The position numbers were made by a program, and so were the translations under genes. The notes beneath the pieces are model-generated. The model did not search any database and was not told the DNA's origin. It was given only the letters and a program-made list of their open reading frames with translations. Below, piece by piece: positions 1 to 64,000 of a stretch of 64,000 nucleotides of DNA (the first letter of the stretch is position 1; each line of letters begins with the position of its first letter). This stretch comes from Brachionus manjavacas (taxonomy: Eukaryota > Rotifera > Eurotatoria > Ploima > Brachionidae), in the NCBI GenBank assembly GCA_019054805.1, contig JAHQIY010000005.1, forward strand, positions 1,595,501-1,659,500, written 5' to 3'.

Positions 1-339
1 TAAACGCGAAAATTTTAATGATTAAATTTAATTTTGGGCAAAGAAATCACAAGAGTGAATTCCTTTTCAGTTAGTTTAAAAAATTTAAATTATTCAATCA
101 TGTGACAATTAGTTTAAAAAAATACTAACCGCTCAAGAGGGTCGCCAATAGGGCTCAAAAATATTTTATAATAATTTGGATAGTTGGAAAAATTTGGTTG
201 AGCCCATGGTCTTAGTCAAAAATTTCGAATGGCATTTGAATCAATTTTAGGGACAAATGCCTTCAATGAGATAAATCAAATTTTTCAACAATTAGCTTTT
301 ATCTATAAAAAATAATAAAAAATAATTTTTTTTCCAAAG
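1..339. other. Left edge, probably intron of the RhoGEF gene
   Basis: No open frame or family match is visible here. A T-rich tract followed by AG at 338-339 looks like the acceptor of the first visible exon, so this is most simply intron sequence. The true start codon and promoter of the downstream gene must lie further left, outside the window. Confidence 0.5.
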
Positions 340-1040
340 GTAATGCAATAGAAGAAAATTGCCATTTATTTGTATTCAAAAATTCGATTTATCACGTCAA
401 TCACGAATCAATTAATAATAACGAATCGACCAGCACCCAGGTCAATACTAATAAGTCTGTATTGATCGGCTATTGTGACATAAAGTATTACAAAGATAAA
501 TATATAACCCTTAGTGAATTTCTAATTCACAGTGTTTACGATACTAAATCTCTGGCAAACGAAATTGGAAACCATTTTTCACCATACGAATATTTGAGAA
601 ATTTTCAGCACTCACCACTTGATCCAGACATTGTGGACAATTCTCCATTTCGAAATTTTTATCTAAATTTTTTCAACAATCAAACAACTTGTAGAGACAA
701 CTTAACACTAGATGAAAACTTGGCCAAGTCATTTAGACACATTGATATACCAAAAGATTGGAGTCTAATAGGTCAAAATTCATCAAGCAAAAAAAGTAAA
801 AAAAATAATTTAACAAAATAAAAAATTAAAAAATTCATTCAAAATTTTATTAAATATTTTTATAGAGCTCTTGAGAGAAAATCTTCTGCATTTTGCAGCT
901 AGACACAATTTAAAAAAGTTTTGCTCGATTATAATCAATTTACCTGGATCTGTCGAGGGCTTGGAGTGTCTTAACCTGGAAAGTGAACTGCCATGTCAAT
1001 TGGCAATAAAAAAGAAGCACAAAGATATTGCTGAATTAAT
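340..1040 (+). other. RhoGEF exons 1-2: N-terminal AKAP13/ARHGEF28-type module with ankyrin-like repeat
   Basis: Exon 340-795 joins exon 866-1040 across a 70-nt intron. The peptide contains ENLAKSFRHIDIPKDWSLIG and then ENLLHFAARHNLKKF. From family knowledge these correspond to the 'LAFRHLKLPTEW' and 'LMHFAVRLGLLRL' stretches of AKAP13. The second is an ankyrin-like LLHFAAR...L motif that also resembles the DBB/ankyrin region of BCAP, BANK1 and Dof. I first read this as a separate DBB-type gene. The phase-perfect join to 3262 (AT + G) and the AKAP13 match both favour one gene. Spurious short open frames on the opposite strand are ignored. Confidence 0.75.
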
Positions 1041-4000
1041 GTGAGTAGCTCTTGATAAATTAAATTAAAGGACATTTGTGGACAAAAAGTGTTCTTTTTT
1101 GTTTTTCAAAGTTCACCTTATCATTGCTCACCAAATAGGAAGCCTAAGTAAAATTTGATGTATTGCCAAAAGTATAAATATTTGCGTAATTCAAAGCGAT
1201 TAGTCTTTAATGGTTTCGTAATATTTTCAAATGATAAAGAGATTAAGGCTTGAATTGTCATTGTTTCATTGAAATTTAAAATTTAATAAGCCTTTTAGGA
1301 TTTTATGAATAATTAAGATTGTACAATAAAATAAAATATTTCGCTTGGTTCGGGTTTAATTGCTCGCTTTCACGAAGAAAATCGATTTTTTTCGTCAAAT
1401 CGAGTCGTCATTTTTCATGAGCCACATAGGTAGAGTTTTTTGTAGGAGCATAATTCATCCATTTTATGTCACAAAATCGAATTTCGTTTAGAATTTTTTC
1501 CGTAATTTCAAAATTTAATTTTGGTCATCATATATCAAAAAAATCGAAATAGAAGCCAAAGAGCTTTTATTTAGCGTAGATTTTTATTAATATTGTTCTT
1601 TTTAATAAAAATTGGACACCTTTAATTTTGTTATTTGATCAAAACGAGTCCAATTCGCCTATTATGTAAATAAGTTTTCGGGTCCATAATAAATATTTGT
1701 GTTTTTTAGTTTTTAAAAAAGAACAAAAGAGGGCTTGAAAATTTTCATGTCAAAAATTCATGATAAATTTTTGCCATACTTCATCTTTTTATATTTTTTT
1801 CTACATCTAGTTAAATCATCTGTGGTACCTAGTACACCTTTTTGTCATGGCAACTTAAATACAAACTTAAATATTTAAATTGCAGTATTTCTGAGCTTTG
1901 AAGTAGTTAAAATTCAATGACCGAACAATTTTTTTAAAACCTAATATTTGATTAATTAATAAAATTAAAATTATTTTTTTCTAATTTTCAAGCTAATTCA
2001 GTGCTGTATGATCAATAAATATTTTAGTTTTAAAAAAAAAATTTGTTGTTGTAATTTTAATGCATTCGGCAATGCTTTTTGATCTATTTTTTTTAATTTT
2101 ATAAATAATGGATACAATATACTTCATGAGACTGGCTTCAAGAGATTTTTGATGATTTGAAATCAGCGCAGCTATTCTAACCAAAATGTATTCTTTTTAT
2201 CCAGTATTAAGTCAATACATTGTATTAGTTTAAGTTAATCTGAACAAAAAATGGTTTCATTTAAAAAGCAATGTAAATGTTAAAATGAAAATTTGGACAA
2301 ATATGAAAAAGGCTTCTAATTTTCAATCAGTTTTTCTTTATTTTTCAGAATAAAAACATTTAAGAAATTTCAACTTACAAGTATTCCGATTTTTGTAAAT
2401 TGGATTACTACAATTTTAGGGCTTTAAAGTTTTCGTTTTTTTCAGAATTTTTTTTCAATTCAAAGGACTTAGATAATTTAAATATTTGAGTTTAAAACGA
2501 GAATTATACAGAAACCTTTAAAGAACAAAATTTCGAGCATTTCTATTTCGTTTCAAAAATCTTAATCAGATTTGTGGCTAAGCTGACTCGTTTCTAAAAG
2601 ATGTTGCTCTGCATTGTGGTCACATGCGACCGATTTTGTTTAATAAAATTAATTTCAATGAAAAAAATCCAAAAAATTTTTCTTAAAAATATTTCTTTTT
2701 TTCTGCCTTTAATCCTCTAAGAGTTTTGATCTTCAAGAATCCGATTGCGATTTATTTCAAAATCGCTCTCAATAAAGTGTCCATTTTCATGACAATATTA
2801 GTTTTAAATTGACAGCTTAATTAAAAATCTGCTAGACTAGAAATTTCTAAATGAAAAGTTTTTCAAGTCAAAAATTTCTAAGAATTTCGAACAATTAATT
2901 TTTTTTAAATTGAGTTTACTTGGAAAAGCAAAGTTATTAAAGTTATTTTGGTGAGATAAAAAATTTAGAGCCTATTGAAAATCTACTACGAATCATCAAC
3001 ATTAGTTAAATAGAAACACATCGTGTACAAAGTTCTTAAATTTCAATTTATATTCTCTAGTTTAAAATCTATTTACAAAAATCTTCAAGTCTACTTCATG
3101 TCTATTTGAAGTCTCTTTTTATTATATTAACTTAAATTATTCATGTTATTCTTACACGCTTCTATCTAGCACATCATAAGCTTGTATATTTTGTTTCCAA
3201 TACAGACACTTAAATTCAACTTGGAAATATTTGACATTAGCTTTTTTTCTATCTTTTAAAGGTTCGATTTTTATTCAAAAAATGAAAAATTAAGTTCCAA
3301 TATGTCACTAACTTCGTCGCCAAGAACCAAGTCCAAATTAGCGCAAAAGTACTCGGCAATCTCTTCTTTGATGAGCATGCCGCCTCTGCCCCACAACTTG
3401 CATCACAATCCACATCATCACCATCATAATCATCATCATCATCAATCCAATTTGTCCATTTTTGACATTAAAAATTTCTCTTCCAATCTATCCACAGCTG
3501 AGCCCAACGAAGCAATGGACTCGCCCACGGAAACAATCAAGCAATCCATATTTACCGATCGTCCCATTAGCACCGAAGACGTCATAATTGTTGATGATGA
3601 TGACCAAATAGTCTGTAAGCTAAAAAAAAATTTAAAAAAGGCAAAATTTTTTGTTTATCAATTTTCAAAAAATTCAAGTGCCAATTAAAAATTTATCCCG
3701 GGAAATAAAACACAAACACAAGTCCAGCAATGAAAGCTTGTACTCAAAAATTGTAAGTATTGTCCTAATGGGATGGGGTCAATATTTGCGGAACTAATTC
3801 TAATCTCGTTAAATATCCCTCTTGTTTGCTGAAATATTAGTTACGCTTATTCTAGTCATTATCAATTATTAATCTCTCATATGAGTTTATGTTTTTTAAA
3901 GTCTAAACTTAAATCAATTTTCATTTCTTAATCGATAATTAAATTATGAATCAAATTTTTTTGCCCAAGTATCCTTTTTCCTACAAGCTGGCCAAACTCA

Positions 4001-7000
4001 ATTCTTTTAATGAAGGTGAACAAAATTTTAAGGTATGCTTTCCAATTGCAACCATATTGACCCTAATAAAAAGCAATTAAAAAAATTTTTATTAAATTCT
4101 TTTTTATAAACACAAAAAGAAGTCTCCTGACGCCGGTGATATCTTGGCAGCAAAGACAAATTCAGCAAAACCACCTCAACTGGGTATTCTCAAAAAACAT
4201 CGCAATACTTCCACCTCATCTATGCCTGAAGAGTCCAAACGAGTCATGGAAAAACACGTGCACAAATTGAAATCAGACTCGCACAAATCGGAGTCGATGA
4301 GGCTCAAATTGGACACTAGCGATCCGACCAGCTATAAGCCAAGAAGTCTATTGCGCAATAAAACGCGAACTTTACGCAAGGCCACGGAGAACAAAGAGGA
4401 AATATACTGTCAGATAAACGATGACTACGAGGAGCTAAATGAGAACTCGATTTACGAGGACATTGACTCGGACGGATCCGAGCTGGATAACACTAGCGAT
4501 GAGGGCGAGCATTTAGACACAAATCATGATGCTGAATCAGACGTGTCCATTGATTTATCTTGCTTTGACACGGCCAAAGAAAATAAAAAAATTGACGACA
4601 CTGATCCAAACGAGTCTAAGATTATGTGCCCGGTCAAACAAGCTCCTAAACCTAAAAACAAAATAGCTAAATTGTTTAATACATTTTCTAATTCATTGCA
4701 GCAAGAGTCGGCTCTTTTGCCACCTTTACCAAGACACAGCATTCTACCACAATCGATCACTGTTGCCCCCTTGACCAATTCTCAGAACGATTTTGATCGT
4801 AACTTGAACACTAGGCGTTCAAAACGCTTCACCAAGCCTAGCAATTTAGCCATACAAGAAATTAGTATCAGCTCCAATAATTCACCAACTAATTCATCTT
4901 CTTGCTCGCCAGTGTCGACTAGTGGATCTGCTGCTATTAATTTGCAGAAAGCTGCGTCCACTCCATCTATTTTTGACAAAATTAAACATGACCACAAAGC
5001 CAAAAATGATGATTCTAATGACAAAATTGGACAAAGCACCCAGAGTACTTTTTCTAGTTCTTCATTGAACACTGTCGACTCAAATAAAAATAACAAAAAC
5101 GGTGAGTAAATTGTTGATTCAATAATTCTATTCAAATTTTAAAATTTTATAATCATTAAAAAAATATCGATAGCACAATTAACTTGTATATATAGGTACT
5201 TTGAATTTAATGAAAAATTAAACTGAAATGCTTTAATTATTTTGTTTAAAAAAAAGCAACTAAAACTTAGCTTCTTTTTGTGAAGTTTGAAGCGTTATTT
5301 AAAATTCTTTGAAACAAATTTAAGAAGAATATTAAAGTAATTTTTTTACCAAGATAAGTTTATTTTGTTAAAATGTGCTAGAGTTATTTTTGAATATTAT
5401 AAAGGCAGAGAATATTTTTTAACTAAATTGACAGTGTTTACTAAGATAGAATTTTAAAGAAGAAAAATAAAGTTGAAAATTATTAATCTGAAAAAATCTA
5501 AAATAATACTCAATTAAATAAAAATCGTTTAAATTTTTGGTTTCATTACTTAAAAAATGTGAACTCTATCAGGATGGAAAATCTATCATTTGTTAAATAC
5601 TTATTCATTTGGATCAAGTCTATTAATTGATTTAGATAATGTTTCATTCAAATTTTGTATATTTAAGAGTTGAAAATTTCCTTTCCTTAATTTAAATTAT
5701 GTGCAGTTTATCACAGTTATTGGAAAGAATAAATTCCGACTTTTCTGTTTGTAAATTTAGTGATAGCAATAATTTTTTTAACGAAATATCCGCGTCTTAT
5801 CTCATTATCAAAAATCATGATCAAATTAATAATAATAAAGGCAAAACTTTTTGAAATTTTTAAAAAGAATTCTTAATGCATAAGATCAAATTAAAACTTG
5901 TAAAAAAATCTCACTGATTCTTTCCTAGTATTTAAAAGCTTTAAGATTATTAATGTAAATGAAAAATAATTTATAAAATTAATGTCTTGATTTTTATTAA
6001 AAAAATTGAACCTTAAAAGGCTCAATTAATTTTAGTGATTAATTCTTCTTTTTCAATTAGAATGAATTTTTAGAACCTGAAATAGTAGTCGAATAGCAAC
6101 ATCTATTTAATTAAAAGCTTTTATTATAGTATTGACGAAAAATTAAAATTTTGCTTTTTACTAATTTGCTTCAGTTCAGAAATCATCTTGGTAGCTCTTC
6201 TTTTTCCCTTTGGAATTTTGTTCATCTGATTTGATAATTTTCTTAAAGAAAGAAAAGATCTTTTCCTTTATTTTATTAGTTTTTTAAAAAAGTGAAAGTT
6301 TTATTTCAACTTAAGATGTAAAAATTTTTATACTTTTTTATTATAAATATTTTCTAATTATTTAAAAAAAATATTTGTGAAAAAACAATTTTAAACTAGA
6401 AATATATTCAAAAATTATCTTTAAAAAAAGACTTATAGAATTTTAAAAATTATTTTTTTCCTTAAAAATTATTCATCTAAAATTTCAAAAATTGTTAAAA
6501 TGATGGTTTCTATTTTAAGTTTCGGATTTCAAATAGGACACGATTTAGTTTTGTTTAACGAAGAGAAAAATTTCTTCACAATTTATTAAAAATATTATGT
6601 AAGGATATCAAATTCAACATATAATTAGCCAATAATTTTTAAATTTATTTAAATAGGCTCAAAAGGTATTAAACAAAAATTTTAAAAATTTTGCCATAAT
6701 TTCAAATTTTAGAAAAATCTCCTAAATTCATAATTTTTTTATTTTTTAATATTAAACACCTTGTATTTTCATTCATTTAGATTGAATTTTTGAGTCTAGT
6801 AAAATCTGCCTACTAAATTTTTAAAATGAAATTTTCATGACTTCCTCTTTCAGGCAAAGATAAAGCTTATTTTTAATTTTATCACACGCATACAACTGAT
6901 AATAACAATTTTTTTTTAAGAGGTGAAAAATCAGAAACTGAACAAACGATGTGAACACAACTTAAAATTAAGGTAAACATTTTTGACTATGATAAAGCAT

Positions 7001-10000
7001 AAAACCTGAATAGATACAGTTTGTTCGGCTTTAATTTGTACATTCACATGATATCTAAAAGCATGCTTTTTTTGGCCAAAACAAGGTCTATAGTGTGTGA
7101 TGATTTAGCGCATCACACACACAGCTTCATAAATAATAGCTGTGTTGCATGTTTTGTTAGGACAACTTTTTTACGAATTTTTAATGAAACAAGCAAATTT
7201 TTTTATTTATGAATTTTAAATTATTAAGTCAACACAAAACGGAATCTGCACCTTCAACGCAATTGCCGTTGTTTCAGACTGAAAATTGTGCCAACTCAAA
7301 TGAATGTCAGCTTTTGTCTAACTCGGCATCAAAACACGTTCTTCCAGTGGACACTGGTTCTCCAAGTTCCAAAAAAGAATTGGTTACTGTAAACGAATTT
7401 CTCAAGGAATTCGAAATGGCACAAAAAAAGTAGTTGAGCATTTTTTAGTTAATTAAGCCTTAAATTAAATAATAATTTGACAAAAGTAATGAAATTAGCC
7501 AAGTAGAAGAGCCTGCATACTTGATCCCTTTGGGTTCTAGCACGGCTACAAACTCAAAGTCAAGTCTGGTGTCTCAGGTTACCACTGAGCCGGCCATGGT
7601 ATTTACATCTCCTGTCAATCGGTCACCTAATTCTTCAGCATCCTATGATCAGCTGATCTTACAACAATCTACGCCTCTCAAAAATCAACTAGACTCTCAT
7701 GCCAAAGCTTTGTCCAAGTCGAAAAAACTCGGCAACATCCTCAAATTGGCCAGTGTTCGAGGCGTAAAATCAAAGTCAATGAAACACAAATACTCATCAC
7801 AGATACACCAGCATGCTTTCGTAATCAAGACTGTTACCAGTGAAACAACTTGTGACACATGCCAAAAGAGTTTGCTTAACAAAAAAGCACTCATTTGCAA
7901 AAGTAAAATTAATTATTTAATAAAATATTTTTTTTTAATTTTTTTTTTAATTTTTTTTTTAATTTTTTTTTTATTTTTTTTAATTTTTTTAAATACAGAC
8001 TGTCAAATAATGATTCATGATTCGCCATGCAAAGATCAAGTAATTCAGTGTTTATTTTACAAGAAATCAATTTTTTCACAATCAAAATCGAACAGTTCAT
8101 CGACGAGCGCGTTTAATATAAACAGAGTCAAAATTACCAATGACGACAAGACAAAGCTAGATGAGACAGATGACAGAGATAATTTGATAGCATCGGGTTG
8201 CTCATCTGGAAGTATAATTGTAGGTCTAAATGGTCTAAATCCTTCTAATTCCATAAAAACAATTCACATAACCAATAATCGACCAAAATCAATGGATATA
8301 AGCAAATATTTTCAAGTAATGATTTTCTAATAAAAATGCTCATAAAGATGAGGTTTAATTAACATTTTAGAATACTAAAAAGGCTCATTTGTCTAAGTCA
8401 ACGTCAAATATGTACAGGTAAGAGACTATTCTAACTAATGGTCATGATTGGGTTTTGCTTAGTCGTGACAATAAGCGGCTTTAAGCTTTTTTTTCTTTTT
8501 GAATCCTCATTAAGAGCCCTAAAGTAATCTTTTTTATTCAAATAATTTTTTCTATTTTTTTCAATTATGTAAGATGAGGAAATAACAAGAAATAGAAAAT
8601 ATCTAATCTCGTTTGGTTGTTTTCACTCTATTCTATGTCCTTTCTGAACTATTGTACTAGTTTTTTCGTCGAGGTAGTTTAGGACTTTCTTAATCCGTGA
8701 TTTTTATCTTTATTATGAAAAAATTAAAATTATTTTTTACAACAAGTCTCTCAAGTTTACCCTTTTCAAAATGCTTATTCATTTACTAAAAAAACAAAAG
8801 AAATTGTCCAATTTCCGCTCAATGTAGACATGGACTTTTCATTTTAGAGGCTTTTTTAATTTTCAAACTCGTTGAATATGTAAAGGGGCATTTACCTATG
8901 TAAAGGAAAATGTTCTCTTTTTGTTTGTATTTTATTGTGTTCAAAATGAAATTCTAAGTTTTATAAAAAAGCTATTAGTTTTAAAAAATTTTATTAATAT
9001 TTAGTATCTAAAATGAAAAAATGATAAAACCACAGGATAATAGACTCCAATTTAGTTGATAAAAAAAAATATCACAAATGCTCCTCGGGGCTAATCAGGT
9101 TTGTGACCCATTGGTCATATTTTTTAGCAGTTTTATTCTTAAAGGTAAATAATATGATCAAAAAAACCATCAAACTAACAAAATTTTTGGCTTTATTCTC
9201 AAATGGTAAAAATGTGAAAAAATTGAGATTTAACTAAATTTTTTAATCTGAATAATAAAATGTAATATTGTTAGTTAAACTGAAAATTTTTAATTTTTCA
9301 AATATCATTTTTTTCAAAATTTTTATTAGCTCATATAAATAATTAATAATCTTACTGGGGTAAAAAATATGATCAACAGTTTACGAAATTCATCAGCTCT
9401 GCTTTCTTTTCAAATCAAGTTCCTTTTAAGTATTGGGATTTTTTTTCTTCATTAAAGTATCTCAATAAATTAGGCAGATAATTTGAACAATTTAAAATTT
9501 AAAAAGAAGAAAAACCATTTTATTAAAAAAAGTTGGTCTTTCTTTTGAATTAATAGAAAAAAGCTTTTAAAAATTTGTATTTTTTTGAGTTAATCTATAA
9601 AAAAAAGTCCAAAAATTAAATAAAAACAATAAATTGTTTTTAATTTATATTTGTTTTAGTTTTTAATCTTTGAAATAAGTTTTTGAGCGCGAAAAAAATG
9701 ATTTAAATTCAAAATTATAAATTCTGAAATTTAAAAAACTTTTTCAAATTTATTCCTAGTCGCTATTTTTCGTTTCCAAAGCTTTTTCTTCAAATCAAGA
9801 TTTCCAAGTGAGTCGACTTATTCAGGTATTTACTTTTTGATCCCAAAATTTCCGATTTGTGCACAAAGTCTGAAGTGAGTTTGTAGCAGTAGGAAGATTG
9901 CGAAAAACGATGCCGATTAGCATGGGATAAAAGTTTTAGATTGTTTGATTTGGTCACAATGGAACTCTTAGAAGCTTGCTAAGTGATTATTAGGTTTAGA

Positions 10001-13000
10001 TTAAAATAAAACAAATCGATTAGCCGAGCGGTTGCAACTCTTTTAGAAACCTTGATAGTTTATTTAGAGTTTTTGAAGAGGCCATTGAAAATAATCAGGT
10101 TAATAATTTGGAACAATTCTCGTTCTCCAGCTCATATCGATATCAGTTAGGTAATCGTTTTCTTTTCGGCTACTTCGAACAAAAACCCACAAAAAAACTC
10201 TTAGAACTAATTCTACTATTCGATTAAATCCAGGTCACAACTCACTCACACACTCTTTCTCTCTCTCTCTTTATCGCGCTCTTTTATCGCTGAAATTTTT
10301 CTCAATTTTTGTTGACAAAATTCCAAAAATTTTAAATCTCAAATTACAACTTTATTTGCGTCCTACTTACAACGCATTAAAGTATTTCCATCGCTAAACT
10401 GGTCGCCTTAGCTCAAATTTTTCTACAGCTAGATAATAAGGGATTTAAGTATGATCTTCTAGAACAATGCAAGATAGTGCCGTATTCGAAAAGAACAAAA
10501 AAAGCCGGACGCACAAGACCAAGCGTCCCAAGTCCGCGTTCGGTCCATTGCTGCACTCAAGCGACTCGTTGAACGCGTCCCTGAACGAGTCGCTTAACAA
10601 CTCCGTAAATGGCACCAAGTCGACTTGCTCGACCCATTCCATTCAGCCAAGCAACATAAACTTGCTCAAATACTTGACCAAAGCTGACTCTAAAACAAGT
10701 CTAAACGAGCTTTTCTCGCTGGCAAACCGCCTCGATTCCAACTCATATACCATTTGTACAAATAAGAAATATCTTAAAAACTTAAACACATCATCAAATT
10801 CGTCTTTAAATTTGTTTCTCAAAAGCTCGAGTAGCACTAGTTCATCGACTAGGAGATTTTTTTACCGCAATAGGTACCCAATAATGACCATTTAATTTTT
10901 TTTTTTTGAATAAAATTTTTCACTATTTTTTTTCTTAATTTTTAGCAAGTCGATAAATGAAGAGTGCGCTGATTACGAAGCGATCAAGTCGCTTAGGGAG
11001 TCGACTGATTCATTGAACTATAAAATAGAGAATGAGGCCAATTTGAATCCGACAAACTCGTCAAGTTCTATGATCAATTCGGTGCTCAACCAGAACACAG
11101 TATCTAGCAATGGATCTTCGTCTTCAAACGCTTCCATCTTCTCTGGCACCGGCCTAAATTCAAATTTTAATTATTATATGAATGAGCTGAATGCGGAATT
11201 CTACAATTTTGAACTCGAATTCAGTGCCAATAATTGGGCCGATCTGCAAGACAAGGATGTATGGAAACAATTTTTTGAAATATATTTTACCTTATTCTTT
11301 TTTCATTAAGTATCTGCAATCTCTGAGTAGACAATTGCGCAATAAACAAGAGAACATATTTGAGTTTATCAAGACAGAGGTTAATTATTACAAAATTTTG
11401 TGCATGTGCCAAAGAGTAAGTAGGCTTTTGACAAATATTATTTTTTAAAAAGTGGATCAGGTCGAATTTAGAATTTTTCTAGCTTTTTTAAATTTAATTG
11501 ATGAAATTAATAATTGTTGAAAATCATTTGAAATTAGCTTAAGCTTGTTCGTCCAAGCTTTGTAAAAAGATATGTTTTTAAAATCTAAATTTTAATTTTG
11601 ATGGTAAAAGAACTAGTTTCAATAAAACAACATCTAATTAGATATTTTTAAATTTCATTCAAATTTTCAATACAGCAATTAAAAAATTGATATCAAATGA
11701 GACTTGAAGAACTTTAAGTAATGCCACATCTAACAACTTTTCAACTAAAAAATGTCCAGAAAATTGAAATAATCAATTTAATAGTAAAAACTAGTACGTA
11801 AATTTACGTAAATTATAGAAATTTTTTTTTTCATAATTTTGAAAATAAATATTGAATGGTAAAAAAAATTCCTTTTTTTTTTTTAAAAAGTGCCAAATTA
11901 TTTCAATTTTTTGGACTTTTTTTTTTTTTACAAAAATTTACGTAAAATGTTCAAATCTATCAAATCTGTGCAAACTTCTTAAATATTTTAAAATAAATAT
12001 GTAATTTATTAGCCGAGTTTTTACATGAAGTGAGACAAAAATTATTTCACATTGTTTTTTTTTCAGAAAAAATTTAGAAAATTACAGCAAACACTTTATT
12101 TTTTTTGAAAGACTGAATTAAATTTCACAATGTCCATTTAAAAAATCGAAATTTTATTTCTGATTATATTGAAAAAATTTTTGTAAAAAATGGCAGATAA
12201 TGCAAAAATATGTATAGGAGTAGAAAATTTATTTTAAGTTTTTGAAATGGTTAGAACTGATAACTGATTTTTAATATATTTTTGATATGATTTTTGAAAA
12301 AGAAAAACAATCTGAGTTTTTTATCTTTCTTATTGCATCTTACTCAAGATAATGTGGTTAAAATTGTAGTGTTAATTCGAAATTTTGAATTTCCGAACAA
12401 AGAACAAAAAAAATTTAAAATTGAAATAACTTTTTGTGTTTTTGCAAAATGTGTGAGCTTATGAAAACTCTTAATTACCAAATTAAAGTCTCTGCAGATC
12501 TTTTTTAAAAAGCATTGCATAAAATTAATTTTCAGAGACTATATTTGAATGATTTGAAGTCTTTATAGGCTAATGTATTTTGAAGATCGAATTTTAAACC
12601 TAAAAATAAAAAGCTAATTCAATTTAAAATTCCTGATATTGTAGTGTTCTACAAGATTCATTATTTTTTTTGTTTTGCTTTTCCTTCTTTGTTCTTTTCG
12701 ATTCCTTTAACTGTCTTAAATATTAATTTATTGTTCCTTTAAAATCTTTACGATTTGATTATGAAATTCAAAGAAAAGAAACCTCATTTGTAAGTTAAAA
12801 AAATTATCAACACTAACCAAAAAAAATCTAAAAAATAAAAAAAAATTTAAATATGGATGCAGTTAAATTTAAACAAAAATAAGAATAATTCAAACAAATT
12901 TTTTGTTGTTTCAATTTTTTAAAAAACTTTTTAAAACTTTTTTTCACTAAATTGTCTGCCACATCAATTGTTGAAAAAACTAAATTTTTCTTTAAAAAAT

Positions 13001-16000
13001 ATCTGATTGATTATTTTTTAAGATGTTCAAGAATATTTTAATAAATGACTGTCGAATAGAGTCTAAAACTTTAGAGCAAATTTTTCCAGATCTTGAAAGA
13101 CTCATGGATTTGCATAAAGTTTTGTTGGATCAATTAATTGACCGGTACAGGTCCAGCAAAAATAAATATATCGACTACATTGGTGACATTCTCTCAAATA
13201 TTGTAATTATTCATTCACAAAATTCAATTTTTTTTTAAATTTATGTAATTTTTTTTTCAATAGTTAAGTGAAAAAAATGAAATGTGGGTTTCGTTGTACA
13301 GTAAAGTTTGCTGCTCACATGTAACAGCAAAACAGACTTTCAAACAATTAAGCACATCTAATAAAGCCGTAGCATCATTTTCGATCGAAATATCCAAGCA
13401 TTCTTGGTTGAAAAGATACCACATTCCGGATTGCCTGACTATCATTACTCAACGTTTAACCAAGTATTTAACATTGATTGAAAACATACTTACAAATAGC
13501 CAAGACGACAAGGTCGAGATCGATCTGTTGAACAAATCGTTGGAAAATTTGAGATCTATCCTAAGCAGAGTCAATGACGCAGTTGCATTTTATCAAAATT
13601 ATAATGAATTTAAAAAATACCTGGACAATTTTGATCAAAAATCGCATACTAAATCTTTTGTCAAATATGAGAAAAATATCGAGGAGCGAGCCTTTACGGT
13701 AATTTTTTACTTTTCAATAAACATTTAAAAAATAGCAAAAAGATTTCTAAGAAAAAATTAATTCGGATAAGAATTTAAAACACATAAAAAGGGGAATTAA
13801 TTAGACAAAAATTAAAAAATTTATGTATTTTGACACCTTTTTTTTAATTTTTATTTCTTATCTTAAAAGTCCCGATAAATATTTATTTTAAATTCTATTT
13901 AAAAAGAGTTAAAAAATAGCTAAAGGGAAAAAAGGACCCCTGAAATAGTAAATTTAGAGCTTGAGTTTTCAAATGAATATAATAAAATGACAAGATGTTT
14001 TTCATTACAGAAACACTTTACATTGATCATTTTTATTAAATTTATTAGATTGAAATATCAAATATTAACAATTTAACAAAAATATATTTAAGATATTAAG
14101 AAAAAGGGAAATATTTTGACTAGAAATTTTTTTTTATATCCAAATTTTAAATTGTCTGACGGACATTAAAAATGAAGCTTTTAATAATTTATTAATTTGA
14201 ATAATTAATCTTCAAATCTAACTAGTTAAAAAATTCAAGTGTGCAAAAAATTTAGCTTACCTTCTAGTACTCTAGACAGTTTTTGAAACTAATATACTTA
14301 ACTTTGGAGAATTCCCTCAAAGAATATATCACTTATTTAGGGTCAATATTTAAGAGAATATTTAATTCTGAAAATCACGGTACAAAAAAATATAACAATA
14401 AATTAATGAAATAAATTTAAATGAAAAAACCCTAGGAAAAATTAAAAAATATTTAATAAGTTCTATTTTTGGCTTTAAATACTTAATAGGCTTTTAACAG
14501 TCTCGAGTCTTTTGAAATGAGTGAAAGATAGGTTTAGGCAGGATTGAGTGATTCTCTTTCATTAGCTGCCAAACTGGTGGAAGAATATAACAAAGGTTTC
14601 GAATCAAGATATTTCGAGTGTTCGACTTGATTGTGCAATTGCTATCTTATAATTTCTTCTTTTTTTACTGAAACTTCAATTATTTAAATTTTGTTTTACT
14701 TAATAACTAATCTTAATATTTATTTTACTTTATCTTTTTACTTTATCTTTTACTTTGTTTTTTTTTAATTTCATTTTATTAAAAAATTTTCGATTTTTAT
14801 TTCAAATTTTATTCTTAAGGAGCTTTAGCTCGGTACAGATAAACTAATGAAAAAAATTAACTTTCCTAATTTAAAATGTTTAGCATGTGAAATCACTTTT
14901 TTCAAATTCTATTTATTATTTTGTCTACCTTCATTTTGTAATAATAAAATATATGATAAGATTAAATTTTAAAATACTCGGAATAACAAAACCCTGAGCT
15001 TGAGACTTTAATCATTTGACTCAGTTAAATTAGATGAATCTAATTATTTTCTTTAAAAAATTAATGAATCAAATCTGTATATTGTTAAATTTTCAGGATA
15101 AAAATTAGGTAAAAATACAAGAATTTTTAATTTAGTGCCATAATTAATGGAGAGGTTTAATAACTTTGAATTCAAGATTTAAATCTGAATTTTGAAAAGA
15201 ATAATGATTATCTAAAATAATGAAAAGTTCTGTAAAATAAAAAATAATTTATTTCAAGAAAAATTGAAATTAAGGAATTCTCAAAGCAAACTTTTTTCCT
15301 TATAAATACCGTCTTAATTTTCAAGTGTTAGAAAGTTAGGTTTTTGCATAATAGATTATTATATATAAAATAATTTCACAAAAAATGAATCCAAACACAA
15401 TCCTTAATCAATCTGTTTACTTAGAATTTTATTTTTAATAATTAGAAGAAAATCTAAAAATAAAATTTAACAAGTCATAAGACATCGTTTAAAATGATAT
15501 GGAAACTCTAATATAAAATTTGGCATTAATCAATGATCAAAAAGGTAAAATATAATCATCAAATAAACCATTAAAAAAATTCAAAATCTGTATGGTTTCA
15601 AAAAAACCTCACAGAATTGTTTTTGTGATAATTTTCATACAAATTATCCTGCTATTTTTAAATAATCGCTCGTTTATTTCAAGGTTTTAGAGATATTTGT
15701 TATATTAATTTCTTTTTTTTTAGAAATCAGATTTGACGAGTAAACCAAATCGAAAAATAATCAGCCTTAATCAGGTAACAGTAAAAGTGATGTCAATGAA
15801 AGGCAAAGAATACAAAAATGTTACTTGTGTTACTATGAATGATATGATTGTTTTCCTTCAATACAATGAAAAATCATCCAAATATACATTTATGAATGAT
15901 ACAGTAATTTTATTTATTTTTTAATTTTAATAAAAAAAAATTATAAAAATTCTCAATTTTTAAAGAAAAGTGTAATTATTTGCAATTATGGTATACTAAT

Positions 16001-17442
16001 CAGACCAAAAGAAACTGATATAAATCATCTTCAGAGCCAATCGAGTCAAATACACCATCAGAGGACAGTAAGTCAATCAAATTCGATTAAGCTAAACCAA
16101 GCAAATGCAAATTCTGGCCAAAGTGCATCCACCAAATCGTATACTCATGAATCTCTGATCACATACATTGCTCATACAATTACCAACGAAATATTTGAAG
16201 TCAAATTTCCGGACGAGATATCCAGAAATCAATGGCTAATTTTGGTGCACACACATATTACGCCATTTATAGAAGTGAACAAAGAAAATGTGGAAGATAA
16301 AGTGACCACTAGCGAACCGCCGCAAGACGAGCTCACCATCAGCTCGGACATAGCTGGGCTAATTTTAACATTTAACAATTTGCTCTCAAATCATTTGACG
16401 GTTAATTTGATGAGAAGTGCAAGCAGTGCCGGAGAGACCATAACCAAAACAAGCCAGGATAACCAAATAAGCATACCAAAGCGGGCCGAGACTTTCAATG
16501 GCGCCTCGTCGTCCAAGGAATCTCAAATGTCCATAATTAACATCAATTCAGAATTGTTCCAAAAGTCGAAAATTTTTCAAACATATAGTCCAAAAAATTG
16601 CGACACTCTGTCCACTACCACAAATACTGAATCGGATTATTCGACCACTACGAACAAATCAGCCGATTCTGGATACCAATCTAAATCGTGTTGTATTTAC
16701 GCTGATCTCGATCAATCGATTTCAGCATGTATTTGTAGTGACAAAGCAGATGCAAAGAATGCATTTTTTGATGAGAATGCACTCCAGTCGATGCCAAGAA
16801 ACAGCTTTGAACAAATGCTCAGAACCATATTGAACGATTACACCAAAACCAAGAAAGAAAATTTCGAGCTAAAAAAATCAATTGAAAACAAAGACAAGTC
16901 AATTGATTTGCTCAAAAAAGCATTAGATGAATACAAGGTAGAATTTGTAAATTTTTTAATTTTTAAGTTTAGATTTTTTTTATTTTGAAGGTTCAACTCG
17001 ACAATGAGAAACAAGACTTGGAAAAAAAGTACATTGATCTTGAAAAAAAAGAGGTAACGAAGAGTTTTATTTAATCCTACTATCAAACAGGCTTATCTAG
17101 CCTAAACTAACACCCACAAACACAGCACTATTCGCTTTTTAAATGAATTTCTATTCAAAGAACTTAGATGCTACTAGTGGCACTGCTAATATAACACGGC
17201 TTTCCCATAATATTAGTCAATCTAGCAATAATATTCAAATAAATAACTCAATTTATTCTACTAAAAGCAATCAAAGTAATCTTTTGTCGGACGCAAGCAA
17301 TAACAACAACGCCAATAGTCAATCCATGTCAAACAAAGTGTCCATAATGGTAAAATGTGAACGTTCGCTCCTTTCGTCTAATGCTCAGGTAAAAAAAGAA
17401 GATGACAAAAACGGATCCGATTCTTCAATTTTATTTTTATAA
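340..17442 (+). CDS. AKAP13/ARHGEF28-like: AKAP13/ARHGEF28 (Lbc)-type Rho guanine-nucleotide exchange factor, 5' incomplete
   Basis: Predicted activator of RhoA-type GTPases: the DH domain catalyses GDP/GTP exchange and PH and C1 guide membrane or partner binding. Exons joined by splice sites and phase: 340-795, 866-1040, 3262-3614, 3679-3752, 3970-4032, 4120-5101, 6921-6972, 7229-7429, 7487-7902, 7999-8315, 8371-8417, 10463-10873, 10946-11258, 11311-11415, 13023-13202, 13264-13698, 15724-15903, 15966-16937, 16991-17053, 17161-17442. They sum to 2,024 codons plus stop with no frame break. The order N-terminal ankyrin-like module, linker, C1, DH, PH, PKRAETF motif, coiled coil is that of vertebrate AKAP13 and ARHGEF28. 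The 52-nt exon 6921-6972 is the least certain. An AATAAA lies about 50 nt after the stop. The 5' end is missing. The RhoGEF family is near certain; the AKAP13/ARHGEF28 subgroup is likely. Confidence 0.88.
1041..3261 (+). other. Intron of the RhoGEF gene (2.2 kb)
   Basis: It starts GTGAGT and ends in a T-rich tract plus AAAG. The sequence is A+T-rich without a recognisable exon, transposon or RNA gene. A 63-codon minus-strand frame near 1993-2184 is low complexity and not credible. Confidence 0.6.
3262..5101 (+). other. RhoGEF exons 3-6: disordered linker with histidine run and acidic stretches
   Basis: Four exons (3262-3614, 3679-3752, 3970-4032, 4120-5101) encode a Ser/Asn/Lys-rich, probably disordered region. 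A histidine-rich block (about 15 His within 22 residues) comes from a CAT/CAC microsatellite at 3404-3447. Acidic runs VDDDDQ and EDIDSDGSELDN follow, with many Ser/Thr-Pro and Arg/Lys-Ser sites that could be phosphorylated. Vertebrate AKAP13 also has a very long poorly conserved linker here. No folded domain is recognised. Two minus-strand frames overlapping 4524-5135 are shadows. Confidence 0.7.
5102..6920 (+). other. Intron of the RhoGEF gene (1.8 kb)
   Basis: It starts GTGAGT and ends T9AAG. It is A+T-rich and nothing else is recognised. A CAG acceptor at 6851-6853 could open a short alternative exon, but the frame stops after seven codons with no donor, so I did not use it. Confidence 0.55.
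7487..8315 (+). other. RhoGEF exons 9-10: C1 (cysteine-rich) zinc finger
   Basis: The two exons meet across a 96-nt poly-T-rich intron (7903-7998). The joined peptide reads H-x12-C-x2-C-x11-C-x2-C-x4-H-x3-C-x6-C, beginning HAFVIKTVTSETTCDTC and ending HDSPCKDQVIQC. This is the C1 zinc-finger plan, in the same position as in AKAP13, ARHGEF2 and ARHGEF28, upstream of DH-PH. Lbc-group C1 domains are generally atypical and not expected to bind phorbol ester. The H-x3-C spacing is one residue longer than usual. Confidence 0.82.
8418..10462 (+). other. Intron of the RhoGEF gene (2.0 kb), possible internal promoter at its 3' end
   Basis: It starts GTAAGA. The acceptor is CTTCTAG just before the codon preceding an in-frame ATG at 10467. 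The last 600-700 nt are less A+T-rich than other introns and include a CA/TC-rich tract (10246-10271) and CG-containing words. An in-frame TGA lies shortly upstream of that ATG, in the intron. The first half is plain A+T-rich sequence. Confidence 0.5.
10245..10275 (+). repeat. CA/TC dinucleotide-rich tract
   Basis: A short run of ACACAC followed by about six TC units, 190 nt before the exon that opens with an in-frame ATG. Pyrimidine tracts of this kind are common near core promoters, but alone it is only a microsatellite. Confidence 0.6.
10463..11258 (+). other. RhoGEF exons 12-13: linker between C1 and DH
   Basis: Exon 10463-10873 and exon 10946-11258 encode a Ser/Asn/Lys-rich linker. It contains KTKRPKSAFGP and HSSDSLN, which resemble the RPRSAVLL and HSTDSLN stretches of AKAP13 in the same interval, then ESTDSLN. 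The 3' exon ends with acidic residues and NNWADLQDKD, aligning with the tryptophan-containing lead-in to the DH domain. The donor at 11259 and a 52-nt intron keep phase 0. Confidence 0.75.
11311..13698 (+). other. RhoGEF exons 14-16: DH (RhoGEF catalytic) domain
   Basis: Three exons (11311-11415, 13023-13202, 13264-13698), all phase 0. Conserved region 1 is RNKQENIFEFIKTEVNYY (family RQEVIYELMQTEFHHV). The middle includes IFPDLERLMDLHKVLLDQL and IGDILSN. Conserved region 3 is IPDCLTIITQRLTKYLTLIE (family IPECILLVTQRITKYPVLFQ). These give a complete DH helix bundle with the TQRLTKY signature, so catalysis looks preserved. The 1.6-kb intron 11416-13022 holds no recognised gene. Confidence 0.9.
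13699..15723 (+). other. Intron of the RhoGEF gene (2.0 kb) with a LINE remnant
   Basis: It starts GTAATT and ends T-rich TTTAG. It is ordinary A+T-rich sequence apart from a sense-oriented LINE 3' fragment at about 14490-14690. Confidence 0.6.
14490..14690 (+). mobile_element. LINE 3' fragment (relic) in a RhoGEF intron
   Basis: One + strand frame reads AGLSDSLSLAAKLVEEYNKG, then GFESRYFEC, a stop, and LCNCYLIISSFF. The minus-strand LINE at 27448-27816 reads AGLSYSVPLVVRLVEEYGEG, GFETKYIEY and LCNCYLTISSFF at the same positions, so both are C-termini of one LINE family. The relic has an in-frame stop and frame damage upstream. Confidence 0.7.
15724..16300 (+). other. RhoGEF exons 17-18 (5' part): PH domain with an insertion
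   Basis: Exon 15724-15903 gives INQVTVKVM-like strands and MNDMIVFLQYNEKSSKYTFM, matching the LTDILVFLQEKDQKYIFA core of AKAP13-type PH domains. Exon 15966 onward continues SVIICNYGILIRPKE, then a Ser/Gln/Asn-rich insertion of about 35 residues. It then returns to ITYIAHTITNEIFEVKF and SRNQWLILVHTHITPF, the last being the C-terminal PH helix with its tryptophan. The insertion within the PH fold is unlike the human proteins. Confidence 0.8.
16300..17442 (+). other. RhoGEF C-terminal region: PKRAETF motif, short coiled coil, stop
   Basis: After the PH domain, PKRAETF (16476-16496) matches the PRRAETF motif that follows DH-PH in AKAP13/ARHGEF2-type proteins. About 110 codons later an acidic and lysine-rich helix (ENFELKKSIENKDKSIDLLK) continues through exon 16991-17053 as a short coiled coil. 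The last exon 17161-17442 is Ser/Asn-rich and ends DSSILFL-stop. The coiled coil is far shorter than in AKAP13. Confidence 0.72.
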
Positions 17443-17564
17443 ATATTCTCGTCCGTAAATATTTCTAAATTTTTGCTCTTTTTTTTTTGAAAAATAAAAA
17501 TTATTTTTGTTTTCTATTTTTTTTGTAATATTTTTGTAGCCTTTTTTGTCATTCATATAATTTA

Positions 17565-17690
17565 TTTTGCAAGACCTTTAAATATATTTAAAAAAAGGCA
17601 TGAATATACAATATTAACAAGGTTTTATTACCAGAATAGATAGACCTATTATTTTTTGTTCCATTATTTATTGTGAAAATTATTTAAATT
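17565..17690 (+). repeat. 126-bp inverted repeat, left copy
   Basis: It starts TTTTGCAAGACCTTTAAATA and is the near-identical reverse complement of 35206-35331, with a handful of substitutions over 126 bp. It lies just upstream of a MULE transposase tail, so it may derive from a MULE terminus, but no clear target duplication flanks the pair. Confidence 0.85.
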
Positions 17691-17776
17691 ATGCAGAGTT
17701 TTTATTTTCCCTTTGAATTTATTAAAGTAAAAATAATAAAAAATTAAAAAAAAAATTTACTTTTATTTTTTAAATA

Positions 17777-18168
17777 TTGAACTATAATACTTTCTTAAGC
17801 TATTTCAAAAAAGAATGGATTGAGTCTAAAAATTATGCCTGGTTTGAAGGTCATACAAGCAACTTTCCCTCAACTGACAATGGTTTGGAAAGCATTAATG
17901 GTAAAATAAAAAATATTCATACTCTGCGTCAACGTTTGGCAGTAAATGTCTATTTAAAAAATACGTTCAACATGCTTAGAAATTGATCATTAGATGAGTC
18001 TGGGGATAAGCTAACGACTATACCAACACGGTATATTCGTCGCCATCGAACCAAAGGCTAAAGTAGGTCGCAAAGCTAAAGCGAAAAGTTGTCCAGTAAG
18101 GCAAAAGAGTGAAGGGACAAAATGAGCAGCTCAGGGATAATAGAAAAACTCAAATAATTGGCATGAAA
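17777..18168 (+). pseudogene. MULE transposase C-terminal fragment
   Basis: The first 69 codons read ...WFEGHTSNFPSTDNGLESIN then LRQRLAVNVYLKN. This resembles the catalytic-glutamate end of FLYWCH-associated MULE transposases (NYPSTNNGLE..., LRERLP...). A TGA (17984-17986) replaces the tryptophan expected in RNWS, and similarity goes on past it (SLDESGDKLTTIPT, then GRKAKAKSCPV in another frame). The last 50 bases, coding NEQLRDNRKTQI, occur again at about 18543 and 39080. It is a dead fragment lacking the N-terminal half. Confidence 0.7.
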
Positions 18169-19462
18169 AGCAATACAATTTTAATGATTTAATTTGAACA
18201 TTTTTATAAAAAAAATATTTGCAGTTAATTTATTTAGTAAAATTGTTAAGCAATAAAAAAATAAAGTATAGCGAAGATAACACTGGCTTTGAGCCGCCAA
18301 CACGGTTAATATTGGTTTTAGATTTTATTACGAAATAGAATAGACTTGACAATACTTAACATAACCCTGTTTTTACTAATCGTTTAGGAATTTTATATTT
18401 GATCTGTTTATTGAGATTACAAATTTTATTAGCCAGTACCCCATGGTAATAGCTGACGATAAATCTAATTTAAATAAATCAATAAAAAATAGTTGTTTAT
18501 CTAAGAAAAATAAATCGAAAATAGATAATAAAAAGCTTTGAGAAAATGAGCAGCTCAGGGATAATAGAAAAACTCAAATAGATGGCATGAAAAGAGCATA
18601 CAAACACATCGAATTATATAATCGATAATAAATATGAAAACTTCTTCCAGTAATTAATTACTTAATTAATGAACCCAATTGTTACTGTGCTTCGACTCAA
18701 CAAAAACAACACAACAAAATTTCTTCAAAATTTCAATAAAAATAAAATAAAAAGATTTTCAGACTAAGAGGTTAATAGGAATTTTGAATAGAAAAAAGAA
18801 ATGTGAAATAACACTTGATTAATTCAGGTCTGATTAATTCCAGAAAAGGTACCAAAACCGCCATTGCGGCCAATAATTAGTGCAAATGACTTTTAAATAG
18901 TCTTAAAGACGATTGAGTGCGTCTGAGAGCCTTTTCGTCTTACTCAGAAAATAAAATCAATCAAAATCAAAGATAAGATTAGATAAAGAGAAAATATTGC
19001 CATTTAGGTTCAATTGGACTTCTCGAGTGATCATTAATTACAAACAGAAATCGCTGAATCAAATATGCACAAAAAAATTAAAATAATTTTAGTTTTATTA
19101 AATCAATTAAGAGTCTTGTTGAATTAAAAAGACAAAAATCGATTTGTCAAGAACACTTCAATTTTTGATCTGAGTTGTTTTTGAGTTTTGACTATTGTCT
19201 CCTTGATGCAACTGGACTTTTTTTGACATTTGAATAACATTGAAAATTCTGATAGATTCTAGTTTAAACTATTCTTAAAAATAAATTCTTTAGTCTAGAT
19301 TTAAAATGAAAATTTTATCGTTCCTAATTCTTGTCAGCTTGATAGTATCGACTAGTCCCAAAAAAAGCGGCCGAAAGGATAAAAAGGCTGGATCAAAAAA
19401 AACAGGTAAGAAATTAATAATCATTGGCAAATAATTTTAGATTATTTTTTTTTTTTTTAATT
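18167..19462 (+). repeat. Duplicated segment, copy 1 (5' flank plus signal-peptide exon)
   Basis: About 1.3 kb almost identical to 38702-40000 in direct orientation, spacing 20.5 kb. Similarity begins at AAAAGCAATACAATTTTAAT and runs through the coding exon into its intron. After the LINE insertion it resumes at 23517-23760, matching 40072-40310. The duplication is therefore older than the LINE or excluded it. It includes a 50-bp MULE-derived piece at 18543. Confidence 0.92.
19306..19405 (+). CDS. First exon of a small lysine-rich secreted protein (copy 1)
   Basis: ATG at 19306 opens 33 codons: a signal peptide MKILSFLILVSLIVSTS, then a basic tail KKSGRKDKKAGSKKT. It ends at a consensus donor (G|GTAAGA), phase 1. 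The same exon is intact in copy 2 at 39839-39938, which argues for recent function of both. The next exon is not certain. A phase-compatible candidate is 26838-27049, which would place a LINE and the deaminase gene inside a 7.4-kb intron. No family is recognised. I cannot tell a secreted peptide gene from the 5' end of a larger protein. Confidence 0.6.
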
Positions 19463-19756
19463 ATTGTTTCAATTATCTTACAACTTAAAATTCACAAGTG
19501 TGAAAAAAGTTAGTTTTGACACTTAAAAAATTCAAAGAAAAAAATTTTCCCATGGTCTTAAAATATCAAATAAAATTTTACCCACATTTTATGCAATAAT
19601 CTATAACAATAGACAGTAATCTCAGCGTATTATTTTATTTTATTTTTTTTGTTACTGCATCAATCAAATTTAAAAATGAACCGAAACAAAGATTATCAAT
19701 TTACGTTACAACAAATGATTAGAAGATATGTCAACGATGGTACTAATATAAGAATT

Positions 19757-19905
19757 ATATTAGTGTTGGTGTCCGTGCAAGCGGGCAGCAAACGGGCCAA
19801 AAATTTTAAAAACCGTGACCGTATTAAGCGTCCCAATTTAGGCGGGCGGACTTTGGCCCGTTTAATAACCGTTTAAAGTTAAACGGTATAAGTGCATCGC
19901 TACAC
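19757..19905. mobile_element. Small GC-rich insertion (MITE-like) in LINE ORF1
   Basis: About 150 bp of markedly higher G+C than its surroundings, with GGGCCAAA/TTTGGCCC-type inverted words near both ends, and a start GTGTTGGTGT facing an end CTACACC. Flanking LINE sequence differs in character. No clear target duplication was found, so the borders are approximate. Confidence 0.4.
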
Positions 19906-20032
19906 CAAGACCCAAAGCCTCTTCTACAATTAATAAATGACAACCTTGGTTCATCCCTCAGCTTTGAAATTGAACAAATGCTCTTCGCTAAATCAGATGA
20001 TCAAGATCTGAACATGAACAATACAATGGAAG

Positions 20033-20722
20033 ATGAAAATGAACAATTCTAAATTTTTAAAGATTTTGCATCTCAACTGTCAATCTATTCAAAGCGACTC
20101 AAAAAAAATTCAAATTTTTGATTTAATTAACCGGACTAACTGCGATGTCCTGAGTCTAAATGAAACTTTTCTCAAAAAAGATAACAATTTAAATTTTAAT
20201 GGCTATTTAACTCTACGATCAGACAGAATTGAAAAAAAAGGTGGTGGATCAGCTTTATGTATTAAAAAATCAATAAAAGGTTCTCCAATTAAAACAGACA
20301 ATTTTCCTGAAACTGTTGGTTACAAAATCAATTTAAAACATGGGAATGAGCTAGCATTATTTTCGCATTACTCTAGCCCATCCACTGAACTCAACGAAAA
20401 ACTTTTTGAATATGCCACTAATAACTTCAAATCTTTCATAATAGTTGGTGATTTTAATGCATGGAATTCAAACTGGTTTTGTCTTAAATCCAACAAAAAA
20501 GGAAATGTTTTGCTTTCTACGATTGAGAAACTGGATCTATTTATATTGAATAACGAGACACCAACATACAAGAGAAGTAAGAATATTCTTGATCTTTTTA
20601 TATGCTCCAAAAACATGTTAGAAAATTTCGAAAAATTTGAAGTACTTCCTGCCTCAATAAGTTACCACCTACCAATATCAGCCAGCTTCAAAAATATTTC
20701 AACTGATCCAAAAATTTTTTGA
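20033..20722 (+). pseudogene. LINE apurinic-like endonuclease domain
   Basis: Exonuclease-endonuclease-phosphatase fold: LHLNCQSIQS (N-terminal LNCxS), LSLNETFL (catalytic ET), FIIVGDFNAWNSNW (GDFN), LDLFICS (near-terminal D) and SYHLPISASF (terminal SxHxP). The order is that of LINE endonucleases. The frame continues into the reverse transcriptase only after a shift and a stop, so the polyprotein is broken. Confidence 0.88.
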
Positions 20723-21255
20723 AACAATTAATTGGCATAAATTTAGAGAAGTTCTTAGATCTAAACCACCACTAAATTACCCTTTACTCTGTCCAAAAAT
20801 TATTGACACATAAGTCCAAAATTTGACAAATGATATCCAGGAAGTCATAAAAATCGCTAATGATCGATACGAAATAAAAAACTTTAAAAACAATAAATTA
20901 GCGGTTCCTTATCACATTCTCAAGCTAATAAATTTCAAGAGAAAAATCAGACGGTTGGTTCAAAAACACAACAATCCAGCACACAAAAAATTATTTAACT
21001 ATCTTGAACGTAATTTGAAATTGGAGCTATCTAGACATAAAAATCATATTCTTGAAGACAAACTAACTTTTCTGAAAGAGTTCAATCAATCGGAATCGAA
21101 GCATTGGCAAGCACTTCTGAGCATAAATAAGGAAAATAAAAGTAAAAAAAATTTTTAAATCTGAGAAATGATAACCATTCTACCACCGATCCAGCCGAAA
21201 TTGCAGAATTATTTGCATTGATTTAGAAAACATTTTTACTGATAGTCAAACATCC

Positions 21256-23330
21256 GTGAGACAAGGCTCGTCTATCTTTCCAATAGGAAGCTATATGCAT
21301 ATAACTAGAAAAGAAATGATGAAAACGCTAAAAACAACCAAATCAAGAGCAGCAGCTGGTTTTGATCTAATATCCAACAAGGTATGTAAAAATCTCCCTT
21401 TTCCAAAACTTGTTGAAATACACAAAATATTCAACAGCTCTCTTAATCATGGCCACATACCCTCAATTTGGAAAAAATTAAAAATTATCATGATTCTTAA
21501 AAAAAATAAACCTCCAGATAGTATAGACTCTTACAGGCCTATCTCCCTCCTCAGTTGCTTAGCCAAATGGCTCGAAAAAATTGTAAATCAAAAGATTCAA
21601 GACTGTGCAGAAAACTCAAAAATTCTCCCAACTTGTCAGTCTGGCTTCAGAAAATCCAAAAGGACCCAATATCACATATTGAGATTAAACCAATCAATAG
21701 CAGATGGATTCAACCGCAATCAACTAACAGGAGCTATCTTCTTCGATCTTGAGAAAGCCTTTGATAACACATCACACAATGGTATAATTGCAAAATTAAA
21801 AGAACACAATCTTCATAGAATATTTCTCCAATGGATTGAAGACTTTCTCACAAACCGCTCTTTCAGAGTCAGCTATAATGGCCAGACTTCAAAAGATAAG
21901 TTTATTAAATGTGGAGTCCCTCAGGGAAGTTGCCTATCCCCTACCATTTTTATTCTGTTTTTTAGCGATATAGCCAATAGTATTCCTCCTGATGTAAAAA
22001 TAGCCTTGTTCGCAGATGACCTTTGTATCTGGGTATCCAGGACCAGTAAAAAGGAAATTCAAATAATTCTTCAAAAGGCAGTGAATAGAATCATTGAGTA
22101 CTGCAAAAAATGGGGATTCAAAATTAACGAAAAAAAAACTTGCTACACAACATTTCCCAAAGCTGGACTTCGAAAAAATTATGAGAAAAGATATGGAATG
22201 AAAATAAAAATTGGGAACTCACATATTCCTCTTGACCCAAATCCAACATTCCTTGGTATTAAACTAGATCCCAAAATCAAATTCAAAGAACATTTGAAAA
22301 TTATCAATTCAAATGTCAATTCAGCGATTAATGATATTTAACGATCGTCGATTTTCGATTATTTTAAGATTTTAATCGATTAATCGTCGATTTAATCGCC
22401 CGAAAATGCATACAAAAAAAATTTTTTTTGTTGAATGAAAACTTTGTTTAAACAAATTAGAAAAAATTAGATTTAATTGACATAAATTCTTGATAGTGAT
22501 CAGCTTTTAAATGGTTCCATAAATTTGTAGTATTGTTTTTTCTCAAAATTGATGAATCTTTCTCTGTTTTAGTTTATAGGCATATTTGACAGATACCGAT
22601 GGTCGGATTGTCAGAATTCAATTTAAAATGTCTCCAAACAAGAGAAGAAAAAGGTGAACTCATATTTATTTTGACAAAAACTGACAAAAATTTGAATAAT
22701 TGAATACACAAAAACTAAATTGAAAAACTAATTGAACGAATTTTATGTGAATTTTTTATAATAGAAAAAAGAAGCGCCAAAATTCATGATAAGAAAATTT
22801 AGAATTGATATTAATTGATCGCGATTTTGGACATCATGATCGATCGATTTCGATTTGAAAAATCGCGCGCGATTAATCGCGATTAATCGAAATCGCTGCA
22901 ACACTAATTCAAAACAAATTTCCAAAATAAACCTAATCAGGAAAATTAAAAGTTTTAAATGGAGATCATCTTTTAAAATCAACATAATTTTATACATGTC
23001 GCTCATACGATCATTATTCGATTACTGTTTTATAATACTTCAGTCAGGCACTCAGAACATAAGAGCCGAAATGCAAAAAATGCAAAATCGAGTGTTGCGA
23101 ATCATAAAGTATTTTCCACTAAAGACAAGTATCAAAACAATCAATTAAGAGCTAAGAATCGACTTGATTGATGACAGAGCAAACAAGCTTTTTTCTAAAT
23201 TTATCACCACAAGGCAAAGCCATGAAATAATAGCTCAGGAGATCCAGGACTTTCTGCTTCAAAACTCCTCCAGAAACAATTTAAAGTACAAAACACCCTT
23301 TGATTCAGTCATTAACACGCCAAACTCTTA
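21256..23330 (+). pseudogene. LINE reverse transcriptase, interrupted by a MITE
   Basis: RT blocks: SRAAAGFDLISN, SYRPISLLSCLAKWLEKI, GAIFFDLEKAFDNTSHN, KCGVPQGSCLSPTIFILF and the catalytic IALFADDLCIW (FADD variant of YADD). The frame is open to 22323, cut by 582 bp of unrelated DNA, and resumes at 22912 as KQISKINLIRKIKSFKWRSS with a LINE-typical C-terminus (YMSLIRSLFDY) and a stop near 23144. CR1/Jockey type by motif style. Confidence 0.9.
22324..22905. mobile_element. MITE in the LINE reverse transcriptase, AATTCA target duplication
   Basis: 582 bp flanked by AATTCA at 22318-22323 and 22906-22911. Removing the insert plus one AATTCA restores the LINE reading frame across the site, which fixes the borders. 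Both ends are built from CGATTAATCG / CGATTTCGATT words; the right end reads ...GCTGCAACACT, reminiscent of hAT termini (CAGTGTTGC). It has no coding capacity. hAT assignment is tentative because hAT duplications are normally 8 bp. Confidence 0.75.
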
Positions 23331-23516
23331 GCAAAAATTTAATTTAACAATTTATATATAATCTTTTATATGCAATTTATATAATTATACACATATGATT
23401 AATACATATCTTAATCATATTGCAACCATGTGGGCTGAAAAGAAGGCTCTGCCATTCGGAACTGCCCTTGAAAAAACTTTTCCTAAATTATTTTTTTAAT
23501 AATAAATAAATAATTC

Positions 23517-23760
23517 ATAAAATAGAAATGAAGAAAATTAAAAAAATTTAATTGAGATTTTTTTCGGATCAGATTCTTCAATTTTTTCAAAAAATTGTTT
23601 TTTATTGGCATAATATATGTAATAAAATAGAGAAATCGTATAATTTTAACAATACCTCTAGGTCTTTACTTAGATTTTGATTGAAATTTTCATCATTTGG
23701 AACTCTTTTTCTACATTACCTTGTCAATTTTATTTTTAACTTTAATTTTCTATTTAATCG
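23517..23760 (+). repeat. Duplicated segment, copy 1, continuation after the LINE
   Basis: Starts TTCATAAAATAGAAATGAAG and aligns with 40072-40310 at lower identity than the first block. It marks the 3' border of the LINE and shows that the duplication reached well into the intron. Confidence 0.8.
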
Positions 23761-24532
23761 ATGAGATGACATTAATTTGAGTCTTTGAATATGTTGATTT
23801 TACTCTTGATTTTTTAAGAACATTTTTTAGAATATAAAAAGTAGCTTAAGTTGACATGATAGGGTTGCTAGTGTTACTCCTAAAGTTATTTGCTAGCAAC
23901 AACACGTTTAAGTAAATAACCCTTAAATTCGTAAAAATGAAAACATCAAACATCTATTTTAATTTGTTTGGCAATAGTACTAAATGTGCAATATATTTCA
24001 GCATTTTGTTATTAAAGAAAGATTCCATTAAAATAGTTAACTTGATAGACTTAGAAAGCTCTTCATATTTCTTGAGTTAATTTTTTTTAGTTTTTTTTCT
24101 ACATTATTCATTTTTTATTTCATTATAAGAATCAATAATTTTGTCAAGGTAATTTTTTTTAATTTTTATATTTTAATTTTTTGATCATAATGAGGATTTT
24201 ATCTTGTAATTTATTGAAAGCTTTTCTAAAAAAAAATTTTTATTTTTTTTTCCAATTTTAAACAAGATTCTAAATGGAATGAACTATTTCATTAAATCAT
24301 ATGAATTTATCTATGCATAAAATTCTGATTTAATCAATAAAAATTTAGGCTTAAGCTATTTGAGAGGAAAAAAATTTCGTTATTTGCTTAAAAATAAGCT
24401 TTTACCTCCTAAGACATTGAAATAGGGTAGTTTACTTATTTATTTGAATTTTTTTACCAACCGTAAGAGTTTATATATTTATATAAAAATTAAAAAATAT
24501 TGTTGTTCATTCTTTAATTTAAACATATTAGA
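23761..24532 (+). other. Upstream region of the deaminase gene
   Basis: A+T-rich with no gene seen. A TATA-like run TTTATATATTTATATAAA sits at about 24470-24487, 46-63 nt before the start codon, and could be a core promoter, though such words are frequent by chance at this base composition. Confidence 0.4.
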
Positions 24533-26089
24533 ATGAATTTTGATTTGATTGTTATTGGAATAATTTGTCCAATTGGTAGTGATAAAAAAGAAATTTACCG
24601 ATTTTTTGATCAAAAGGCAAATAATTACAAATATGATGTGAAAATTATTATACTCAGAAAATTCTTGGAACGCCTTACTGAAAAAAAGTACCAAAGTTCG
24701 CAAACAAAAAATCCAGAATATTATGAAGAGCTGATGAATGTAGCAAACAACTTTAGGAGTAACACTAGCAACACTATCATGTCAACTTTAGCTACTTGTG
24801 ATATTTTAAACGATGTTCTTGAAAAATCAAGAGAAAAATCAATACATTCAAATACTCAAATTTATGTCATCTCATCGATTAAGTATCAAGAAGACATAGA
24901 TGAATTAAAGCGAATTTTCGGACTTAATTTTTTCATTATTGGATGTGGATCTTCAAAGAGACCAGAAATAAACCAAAGTAATACCGAAAAATTAGATGAA
25001 TTATTTAAGAAAGACAAAATAAAAAAAAATTTTGAAAAGAGTGATTTATTTTTAGATCTTGACGATAAAACGATGAAAGAGAATTTAGAAAGATTTTTTT
25101 ATCTAATTTTCTCTAATCCATTTTGTACACCAACTAAAGACGAATATTTTATGTCACTGGCATACAATGTTGCTTCAAGATCATCCTCTCTGAACAGACA
25201 AGTTGGAGCTATAATAGTATCTAACGATTATGACATTCTTTCTGTTGGATGTAATGAAGTTCCTAAAAAAGGTGGAGGTCAATATTGGAATTCTGATGTA
25301 AATGATTCACGAGAATTTAAAATCATGAGAAAATATGGACTAAAATTGGACTCTAACAAGAATGAAATAGAAAAATTGAAACAAAGTTTGAATAACAAAA
25401 TTTCTGGTGGAAATAATGGTCAGAATTCCGATTTGATTGATCACATTTCGAAAAGTATTGATGAGTCCGAGATAAGCGACTTGATTGAATTTTATAGAGA
25501 GGAGCATGCTGAAGAAGAGGCTTTAATTGCCTGTGCTCGGAATGGTAACATGACAAAACAATCAATACTTTATTGCACAGCATTTCCATGTCATTTGTGT
25601 ATAAAGAAGATAATAGCTTCTGGAATTGAAAAAGTGATCTACATTGAACCATATCCAAAAAGCAAAATACATCTATTTCAAGATTCAGTTAAAATTAATG
25701 ATTCTTTAACTAATTCTAGAAGTGAAGAATCTTCTACGGAAGAGAAAGTTATTTTTGAACAATTTAAAGGTGTAGGTCCAAATAGATATCAAGATTTTTT
25801 TTCTTTGAATTTATCCAATGGAATCAGGCTTAAACGAACAGCGGCTGATATATTCAAGGCAGAATCAAGTTTTACAACTCCCAGAATGCACAAAACAAGC
25901 TTTCTAAATCTAATTGCTAATTTTTTTGAAAAGTATACACCTTTTGATCCGTCTAAAATTGAAAATCTTGATGAACGGAGAATTATTTCAGAATTAAAAG
26001 AAAAGATTGATAAATTAGAGAAAATTTTTGAAGATATGAAAAGATGTTTTATCGAAACAAATAAAAATTTTATCAAAAAAAAACCTTAA
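24533..26089 (+). CDS. avcD/dcdV-like: AvcD/DcdV-like anti-phage dCTP/dCMP deaminase (bacterial type), intact and intronless
   Basis: 518 codons, one exon. Residues 1-170 form an alpha/beta domain starting LIVIGIICPIGSDKKEI, matching the P-loop-like start (IGLVGPVGTDL type) of bacterial AvcD/DcdV. Walker A is non-canonical (no GK[ST]). Residues 190-440 are a deoxycytidylate deaminase: NPFCTPTKDEYFMSLAYNVA, RQVGAIIVSNDYDILSVGCN, EVPKKGGGQYW, zinc ligands H325-A-E327 and P352-C353-x2-C356, then YIEPYPKSKIH, and FKGVGPNRYQDFF with the NGIRLKR tail. A lysine-rich coiled helix (478-518) closes it. In bacteria such enzymes deaminate dC nucleotides and drain dCTP on phage infection; AvcD is held off by a small RNA, AvcI. 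No stops, frameshifts or introns; AATAAA follows at 26178-26183. The neighbours are transposons. Family call strong; activity and role here unknown. Confidence 0.88.
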   Translation: MNFDLIVIGIICPIGSDKKEIYRFFDQKANNYKYDVKIIILRKFLERLTEKKYQSSQTKNPEYYEELMNVANNFRSNTSNTIMSTLATCDILNDVLEKSREKSIHSNTQIYVISSIKYQEDIDELKRIFGLNFFIIGCGSSKRPEINQSNTEKLDELFKKDKIKKNFEKSDLFLDLDDKTMKENLERFFYLIFSNPFCTPTKDEYFMSLAYNVASRSSSLNRQVGAIIVSNDYDILSVGCNEVPKKGGGQYWNSDVNDSREFKIMRKYGLKLDSNKNEIEKLKQSLNNKISGGNNGQNSDLIDHISKSIDESEISDLIEFYREEHAEEEALIACARNGNMTKQSILYCTAFPCHLCIKKIIASGIEKVIYIEPYPKSKIHLFQDSVKINDSLTNSRSEESSTEEKVIFEQFKGVGPNRYQDFFSLNLSNGIRLKRTAADIFKAESSFTTPRMHKTSFLNLIANFFEKYTPFDPSKIENLDERRIISELKEKIDKLEKIFEDMKRCFIETNKNFIKKKP

Positions 26090-26177
26090 AAATGAAAATT
26101 TTAGATTTTATCTTTAGAAAACATTTATCGACTCATTAATCCTTTGATTTTATTATTAATTAATTTTTATCACATAA

Positions 26178-26190
26178 AATAAATAAATAA
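26178..26190 (+). terminator. Probable poly(A) signal of the deaminase gene
   Basis: Overlapping AATAAA words 90 nt after the stop codon, with A/T-rich flanks. Plausible as the polyadenylation signal, but AATAAA is common in this sequence. Confidence 0.45.
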
Positions 26191-26837
26191 TTTAAAAAAA
26201 TACTTTTTTTACATTATTTAAAAAACGCTGACTAAACAGAGACTTGCAGATTTTGGTTTACAACCACGTCCAAATAAATTTCAATTTAAAATCTTGCGAA
26301 ATATTAAATGAATTAAAATGAAATTTTCTGGAAAAATTAATTTTATTTTGAAAAAACTTAAGATAAAAATTAAGTCTTATCATACACCTAAAATTTAATT
26401 GGAACAATTTTTTAAAACTTGATGCTTTAACGTAAACTTGAATTTTTGTTTTAATTTATTGCTTTTAATTTTGAATATTAAATAAAGAAAATTAAATAAG
26501 TGGATTTCAAGTTTTTTCTCATGTTGCTTTTTAATCTATAAGAATATTATTTTCTAAAATTTTCTTCGGAAAAAATTAAATAAAAAACTTTTTGATAAAA
26601 ATGGATTAGCCGATCGAGACCGATGAAGCTAGTTAAATCCTTTATCTTAATCAAACTTTCTCCTGGAACTGTTTACAAAATTTTATTAGAATTTAAGACA
26701 TCTGAAAGTTTGTTTACTCAAAACATTAAAAAAGTTAAAAATGGATTTTTTTTTATACTCTCCAAAAAAAACAAGTAAATAAATTATCAAAAAACAAAAT
26801 ATAATTTTTTTTCCAAAATAATTTCTAATTGATTAAG

Positions 26838-27049
26838 GCGACTGGAAATCAGATACGTATAGGTGGAATCAAAATGGGAAAGCAAATGGCATGCTAACAA
26901 AAGTTTATTACAAAGTAGATCTGGGTGAAAAAAAGTATTTTTTTCAATCAATTTTTGAACCAGCCAAGCAGTCTCAACAGGAGTATATCAAGGAATCAGT
27001 ACGTCTTGAAAATCCACATATAATTTATAAAAAAACAAGAAATTTGTAG
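26838..27049 (+). CDS. Exon-like frame encoding a W/Y-rich 'DWxxDxYxW' domain
   Basis: An AG acceptor at 26836-26837 is followed by GC GAC, phase 1, then 68 codons to a TAG: DWKSDTYRWNQNGKANG, KVYYKVDLGEKKYFF, PHIIYKK. It resembles the domain in the MULE at 28299 onward (DWSRDGFKWRNQGAKK ... IIIHYLDK). It could be a fragment of a related MULE. It could also be the second exon of the signal-peptide gene at 19306-19405, since the phase fits (G + GC gives Gly). Neither can be settled from sequence alone. Confidence 0.4.
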
Positions 27050-27100
27050 AAATTTAAAATAGGTTCAAAAAATGAAACATAAAGTAAATACTAATGAAAG

Positions 27101-27768
27101 AATTTATTTATTTGTTTATTTGTATCGAGCTAGTGCTCCTTCAGAATAAAAACATAAAAAAAAAAATAATAAAAAATAAAATGTTACAAGTTAAAAACGT
27201 TATGTTGAAATATTGAAACAAAAAAAAATTACTATGAAAAAATAAAAAACAAAAGTTTAATTTAAAATGCTCAATTTTTTAATTTCAATAATTATTATTC
27301 ATTTTTACTTATTAAAAACCATTTTGTTTTAATTTTTTTTTCCGCTTTTGACTAGTTCAAATCGAGCCAGGAGCCTAGATGAGCAGACCCTCAGCGATTG
27401 TTACTTCATTCATTCAGGGTAAAAACAGATTTTTTTTTTTTGCAAAATTAAGTTTCTGTGAGTTCAGGAAAAAAGGAGGAAATTGTTAGGTAGCAATTAC
27501 ACAATGGAGTTGGATATTCGATATATTTTGTTTCGAAACCTTCTCCATATTCTTCCACCAGTCTCACGACCAGTGGGACAGAATAACTCAATCCTGCCCT
27601 GACATATCTCTCAAATTCATATCTCTCACTCAACTTAAAAAGTCGATTCGAGACTGTTAGTAGTTTAAGCTTATTGAAGGCTTCTTGGAGCATAATATTG
27701 CAGGGGGTATCATAGTTCAGATTTAAGATGGATCTGACTGCTGGATTTTGAATCACTTGAATTTTTTT
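27101..27768 (-). mobile_element. LINE, 3' half (split by the MULE)
   Basis: Minus strand. Coding part 27448-27768 reads QVIQNPAVRSILNLNYDTPC, FKLSERYEFERYVRAGL, LVEEYGEGFETKYIEYP and LCNCYLTISSFF, a LINE C-terminal region. The 3' end is marked by an AAAT-type tail (TTTATTTATTTGTTTATTT on the + strand at about 27103-27122). The 5' continuation is at 31159-31492, on the other side of the MULE. Confidence 0.85.
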
Positions 27769-27945
27769 GGTTGTCCCTAAAAGGCGGAATGCGGAAAACG
27801 GAATTCCACAGGCCAAATTCCGCTAAAATTTTTCAAAAAAAATCCGCAAAATTACCTACTTAAAAGAATTTCCGGAATTTCCGCTTTTTAGTAGCAAGTT
27901 AAATTCCAGCGGAATTTGTCTTGCGGAATAAAAAAAATTTAAAAA
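27769..27945 (+). repeat. MULE left terminal inverted repeat
   Basis: GC-richer than its surroundings and built around GCGGAA/TTCCGC words. It pairs with 31028-31158. The left copy has an extra block of about 40 nt in the middle (containing TTCCGGAATTTCCGC); the right copy has an extra AATGCGG unit. The inner arm ATTCCAGCGGAATTTGTCTT is shared by both. Confidence 0.9.
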
Positions 27946-28122
27946 AAATTTGTTAAAACGTTAATAAAGTAATTTGAAATTTGAAAATGTTCTATAATTG
28001 TTGTAATTTAAATAAAAGTTAAACTTTGTTTGCCTGAATCTCACAATATTACATAACAAGTTATTAAAATTAAAATTAAAAATAATTAGAGATTTGAGAA
28101 TACTTAACCTAAATAACCAAAA

Positions 28123-30914
28123 ATGATCGTGTTTTCCACTGAACATAATCGATTATGTTATGATTATGTTCAACAAATATTCACTGATTTTCAACCTGAG
28201 CAAAAAAACATACTCATGAGATAAAATTTCCTGAATCAGGTATATTTAACCGTAAATAATAAATATATTTAATAATAATAATTAAATATATTTGTAAGGC
28301 GATGTATTGTTATATTGGACTAACAGTCCTGAAAAATACAATGACTGGTCAAGAGATGGATTTAAATGGCGAAATCAAGGTGCCAAAAAAGCCCTTGTAC
28401 CAACCTCAAGTGATGGTCCATTAATTTATAAAAGCTATCATCATCTTAAAATGCCAGATATGTCCATCAATAAAAACGTGATAAAAAATGTATATTATTA
28501 TCAGGATCAAGAAACACCGATAATTATACACTACTTGGACAAAAACAAACCAGATGAAAATGTCTTGATAGAATACGAATCAGGACCACATGGCAATACC
28601 TAAGATAAAAACAATGCCGAAATTTATCAAAGAGTATTGCCACCCGTTTTAAGTCAAATAAAAGAGAGAGTAACCAAAAAAGCACCAAATTTAGTTTACA
28701 AAGAGTCTTTAAAAAAAAAAGGACCAAGAGACTTAAAGCAATGCCAAAACTTACGCTATGTATATTTACTAAATTTTTCTTATTTGTCTAATTTATTTTA
28801 ATTTGAATTTTATAAAAATATTTTAAGGCTGTGAATAAACTTAAAAGATTTACATATGACGAAATTGCAAATTGTCATTTGATGCATATCTCGTTAGGCT
28901 TTCCAAATTTGATTTTAAGAGCTCCTGACATAAGAATAATATGCATTGATGATGATTTGTTACAAGAGACAAAAAAAGCAATGAATGCTTTTGATTCTGA
29001 AAACAGAACATGTTTTCAATTCGATACTACATTTAATATGACTGGCTATTATGTATCCGTGCTGTCATATATACATCCAATTCTAGTACACAATAACTCA
29101 GAAAAAGCTCCTTCTGTAGTTTTAGCATTTTTTCTACACGAAAAGAAGTTTGAAAGGTCTCACAATGAGTTCTGGCGATACATGAGTGAAGTACTACCTG
29201 AGTTGAGTGAATTAGGATATATTGTTACCGATTCTGAAGATGCTTTTAGGAACGCAATTAAAAGATACTTTCCAAATGTACCTCTTCTCAGGTGTTGGAA
29301 CCACTTTTGGAAGTCTACAGAGCGGTGGATAATTAGTAACAAAAAATTGTCAACAGACGACGTTGGATTCTATTGTGACTCGTTACGTGAGTTATTTTTA
29401 CAACCTAATAAAAATTTGTTCGATTCACAACTAGACAAAAAAAAAACAGGCTATACAAATAGTTCGGGTCAGTTGATTCCAGCTTGGAGACAAGAATTCA
29501 TCGATTATTTCAACAAATGTATTATGCCAGACATTGAAGGTTTAGCCGCATACTCAGTAAAACCTATTGCTAAAAGATTTTTTAATCATTTCACTGGGAT
29601 TACTACAAACCAAATTGAAGGGCTTAATAACTTATTAAAGTTAATTTGTGATAGAGTAGAATTGCCTTTAGACGTGGTAATTCTTGGTTTAAACCAGTTA
29701 TCAGTTTATTATTGTAATGAGATCAAGTTTGGCTTTGGTAATCGTGGTAATTACCGATAGAGACCGGAATTTAAAGAAAAATGTTTTTTAGACACTTGGT
29801 TCATCAACACCAGAGAAACAATGGAACCATCAGAAATTGTAAAATCTTTGATAGCTCATAAAAATGAGCTTTTACAGTCATGTGGTGTAAAATTTACAAC
29901 AATTAGTAACAGTGAAAATAGTTCGATTGAAAGTGATCTCGAAACTATTGCGTCAAGTAAATTACCAAGTTTATCAAACAGTTTAATTGAAGCAAACGAT
30001 GATCCGCAGTCTTCTTTTTGTGAGATCTACTTTAAATGATAATGTTCTAAATGTTCATGTTGAAAATGATGATGTATCGCAAAAGACATTAACCCAGTCA
30101 ACAAAAACATCTTCAACGCTTAACGCCATTACATCTAATACATCTGACGATGATGATTCTGATATAGAAAATTCACCATTCGAGCTTAGAAATCGTTATA
30201 ACTCTAAAATAAGTAGGGCATTATAGTTTGTAAATAATGGCAAAGTAAAGCTTGACACTGCCTTAAAAATTTACTTTGTCACTGACGAAAAAAACAACTG
30301 CTACCAAGTAAAACTACTCCCAAAAGCAACATGTACATGCTTAGAGAAGAATTCTTGTTGTCACATATTGGCTGTACAATCAATAAATGGAATTGAACCA
30401 GCATATAAAATACCTAATCTCACAGATTTAACAAAGGCCAAAAATTCTGGAATTACTGGAAGAAAAAAAAAAGGCCATTTGGTAAATTCAGTGGAGCCTA
30501 AAACTAGTACAAGTTCAGCAATTGATAGAAGCTGTGAATTACTGTAAAAAGAAATATTAATAGAAAACTTTCATGGTGATATTGCTGGTATTCTTGCTAA
30601 GACTGTATTAATAAAGAAAAATATGTTAATGATTTTAGTGTGCTTAGTGACAAATTTCTTAATGTAGATTTTGGGAAGTTAGAGACTTTTTTAAATAAAA
30701 TAAAATGGATAACTATTAAAACTTTAATTGAGGAGAAAAATAAGCATTGTATTTGTCCTATTTGCTCGATTATTTGCTAGGAACATTCTATCGAGTGTGA
30801 AAATTGCAAATTTTGGTATCACTTTGATTGTGGTAAAGTAAGTCGATACCATAGATCTGGCAAAAGTAAGTCTTGGATTTGTGAGAAATATGGCTTTAAA
30901 TGTATTAATAATTA
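28123..30914 (+). pseudogene. MULE transposase: CG-1-like/DW domain, MULE catalytic core, SWIM, PHD-like finger
   Basis: Exons 28123-28239, 28299-28758 and 28828 onward (short introns, phase kept). N-terminal domain DWSRDGFKWRNQGAKK ... IIIHYLDK ... GPHGN. The core at 28831-29757 has FDTTFNMTGYYVSVLSY (first Asp), VTDSEDAFRNAI (second Asp), LLRCWNHFWKST (CxxH) and ITTNQIEGLNNLLK (Glu). Then come an acidic linker, SWIM finger CTCLEKNSCCHILAVQ (about 30330-30376) and a C-terminal C-x2-C...C-x2-C...WYHFDC zinc finger of PHD type (about 30750-30910). Stops at 28601, 29758, 30224, 30544 and about 30778, a shift near 30000 and one in the first exon make it a pseudogene. Confidence 0.85.
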
Positions 30915-31027
30915 AACTTTATTAAATTATTTATTATAATCGACTAAATTAAACATGTTTATTATTAACATTTTATTATATAAGAAAGTAATATTAATAA
31001 AAAATGTATTAATAAATTTAATTTTTT

Positions 31028-31158
31028 TTTATTCCGCAAGACAAATTCCGCTGGAATTTAAAAATCTATTTTGCGGAATTTTTTAGAAAAGTTTTAGCGG
31101 AATTTGGCCTGCGGAATTCCGTTTTCCGCATTCCGCATTCCGCCTTTTAGGGACAACC
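31028..31158 (-). repeat. MULE right terminal inverted repeat
   Basis: Inverted counterpart of 27769-27945, ending ...CCTTTTAGGGACAACC. It keeps the outer 80-odd bp and the inner ATTCCGCAAGACAAATTCCG arm. Confidence 0.9.
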
Positions 31159-31492
31159 AATTTTATTTTTTGTTTGTTTCAGAGAAAGAATTTAAGCAAG
31201 GAAAAGAATAATCTATTATTGATCCAATTAATGATTTGTAAAGATTACCTAATGTTTTGGATTTTAAGCCACATTTCCTATTTGAGAGATATTTTATTAT
31301 ATTAAGTCTAGAATTACAACGTTCTTTTAACTTATCCATCATAGGACCAAATGTTAGTTTTGAGTTAAAGGTAATACCTAAAAATTCAACTTTTGTTGCA
31401 CAATTTAGATTATCATCGTCAATCTTAGGGTCGGGTTTAATTTTTTCTTTTAGATTTTTTGCAAAGATCATAAAGCACGACTTGAATAACAA
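31159..31492 (-). mobile_element. LINE, 5' part of the MULE-split copy (truncated)
   Basis: Minus strand frame with KSCFMIFAKN, CATKVEFLGITFNSKLTF, ERCNSRLNIIKYLSNRKCG and YKSLIGSIIDYSFPCLN: the post-catalytic part of a LINE reverse transcriptase (after the YADD block). It continues into 27768 and below once the MULE is removed. Nothing of the catalytic core is present upstream, so the LINE is 5'-truncated. Confidence 0.88.
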
Positions 31493-31859
31493 TTAAAATT
31501 TTAAGAATAACATCTGATGAGCATTTAAATGTGCATATTTTGCATCAACAAATAAGTTCATTCATACAATAAGTACAGTGCCTGATTTATTATTGCTTTT
31601 GATCATAAACTTTTAGAAGAATGTAATAATATGATTTAGTGTGCTAAAAAAAGTTTTGTTCTTTACTTGGCAACTAATTCTAGAAATCATTACAATAGAA
31701 AGGCATAAAAAAAACAAATTTTTCGACAAACTTAGGCAACCTCATCCGGACAAGAGATAAACTTGGCCACTAATTTTACATTTTTAATTAAAAAAAGAAA
31801 AATTTTATAAACATAAATTATTGAAGAAAATTTCATAATTATTGGATCAATTCTGCATA
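31493..31859. other. No gene seen
   Basis: A+T-rich. Contains CAACCTCATCCGGACAA at 31739-31755, repeated at 34782-34798, which suggests LINE- or SINE-derived material. Confidence 0.4.
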
Positions 31860-34437
31860 AATCCCTCAAAACACCAGTCATCAGAATTCGTGTGCGATAT
31901 CAAAGTCTTCCAAAAGGCCAAGATCTAAGACTGGTCCCGATCAAAGCTCTGTTGAACTTCAATTTGTTGAAATGTCTGAATTCTTAAGGTAGAAAAGTAG
32001 AATCAAAGTTTTTGAAGGCCTTGAATGGATTGTTAAATCCAATGATCGTATTTTCGAAGGCCTTTTAAATAAAATTGTCACGAATTAACAGTTTCTTGAA
32101 AATTTTTCTAAGAGATTAGATGAATTGGAGAGCAAGGATATGGAAAACATGAATGTAATAGAGAGGTTACACACAAAAATAGTTAAACTAACACAAGAGT
32201 GGAAAACCTGATAATAAACAACGTCATGAAAGACAGTGAGCTTAACGCACCTCAACCAATTCTGGAATAAGAAAATTCCTCTTCGACCGTTTCAATTCCA
32301 AAGACAAAAGCAGCAATTATGACGTTGCAATAATTAAAAAAGATGCGAGAGTAACAATAGCGAAAGAAAATAAGGCAAGCAATATTTTTATTAGTGGTAT
32401 TGCTGATGCAAAAAAATGATTGAATAAATTAGATGTCGAGAAAGAAAATTAGCAACAATTGAGTTGCTTTAGGAACTTGGCATAGCACCAACGGCAAATT
32501 TCGTTAAGAAAACATACAGAATTAGCAAAAAAAAAGGATATTAACCTACCCTACTTAAAAGTGAGTTAAAAGATAAACAAGCTGCAAATAATTTTCTAGC
32601 CAGAGCTAAGAGGCTCAAAGAAATTGAAAGATATCAAGGAGTTTATGTCAATCGAGACCTCACTAAAAATGAAAAAAACGTTGAACGGGCCTGTCGAAAA
32701 GAGTGCTTTGAGCGAAAGGAGGAATTGAAAATTGTTCAAGGGAGGAATAAAAACGAAATTGAATACTTCAGGGGACTCAGATCAGGTAAGATGTGTAAAA
32801 TTAATTAAATTAATAGAACAACAAGGAAGATCATCGCTTAACGATTAAATTATGCAATTCCATAATTTTAATCAAAAAATGAAAACTGTTTCCCTAAGAT
32901 TCTAACGGAACATCACTCGTTAACAATGGGCTGATCTCAATTCCCATCAATCCAAGTCAATAATTTTCCACACAAAGTTATGGTTCCTAAAACATAGTTC
33001 AATTCAAATTCAATCAGACAAATCAACAATTGCTCTTCAATAAAGATAGAGAGCAAGTAATTGGTGGGGCCGTTACTATTTATGTTACTATTACAGCCAA
33101 TAATGGCTAAAGGAAACATTTTTGGGCGAATTTTTTATGATGTCACGATAAGAATGTAAGGCATTAAAGAATGATCATAAGAAAAAATGTAGAGAGCTAA
33201 AAAAAATTGGTCAAATCTACGCGTTTTCTGTTAAAAAAAAAAATTTAAAAGATAAAAAAAAACAAAATTTATTCTTACATCAATAATAAAGAAAGCAAGT
33301 CAAAATAAGATAACTATCAAAACCGAAAAGTGATTTAAAAGTAGACAAGAAACAATTGAGAACTTATTAAACGATCAGTTCCAAATTGCATTCAGTATAG
33401 ATTTGAATGCAGTCCTACCATGTGTTCAGATCCGGTGTTCAAATTCCTGTTTAATTGACTAAGAGTTTTTCTTAGAGACAAACATCCTTAAACATCTCAA
33501 TAAACTTGATAAAACAAATTCTGTGGAGAGGACCTTATACAGCCACATGTTTAAAGAAACTTCGCGGCAAACTTTTTGGAACCTTTTTTTAAAAAACAAG
33601 TTTCATGTAAAGATTTGCCAAATATGTGGAAAATATAACTCCTTTCTTTATATAAGGATAAAGGGCTGAACCGATTAAATACAAACCGGTCACACTGATA
33701 TCAGTACCATGTAAAATAATGGAAAGAATTATAATGGTGGAAATTATTGCCCATCTCATAAAACATGACTTAGCTGCCGTTCAGCAAAACGGTTTCATTT
33801 CTAAAAGATCATGCTTGACAATCAAAATTAAATTATCAAACGAAAGTGTTTTTTTTTGTTGTCATCAAAGTTTAAAATTGGCGCCATTTTTACAACAAAT
33901 CAACGATTGATTGAGAAACTTAATTTGATCAGAATCGATGATTATCATCAAATGACAATCAAATTCCGAATTTTTAAAAAAATCATCTTTTGCCTATAAA
34001 GACTCCAATCTCTATACTCATATTATCGAAAGCTAAAGACATTTTATAGTTCAATTCAAGAGAGAAGAGATCGTTTTGTAATTAGTTATATGTCTTTTTC
34101 AGCTCAATATAACAATATATTAGCAACTTAAATTATGAACTTAGATTATTAGTGCTCGGTTTAACATCATTGAAAGTGGGAGAGAAAGAGGAAACCTTAT
34201 AGAGTTTTTAAATGAATACGGCTAAACTTGGTCATCTCGATGAATACTATACTTATATGTAACTCCCTTACAACGGACGGTCCTGCAAACAATATTCGAG
34301 AACACAAACAAAGATTTACAAAACAACTTAAAAATTTTTTGACTAATAGAGAAGTCAAGAGCTGGAATAAGTATCCCAGTGAAATAATAAATGCTAGGTC
34401 CTTAAACAGTTCAAATTACAGATTGACAGGTTAAGGA
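31860..34437 (+). mobile_element. Heavily decayed LINE (ORF1 and ORF2 remnants)
   Basis: Fragments in several frames follow LINE order. Coiled-coil ORF1 text (ELESKDMENMNVIERLHTK near 32120) and a nucleic-acid-binding ORF1 C-terminus (DKQAANNFLARAKRLKEI, YQGVYVNRDL near 32570-32660). RT remnants near 33490-33730 (LKHLNKLDK; KYNSFLYI; a broken 'NYRPVTLISVPCKIMERI'-like line). The LINE C-terminus is at 34228-34434 (NIREHKQRFTKQLKNF, VKSWNKYPSEIINARSLN). It has dozens of stops and shifts. Confidence 0.75.
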
Positions 34438-34569
34438 GCGAAAAAGTAGCAAAGAATAAGCAACAAAGAATAATTAGAAAATATAAGTTAACAAATTTCA
34501 ACAAAGTATGACAACCTCATAGAGCCCGTTTAGCTATCAAAATATCAAAAAATATCCATGCAATACAGG

Positions 34570-34765
34570 GCGAATGTTTAAACCTCTTTCATCATAAAAA
34601 TAGGATGACCAGTTTCGACTGGATAATAATTGACGTGTAGATGAACAACTCCATGCATTAGACTCTGTGTCAGATCGTAGTCGTTGCTCAAAAAGGTCCA
34701 GTAAAGCTTACTTCGCTTGTAAAGGAGATGAGCGCCTCTCCATTATCCACATAGACAGAATAGGG
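34570..34765 (+). repeat. SINE- or LINE-tail-like repeat, copy A
   Basis: About 190 bp alignable with 40930-41095, sharing CATCATAAAA, CAGTTTCGACTGG, GTAATAA/ATAATAA, TCAGATCG, AGTCGT and GCGCCTCTCC. Copy A directly follows the LINE C-terminus at 34437, so it may be LINE 3' UTR rather than a SINE. Confidence 0.7.
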
Positions 34766-35205
34766 TCAATTATTTATGACAACCTCATCCGGACAACATA
34801 TAAATCTAAAGTTTGCTTTCAATGGCCAACTGTTTGAAAATTCAAACATTTACCAATCTTCGATAAATTCATCCAGTTCATGGTCCACTAGTCTTGTCTA
34901 TTCAATAGAAAGCTTTTCTAACATAAAGACGAGCCGGTGGACGTTTGTAAAATGTAATTTCTAATTTTTTTTACAATGTTGAATTTGTTTTATTTTTTGA
35001 TAGGCAATCTTATTTTTTATTTCGAAGAGTAAATTGTAATTTCTTTTATATAATGATAACAATTAAATTAATCTAATAAAATTTTTTTTATTAAAATTCT
35101 GGCACCTAATTTTCTAATTTATATACTTACAAGAAGAGCTCACTTAAAGATTGTTTTTGATCTAATTCCTTTTAGAAACTGTATTCCTTATATCAATTAA
35201 TTGTG

Positions 35206-35331
35206 AATTTAGATAATTTTCACAATAAATAATGGAACAAAAGATAATTTGTCTATCTATTCTGGTAATAAAACCTTGTTAATATTGTATATTCATTCCT
35301 TTTTTTAAATATATTTAAAGGTCTTGCAAAA
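35206..35331 (-). repeat. 126-bp inverted repeat, right copy
   Basis: Reverse complement of 17565-17690, equal length. Its inner end reads TTGTGAATTTAGATAATTTTCACAA in two arms (TTGTGAA/TTCACAA) that could fold. No matching direct repeat is seen outside the pair. Confidence 0.85.
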
Positions 35332-36607
35332 AAATTACAAAAAAATGATATACCTCCAATATTACATATTTACAAAATATATAGAATACAACATGTATTT
35401 TTCAGGAATCAAGTGTAAAAAATTAGTCACTAGGCTTTTTTAAAATTCTACATTACCGAATTGTACTGTAGAATTAATAATGGTTTGTTGTGGGAGTGTT
35501 TCTTAATTTTGAGAGTACATTTTTTTCTACATTTTTTAAATCCCTCCAAAAATAAAAGCAAGATAGCTTTTGGAAAAAGTTTTTGGTTAACAATAAAGAA
35601 AAACCAAAATTTTATTTATTTATTTATTTATTTATTCAATGAACACCTTGTAGGCGATGTAGAAAAAAAATAAAAAATAAATAAAAATAAAATTAATAAT
35701 CTTAAGACAAAAGAATTGAAACATCCGATAATTTTAATTTTAAATGTTAATGTTTATTACTTTATTTTAATTTCAATAAATATTGAATAAAAAAACAGAT
35801 GATGATTTTTTTCATCTAAACAAAATAAAAAGCATCAGCTAAGACTATTGAATATAAAATATATTTAAAAATACTTTTTCCTTGAAAAAAATAAATTTTT
35901 GCGACTTTATTGGAAGTGCAAGAAAGGCTTTTAAAAAAATTTAAAAAATATTAACAAAAAATAAACATACAAAGAATCTAAAAATATATCGGGAAGTTTC
36001 ATATAAAATTGAAAAAATGACAAAAAACATTGCTTACCAATGTAGCTAACACCAAGGTTCGAATATTGGGGAACATATCGATCCATAGAAAAAATGTTAA
36101 TAGAAAAAAGACAAATTTTTGGTCGAAATCTTCCATAGAAAATTTAAAGTAGAGAATTAACATATTTTTTTTTATTGTAATTCTTTTTCAAAACATATTT
36201 AAATCATATTTTATTTTTTTTTGATTCTTTTGCATGTAATAGATTTAAATAAATTCAAAAACAATTAAGCCAAAATTTTTTTTTTTCTTTTTTTTCTCAA
36301 AAAATCTAAGAAAATTAATTGAAAATTAACATAGAAAAAAATACATACAAAATATATTTATTAATTTTTAAAGTATATTTTAAATAATAAAAATTTATAA
36401 AAATAGAGAAAAATAAAAATTGATTTAGAGGTCTTTTAAATGTCAATAGTGAAATAGTGAAAATTCACTTGCAAAAGAAGTGTTGAATAATAAAATTTTA
36501 AAAAAAATATTTCTGGTTCTCAACGAACAATTTATTTTTTATTTGATTAATTAAATTGTTTTAAAATTTTTGTTTTGTTAATTTTTGTTTTATTTTTTTA
36601 TTTTTTG
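35332..36607. other. A+T-rich DNA with a LINE tail, no gene
   Basis: At 35611-35690 a TTTA microsatellite runs into TCAATGAACACCTTGTAGGC GATGTAG-like text. The same text stands at 46436-46485 (CAATGAACGCCTTAAAGACG). Both look like 3' ends of minus-strand LINEs of one family. The rest shows nothing recognisable. Confidence 0.55.
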
Positions 36608-36922
36608 TTATTCTTCAGTAATAATGACCAGACGAGGCTTTGTATCCGGTTGCTTTAATCCAAATTTCTTATATTGCTTTTCACAGCTATAAGTTTGTTT
36701 TTGTCCTAATGTATAAACGGATGCCTTACAGTTGGAAAATTCCATATTGTTGCAACGCCTAGTTAATTTTCCATTTTTGGATTCATTAGCTATTTGGTAT
36801 TCAAAGTTCGTTTAGCAAATAAAAGCCAACCTATATTTCGTAACATCTTTTTTTTTTTTTGATGAACGTATTAAATTTAAACCTTAGTCAATATTTTCCG
36901 AATAATTTTTTAATTCATCCAT
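36608..36922 (-). pseudogene. FLYWCH-like zinc-finger fragment (MULE-associated) with two in-frame stops
   Basis: Minus frame from ATG at 36922: MDELKNYSENID, TAA, LNLIRSSKKK, TAA, then NFEYQIANESKNGKLTRRCN and NMEFSNCKASVYTLGQKQ. The F-x-Y ... R-C-x8-C-K-A pattern is that of the first half of a FLYWCH finger, which in animals often precedes MULE transposases. The terminal HxH pair is not evident. No MULE core follows. Together with the MULE tail at 17777 it may represent one dispersed family. Confidence 0.5.
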
Positions 36923-37142
36923 TTTTTTTTCTTAAATAATAAAAAAAATTAAATTAAAAAAAATGTTGCCAAAATGAATTTTTTTTATTAGTTTATTTAA
37001 TAAATAATTTAAAGGGCTCCGAGTAATCAAACTCCTTTCGCCATTGATAGAAAATTTTTTTTAAATACAGTTGGCAAGCTTTTTTTCTATTTCGGCAAGC
37101 TTAGGCTTGTCAATTGTGTAGGTAAAACCGAGTGAAAAATGT

Positions 37143-37427
37143 TTATAACCTTTTTTTTTGAGTTGTAAACAAATCCCAACTTTGTTGCGTCAAATCAGAG
37201 TCCATAACAAGGGAGTTCAATTCGCGTATTAATGGGTCGATTGATTTGGAAGATACTGGATTTGCATTTTCTTTCCAGTTTTCAGCAGCATGATTTTCAT
37301 CCTCGTCAATCAAAATGTTGTTTAAGTAATCCTCATTGTCGTGAAAATCGAAAGATTTAGTAATAGAGTCACTGCACATAATATTCACTATTAGAACGGA
37401 GTCTATTAGCGATCGGAATATTAGCAT
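37143..37427 (-). CDS. Uncharacterised acidic open frame
   Basis: 94 codons on the minus strand with an acidic middle (DFHDNEDYLNNILIDEDENH) and WKENANPVSSKSID, SLVMDSDLTQQSWDLF. Composition is more protein-like than chance frames in this A+T-rich DNA, and it lies just upstream of the FLYWCH-like fragment on the same strand. It may be part of the same decayed transposon gene. No family is recognised. Confidence 0.3.
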   Translation of the reverse strand: MLIFRSLIDSVLIVNIMCSDSITKSFDFHDNEDYLNNILIDEDENHAAENWKENANPVSSKSIDPLIRELNSLVMDSDLTQQSWDLFTTQKKRL

Positions 37428-37980
37428 TCATTTTAAATTTCATTAAAAAAAGCAAGATGTTTTTTAAATATTTATTCCTTTCAAATAAATGTCTTATATT
37501 TTCTATATTTTTTCGACATTTACTTTTTCTACATTTTACATATTTCTATATTTTTTGTCTTCTATATTTTTTTTTCTATATTTTGATATATCACCGATTT
37601 ATCAGATTTGCCTAAACATTTTCAATTAATAAGACATTTTCAATTAATACTTCATTAAAGAAAGTCCTAAAAGAATTATCTATATCTAAAATGATTCATT
37701 TTTTTCTACTTTATAATCTGATAAATAGATCATTGGGAGTTTTATTAGAAATTAAAAACTAAACACAAAATTTCAATCGTCCTTTCTTAAACTTCTATTT
37801 TTCAAAAGACTACGATGCTTTCACAAAAAAATTCTCAATTTTGTTTTTAATTTACACAGACCACTCTTTTCTAAATTAAAAAAAAATAATAAAAAGCAAA
37901 AGAATATTTATACAATTATTTATTTAAAAATCATTAAAAGCAAGAATATTTTTAAAAGCACTAAACTTTCAAATTATGTT

Positions 37981-38320
37981 CTACAGCGTTTTTAATAAAA
38001 ACGTAACGCCAGCGATCCGGCCGGCCGGCCAACGGTAACTTTGGCGTTCCAACAAGTCCGACCCGTTCGAACCGTCCGACCTTACTAGACGGCTGACCTA
38101 AGCGACCTTTGATTTAAATTTTAATTTTATTCTCCTGATCATCAGATTTTTGTTTAAATCAAAGGTCGCTAGGGTATGCCGGCAAGGTCGCTTGGGTCGG
38201 CAGCCAACGTCGCTTAGGTCGGCCGGTTCGGAGCCGCAAACAGGCCGGGACGGACGGACGCGCCGGCCGTTGTTTGGTCGCGGCTTTTTTTGCGTTACTG
38301 TTTTATTAGACAGGCTGTAG
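37981..38320. mobile_element. GC-rich Tc1/mariner-like MITE with TA target site
   Basis: Terminal inverted repeats: left CTACAGCGTTTTTAATAAAA then ACGTAACGC; right end inverted CTACAGCCTGTCTAATAAAA then CAGTAACGC. TA at 37982-37983 and 38318-38319 is consistent with a TA duplication around CAGC...GCTG. The interior is strikingly G+C-rich (GGCCGGCCGGCC, repeated GGTCGCTTRGGTCGGC) and contains a hairpin pairing CGACCTTTGATTTAAA with TTTAAATCAAAGGTCG. No coding capacity. Confidence 0.85.
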
Positions 38321-38701
38321 ATAACTAAATTATTAAATATAATATATGGTAATTATATTATATATAATAATTAAAGAGTTTTTCTCGTAACATTACGTAT
38401 ATTTAATTTACGTTTAAATAAAATTCAAAAATTAAACTCCTTAAAAATTTAAATGATAAATTAGAGATGTCTGATGCAGTTGTACTCCACCTAACCGTTT
38501 ATAAAAAATTCAAGAAACTACACAACTAAACTTTAAAGAATTTTTTTCCAAATTATCAACTTTTTCGAGCCAAAGGTGTTGTTTCTGCAGCAAAATCGGC
38601 CCAAAAAATTTATATATTCAATTTAAGTTTTATAAGTTGCAAACTTACAATCCATTTAAAAATTAAAAAAAAATTTAAAGATCTTAAATTAATTCAAAAA
38701 T

Positions 38702-40000
38702 TAAAAAGCAATACAATTTTAATGATTTAATTTGACATTTTTATAAAAAAAAATATTTGCAGTTAATTTATTTAGTAAAATTGTTAAGCAATAAAAAAAT
38801 AAAGTATAGCGAAGATAACACTGGCTTTGAGCCGCCAACACGGTTAATATTGGTTTTAGATTTTATTACGAAATAGAATAGACTTGACAATACTTAACAT
38901 AACCCTGTTTTTACTAATCGTTTAGGAATTTTATATTTGATCTGTTTATTGAGATTACAAATTTTATTAGCCAGTACCCCATGGTAATAGCTGACGATAA
39001 ATCTAATTTAAATAAATCAATAAAAAATAGTTGTTTATCTAAGAAAAATAAATCGAAAATAGATAATAAAAAGCTTTGAGAAAATGAGCAGCTCAGGGAT
39101 AATAGAAAAACTCAAATAGATGGCATGAAAAGAGCATACAAACACATCGAATTATATAATCGATAATAAATATGAAAACTTCTTCCAGTAATTAATTACT
39201 TAATTAATGAACCCAATTGTTACTGTGCTTCGACTCAACAAAAACAACACAACAAAATTTCTTCAAAATTTCAATATTAAATAAAAAGATTTTCAGACTA
39301 AGAGGTTAATAGGAATTTTGAATAGAAAAAAGAAATGTGAAATAACACTTGATTAATTCAGGTCTGATTAATTCCAGAAAAGGTAACAAAACCGCCATTG
39401 CGGCCAATAATTAGTGCAAATGACTTTTAAATAGTCTTAAAGACGATTGAGTGCGTCTGAGAGCCTTTTCGTCTTACTCAGAAAATAAAATCAATCAAAA
39501 TCAAAGATAAGATTAGATAAAGAGAAAATATTGCCATTTAGGTTCAATTGGACTTCTTGAGTGATCATTAATTACAAACAGAAATCGCTGAATCAAATAT
39601 GCACAAAAAAATTAAAATAATTTTAGTTTTATTAAATCAATTAAGAGTCTTGTTGAATTAAAAAGACAAAATCGATTAGTCAAGAACACTTCAATTTTTG
39701 ATCTGAGTTGTTTTTGAGTTTTGACTATTGTCTCCTTGATGCAACTGGACTTTTTTTGACATTTGAATAACATTGAAAATTCTGATAGATTCTAGTTTAA
39801 ACTATTCTTAAAAATATATTCTTTAGTCTAGATTTAAAATGAAAATTTTATCGTTCCTAATTCTTGTCAGCTTGATAGTATCGACTAGTCCCAAAAAAAG
39901 CGGCCGAAAGGATAAAAAGGCTGGATCAAAAAAAACAGGTAAGAAATTATTAATCATTGGCAAATAATTTTAGATTATTTTTTTTTTTTTTAAATCACTG
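38702..40000 (+). repeat. Duplicated segment, copy 2 (5' flank plus signal-peptide exon)
   Basis: Near-identical direct copy of 18167-19462. No LINE in its intron; similarity to copy 1 continues after a short divergent stretch at 40072-40310. Differences are scattered single bases and short indels. Confidence 0.92.
39839..39938 (+). CDS. First exon of a small lysine-rich secreted protein (copy 2)
   Basis: Identical 33-codon peptide to copy 1: hydrophobic signal MKILSFLILVSLIVSTS, then SPKKSGRKDKKAGSKKT, with the donor GGTAAGAA, phase 1. No second exon matching the 26838 candidate was found in the 15 kb downstream. This copy may be orphaned, or its next exon may be too short or divergent for me to see. 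Confidence 0.55.
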
Positions 40001-40071
40001 TTTCAATGATATTCAATTAAAAAGAGGAAAATAATTCGGAAGTTAATCTATTAATAACTAATTCATAAAAT

Positions 40072-40310
40072 AGAAATGAAGAAAATTAAAAAAATTTAAT
40101 TGTGATTTTTTTCAAAATTTGATATCAATTGTTTTTTATGGGCAAAAGATATGTAATAAAATAGAGAAATACTCAAATTTTAACAATATCTCTAGCTTTA
40201 TTCTTTAAAATGGTAATTAGCATAATTGAAAATGTCCATAATTTGGAACTCTTTTTCCATTGAACCTTGAAAATTTTATTTTTATCTTTAATTTTCTATT
40301 AGAGAAATTT
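40072..40310 (+). repeat. Duplicated segment, copy 2, intron part
   Basis: Counterpart of 23517-23760, shared words TTCATAAAATAGAAATGAAG and ATGTAATAAAATAGAGAAAT. Ends near TTTAATTTTCTATT in both copies. Confidence 0.8.
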
Positions 40311-40809
40311 CCTAAGAAGATTCCTATTCCACAAGCTTTTATTAAGGTTTAATAAAAAAAATTAAATGAAGATTTGAATTTTTTAGTTATTAAAATATAT
40401 TATCTTATATCTTATTCTTTGTATAAACTAAAACAAAATTACTTTTGTTTTACTTTAATAAAAATTTTTTTTTGTACATTAAAACATCTTTTTTTATGAA
40501 TTCTAAATATTTTTACTCTTAATTTTTATTTATGAAAACTTCTATTTTCATAACAAATGGGGACTTAAAAGAAGGCACTAAAGAACGCCGTCGGGGACAG
40601 TCCTAGGGTTAAATCCCTAAATAAATTTATATTTTAAAATAAAAAAAAATTATCTTATTAGTTAAAAAAACAGAATTTATATTTTCATAAAATTCTTTTT
40701 ATTTCAAAATGAGTCTTTAGTATAAAAATATAGATAAATTAGATTGAAAAGCAACAAATTAATGGTAATTAAAAAATTCAGCAATCTAAATGGAAATTTA
40801 ATTTACTAT
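40311..40809. other. No gene seen
   Basis: A+T-rich, except GCCGTCGGGGACAGTCCTAG near 40588, which has no recognised role. Confidence 0.4.
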
Positions 40810-41100
40810 TTAGCCGGTATGGCAGAGTGGTTTTTGGGTTACTTAAACATGAAAAGTATCAAAGGAACTTAAACAAGAACCTCGCTGAGGGATGAAAATT
40901 TTTTTTAAAATGTCTCTATAGTACTTAAAAATGTCTCTAAACCCATTTCGTCATAAAATGGGGTAACAGTTTCGACTGGGTAATAACTGCGGCGTAGAAG
41001 ACCAACTCGACGCAGTTACCTCTGCATCAGATCGAAGTCGTCACTCAATTTTTATCGAAAAGAAAATGTGCGCCTCTCCTATTATCCTGTAGGATAGCAT
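40810..41100 (+). repeat. tRNA-like A-box segment followed by repeat copy B
   Basis: AGCCGGTATGGCAGAGTGGT at 40812-40831 contains a perfect pol III A-box-type word (TGGCAGAGTGG), but no tRNA cloverleaf follows. From 40930 it continues as the second copy of the repeat at 34570-34765, including GTTTCGACTGGGTAATAA and GTGCGCCTCTCC. A tRNA-derived SINE is possible. The B box is too distant (about 140 nt) for a standard one. Confidence 0.55.
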
Positions 41101-44100
41101 GGAAAAAACTATTATTATTCTTTTATTATCTATTATTATTAAGCTTAGTGTATTTAGCAGATGTTTTAAAAGAGAACATTAATTCAGTAAAAAATTCTTG
41201 TTGTTCTTTGGTGCGTATAATTATCACAAAAATAATTTAAAAATTTCATTTTTTTTTCTCTTTGTTGTGCCTAAATTCACAATTTGGTATTAACTAAAAT
41301 ATTTTCAGTTCTAAACAATTTGATTTTAATAAATTTAAAGTATTTAAGCAATAAATTGAAAAATTAGAAAAGAATCCGAGGAGAATTTTAGAACAAAAAT
41401 TGAAAAAATTCAAATTTTTTTCCAATAATTCTAAAAAATGCTCACATTAAATTAAGTAAATTACTTTACTTTACAGAGTATCTGTAGGAGATGGAAATAG
41501 GCTATACATTGAATGTATCAACTGATACAATTTACAGAACGAATTTTAGGAAAAAAAAATTTTCTCTAAATTTAACAATGGTGAGAGTTTTGATGAACAG
41601 AAGGAGTCGTTAATCGTGTGTTCTTCGGTAAAAAATAAAATCATCCCCTTTTTTTATCCCGAAAAATTATCTCGTTTCCTTTTTTAATAAAATTATGCTT
41701 TTTTCTTAATTTTGAGAATTGCCCTGTTTTCTTATTTAGTAAAAGCATCCCACTATTTAAATTTAGAAAATTATGCTTATTCTCATTGTATATTTAGTTT
41801 TCTTTTCCAAAACAAGAACCTGAAATTCAATTTAACAAATTAATTCAGTTTTTTACTTTGAAATAATGTCAAAAAAATTCTTAATTTTGATTTTTTACTG
41901 CTTCAGCGTAAAAAATCTATAAATTAATTAATAAATTAATTAGCATAGCAATTGTCATTATTATTATTATTATTATTATTATTGTTATTAAAATAAAAAA
42001 TAAAATAAAAAAAAATTTGAAACTTAACGAGTTCTCAGCAGAAATAGATTTATGATAAAAATTTAGATAGAATGAGACATGCCAAAAGAAAAGAAATAGA
42101 AATCTTGGAAAACCAATTACTGACATACTAGCATCCTTGGCATTGTGAATTTTGGCACAAAAAAACAAAATGCTAAAGCTTAAGTTCTGACGGACAAAAC
42201 ATGTTCTTTAAATTGTATCTGTATCACCACTTGAAGTTGTCTTGGATTTATAATGTAATATAATGTGCCAAATTCACAATTTTCAGAATTTTGCAGATTT
42301 ATTCCACAGTTTTGCAGAATCAGTATATTGGTGGTACAAAGGATGTTTCATTTGCTACATATTAGTTAAACAATGGGATATAAATTAATTACTATTAATT
42401 TTTTAAATTAAAAAAAATTGTAAATATTAGTCTAAGATAAGAAATTAAAAAAAAACATTTAAATTTATTTTAGATCTATTTCCCATTGAAATTTTTGTTT
42501 GTAATTAAAATATTGCTGATTTTTGTTAGATCAATTTTTAAAAATTCTTTAATTTTTTAATTTGCTCTATTTTACCAAGTGGCCAGTTGTTTGAAGAAAA
42601 AACTTTTTGTATTCAATTCTAATATTTTAAACAGCATTTGAATTATAGAATCGCTATTAATTTCTTAAAATGGGCCTTTTTGATATTTCATACAGCAAAT
42701 GTCATTAGAAAAATATTTTATTCTAGGCTAAACAATTTCATATTTATTATACAAACTGTTTGATTTAAAAATTGAAAATATATCTATTAAAATAAAAATT
42801 TTATATAAGCTCAAAATTGAACCAAAGTAGAATTAAACGAACAATTTTTAGATTATGTGAATCAGACTTGTTTTTAAGTCTTAAGTAAAGTCAATGACTT
42901 AAATTTTTTTTTCCAAGTCAAGTCGATGGCCTAAATTTTTATTTTTAATTAAATAAATTTCTAAATAAACCATGATCTTAAAATTATATCGGTCAGAGTT
43001 ATCTGCATTTATCCATAAGGTTCAGCCTTCAGACAAAAAATAAATAACGAATAACGTACATTTAAAAATAGGTGATACAATCTTAAAGAAATAGAATTTT
43101 TTTAAATTTCATGACTTTTGTAATCGTTTATTATAAAAAAAAATTTAGTTCAAGTCATAACTTTGACTTCAATTTTTGTGACTAAGACTTAAAACTGTGA
43201 TTTAAAAACAATTCTGATGTGAACTAATAGTTCATATAACCTGAGAACAAGAATTTTTCCAGTTGCAGATAAACCATAGTTTACCTTACCGACTAAGACC
43301 CGAAAAACTTTGTTTTCTTCTTGTAAAATTTTTACTTTAGTGATAATTTACTTTCGTTTGGTGCATTTTAACAAATACTTAATTTATGAAAAATGGAAAA
43401 GCGTAGATATTTTTTTTAAACTACAAATATTATCTTTATTTATTTTTATTAAAAAAAAATATTGATTATTTTTTATTAAAAAAACTTGTAAAATATTGAA
43501 ATATTTTCACAATTCAAAAGAGTAACTAAATTTTGATTCTACATAAATTGATCCTACTCAAGCAAATTTCAAAAATTTGTTCTACACATCTACATAGTCC
43601 TAATAAGATGGGGTCAATTATTAACAGCGGTATTATTCAGTTAAGAACCGAATGTTCATTTTGAATGGTTTGCGAAAAAGCATGAAATCTCCCGTGAATT
43701 GGAATGAATTTCTTGTATCAGGTCGTTTAATCTGCGTAGCAATTAGTTTTGTAAATAGAGTAATTTTTGCTAGCTTACGGACCTAAGAAAGGCTAATTAA
43801 AATCTTGTACATAACATGCTGAGCTTTAATATGTTCATTTGGCTCAGACTCATATCTAAGATTTCTACAGTAATTAGGAACTTAATCTCTAAAATCGGTC
43901 AATAATTTCAAATTTCAAAAAATTAGGACTTTGAGTTTATCCGTAAAGAGAAACTTTAAGATTGTCATTTGTTTGTCTTAGAAAATCCAAAATTTTTAAC
44001 TTTATCTTAAAATGTTTTTATCGCGGAATTAAAGCCAAGTATCAATTAAAAAATGAAATTGGATACTTGGAATTTAATTTGGCTCGTGAAAATTAAACAC

Positions 44101-44518
44101 TTTTAGTTTTAATTGGAATTTCAGGCTTTTGGTAATGAACAGGCGGATGTTTATTTTAGGCAAATTAATGAGAAGAATTTACTTGTCAGTTTGGTGGATA
44201 TTTTCAATAGGAATAAATTAATTTTTTTTGCTAGGCACACAATTGTCTGTGGAATAGCTTGTACGTGGAGCTATCATTAGACAAATGTCATTATTTTATT
44301 GGAATATTTTTGCTTTTATCATTGAAGTCGAAATTAATTCATTGTTAATTATTTGATTACTATTCACGAATGAGTGAAAAAATATGGAAATTTTAACTTT
44401 TTTAAAAAGGTAAAATTAAGTTTAAACAAGCTACACATCGTTTAGCAAAAAATAAACTATCTAACAACTATATTTTTCATTCAGTCGTTATAGCATTTTT
44501 GCATCAAAAAATTAGTAA
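41101..44518. other. Gene-poor A+T-rich DNA
   Basis: No supported exon. A TTA/ATT microsatellite lies at 41955-41981. At 43604-43623 CCTAATAAGATGGGGTCAAT resembles CCTAATGGGATGGGGTCAAT at 3763-3782, a likely dispersed-repeat scrap. Confidence 0.5.
41955..41983. repeat. ATT trinucleotide microsatellite
   Basis: About nine uninterrupted ATT units followed by an imperfect GTTATT end. Confidence 0.85.
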
Positions 44519-44918
44519 TACTAATATTCCTAGATTACTAAATGGTTCCGAGTATAAAACTAGGCATTAAAATATTTAGTAAAAAAATTATTTCTTTTAT
44601 AAAAAACTTTTTAATTCTTTAATTTTCTTTCCGCTAACTTCCTCAAATTTGAGTCGGTTTTTGATTTTTAAAAAAGGAGCTCAAAAATCTCAGATCAAGA
44701 AAAAATTCGAAAAGCAAAGATTTTTAAGTGGTTTCCTATAAGACCGACACTAGAATGAAAAATTATTGTGTCAAGAAATTAAAAGATTCACCTTGGAGCG
44801 TGGTAAGATCCTTGATAAAATGCTGTCCAAGATTTTGAATTGAATTAAGTCATGGGACTTGAGACTAATGTTCCTAGATTATTTAATAGTGTCGGGTACA
44901 AAAGTATGTATTTAGATG
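44515..44918 (+). repeat. Pair of ~50-bp imperfect direct repeats
   Basis: ACTAATATTCCTAGATTACT then AAATGGTTCCGAGTATAAAA at 44519-44560 recurs as ACTAATGTTCCTAGATTATT then TAATAGTGTCGGGTACAAAA at 44862-44903, 343 bp apart. No other element structure was seen. Confidence 0.55.
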
Positions 44919-47900
44919 ATGCTTAGATTCATGCTTAAAATTTTAAATTTAAATGGAAATCATCAGTCATTAATGAAGTATCGCGCAAACAGCTCATTTG
45001 CATTCATATCAAATAAATCATTTAATTCTTTTCAAATTGATTTATATTCCGAAAATCTTGTTTGTTTAAAATTAAAATTATTTGATTTTGAAGATTTTTT
45101 TATTTATTTTAGAAAATCTAAATTTTGTTTTCAATTGAGTTTGAGAATGTTTTCAACCGATTTAATTTTTTAAGTTATTTTTCTAGAATTACTTAAATTT
45201 ATGGCACAACAATTATAAAGAAAATCTTAGTAGTCCATTCAATTTTAGTTTCATACAAGAATTTGTTTGTTTTAGATTTTAATTTAGTCTTTGCTTTAAA
45301 AATTAATAATTTAGAATTAACCCTAAATAATAATTCAAATATCAATTAAATTTAACTTAAATATCATGTCTTGTTGGAAAGGAGATAATTGTTTAGTTAT
45401 TCATCTGTATCAAAATTTAAGATAAAACATAGGTATCTAGCTAACGTCTTGATATTTGAGTAATTTTAAGCTAAATGAACATTTTAAAGTATCGATTGAG
45501 ATTTTGGTTATGTCTAGTAAAATTCTTTTCATTCAACATAAAAATTATAATTAGCCGCTAGCCTTAGTCTCAGTGTTAATTTAATTTTTGGGTATATAAA
45601 GTATCTTCGGGCTCTTTCTAAAAGTATTCTTTTGAATCATGGTATAACGATCTAAACCTATTAAAAAAATATAATAAATAGAAATAAATTAATTTATTTT
45701 TTCTAGGCAGACTTAAAATTAGACTCATATTTGAATGCTTTTAAAAATGTTTGTTTTGGTATAAAATGTTGTTAAAATTTTTTCCTATTGTTAGAATGAT
45801 TAAAAATTTTTAAATTACTATAGGAATAGTGTTAACTGTTAATTGAATTTTATAAATTAAAAAGATCATTCATAGAATTAGTTTATCGTAATTATGTCTA
45901 CTAAAAATAATTATTTTTATTTTTTTTTATTTAACAAACATTAAAATACTTGATCTTTTAATAAATATCGATTTAAAAAAAATACATAATTATACGGCAA
46001 GATATTTTTTCTACTTTACATTTTTCAATAAATCTTAGAGTAAAAAAAATTCGAAAAATGAATTGACTGGTACTGTGCTCAAAGCATTCAAGTTCTTCAA
46101 GAACCATTACACCAAGCTGTTTCTTTTAAGAATTTAAGAAAAAAATGAAACAAATATTTTAATAAAAAATTGGTGTTTCAAATTAAAAAAAAGAATAACA
46201 ACAGAAAATCGGAAAATATATCAAATTATTTGATTTTTTTATAAAAGAAATATTTTGAATATTATCTTGTTTATTGAGATATTTTTTATTAATAAAACCA
46301 ATTCTTTTTTTTGGGCCTTTTTACTTTAATATTTATCGAAAAATGTAAAATTAAAAAAATCTTAGAATAAAAAAGAAAAATTTTTTCAGTGTCATTGTTT
46401 TATAAAGTGATTTTTTATAAATAAGTTTTTTTTATTTTATTTCAATGAACGCCTTAAAGACGATGTAAAAAAAAATAAAAATAATAAAATGTAATAAATA
46501 AGACAAAGTTTAAGTGTTTTCTAAAAAAATTGAATAAAATTATTATTTCAAATGTTAAAATTTTTTAATTTCAATAATTACTTTGAAAGGGAGAAAATGT
46601 TTTCTTTTTTTTAATTTTCAAGGTTAATCAACACTTTATCTATTTAACAAACAGATAAAAGAAATTTTCAAAAATAATTTTTTCAAATAACTAATCTAGA
46701 AAAGTTTGTATAAACAAGATTAAATCTATCAAAATTTTTTATTATTGATTTAAAAAAATTAAAGCTTTGAAGCGATTTAAAGTTAAATTAAAAAGTGAGT
46801 TAATAATTTTGGGAAAAAATTGTAGAAACGTTAAGTCTCCAAATGTTGAGTATGCTTTGGTAAAATAAAATTATCAAATCTCAAATTTTACTTAAGTTTG
46901 CTTATTTTAAATCATTTTAAGCCAATTTTTTTGTCTAAAAGATGAAATTTTAGCCTAAAAATTGTAAAACTGTATTTAAAATGAGTAAAATAATTTTTTT
47001 TAGAATGATTCTATTTATTTAAATGCAAAATGTAGATATGTGCTTGACAAAATTTAATATACTGAAACAACAAAGCAATATTTTATTTTAGCATAAAATT
47101 AAATTTAATTCAGTTAATTTTTATCTAATATTTTACTCAGTGCCATGATGATATCGATAAAAAAATTACCTAATTTAAAAGTAAAATAAAGCATTTTTAT
47201 GTCAGATAATGTTTTCTAAGGATTTACAAATTGATTTTTTTTTTACAAATTTTCAGCTTCAAAAATTTAAAAGAATTGATTTTTATTTACAGACTCAATG
47301 AAGAAAAATGCTTCAAGTCAAGCAATATTGTGTTTGGAACTCTGTTAATAATGTCAAATATGTGTTTTTAGTATGATTAAATTAGCATGCTTGATTTGAT
47401 GCCTGTTGATTAGGTCTCATTGATAGAAAAGTGGCCATAGCTCACGTAAAATTCTGAAGCAGAAAAAAATGTTCCGGTCCTGTTTACGAGACAATGACAC
47501 AGATTCGTGATCGACAAAAATCGGACTCCAACTTTTGTTTTAATTAATTTTTTGTATGCCACGAAAACATACCTGACGGATCAGAACGTGTTTGTTTAAC
47601 ATTGTCGATTGACGAAAAATTCAAGCCTTAAATTTTGTTTAATCTTTAAAGAAGCTAATTACGCTCAGATTATAAAAACAATTTTCTTAAATGCTCATTT
47701 ATTTAAAGAACGTAAACAATAGAAATTTTGTACGGCTTGTGCGCAAATAATTAGAATTAATTGTAGCGCTGATTCAAAGACCTAAATTACTTGAATTTGA
47801 ATGGAATTTGAAACCGAAAAGTTCACCTTAAAAAAAGAACGGATCCGAAAATTGGAACCGCTACTTGAACAGGTATAGGAGTATTGATTTTGCGACTTGG

Positions 47901-50900
47901 TAGACTCAGCAAAATATGTGTTAACACAAATCAAGATTTAAATACAACATAGTTTAAAATATTTCTGTTTGTTTTAAATTTTAAATTATTTATTATAAGT
48001 GGACTTTTTGTTTTTAATAATTAAAATTTCTTCAAGATTAATTGTATACAAAAGAAACTTATTTAAAATTCTACAATTCCTTTTATTAGTAGACTTATTT
48101 CCACCATGAGTCTTGAATAAATAAATAAAAGAAACGGGGCGAGCTATGGTAGCTTCTTTAGTAATTAACTAAATAGTGATAATAATAATAGCCTTTATAG
48201 TTTATTAATCAATTTTACAATTTCAATTTTTACATATTCTTTTTTCAATTACAATTTAGTTAAGTAATAAAAATTTATAGGGTAAACAAGCTAGAGAAAT
48301 TGGAGATTTTTTTTATTAAATTTTGTTTATTCAATACAGCAAACAAGCTAATAAAACCAAGATAAATTTTAATAAAAAAGTTGAAAATCTCGAAATTTTC
48401 TTGTTTGTCCAAGCTATTGTGGTCAGTTTGCTGAGCGTTTGATTTTGATTTCCAATCGGATTATGATGATTAGATCTTTTTCAATTCATCTACCTCGACA
48501 ATCTCAGAAAATATTGGATTTCGTTCGCAATATCGAAGGGAAAAAAGTTTTTTCGTTAACTCCAATATTTAGTTTAAATATTAAGGAAATTAAACATAGT
48601 ATGATAATCCATTATATATAGGTCTTTTGATAGATTAAATTTTTCCCGAATTTTTCTAAAGTCATTTTTGAGACCATCCGACATTTCTGTAGCTAGAAAA
48701 AATGACAGAAAAAAAAACAATTTACGATCATTTTTTGTAGTCTGGTAGAATTATCTGAGCTTTTTCAAACCATTTGTATCTAATCGGACTATTTACCATC
48801 AATCAAACGGTGTAAAAGATTATTTTAGTCTACCTGTGTTAATCCTCACCTATAGGTACTCTGGATTGATGAATTTTTTAGGTTATTTGTAATTATTTAT
48901 TTTAAGTTCAATACATATGATTAGGCATTTTGAGCCTTCCGTATTTTAATTTAACTCTAATTATCAAATCGATTTTTAGTCATATATATCTTTATTAAAA
49001 GGCTGTTAACTGATTTTCCACTTAATGCATCATTGACTATAAAATTAATGAACTTTTAAGAAAAACAAGTAGATTATGGATTATTTGGTTCATGAATCGC
49101 TTTTCTTTTTAAAGTGTTCCGAAGAAATTGTTAAATTTACTTTTTATTAGAGACATGAGTTGGTTTTTAGATTTTTCAATAATTATTTTAATTTGTATAT
49201 TTAAAAGAGTTTTTAATCGAAATAAAATATTTTTTTTTAAATATAAAAACTACTTGAATATGTCGAAATTTTATCACTAGATTTTGTAACAAGATTTAGG
49301 TCGATGAATTTTTTACAAAAATTTTAACAACTGTTTAAAATTTTTAGATAATTTTTTCAAAAGTATAATACAATATGTTAAATGATTAAAGGTTTACAAA
49401 TAAAATACGAGTGAAGCTGGTTGCTTCAACGCTATTTTATTATCAAAATTAACAAAAAAATTTAAAATTTAAAATTTTTTTTTTATTCAAATTTCTACTT
49501 TTCTAAGCTATAAAATAAAATCTTATAAATTTAAAATTTTCAGTAAAAAACAATTGATACAAGAATCAATTAAGCCCTTAATTTTATGGTTTATTTAAAT
49601 ATCCATAACGTTAGCGCCTTTCGTTTTCTCTTCTAGTTGTTTACCAAATTTTCCACTTCATCAAGATCAAAATTTCCTAATATGAGTTTAATTATATATT
49701 TTTTAGGTGAATTAATTTTATCATTTATTAATAGATGAAATGCCAAACCAAATATCCTTGATAGCATTCTGTGTTTTTTTTTGATAGTTTAGCTAAATTT
49801 ATAAAGAAATTTACTTTTTAGTGTAGATATGAAATTTAGACAATTAATTTCTTAAAAACTAATGGAATAAGTATGAAAATGAGTGTATAGTTAAAAACAT
49901 TTTGATTGATAGGCAAAAATAAAACAAGAATTAAATGTGGTTAAAATAAAATTTAGAAAGATGTCTATTTTTTTATAATGTTTTACTCAAAAGATAAGAA
50001 ACAAAAGTTGGGGTTTATCGAAAAAAAATTAAGAAATAAGACTTTGATTGAGATGTAACACGATTTCAAACTCGGTAGAGAATAAAAACACGAATTATAA
50101 ATCAATTTAAGCCCAGTGTGATCGGGAACCCGGGGGAAAAAAAAAACTTACGAAAAGGTTGCTGTTGCTTTCTAATGACAGTCATTTCAATTCGGAAATT
50201 AAGATCCGATCAATCAATAAATCAATATATTTTGTCAATACTAAAAAATCCTGCTCGAATCCAGGATTATCTTTATTTCAATCAACAATAGCCCAAAAAT
50301 GATGAATCTATTAAATCCATGCTACGGCTATCGATACTGTATTAATTACAATTTTAATTTAGAAAATTGAGTGAGCATATGCTCGAGTTGTTCTTGTTTA
50401 TTTTCTTAAAAAAAAGCTTATCGTTTTGGCTAATGTTCATCAACCGGCTGTATACAAAAATAACATTAGTCTAAACGAATGGTGCTTATCTTGGTCATTT
50501 ATTTTGATGAGCAGCTATATCGCTTCCTCTTATCAAAAAGATAATTCAAATGTTGCTTATCTTCTAGATGAAGGTTGAGTTTAAATTTATGCAAATTAGC
50601 CATGGGTTGAATTATTGCCAGACAGAATCGTTTCCGTAGAATTTTTTTGTCAAATATTTTATTTAAAATTTTACGTTTTTAATGCGAAAATCATCACAGA
50701 TATCATTTTTGTTTAGATTTTTATTGTTGAATTATTTGTCACGATTTTTTTAATCTTTTCAAAAAATGACTTTAAAAAAATTCTCATAAAATATAATGAA
50801 GTGTATCGAATAATGATTTTTTAACATTTACACTTTAAATACAAAATAAGCTGAAATTAATTTAAATATTTTTTTTTTATTGTCTTTTCTATTTTTCGAG

Positions 50901-50930
50901 TAAAACTGTCAAAAAATGCACTACAAAGCT
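44919..50930. other. Gene-poor A+T-rich DNA with more complex islands
   Basis: No exon could be supported. 47330-47880 and 50090-50640 are more complex and contain CG-rich words (for example CGGACTCCAACTTTTG, GATCGGGAACCCGGGG), unlike the surrounding homopolymer-rich DNA. They could be regulatory DNA or non-coding leader exons of the Ig gene. A LINE-tail-like AATAAATAAATAAA lies at 48115-48128 and another at 46436-46485. Confidence 0.45.
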
Positions 50931-51020
50931 GAACTTCTTTAGAAACCAAGTAGCAAATGAGTGGAACAAGTTAAATAGAAATAGTTTAACAAGCATCTTT
51001 AAACAGATTAAAGAATAAAC
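50931..51020 (+). mobile_element. LINE C-terminal scrap
   Basis: The frame KLNFFRNQVANEWNKLNRNS followed by LTSIFKQIKE and a stop matches the end of LINE reverse transcriptases (compare RFNFFINRVVNEWNKLPEEI on the minus strand near 58590). A solitary 3' fragment of 90 bp. Confidence 0.7.
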
Positions 51021-54000
51021 TAGGCACCTATTTTTTTATTAAGTAAAGATTTTTCATTGAATATAGCGTAAATAAGCCGTGCAATCCGTTTAAGGATGAC
51101 TTAATTAAAAACAAGGTTATAGAATAAAGATGATTATTATTAATCAATTATTTTTGTAATTAAAAATCTTAAAAAATTACTTAAGATTCATTACATTTCT
51201 CTTCGTTATTAACTTATTATATTTTAATAAATTTAATTTAGATTTTGATTGTTTAAGTAAATCTTATCGAAACTTTGTAATTCCAAAAGAAATGGGACCG
51301 AATTTATTCAAATTTTGTAAATTAAAGGATCCAACCTTGAGGCTTTATCAAGCATTCTATAAAAATTTGAAATTATTTAAATTATTGAATTTTTTGTTTG
51401 GACTTTTTCATAAGAAAATGCTTGTCTTTTTTGATCGCTAAAAATAAGTCATTTTTTGTTTTTTCGATATCTCTTAAATTCAAAATCCTCTTTATACTAT
51501 CTATCCGAAAAAAATTACTATTCCTTAACTAAGACTTTTTCAGTCTTAGACAAAGACCATCCTTTTAGATCAATGTCCGAAAAAAATAATTATTCCCTAT
51601 GTTTTTTCATTTTATTATAAATTTAAAGTTTCATTGACAATTTTCAATTCACTATTGATTTCAGTAATCCTTACTAAATTTGTCAATAGTTTTTTTGGAA
51701 TTACAAATTTTCTATAAGTTTAAAAAAAAAAAAAGAAGATACATAAAATACAAACTCTTCACTATTTTTTTAGATAAAAAAAACACTGATTAATCATTCT
51801 TTTTCTCTCTTTTTAAACACATCAAAACACTACTAGGATATTTTGGGAAGTACTTGAGACTGAAAATACAATAAATTTACTTAAAATTAGGATATTTATC
51901 AAGATAAATTAAAATAATAGAAAAAAATGTAATTTAATCAAATTAATAGGAAAATTTAATTAAAGAAAATAATTGTATTTTATTAAATCATAAATAATTT
52001 TAGATTCTAGTCAATAAGTCAAGACTCAATCATCTATATTTTGAAGTTCGATTTTTGAATAAGAAAAATAAGACCGAAAAATTGTTTAAATTTTAAAATT
52101 ATAAGTTATCAGGTAAATTAACAAGCCTTTGGAGTGCTGGCCTTTTGAATTTTAAATTTCAAAAAAAAAATATATACGATATCTGTATAAGAATAATTTT
52201 TTCAAATTAAAAAATTGGATTAGACTTTGTTTTATTATGTTCTAAATTTCGAATTGAAGACTCAATTTTTAAGTGACATAAACAAATAAAACTTAAGAAT
52301 TAAAACTAAATCGAAAATGTCGGCAGATTTGTTTTTAGGATATAAATTGTAGACAAGCTTTGGATTTAATTTAAAAAAAATTTAATTTTTTACAATGTAC
52401 TCAGATAATTCTTTAACAACAATTCGAAAGAAAAATAAATACTGTACAACAAAATATTTATTGAATAAGTTCATTAATTCATTAATCATTCTACAGAAAA
52501 ATTTAGTTTAAATTTTGAGAGATTGTTCAGATTAATCAAAATTATTTTAGAAGCTAAAATCGTTATGTAAATCAACTACATCTGATTTTTTAATTGAAAC
52601 TAAGAAATTTTCCGAAGGTCTTTCAATTTAATCATCTAAAGATCTTATCTCATTGCATTTTTGATTTAATTTATTTCAAATTTTACCGTATAATTAAGAT
52701 GAATCTAGAAAAACTAATCATCATTTTTTCAATATCCTTATTAATCAGCTTGTCAGTAAATTTTGTTGCATGAATATTTTTTAAATTTAGAATTTTTAAT
52801 TAATGAATTTATGAAATTGGTCTCACAAACTTTAAAGATTTTACTTTATTTGAAGCAAGAATTTCAAGCAAGCAAGATATGAAATTAAAACCTTTATTTT
52901 AAAGCTTCGAATTTTGTTTAATTTTTTTAAAAAAAATGCAAAAAATTGGAATTAAAATGTTAATTTACTTTAATTCTTTTATTAAAAAATATTGAAGAAG
53001 AAAAAAATAGTATTAATAGGTTTCATTTAAATGATCTTTATACTTAAAAGCTTGAATTCAAATCATTTAGATTTTTTGAAAAAGACCAAATTCAAAAGAA
53101 ATAAAGTCTGGCAACAGAAATTTATGGTTTTTAAATTTTAAATTACTATCAAAAATTTTCTTTATACAATGACTACTTTTTCACAATAGAAATTTGAATC
53201 TAAATAAAACGATTTCAAAAATTATTAGAAAATTTTAGTAAAAAATTTTTTGTTTGTTCAAAATTTTTATGGTAAAATTGAAAATTGTCTTAAAATTTTA
53301 CTACCTTGGTTTTTATAAAACCTAGGGAACGAAACCTCTTAGAGCTTTCTATACTAGCTATCAGTTTGTAAAAAGTTCACTGTGCTTTAAAGTTTTTTCT
53401 AAAATTTCTTAATTTTTCATTTCATTTAGCTAGAACTACGCCTGGTCGTAGTTGATTCCATGGTTCTTAAAGTCAGTGCTCATAGACCTTCAAGTTTTCA
53501 AATGGGTCATCAATTAATTGTGCCAGTGTACATTGTCAAGTTCTTTAGAATAATTATTTTTTTTGTAAAATTTTCTTTTCAAACAAAATAAATAGAATAA
53601 TATTCTTGTTTGTTTAATAAATGATCTAAATAATCGAGTCGCAGGAAGTTGACAATTAAATTGAGCTATTTTGGAGTAAAAAAATTATTTTTGTTGTTGA
53701 TTACGAATAGAAATTTAGTTAAGTATTTATAAAAAATTTTATTATTGATCAAGATATTAAGTTTAAGAGTAATTACTGAGGAAATTGAAAATCGAATCGA
53801 TAAACCCGAGAAAAAAAGCACAAATTGAAAACATATTTTATTTTTCTCAATGAAATATAAATTATATAGCTTAAGCTTGATCTTGATAAAACACAAACAA
53901 TTATTGAAAATTAGATAAATATCTTGGAAGCGATATGTGCGGGCCTAAAACCACATGTTCTCAATGAATTTGATTTGATTTAATGCCGAATAAGGAAAAT

Positions 54001-56386
54001 TTTAAATAGCTATCATAAGTCAACAGAACTGGATATTTTAAGGCGATAGAGAACTTAAACGGACTCAATGTTTGTCTAAGCTTCTCGCTTTTCTATTTGC
54101 GATTTGCCTCAAGTCCAAACACTTGTCAAAACAAAGCCGAATTAGTGCTGGTTTTCAACTATTTCGAGCGAACTAAATTTAGGTGCACAAATTGGCTCGA
54201 AGGCCAAAAAACTAAAAATATTCAAGAAAATGTTCTTTGACAATTCGTTTGAACTAGAGCGATTCTAAAATATGTTTTTATTTTTTTTCCACAAATAAAA
54301 AACACATTCAAGAAAATTGTCCTAAAATGAAAACGCACATGGCTCAAAAACTCATTAGCCAAAGGACGTATGTGGTGTTGGAGAGTCGCGATAGAAACGC
54401 GGCCCTAAAACGGATGACATATTAAGAGAAGGAAATTTGAAAATTTCTTCAAATGTATTCTCGATCCGACACGGATATTTGATGATTAAATTAAATGACA
54501 ATATTTCTTCAGTATATAAATCAAACTTGGCTCGACTTCATTTATCCGAGCTCAAAAAAGACTCCGATCCATCACGAAATATACAAATTTTTTCGTTAAG
54601 ATATTTTAATTATTTATTTACACGAGATTATTTAGAGGGTTCACTATTTTCAGAACTAAATCAAACAGCTTTATTTACAAAATCATATTTATTTTTTATT
54701 CTCATCGAAGCATTCAGCCTGGCGGTCCATGTTAGCTCAAATTTGTATTCCTACTCATCTTTGTGTCCTCAACAATTCAAGATTTTAGATTGAAAATGGA
54801 TTAGCTTTTTGAAGAATTTATTATTCAATGACCAGTGGTCTCTTTGGAAGCGATTGACCACACTTGAACCATTTGACTTAAATGATTGATTGAAAAAACG
54901 ATTTAGATTTGCTATGGTAGCGTAAAGGAATTATTTTTTTTTCTAAATATTGGCTTCTAAAATAGAAATTAACAATATTTTTTGAACACTTAGGAAGCTT
55001 TAATGGTTAATTTGAGCTAAAATTTATTTTAAATTAATCAAAGTTAGATTCAAATGAGTTAAATTTTATTTAGAGTATTTAAAAAGAAATAAATTTTGGC
55101 TAGCAAACTTATTGACATATTTTAATTTGTAGAAAAATTTAATATTTAAAAAAATTAAGTTAAAAAAAACATTATTTTATCTATGTTACAAGTATTTTTT
55201 ATTTTGCCTAAATTTATCGCTGATATCCAGTTTTTATCTTGTTAAATAGGCTTTTTAGACCACCGTCGACATTGTCTTTGAGAATTGTGTACTTAAAATG
55301 TAATAAAAAATGAATTTTTCGGTACTTGAAAATTTCTAGGGCTTGAGAACAAATTAAAAATTAAATTAATTAATTAGAATTTTGTTTCAAAAATTTAATT
55401 GAAAACAGTACCACAAAAAACATTCTTTCTTTTTGCTGTGAGTATATTAACTTATCTTTTAAATTTTAAATGTCTGCTTTCGTTTGATTTTAAACAATCT
55501 CGACCCAGATTAGCTTGACTAAGTCTTGACAAATTCTTTTTTAAGGTTAAAACCGGTTCTTGTTCGTATGATGCTCTTTATTTGTTTGAGCTATAAAATA
55601 TTTTATTTAATTCCTAGTTTGTTTAAATTGAATAAAAATTGAATCGGTCTATGTAAGTTTTAAATCATTTTGTGTAAAATAAAATAATTTTGTAGGTAAT
55701 TTATGAGTTTGACTTTTCTTCTTTAGAGTTTAAGATTAAATTTTTAAATAATTTTATTTTAAAAAAATTTATCTATTCCAAAACAAAAGCTGACGAATTA
55801 GTAACATTTACTGTTTTTTAGTCAAGTAGCGTAAAATAGTTATTTTGTTTTTAATTAAAAAATACTTAACTATTAATCACAATAGAAATAAAAAATTTTA
55901 AGTCTTTTTGCTTTGTCTTTTTAATTTTTTAAAAATAAAGTAGTCTCTTATTTGGAAATTTGACTTGAAAAAAATGTAAATTTCTCAAAATTTATAATAT
56001 TTTACCATACTAAGTGAGTTTTTTTTTTAAAATCAACTTAGTTTAATTTAATTTTTCTAGCTTTCAAACCAAATTAATTTCAGTTTAGAAAAAAATTGAT
56101 TCGGTTGCTTAATTTTTAATGAGAAAGTCAAGCAAAAAGTTTATCTTGGGGTAAAAGATGGTTGCTATTTATCGCCTAATTGAAGTAATATTAAAGCAAT
56201 AATTTTATGGTTATTTAAGGCTATCTATTCAAAATTAGAATCTATGCTAGTTATTTACTGACCATGTGTTTTAATTTCTTTTAGTATCTCAATAATTACC
56301 AATAAATCTATTGGAATCGATTACCATTGGTATTTCTTTACAAAGCTGAAATTTAATTTAATTGATCCTTTATTATTTTTTTTCAG
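51021..56386. other. Gene-poor A+T-rich DNA upstream of the Ig gene
   Basis: No exon supported. A short direct repeat CCGAAAAAAATTACTATTCC / CCGAAAAAAATAATTATTCC occurs near 51506 and 51568. 53930-54800 is more complex and holds an unrecognised 118-codon + frame (54437-54793) without motifs. Probably intergenic DNA and/or the leader intron of the Ig gene, since an acceptor-like TTTTTTTTCAG ends at 56386. Confidence 0.45.
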
Positions 56387-56407
56387 ATGATCTAAATTAT
56401 TTGCACA
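56375..56407 (+). promoter_or_regulatory. Acceptor-like tract and two-codon uORF before the Ig gene start
   Basis: T8CAG ends at 56386. Immediately after it comes ATG ATC TAA (56387-56395), in frame with but upstream of the chosen ATG at 56408. The stop excludes coding sequence joined from further upstream in this frame, so 56408 is the likely start and a 5' non-coding exon is probably spliced on here. A minimal uORF this close could lower translation. Confidence 0.5.
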
Positions 56408-57711
56408 ATGAATTTGAAAATTTTAACTTTAAATTTGTATAATATTTTCTTGTGTACAGCTACATATCTCATGCCTACGTTCGATCGCGCCTTCGAAAAT
56501 CTCACAGTAATTATAGGAAATTCTGCCACTTTGCCATGTTTCATCACAAATCTAGGCGACCATAAAGTAGCATGGATTAAAGTGTCAAATATGGACATTT
56601 TGACCATTGGTGATTACAAAGTCACAAATGACGATCGGATCAGGCTTCCTCAGGGATATGTTTCAGACTGGTCACTGTCAATCAGTTCAATTAACGAAGA
56701 TGATGCCGGCGAATACATTTGCCAAGTAAACACCGAACCTCAAATTATATCAAAAATATTCCTCAATGTTCAACGTAAGGGCTTAAAATCATAAAATAAT
56801 TAAAGAATTAATTTTTTGTTTTAGTTCCACCAAAAATAATAGAAGAAAGGTCGACCATTAACCCATCTCCGATAAAAGAAGGCGAAGATCTGAGGCTTTA
56901 TTGTCATGCAGAAGGCATACCTGTCCCTCAGGTGTCATGGTTTTTCCGCAAAATACGCATTAGAAATGAAAGAGTTTTCATCCAAAATCCTAAGACTTAT
57001 GACCATGTAATTCATGAAGGCGATACATTGGTTATTCGAAATATTTCACGGCATCACACCGGAGTATATGAGTGTATTGCTAACAATTCTGTTTTGCCAG
57101 CGGCTTCGAGAAAAATAAAGGTATCTGTTGAATTCGGACCAGAAGTGCAAACAGAATCAAAAATTGAACAATTTCGTGGAATGGATGCTCGACTTGAGTG
57201 CAAGATAAAATCAAATCCTTTAATAAACCACTACTGGATGAAGGGAGATCATGTAATTGTAAATGGAATTGATAGAAAAGAAAAATATGATTTTGCTATT
57301 TTTAGTCACAGTGACTATGTGACAATTAGTATTTTGGTAATTAAAAATTTAACTTCGAATGACTATGGCAAATATGAATGCTTTGCTATTAATGGAAAAA
57401 CCGCCTCTAAGTCTGAAATTTTTTTGGATGAGTTAGTCTTGCGACATTTTACATCACCAAGGCCTATAGTCTCCAGGATAATGGTCTATCAAGACAAATT
57501 TACAATTAGTGGGTCTACGCATGTTAAATTGCATCGAAAAAATTCCAATTCGTCTAAATTAATCAAAGACACTAAAGTTTCTGATGAAGAATATCTAAAT
57601 AGAATTTTTAACAAACAAGATAATTTTCTATCCGTTTCGTCGCACATTAATTCAAAATTTTTTTGCTTAATTGGTCTAACTATTTGCTTTATAATAAATT
57701 TTAAACAGTAA
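56408..57711 (+). CDS. Three-Ig-domain cell-surface adhesion protein, DIP/lachesin/IgLON type
   Basis: Two exons, 56408-56774 and 56825-57711, joined in phase 1, give 417 residues. Signal-peptide-like start MNLKILTLNLYNIFLCTATY. Ig1: C44, W56 (KVAWIKVSNMDILTIGDYKV), DDAGEYICQV with C105. The text VAWIKV...ILTI...DDRIRL...GEYICQVNTEP follows the first domain of Drosophila DIP and lachesin proteins. Ig2: LRLYCHAEGIPVPQVSWFF ... HTGVYECIANN. Ig3: ARLECKIKSNPLINHYWMKG ... NDYGKYECFAING. The C-terminal hydrophobic segment FFCLIGLTICFIINFKQ fits a GPI-anchor signal or a single short membrane segment. Such proteins mediate homophilic or Dpr/DIP-like contacts in nervous tissue. Family strong, orthology within it not resolved. 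Confidence 0.9.
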
Positions 57712-58410
57712 TTAAAATTAAAAGTCTCTTCAATCGTGTAAATAAATATTTATTTGAATTAATGTTTTTTTTTTATAAAATTTATTTTTTAAATTTTAAT
57801 TTATTCTCGTTCGCATTCATATTAGTTTTAAATAAATAATGTATAAATAAAGTTAATTGTTTGTCTTTTAATTAAAATATCTATCTGTCAAATACAACGA
57901 AATTTGATCATTTTAAAAGATGCAGTTAATTAAATGCCATTCACTCTTCTGCTAATTCAAACTAAACAATTTCGAGATTCAAAATAAGTCAAAATAAATT
58001 TTCTAAAAATTCTAAATTTAAATTTTTAATCATCAATAATAATTTGTTCTAGACCATTCAAGATCAATTTTCAAAGTTTTTTTTTGGATTTTTTTAAAAA
58101 TTTTAATAAAAAATTTATTATTTGGTGCAGTAAGCAAAGTCAACATAGAAATGTAGAATGACTTGCTGTAATCACTAAATAAATGTGAACAAGTCAGAAA
58201 ATTTTAAATTTTACATGATAAACAAAATTAAAAGCATTTTAATATTCCAAAAATTCAACGGGGTTATGAAGTTCATTTCAATTCGATCGTTTTAATTCAG
58301 AAAAGCTGAATAACTTTTTTAAAAAAATAGATAATTTAGTTCTGTGAAATGCTTAATGGTTAAGCAACTTTGCTTAATCCATAAATATATGTCTGCAAAA
58401 AATCTGCAAT
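57712..58410 (+). other. 3' flank of the Ig gene, no other gene
   Basis: A+T-rich; AATAAATAATGTATAAATAA near 57833-57852 is a plausible polyadenylation region. Nothing else recognised. Confidence 0.45.
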
Positions 58411-58442
58411 GTAGTAGTAGTTGTAGTAATAGTAGTAGTAGT
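58411..58442. repeat. TAG/GTA trinucleotide microsatellite at a LINE end
   Basis: Imperfect GTAGTAGTAGTTGTAGTAAT run directly beyond the 3' end of the minus-strand LINE, as expected for a LINE with a simple-repeat tail. Confidence 0.75.
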
Positions 58443-58476
58443 GTAAACTGCAGCTTGGAGTCAACCAAGCAGAGCT

Positions 58477-59290
58477 CTAATGAGCTATAGCAGTCGCTTC
58501 AAATCGTTTCGCCATCCAAACATCAAGATTTGCTTTGAAACTGTTTGTATTCCTTGAGTTGATAATTTCTTCCGGTAGTTTATTCCACTCATTGACAACT
58601 CTGTTAATAAAAAAGTTAAATCTAGGAAGACAACTCCTAACTAGCTCTCGTTTAAGGTTCTGTCTGTGTCTTCTCAACTCATATCTTCTATTATCCATCT
58701 TGGTGTTTAGACTATAATTGATCCCGTTGGTAAAATTCACAATCTCTATATCATTAACTATCTTAAACATTTGAATCAAATCGCCACGTACTCTTCTTGT
58801 TTTCAAGTCGGTTAATTTTAACTTTGATAGTCGTTCCGAGTAGTCTAAATGACGCAGTTCATGAACTAATTTTGACGCTCTTCTTTGTACTTTTTCCAGC
58901 GCATTCACATCTTTTTCAAAATAAGGACACCAAGAGCTAATCGCGTATTCTAAGTGCGGTCTGACAAGTGAACAGTATAGTAACCTAATCAACTCGAGCG
59001 TAGGGAATTTAAACGATTTTCTAATCATTCCTAATAAACGATTTGCTTTCGACGTTGCGTTTTTTACATGAGTGTTCCATTTCAAATCATCTTGAATGTA
59101 AATTCCTAAGTCCTTTTCACAATCTGACTTATTTAGAGCCTGAGAATAAATTGAGTAATTAAAATTTTTATTGCTGTGGCCTATATGAAGAACTTTAAAC
59201 TTTTCAACATTAAGCTGAGTAGACCAATCTTCAGACCATTTGCAAACTTTATCAATGTCGTTTTGAAGCTCAAGGACTGTAATTGCACCC
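58477..59290 (-). mobile_element. 5'-truncated LINE (reverse-transcriptase C-terminal part)
   Basis: One open minus frame of about 270 codons: CKWSEDWSTQLNVEKFKVLH, GIYIQDDLKWNTHVKNATSK, ANRLLGMIRKSFKF, RLLYCSLVRPHLEYAISSWC, VQRRASKLVHELR, LPRFNFFINRVVNEWNKLPE. This is the region after the catalytic YADD in CR1/L2/Jockey-type LINEs. The frame is still open with no stops, so this insertion is younger than the other LINE copies. The catalytic core is missing upstream (towards 59300). Confidence 0.9.
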
Positions 59291-60076
59291 TTGATTAGAA
59301 TACTTTTTAATGGCGTGCAAAATGCAGAAAATTGTAAAGTATTTTGCAGCCTTATTTTATTAAAAAAAAAATAAATAAATAATTTATTATTTTTAAAACA
59401 TTGGCTATTTTTATTATATTCAGAAGGAACAAATTTGATACAAAAAGAAATAAATAAATAAAAATTCGTCTTTTATGAGCTTATGTGAACTTGATAGATT
59501 TTTAAACTTTGTTTTAGTACCAGTCGTGTCTTTTTTGTCCCTTAAAATTTGATCGACAAAAAGACCCATTTCCGTCTCTTAATTCCAATATAAAAAATTA
59601 TTAATTATTAATTTACCATTACTGTAATCGAATGAAATAAAAAAGTCCTAATTTTTTAAATTTATTAAATTTAGATTAAGTGACACGCACTATGGAGTAG
59701 CACTAAAGAAAAATTTCGCAATACGGTTTTATACTTCTTTTGGTGAACTATTTTAACAGAATTAAAAGATCAAAAGAAATTTAGACAATTAGTTATTTAA
59801 AAATCTTGGTAATATAAAATATTTCTTTAAAAATAATCTTTTCATTCTTCTAAATTTCAAAACGACCACATGGTCAAAAGCTAGCAGACTTTTGTATTAC
59901 ATTCAATTAGATAATCAGTCACTTATCTCTCTTAAACTATTAAATTATTTATTTTTGTGAATATCTAATCTCTTTTAATTTTATCAAGTTTTCTAAATCA
60001 CATGAATAAAATTGTTTTTTATGAAAATATTTAATTGAAAAGAAATTTAAGTTATTAAAAATTTAACTAATTAAAA
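59291..60076. other. Intergenic region before the PAN-domain gene
   Basis: A+T-rich, no gene seen. AATAAATAAATAA-type runs near 59372-59384 and 59450 may be LINE-tail scraps. No clear TATA box could be singled out. Confidence 0.4.
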
Positions 60077-63000
60077 ATGATAATTGTTAAGCTCTTTTTA
60101 TCTTTAACAATAATTCAAAATGTTTTTGGCCAGTGTCCCTTAGTTCCATCTCAGGGACCTGATCCAATTCCTTCAATTCCAAGCAAATTCCAGACTCGTG
60201 TCGAAGTCAACACTGAAGGTCAAAATCAAATGAAGGAATTCAGGTACTTTTACAACTATGAACAACGCCGTGCAGCAATTGAAACGCGAGAATCAAACAC
60301 CAATACAAAACTAATATTTAATTATGATACTGACGAAATTTACGAGCTAAAGAGTATTATTTAAAAAATTTATCAGAATTTTAGAGATCAAACTTAATTT
60401 TAATTCTTTTAGATAAAATAGATATTTTGAGTGATCCATTGCACTGGCCTCCGGATGGTCGGCCTGAATTTCCTACCACTTGTACGACATACAAACTTTC
60501 GAATAGTTCACAACTTAATTATTTTTTTGGATTTACCTTATCTGGTGGATCAATTTTACCAGCTGGTCCAGCACAAATTTTCAGCTTTTCACCTATAGTA
60601 AAATGTTTTTCAGTATTATAAAAATCAATTTTTCTTTAAATATTCCTCAAAGACATATGTCGGTAAAGAAAACGTCAGGGGTATTCCTTGTGACGTTTAT
60701 AAAAGTTGTGCAAAAGATCCACTTACCAATGCAGATTTTGTTATTACTCATTATTTTTCAGGTATTTTTGATAATAAAAATTCTAAATTTTAATGCTTTG
60801 TTTTATTTTACAGATAAAAGCTTTACTTTAGCTGGCGGTGACCAAACTTTCAATAGATTACCTGTGAGGGCGGTTTATGAAAAAAAGTTGAATGTTGAGG
60901 ATGCTCCAGAACAACTTATAAAAACATATTATGATTTTCATGATTTTAAGTCATTTATAGAATGGTCTCATACCTTTGATGTATAATTTAACAATTATTT
61001 TATTTTTTGCTTATTTAACTATGAAACTTTATTTAGACCCCTTCAAGTGTTTATTGTTCAAATCGAAAGGCAACAAAGCAAGTACCGAGTGTTACAATTG
61101 CATTTGGCTTTAGCCAAGAGATAACATCAGATTCTCAAATTCAATATGTCAAAGATTTTTATAAATTTGATAATTTTTCGCGCTACGAAATTCGAAATCC
61201 TAGAAAAGAAGAGGCCACCTTTTACACTCAAGATCCAGTCGTTTATATATCAGAATTAAGCGCTGGAATTCAATATGGAATAAATCAACGCCATGGAAAT
61301 TGTTCAGTAAGAGGCATCAGAAGTGATACAATTTATATACCTAAGTTGAACCAAACTTTTAATTCACTTCTGAATTTTTTGGCTCAGGTCCAGTCTACTC
61401 AATCATTTTTGTCTTTTGATTCTGAATTTATATATACTGGTCAAAAAATTTCAAATGGAATTTCTTCTGATCGTTTTATCACAAATAAGACATCAGGAAT
61501 ATATGAATACACATTTTCCGATGAAGATTACGTTGTTTTCAGTAACTACGAATCGGAAACTCGAGTACCCTTAAGCCTTTACATTGATAACAAACAAGTA
61601 TTTAAAAGAAAATATTTAAATAACTAAAGTTTTAAATTTTTTATTAAAGAGTAAATTGAGTTCTCATTCTAGTTTTTTTAATTTTGAAACTCTTCCGCCT
61701 TCTAACATTCTCCGCTTATTTGATATCAGCTCTTGTTTTTATCAAAATGAGACCATTGATTTTGATATTGTTTTCCCGTATAGAGGCATCGTTTTACCAG
61801 AAGATATTCTCCAAGAAAAACAATTAGATATTGTGATGTATGGTTTACTAAATGATTTGACCGGAGAAGCCACAATAAGATTCAAATCGCCGATAGTAAT
61901 TAAAAATAAAATTTAAACAACTAATAGACATACTTTATTTTTGGAAAGATTTCAGTAAGTAGTGATGGTAATTTATATGTTAGAAGCGCAATTTTCCCTC
62001 TACCAAATCCAATTAGTAAAAATAGTTTTAATTGCAAAAATTTTAATTGATTTTATTTACTTTTAGCTTTTTTTACTTTTATTGAGCGAACACTTATTTA
62101 TGGTTCGTCACTTGCGTATTTTTTTAATCTCCGAGATGTTGAAGAATGTGCCGAAAAATGTTTTAACAATGTGAAATGTTTAAGTTTTGATTTCAGCTCT
62201 GGTAAATCTGGTAAATCATGCTATCTTTACAACAGAACTGTTACCGATGGTTCTTCTTCATCTTCATCTTATTTTGACCACTACACAAGTAAATTTTAAA
62301 TAAAATAAAGACGGTGTTTCTATAGAAAGCTCAGAATCAGTTACATTTTTGTAATCGATTCCTTCATACAAAGCTAAAATGAATTTTTAACGATTTTAAA
62401 GTTTAAATGTTTTTTCATCTAAAATAATTTTTTCCATTAGCTTTTATTTGATTTATCTATTAATTTCTATTTTCTTAGTTGAAATTTAATGATTTTTCGA
62501 AAATTTTTTATTTGTGTGATTGCGCATATCGAAATTCATTTTTCTATTAATAATAATAATAATAGTTTAGGCTATGACAGGGTGTCCACTTTTTAGTGAG
62601 GATGTCCCTCATAGTCAGTATTTTTTAGCTGTTATAGCTCACTTTAAAGCTGTTCTTTCTTTTAGCATGAATTGCTGAAGCTGGAAGTTGCTTCAAGTTT
62701 GAGCAATTCGGTCTGTTATAAAGAATTGTCTTTGACTACAGTTAGATATAAATCTTATTAATATATGTTTGATTCCTCTAATGGCACTTGCTTGGCCATC
62801 AACTGAGGCCATTTCCAATTTTGTTTTGTTTGTATAAACATTCTCTGATTTTATTTTTTGCAAAGGTTCTTCTCAATTAATACTGTTTTTATAATTCCTT
62901 GATTTTTATACATTCTTTGCAAATGGAAAGATTTTTTTTCTATTTAATTTTATTTAAAAATCTTTGAGCTCAAAGATTTCAAATAAAATTCGTTCAAAGA

Positions 63001-64000
63001 TTTTATAAAATCAAAGATTCTTATATGGGAATCGGCTTTGTCAAAAAAAATCAAACGGGATAAAACTCAAAAGATTAATTGAATTTTAAATAAAAGTTTA
63101 AGTTATTCTACTTTAAAGAAATATAACCGAAAAACTTTAAAATGAGTTTATTTTATCAAATGAGTATTTTTGAATTTTATACTGTTTGATTTTTTATTAA
63201 TAAAACAAATAATTCTATGGAAATTTTTTACTTTATTGAAAAATATTAAACAAATCTTTGCAAATTTGAAAATAACAATCTATTGAGTTACCTGTAGAAA
63301 ATTCATTAAATGAAATTTTTTTATTTATTTTTCTTAAATTAAGGAAATGTTCCTGAACAAACAGTTTACAGAAATAATATTGAATTGTTCAATACTATAA
63401 ACAATCTGGTTGTGGATGGAAAATTTACACTTTTTATTTCATCAAAAGATGAAAACAATCAAGCTAAACTAAAAACCTTAAAAGCTAAAGAACTAATCGA
63501 AACACGTGATAGATTCGATAGATTTGGAACAAGTAAAAAAATAATTAAATTCTTCTCTAAAAATTAAAAAAAATTTCCAAAAAAGCATTACTTTTGTCAA
63601 AATACAGTCTAATTCATCCAAATTCCAAATTTATTACTTTTCAAGAAGTTGAATTTAGTCAGCTTAGTATTGATGACTGCGCCAAAAAATGCAATGAACA
63701 AGTTGGATTCGATTGTAATATGTTTGAATTTTGCTACCAAACAGGTGATTGCAGATTAAGAAGATACACTGAAAATGAGAAGCCTACAAACTTTTCCACA
63801 GATCTCAATTGTGATATTTATGAAAGTATTTTGATTTTTGATTTTTTGGAAAATTTTTTAAATTAAATTAAAGAGGATGCTTTGAGTCACTATAACCGAT
63901 TTAGAAGTCACGTAAGTGTAAATGAAAAAGATTTAAAATACGTGCCGGTAAATAATCCAAGTGAATGTGCCAGAAAATGTGATAAAGAGTCTAAAATCAA
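60077..64000 (+). CDS. Secreted multi-domain protein with PAN/Apple modules, 3' incomplete
   Basis: ATG at 60077 with signal peptide MIIVKLFLSLTIIQNVFGQC. Exons joined by phase: 60077-60353, 60413-60597, 60653-60761, 60814-60980, 61037-61597, 61650-61895, 61949-62015, 62067-62288, 63344-63532, 63586-63825, 63874 to the edge; 796 codons so far without a frame break. Exons 1-7 form a large extracellular region (FRYFYNYEQRRAAIET, GIPCDVYKSC, LSDPLHWPPDG) whose pattern recalls LolA-like domains of nematode and rotifer secreted proteins; this is a weak assignment. PAN/Apple modules follow: VEECAEKCFNNVKCLSFDF, IDDCAKKCNEQVG...CNMFEF and PSECARKCDKESK, each on a phase 1-1 exon. PAN modules bind proteins or carbohydrate outside the cell. 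The end lies beyond 64000. Confidence 0.82.
62067..62288 (+). other. First PAN/Apple exon
   Basis: YGSSLAYFFNLRDVEECAEK then CFNNVKCLSFDFSSG and CYLYNRTV show the PAN pattern of C-x3-C-x5-C-x-[SAT]-[FW]-x-[FY] with a later C-x-L. Bounded by phase-1 introns on both sides, the layout expected for a shuffled extracellular module. Confidence 0.75.
62289..63343 (+). other. Intron of the PAN gene (1.05 kb)
   Basis: GTAAAT donor and AAG acceptor. It holds an ATAATAAT microsatellite (about 62549-62566) and a more complex stretch (62570-62760) that may be a transposon scrap; nothing identifiable. Confidence 0.5.
63586..64000 (+). other. Second and third PAN/Apple exons
   Basis: 63586-63825: KFITFQEVEFSQLSIDDCAK, C..C..C..MFEFCYQ, CRLRRYTENE. 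63874 to the edge: DLKYVPVNNPSECARKCDKE. Both follow phase-1 introns and repeat the same pattern, so the gene probably carries a PAN array continuing beyond the window. Confidence 0.7.

Follow-up and report, generated by a model that had tools for sequence, protein, structure and literature searches.

How does an animal chromosome come to carry an intact gene of a bacterial anti-phage type, and what might the gene do there? The question is raised by a locus of the rotifer Brachionus manjavacas, analysed here within a stretch of 64,000 nucleotides (the window), which spans positions 1,595,501-1,659,500 of the 6.97-Mb contig C5 (6,969,864 nt) in an assembly of 114 Mb and 61 contigs. According to excerpts of PMC10511110 and PMC12409362, bacterial AvcD deaminates dCTP and dCMP and is restrained by an RNA, AvcI, which is lost when a phage shuts off transcription. 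The original prediction placed an intact AvcD/DcdV-like gene in this animal DNA and named kinship with ordinary dCMP deaminases, a contaminant contig join and neutral evolution as findings that would speak against it. From the evidence presented here, we consider it probable that an ancestor of Brachionus-like rotifers took up a bacterial AvcD/DcdV-type gene into its germ line and that the gene was then kept as a working one with a deaminase role. The gene and its parts are as follows.

24533-26089, forward strand: AvcD/DcdV-like deoxycytidine-nucleotide deaminase gene, a single open frame of 518 aa (ORF, motif and profile-search evidence)
24533-25117, forward strand: N-terminal domain, residues 1-195, with the GIICPIGSD loop kept, without the Walker lysine, and with the Gly-Gln block deleted at about residue 161
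25118-25852, forward strand: zinc deaminase domain with the family blocks, residues 196-440, its limits placed by eye on the alignment
25505-25513, forward strand: HAE catalytic motif, residues 325-327
25586-25600, forward strand: PCHLC zinc-ligand motif, residues 352-356

The gene runs from an ATG through 518 uninterrupted codons, and its frame extends just five codons upstream of that ATG. Among 100 stretches of 64 kb simulated from the window's dinucleotide transition frequencies, the maximum for a stop-to-stop ORF was 167 codons. A protein search of the whole genome recovered one full copy and a 58-codon inverted fragment just upstream. The translation contains NPFCTPTKDEYF, EVPKKGGGQYW, HAE (325-327), PCHLC (352-356), YIEPYPKSKI and GVGPNRYQDFF, which are all of the motifs and blocks quoted for it originally.

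The protein matches the PADLOC dCTPase model over residues 4-469 (377.7 bits, E=3.5e-113) and NCBIfam NF041025 (anti-phage dCTP deaminase) over residues 6-425 (335.8 bits), and Pfam detects the zinc deaminase domain alone (PF00383, residues 201-371); these matches agree with the two-domain plan first proposed. The expected hit to the anti-phage dCTP deaminase model was found, but it falls under the NF041025 equivalog cut-off of 400 bits. That cut-off was also missed by all five other animal-like rows tested (P0002 and P0003 being N-terminally short) and was passed by all four bacterial control rows; P0025 scored 389.9 bits. Because its score lies under the NCBI cut-off, the window protein is better described as a derived lineage of the AvcD/DcdV family than as an equivalog.

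Conservation was assessed in alignment A4, which holds 116 of 159 proteins. Here, "bacterial-type" denotes the 106 rows, mostly metagenome proteins, outside P0001 (the window protein), its nearest relatives P0002 and P0003, six animal-like rows, and P0025. Of the 92 columns that 85% or more of the bacterial-type rows conserve, the window protein keeps 72, including HAE and PCxxC. HxE is present in 103/106 and PCxxC in 106/106 of these rows, where the window protein has H325 A326 E327 and P352 C353 C356; the HAEM found in 95% of them is HAEE in the window protein. The Gly-Gln of the N-terminal domain (105/106) lies in a block that is deleted in P0001, P0002, and P0003, retained in P0004, P0005, P0006, and P0122, and, by eye, missing from the basal row P0160. 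The N-terminal segment had been called P-loop-like, a description that fits poorly, as GIICPIGSD departs from the canonical Walker A and no such motif occurs elsewhere in the window protein. GxxxxGK[ST] occurs anywhere in just one of the bacterial-type rows, and since the other 105 are also without it, Walker A is not defining for these relatives. The family profile additionally picks up 3lw7 and 3h0k, two chains that resemble adenylate kinase (E 1.4e-4), and a sequence search for a family member with a solved structure found none.

Judged from its sequence, the window protein is kin to AvcD/DcdV but is not an unmodified bacterial AvcD. It resembles the bacterial proteins (the AvcID type III toxin-antitoxin; PADLOC dCTPase; NF041025) in both domains, the private blocks, HAE, PCxxC, and its nesting in the tree. 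It differs from them in its animal chromosome, the deleted Gly-Gln block, HAEE for HAEM, and the score below the equivalog cut-off.

PF00383 is common to the window protein, ordinary animal dCMP deaminases and CDADC1 relatives, but it is scarcely credible that the protein is one of these. The PDB deoxycytidylate deaminase 2w4l gives 36.3 bits and CDADC1 21.9 bits against the window protein, in the deaminase domain alone, versus 377.7 bits near full length for the anti-phage model. The host has a separate, ordinary dCMP deaminase gene on contig C8, in two pieces of one frame divided by a short stretch that contains a stop and reads as an intron; the exons match 2w4l best (107.2 and 94.1 bits). 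The rooted tree described below sets this enzyme apart from the window protein, and with the profile scores it led us to reject the ordinary-enzyme identity; the suspected kinship was not borne out. Animal DCTD shares the zinc-deaminase superfamily (PF00383) with the window protein but is short and single-domain, and CDADC1, a dCTP deaminase of animals, has a predicted overlap in substrate with the window protein. CDADC1 presumably arose from a DCTD-like precursor in vertebrates, according to excerpts of PMC12088426 and PMC12184417, and an excerpt of the latter denies homology between CDADC1 and the bacterial anti-phage enzymes.

Around the gene, the window contains the following features.

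13011-13725, forward strand: RhoGEF-domain exon-like ORFs, from an animal gene to the left
20018-22341, forward strand: LINE remnant with endonuclease and reverse transcriptase ORFs
22906-23513, no strand assigned: host interspersed repeat to the left of the deaminase gene, recurring on many other contigs
23751-23895, reverse strand: inverted partial gene copy of 145 nt, matching codons ~70-118 (24741-24885) with 90% identity and an in-frame TAA
26276-26828, no strand assigned: host repeat fragment to the right of the deaminase gene, 88% identical to three copies on C4
27781-27943, forward strand: left inverted-repeat segments of a MULE-type element, with right arms within 31017-31139
28816-30544, forward strand: MULE-type transposase remnant whose MULE and SWIM domains fall in different ORFs
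56396-57708, forward strand: immunoglobulin-domain exon-like ORFs, from an animal gene to the right

The left repeat is 608 bases long, stops 1.0 kb short of the gene, and has at least 46 copies among the matches listed (best 40 of 295 candidates). The right repeat begins 187 bases past the stop codon and has at least 76 copies among the matches listed (best 40 of 3017 candidates). PAN-domain ORFs are also found to the right, and the RhoGEF, immunoglobulin, and PAN genes each appear as several separate exon-like ORFs, consistent with the intron-bearing neighbours first described; the LINE endonuclease and reverse transcriptase, the MULE-type element, and the repeats likewise confirm the transposon nest. 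Because its neighbours are of animal type and its flanking repeats are common to many contigs, we conclude that the gene belongs to the animal chromosome.

The fragment at 26276-26828 belongs to a repeat at C4:2097000-2106900 (L111) that recurs at ~9.2-kb spacing, with at least three copies among the matches listed, and holds gag-like ORFs. The MULE-type element spans 27781-31139, with inverted-repeat arms 93-98% identical and a transposase that is split across several ORFs and includes a SWIM finger. Carriage of the deaminase gene as MULE cargo was rejected, since the arms (within 27781-27943 and 31017-31139) do not enclose it.

Contig C45 holds a full-length 16S gene of bacterial or plastid type (C45:135960-137516), C21 holds bacterial-looking TadA-, dCMP deaminase-, and cytidine deaminase-like genes, and C42 holds a RibD-like one. 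The assembly thus seems to contain some non-host contigs, from a symbiont or food organism, which would fit bacterial contamination or a chimeric contig. Against this very improbable explanation stand the host repeats within 187 bases and 1.0 kb of the gene, with no copy on C21, C42, or C45 among the matches listed (best 40 candidates each); the inverted, decayed gene copy alongside; and the relatives, of which the closest named one is from Brachionus calyciflorus. A contaminant join was rejected on the repeats that lie on both sides of the gene.

The inverted fragment lies 845 nt upstream of its matching segment and has 15 differences from it, including the in-frame stop. A copy has had time to decay, so the locus appears to have resided in the genome for at least that long. 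In the predicted fold, the inverted 145-nt copy pairs back on the gene; we draw no conclusion from the fold energy, for which the shuffle control extends only to 1000 bases. We speculate that a transcript starting upstream would form a long hairpin, possibly a hairpin RNA directed against the gene.

Relatives were collected from protein searches (best 120 of 480, 120 of 462, and 120 of 6541) and a genome scan (best 80 of 565 loci). The nearest is P0002, with 62% identity over 81%, and the B. calyciflorus protein P0003 has 55% identity over 61% (both among the matches listed, best 120 of 480). P0003 is already in databases under the name "dCMP deaminase," so the window gene is not the sole animal copy. 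B. calyciflorus is the sole named organism among the animal-like rows (among the matches listed, best 120 of 480 and 120 of 462). About nine monogonont rotifer assemblies have a G+C content of 24.95-31.14%, according to excerpts of PMC11954553, and the window resembles them in this. Named bacterial rows reach 34% identity (best 120 of 480 listed), and bacterial loci 36% (best 80 of 565).

A FastTree phylogeny was built from 159/159 proteins and 83/84 family loci (L087, with no usable frame, was left out), along with a 76-row tree (44/159 proteins and 32/84 loci), an 80-row tree (60/278 proteins and 20/84 loci), and a tree of 35/278 proteins and 15/85 loci rooted on two ordinary dCMP deaminase outgroups. 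P0001, P0002, and P0003 form one clade in the 76-row and 80-row trees (100/100), joined there by six metagenomic rows at 100/96 and 100/99, respectively. In the 80-row tree, a group made up of those nine, P0025 with its long branch, and three basal rows is set apart from the other 67 at 100/96; the deeper joins of the 76-row tree are weaker (91/65 and 84/92). The rooted tree, into which three rows were entered whole and uncropped, places 12 animal-like rows in a clade (97/99) nested in the bacterial family at 99/89, 92/83, and 89/90, with an order of P0001-P0003 that differs from the other two trees. With ordinary dCMP deaminases as the root, the animal-like clade lies within the bacterial family, which points to an old transfer from bacteria. 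On these sequences, the pattern is that of one bacterial-to-eukaryote transfer, with the long branch of one outgroup (6.04) as a caveat.

Two pairs of metagenomic proteins, P0123 with P0004 and P0005 with P0122, match closely up to a point and then diverge abruptly, like exons from genomic DNA. As exons of intron-bearing genes would part in this way, other eukaryotes with the gene are suggested; we infer only from such sequences that P0004-P0006, P0012, P0013, P0122, P0123, P0160, and P0161 are eukaryotic. A viral vehicle was rejected on searches of limited sensitivity, in which IMG/VR gave four relatives at 28-35% and a phage collection two records below 30%; the viral relatives L014, L015, and L017 fall among bacterial-type rows in the 76-row tree. 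A plasmid search returned 54 records, all below 60% identity to the deaminase, including one E. coli plasmid (L098), which is in the rooted tree and was left out of the 76-row and 80-row trees.

Constraint was assessed at the protein level. P0001 and P0002 are identical at 78/82 family-conserved columns versus 192/348 others (Fisher p 1.2e-13), P0004 and P0006 at 83/91 versus 212/386, and P0001 and P0003 at 60/80 versus 120/282. Since sites conserved in bacteria barely differ between P0001 and P0002, purifying selection in the new host is indicated, and neutral evolution is disfavoured at this level (4/82 versus 156/348 differences). P0003 shares the window protein's clade, but unlike it is a 371-aa model on a long branch, with HEE for HAE and without the YPKSK and GVGP blocks, and it keeps 54/92 family-conserved positions. 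The B. calyciflorus gene or its model looks eroded, which may reflect erosion, a shift in function, or a faulty gene model. Both P0002 and P0003 start at the residue matching M83, so their N-terminal domain may have been split off or lost.

These data also bear on the reading that the gene is decaying after its horizontal acquisition, intact here by chance or recency and degrading in its kin. The state of the B. calyciflorus model at HAE, YPKSK, and GVGP would fit decay, as would the adjoining inverted debris and the transposon-rich setting. We nevertheless regard it as unlikely, given 518 open codons in AT-rich DNA against a maximum of 167 in the simulations and the strong excess conservation at family sites in both P0001/P0002 and P0004/P0006.

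If a bacterial gene was acquired and kept as proposed, its product would most likely deaminate dCTP and/or dCMP at the HAE/PCxxC zinc site, judging by family and motifs, so that dC nucleotides would be lowered and dU nucleotides raised. Deamination of dC nucleotides is our best guess because the catalytic set is retained. The labile RNA antitoxin control was probably not transferred. In contrast to the AvcID system, no RNA antitoxin was found beside the window gene in an Rfam scan of the window, which gave no match at the gathering threshold (AvcI itself may have no Rfam family). The N-terminal domain would have been reshaped through deletion of the Gly-Gln block. Without AvcI and with that domain reshaped, control in the animal would have to differ, by expression, allostery, or RNAi.

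As a use for the enzyme, we tentatively put first a conditional restriction in which DNA viruses or retroelements would be starved in their DNA synthesis, and a defence role would be plausible. The more specific proposal seems rather doubtful to us, namely, that a domesticated effector without its RNA antitoxin and part of its N-terminal domain came to restrict DNA viruses or retroelements in an inducible, cell-autonomous manner under new control, a functional parallel to SAMHD1 reached by horizontal transfer. The main alternative to such restriction is a role in nucleotide pools or stress: it is quite possible that the gene was acquired and kept for dUMP supply, or for dCTP trimming when the animal desiccates or its resting eggs lie dormant, and plays no part against viruses. 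Retention of the catalytic residues while the N-terminal Gly-Gln block was lost would suit this alternative. On the other side, the bacterial relatives that have been studied work in defence, and supply seems covered by the host dCMP deaminase and by a match on contig C10 (33.2 bits) to PF22769, which we take to be the dUTPase superfamily. Dcd-type dCTP deaminases have a different, dUTPase-like fold. Those of social amoebae resemble the window gene as prokaryotic-like enzymes acquired by eukaryotes, and their discussion in terms of dTTP synthesis in an excerpt of PMC10733785 offers a precedent for a pool enzyme. Vertebrate CDADC1 offers another, since it deaminates dCTP with an unclear role, according to an excerpt of PMC12088426.

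A review from 2024 on the immune modules that different forms of life have in common (PMC11249213) nowhere uses the word "deaminase." A literature search, which reached few subscription papers, found no paper on an animal AvcD among the matches listed. The abstract of a 2021 preprint reportedly mentioned homologues that bacteria and eukaryotes both conserve; that eukaryotes have such genes at all is thus likely not new. What appear new are the animal locus, its nesting in bacteria, the selection pattern, and the altered N-terminal domain.

With the Gly-Gln block lost and the RNA antitoxin probably absent, the question arises of how a toxic nucleotide-depleting enzyme would be restrained in an animal cell. 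Rotifers can be cultured, so whether the borrowed enzyme restricts viruses or transposons is directly testable in the animal. If the proposal is true, the gene would add to the bacterial immune enzymes that animals have acquired, in this instance an enzyme of the dC-nucleotide-depleting kind, and a bacterial means of depriving viruses of DNA precursors may have passed to animals.
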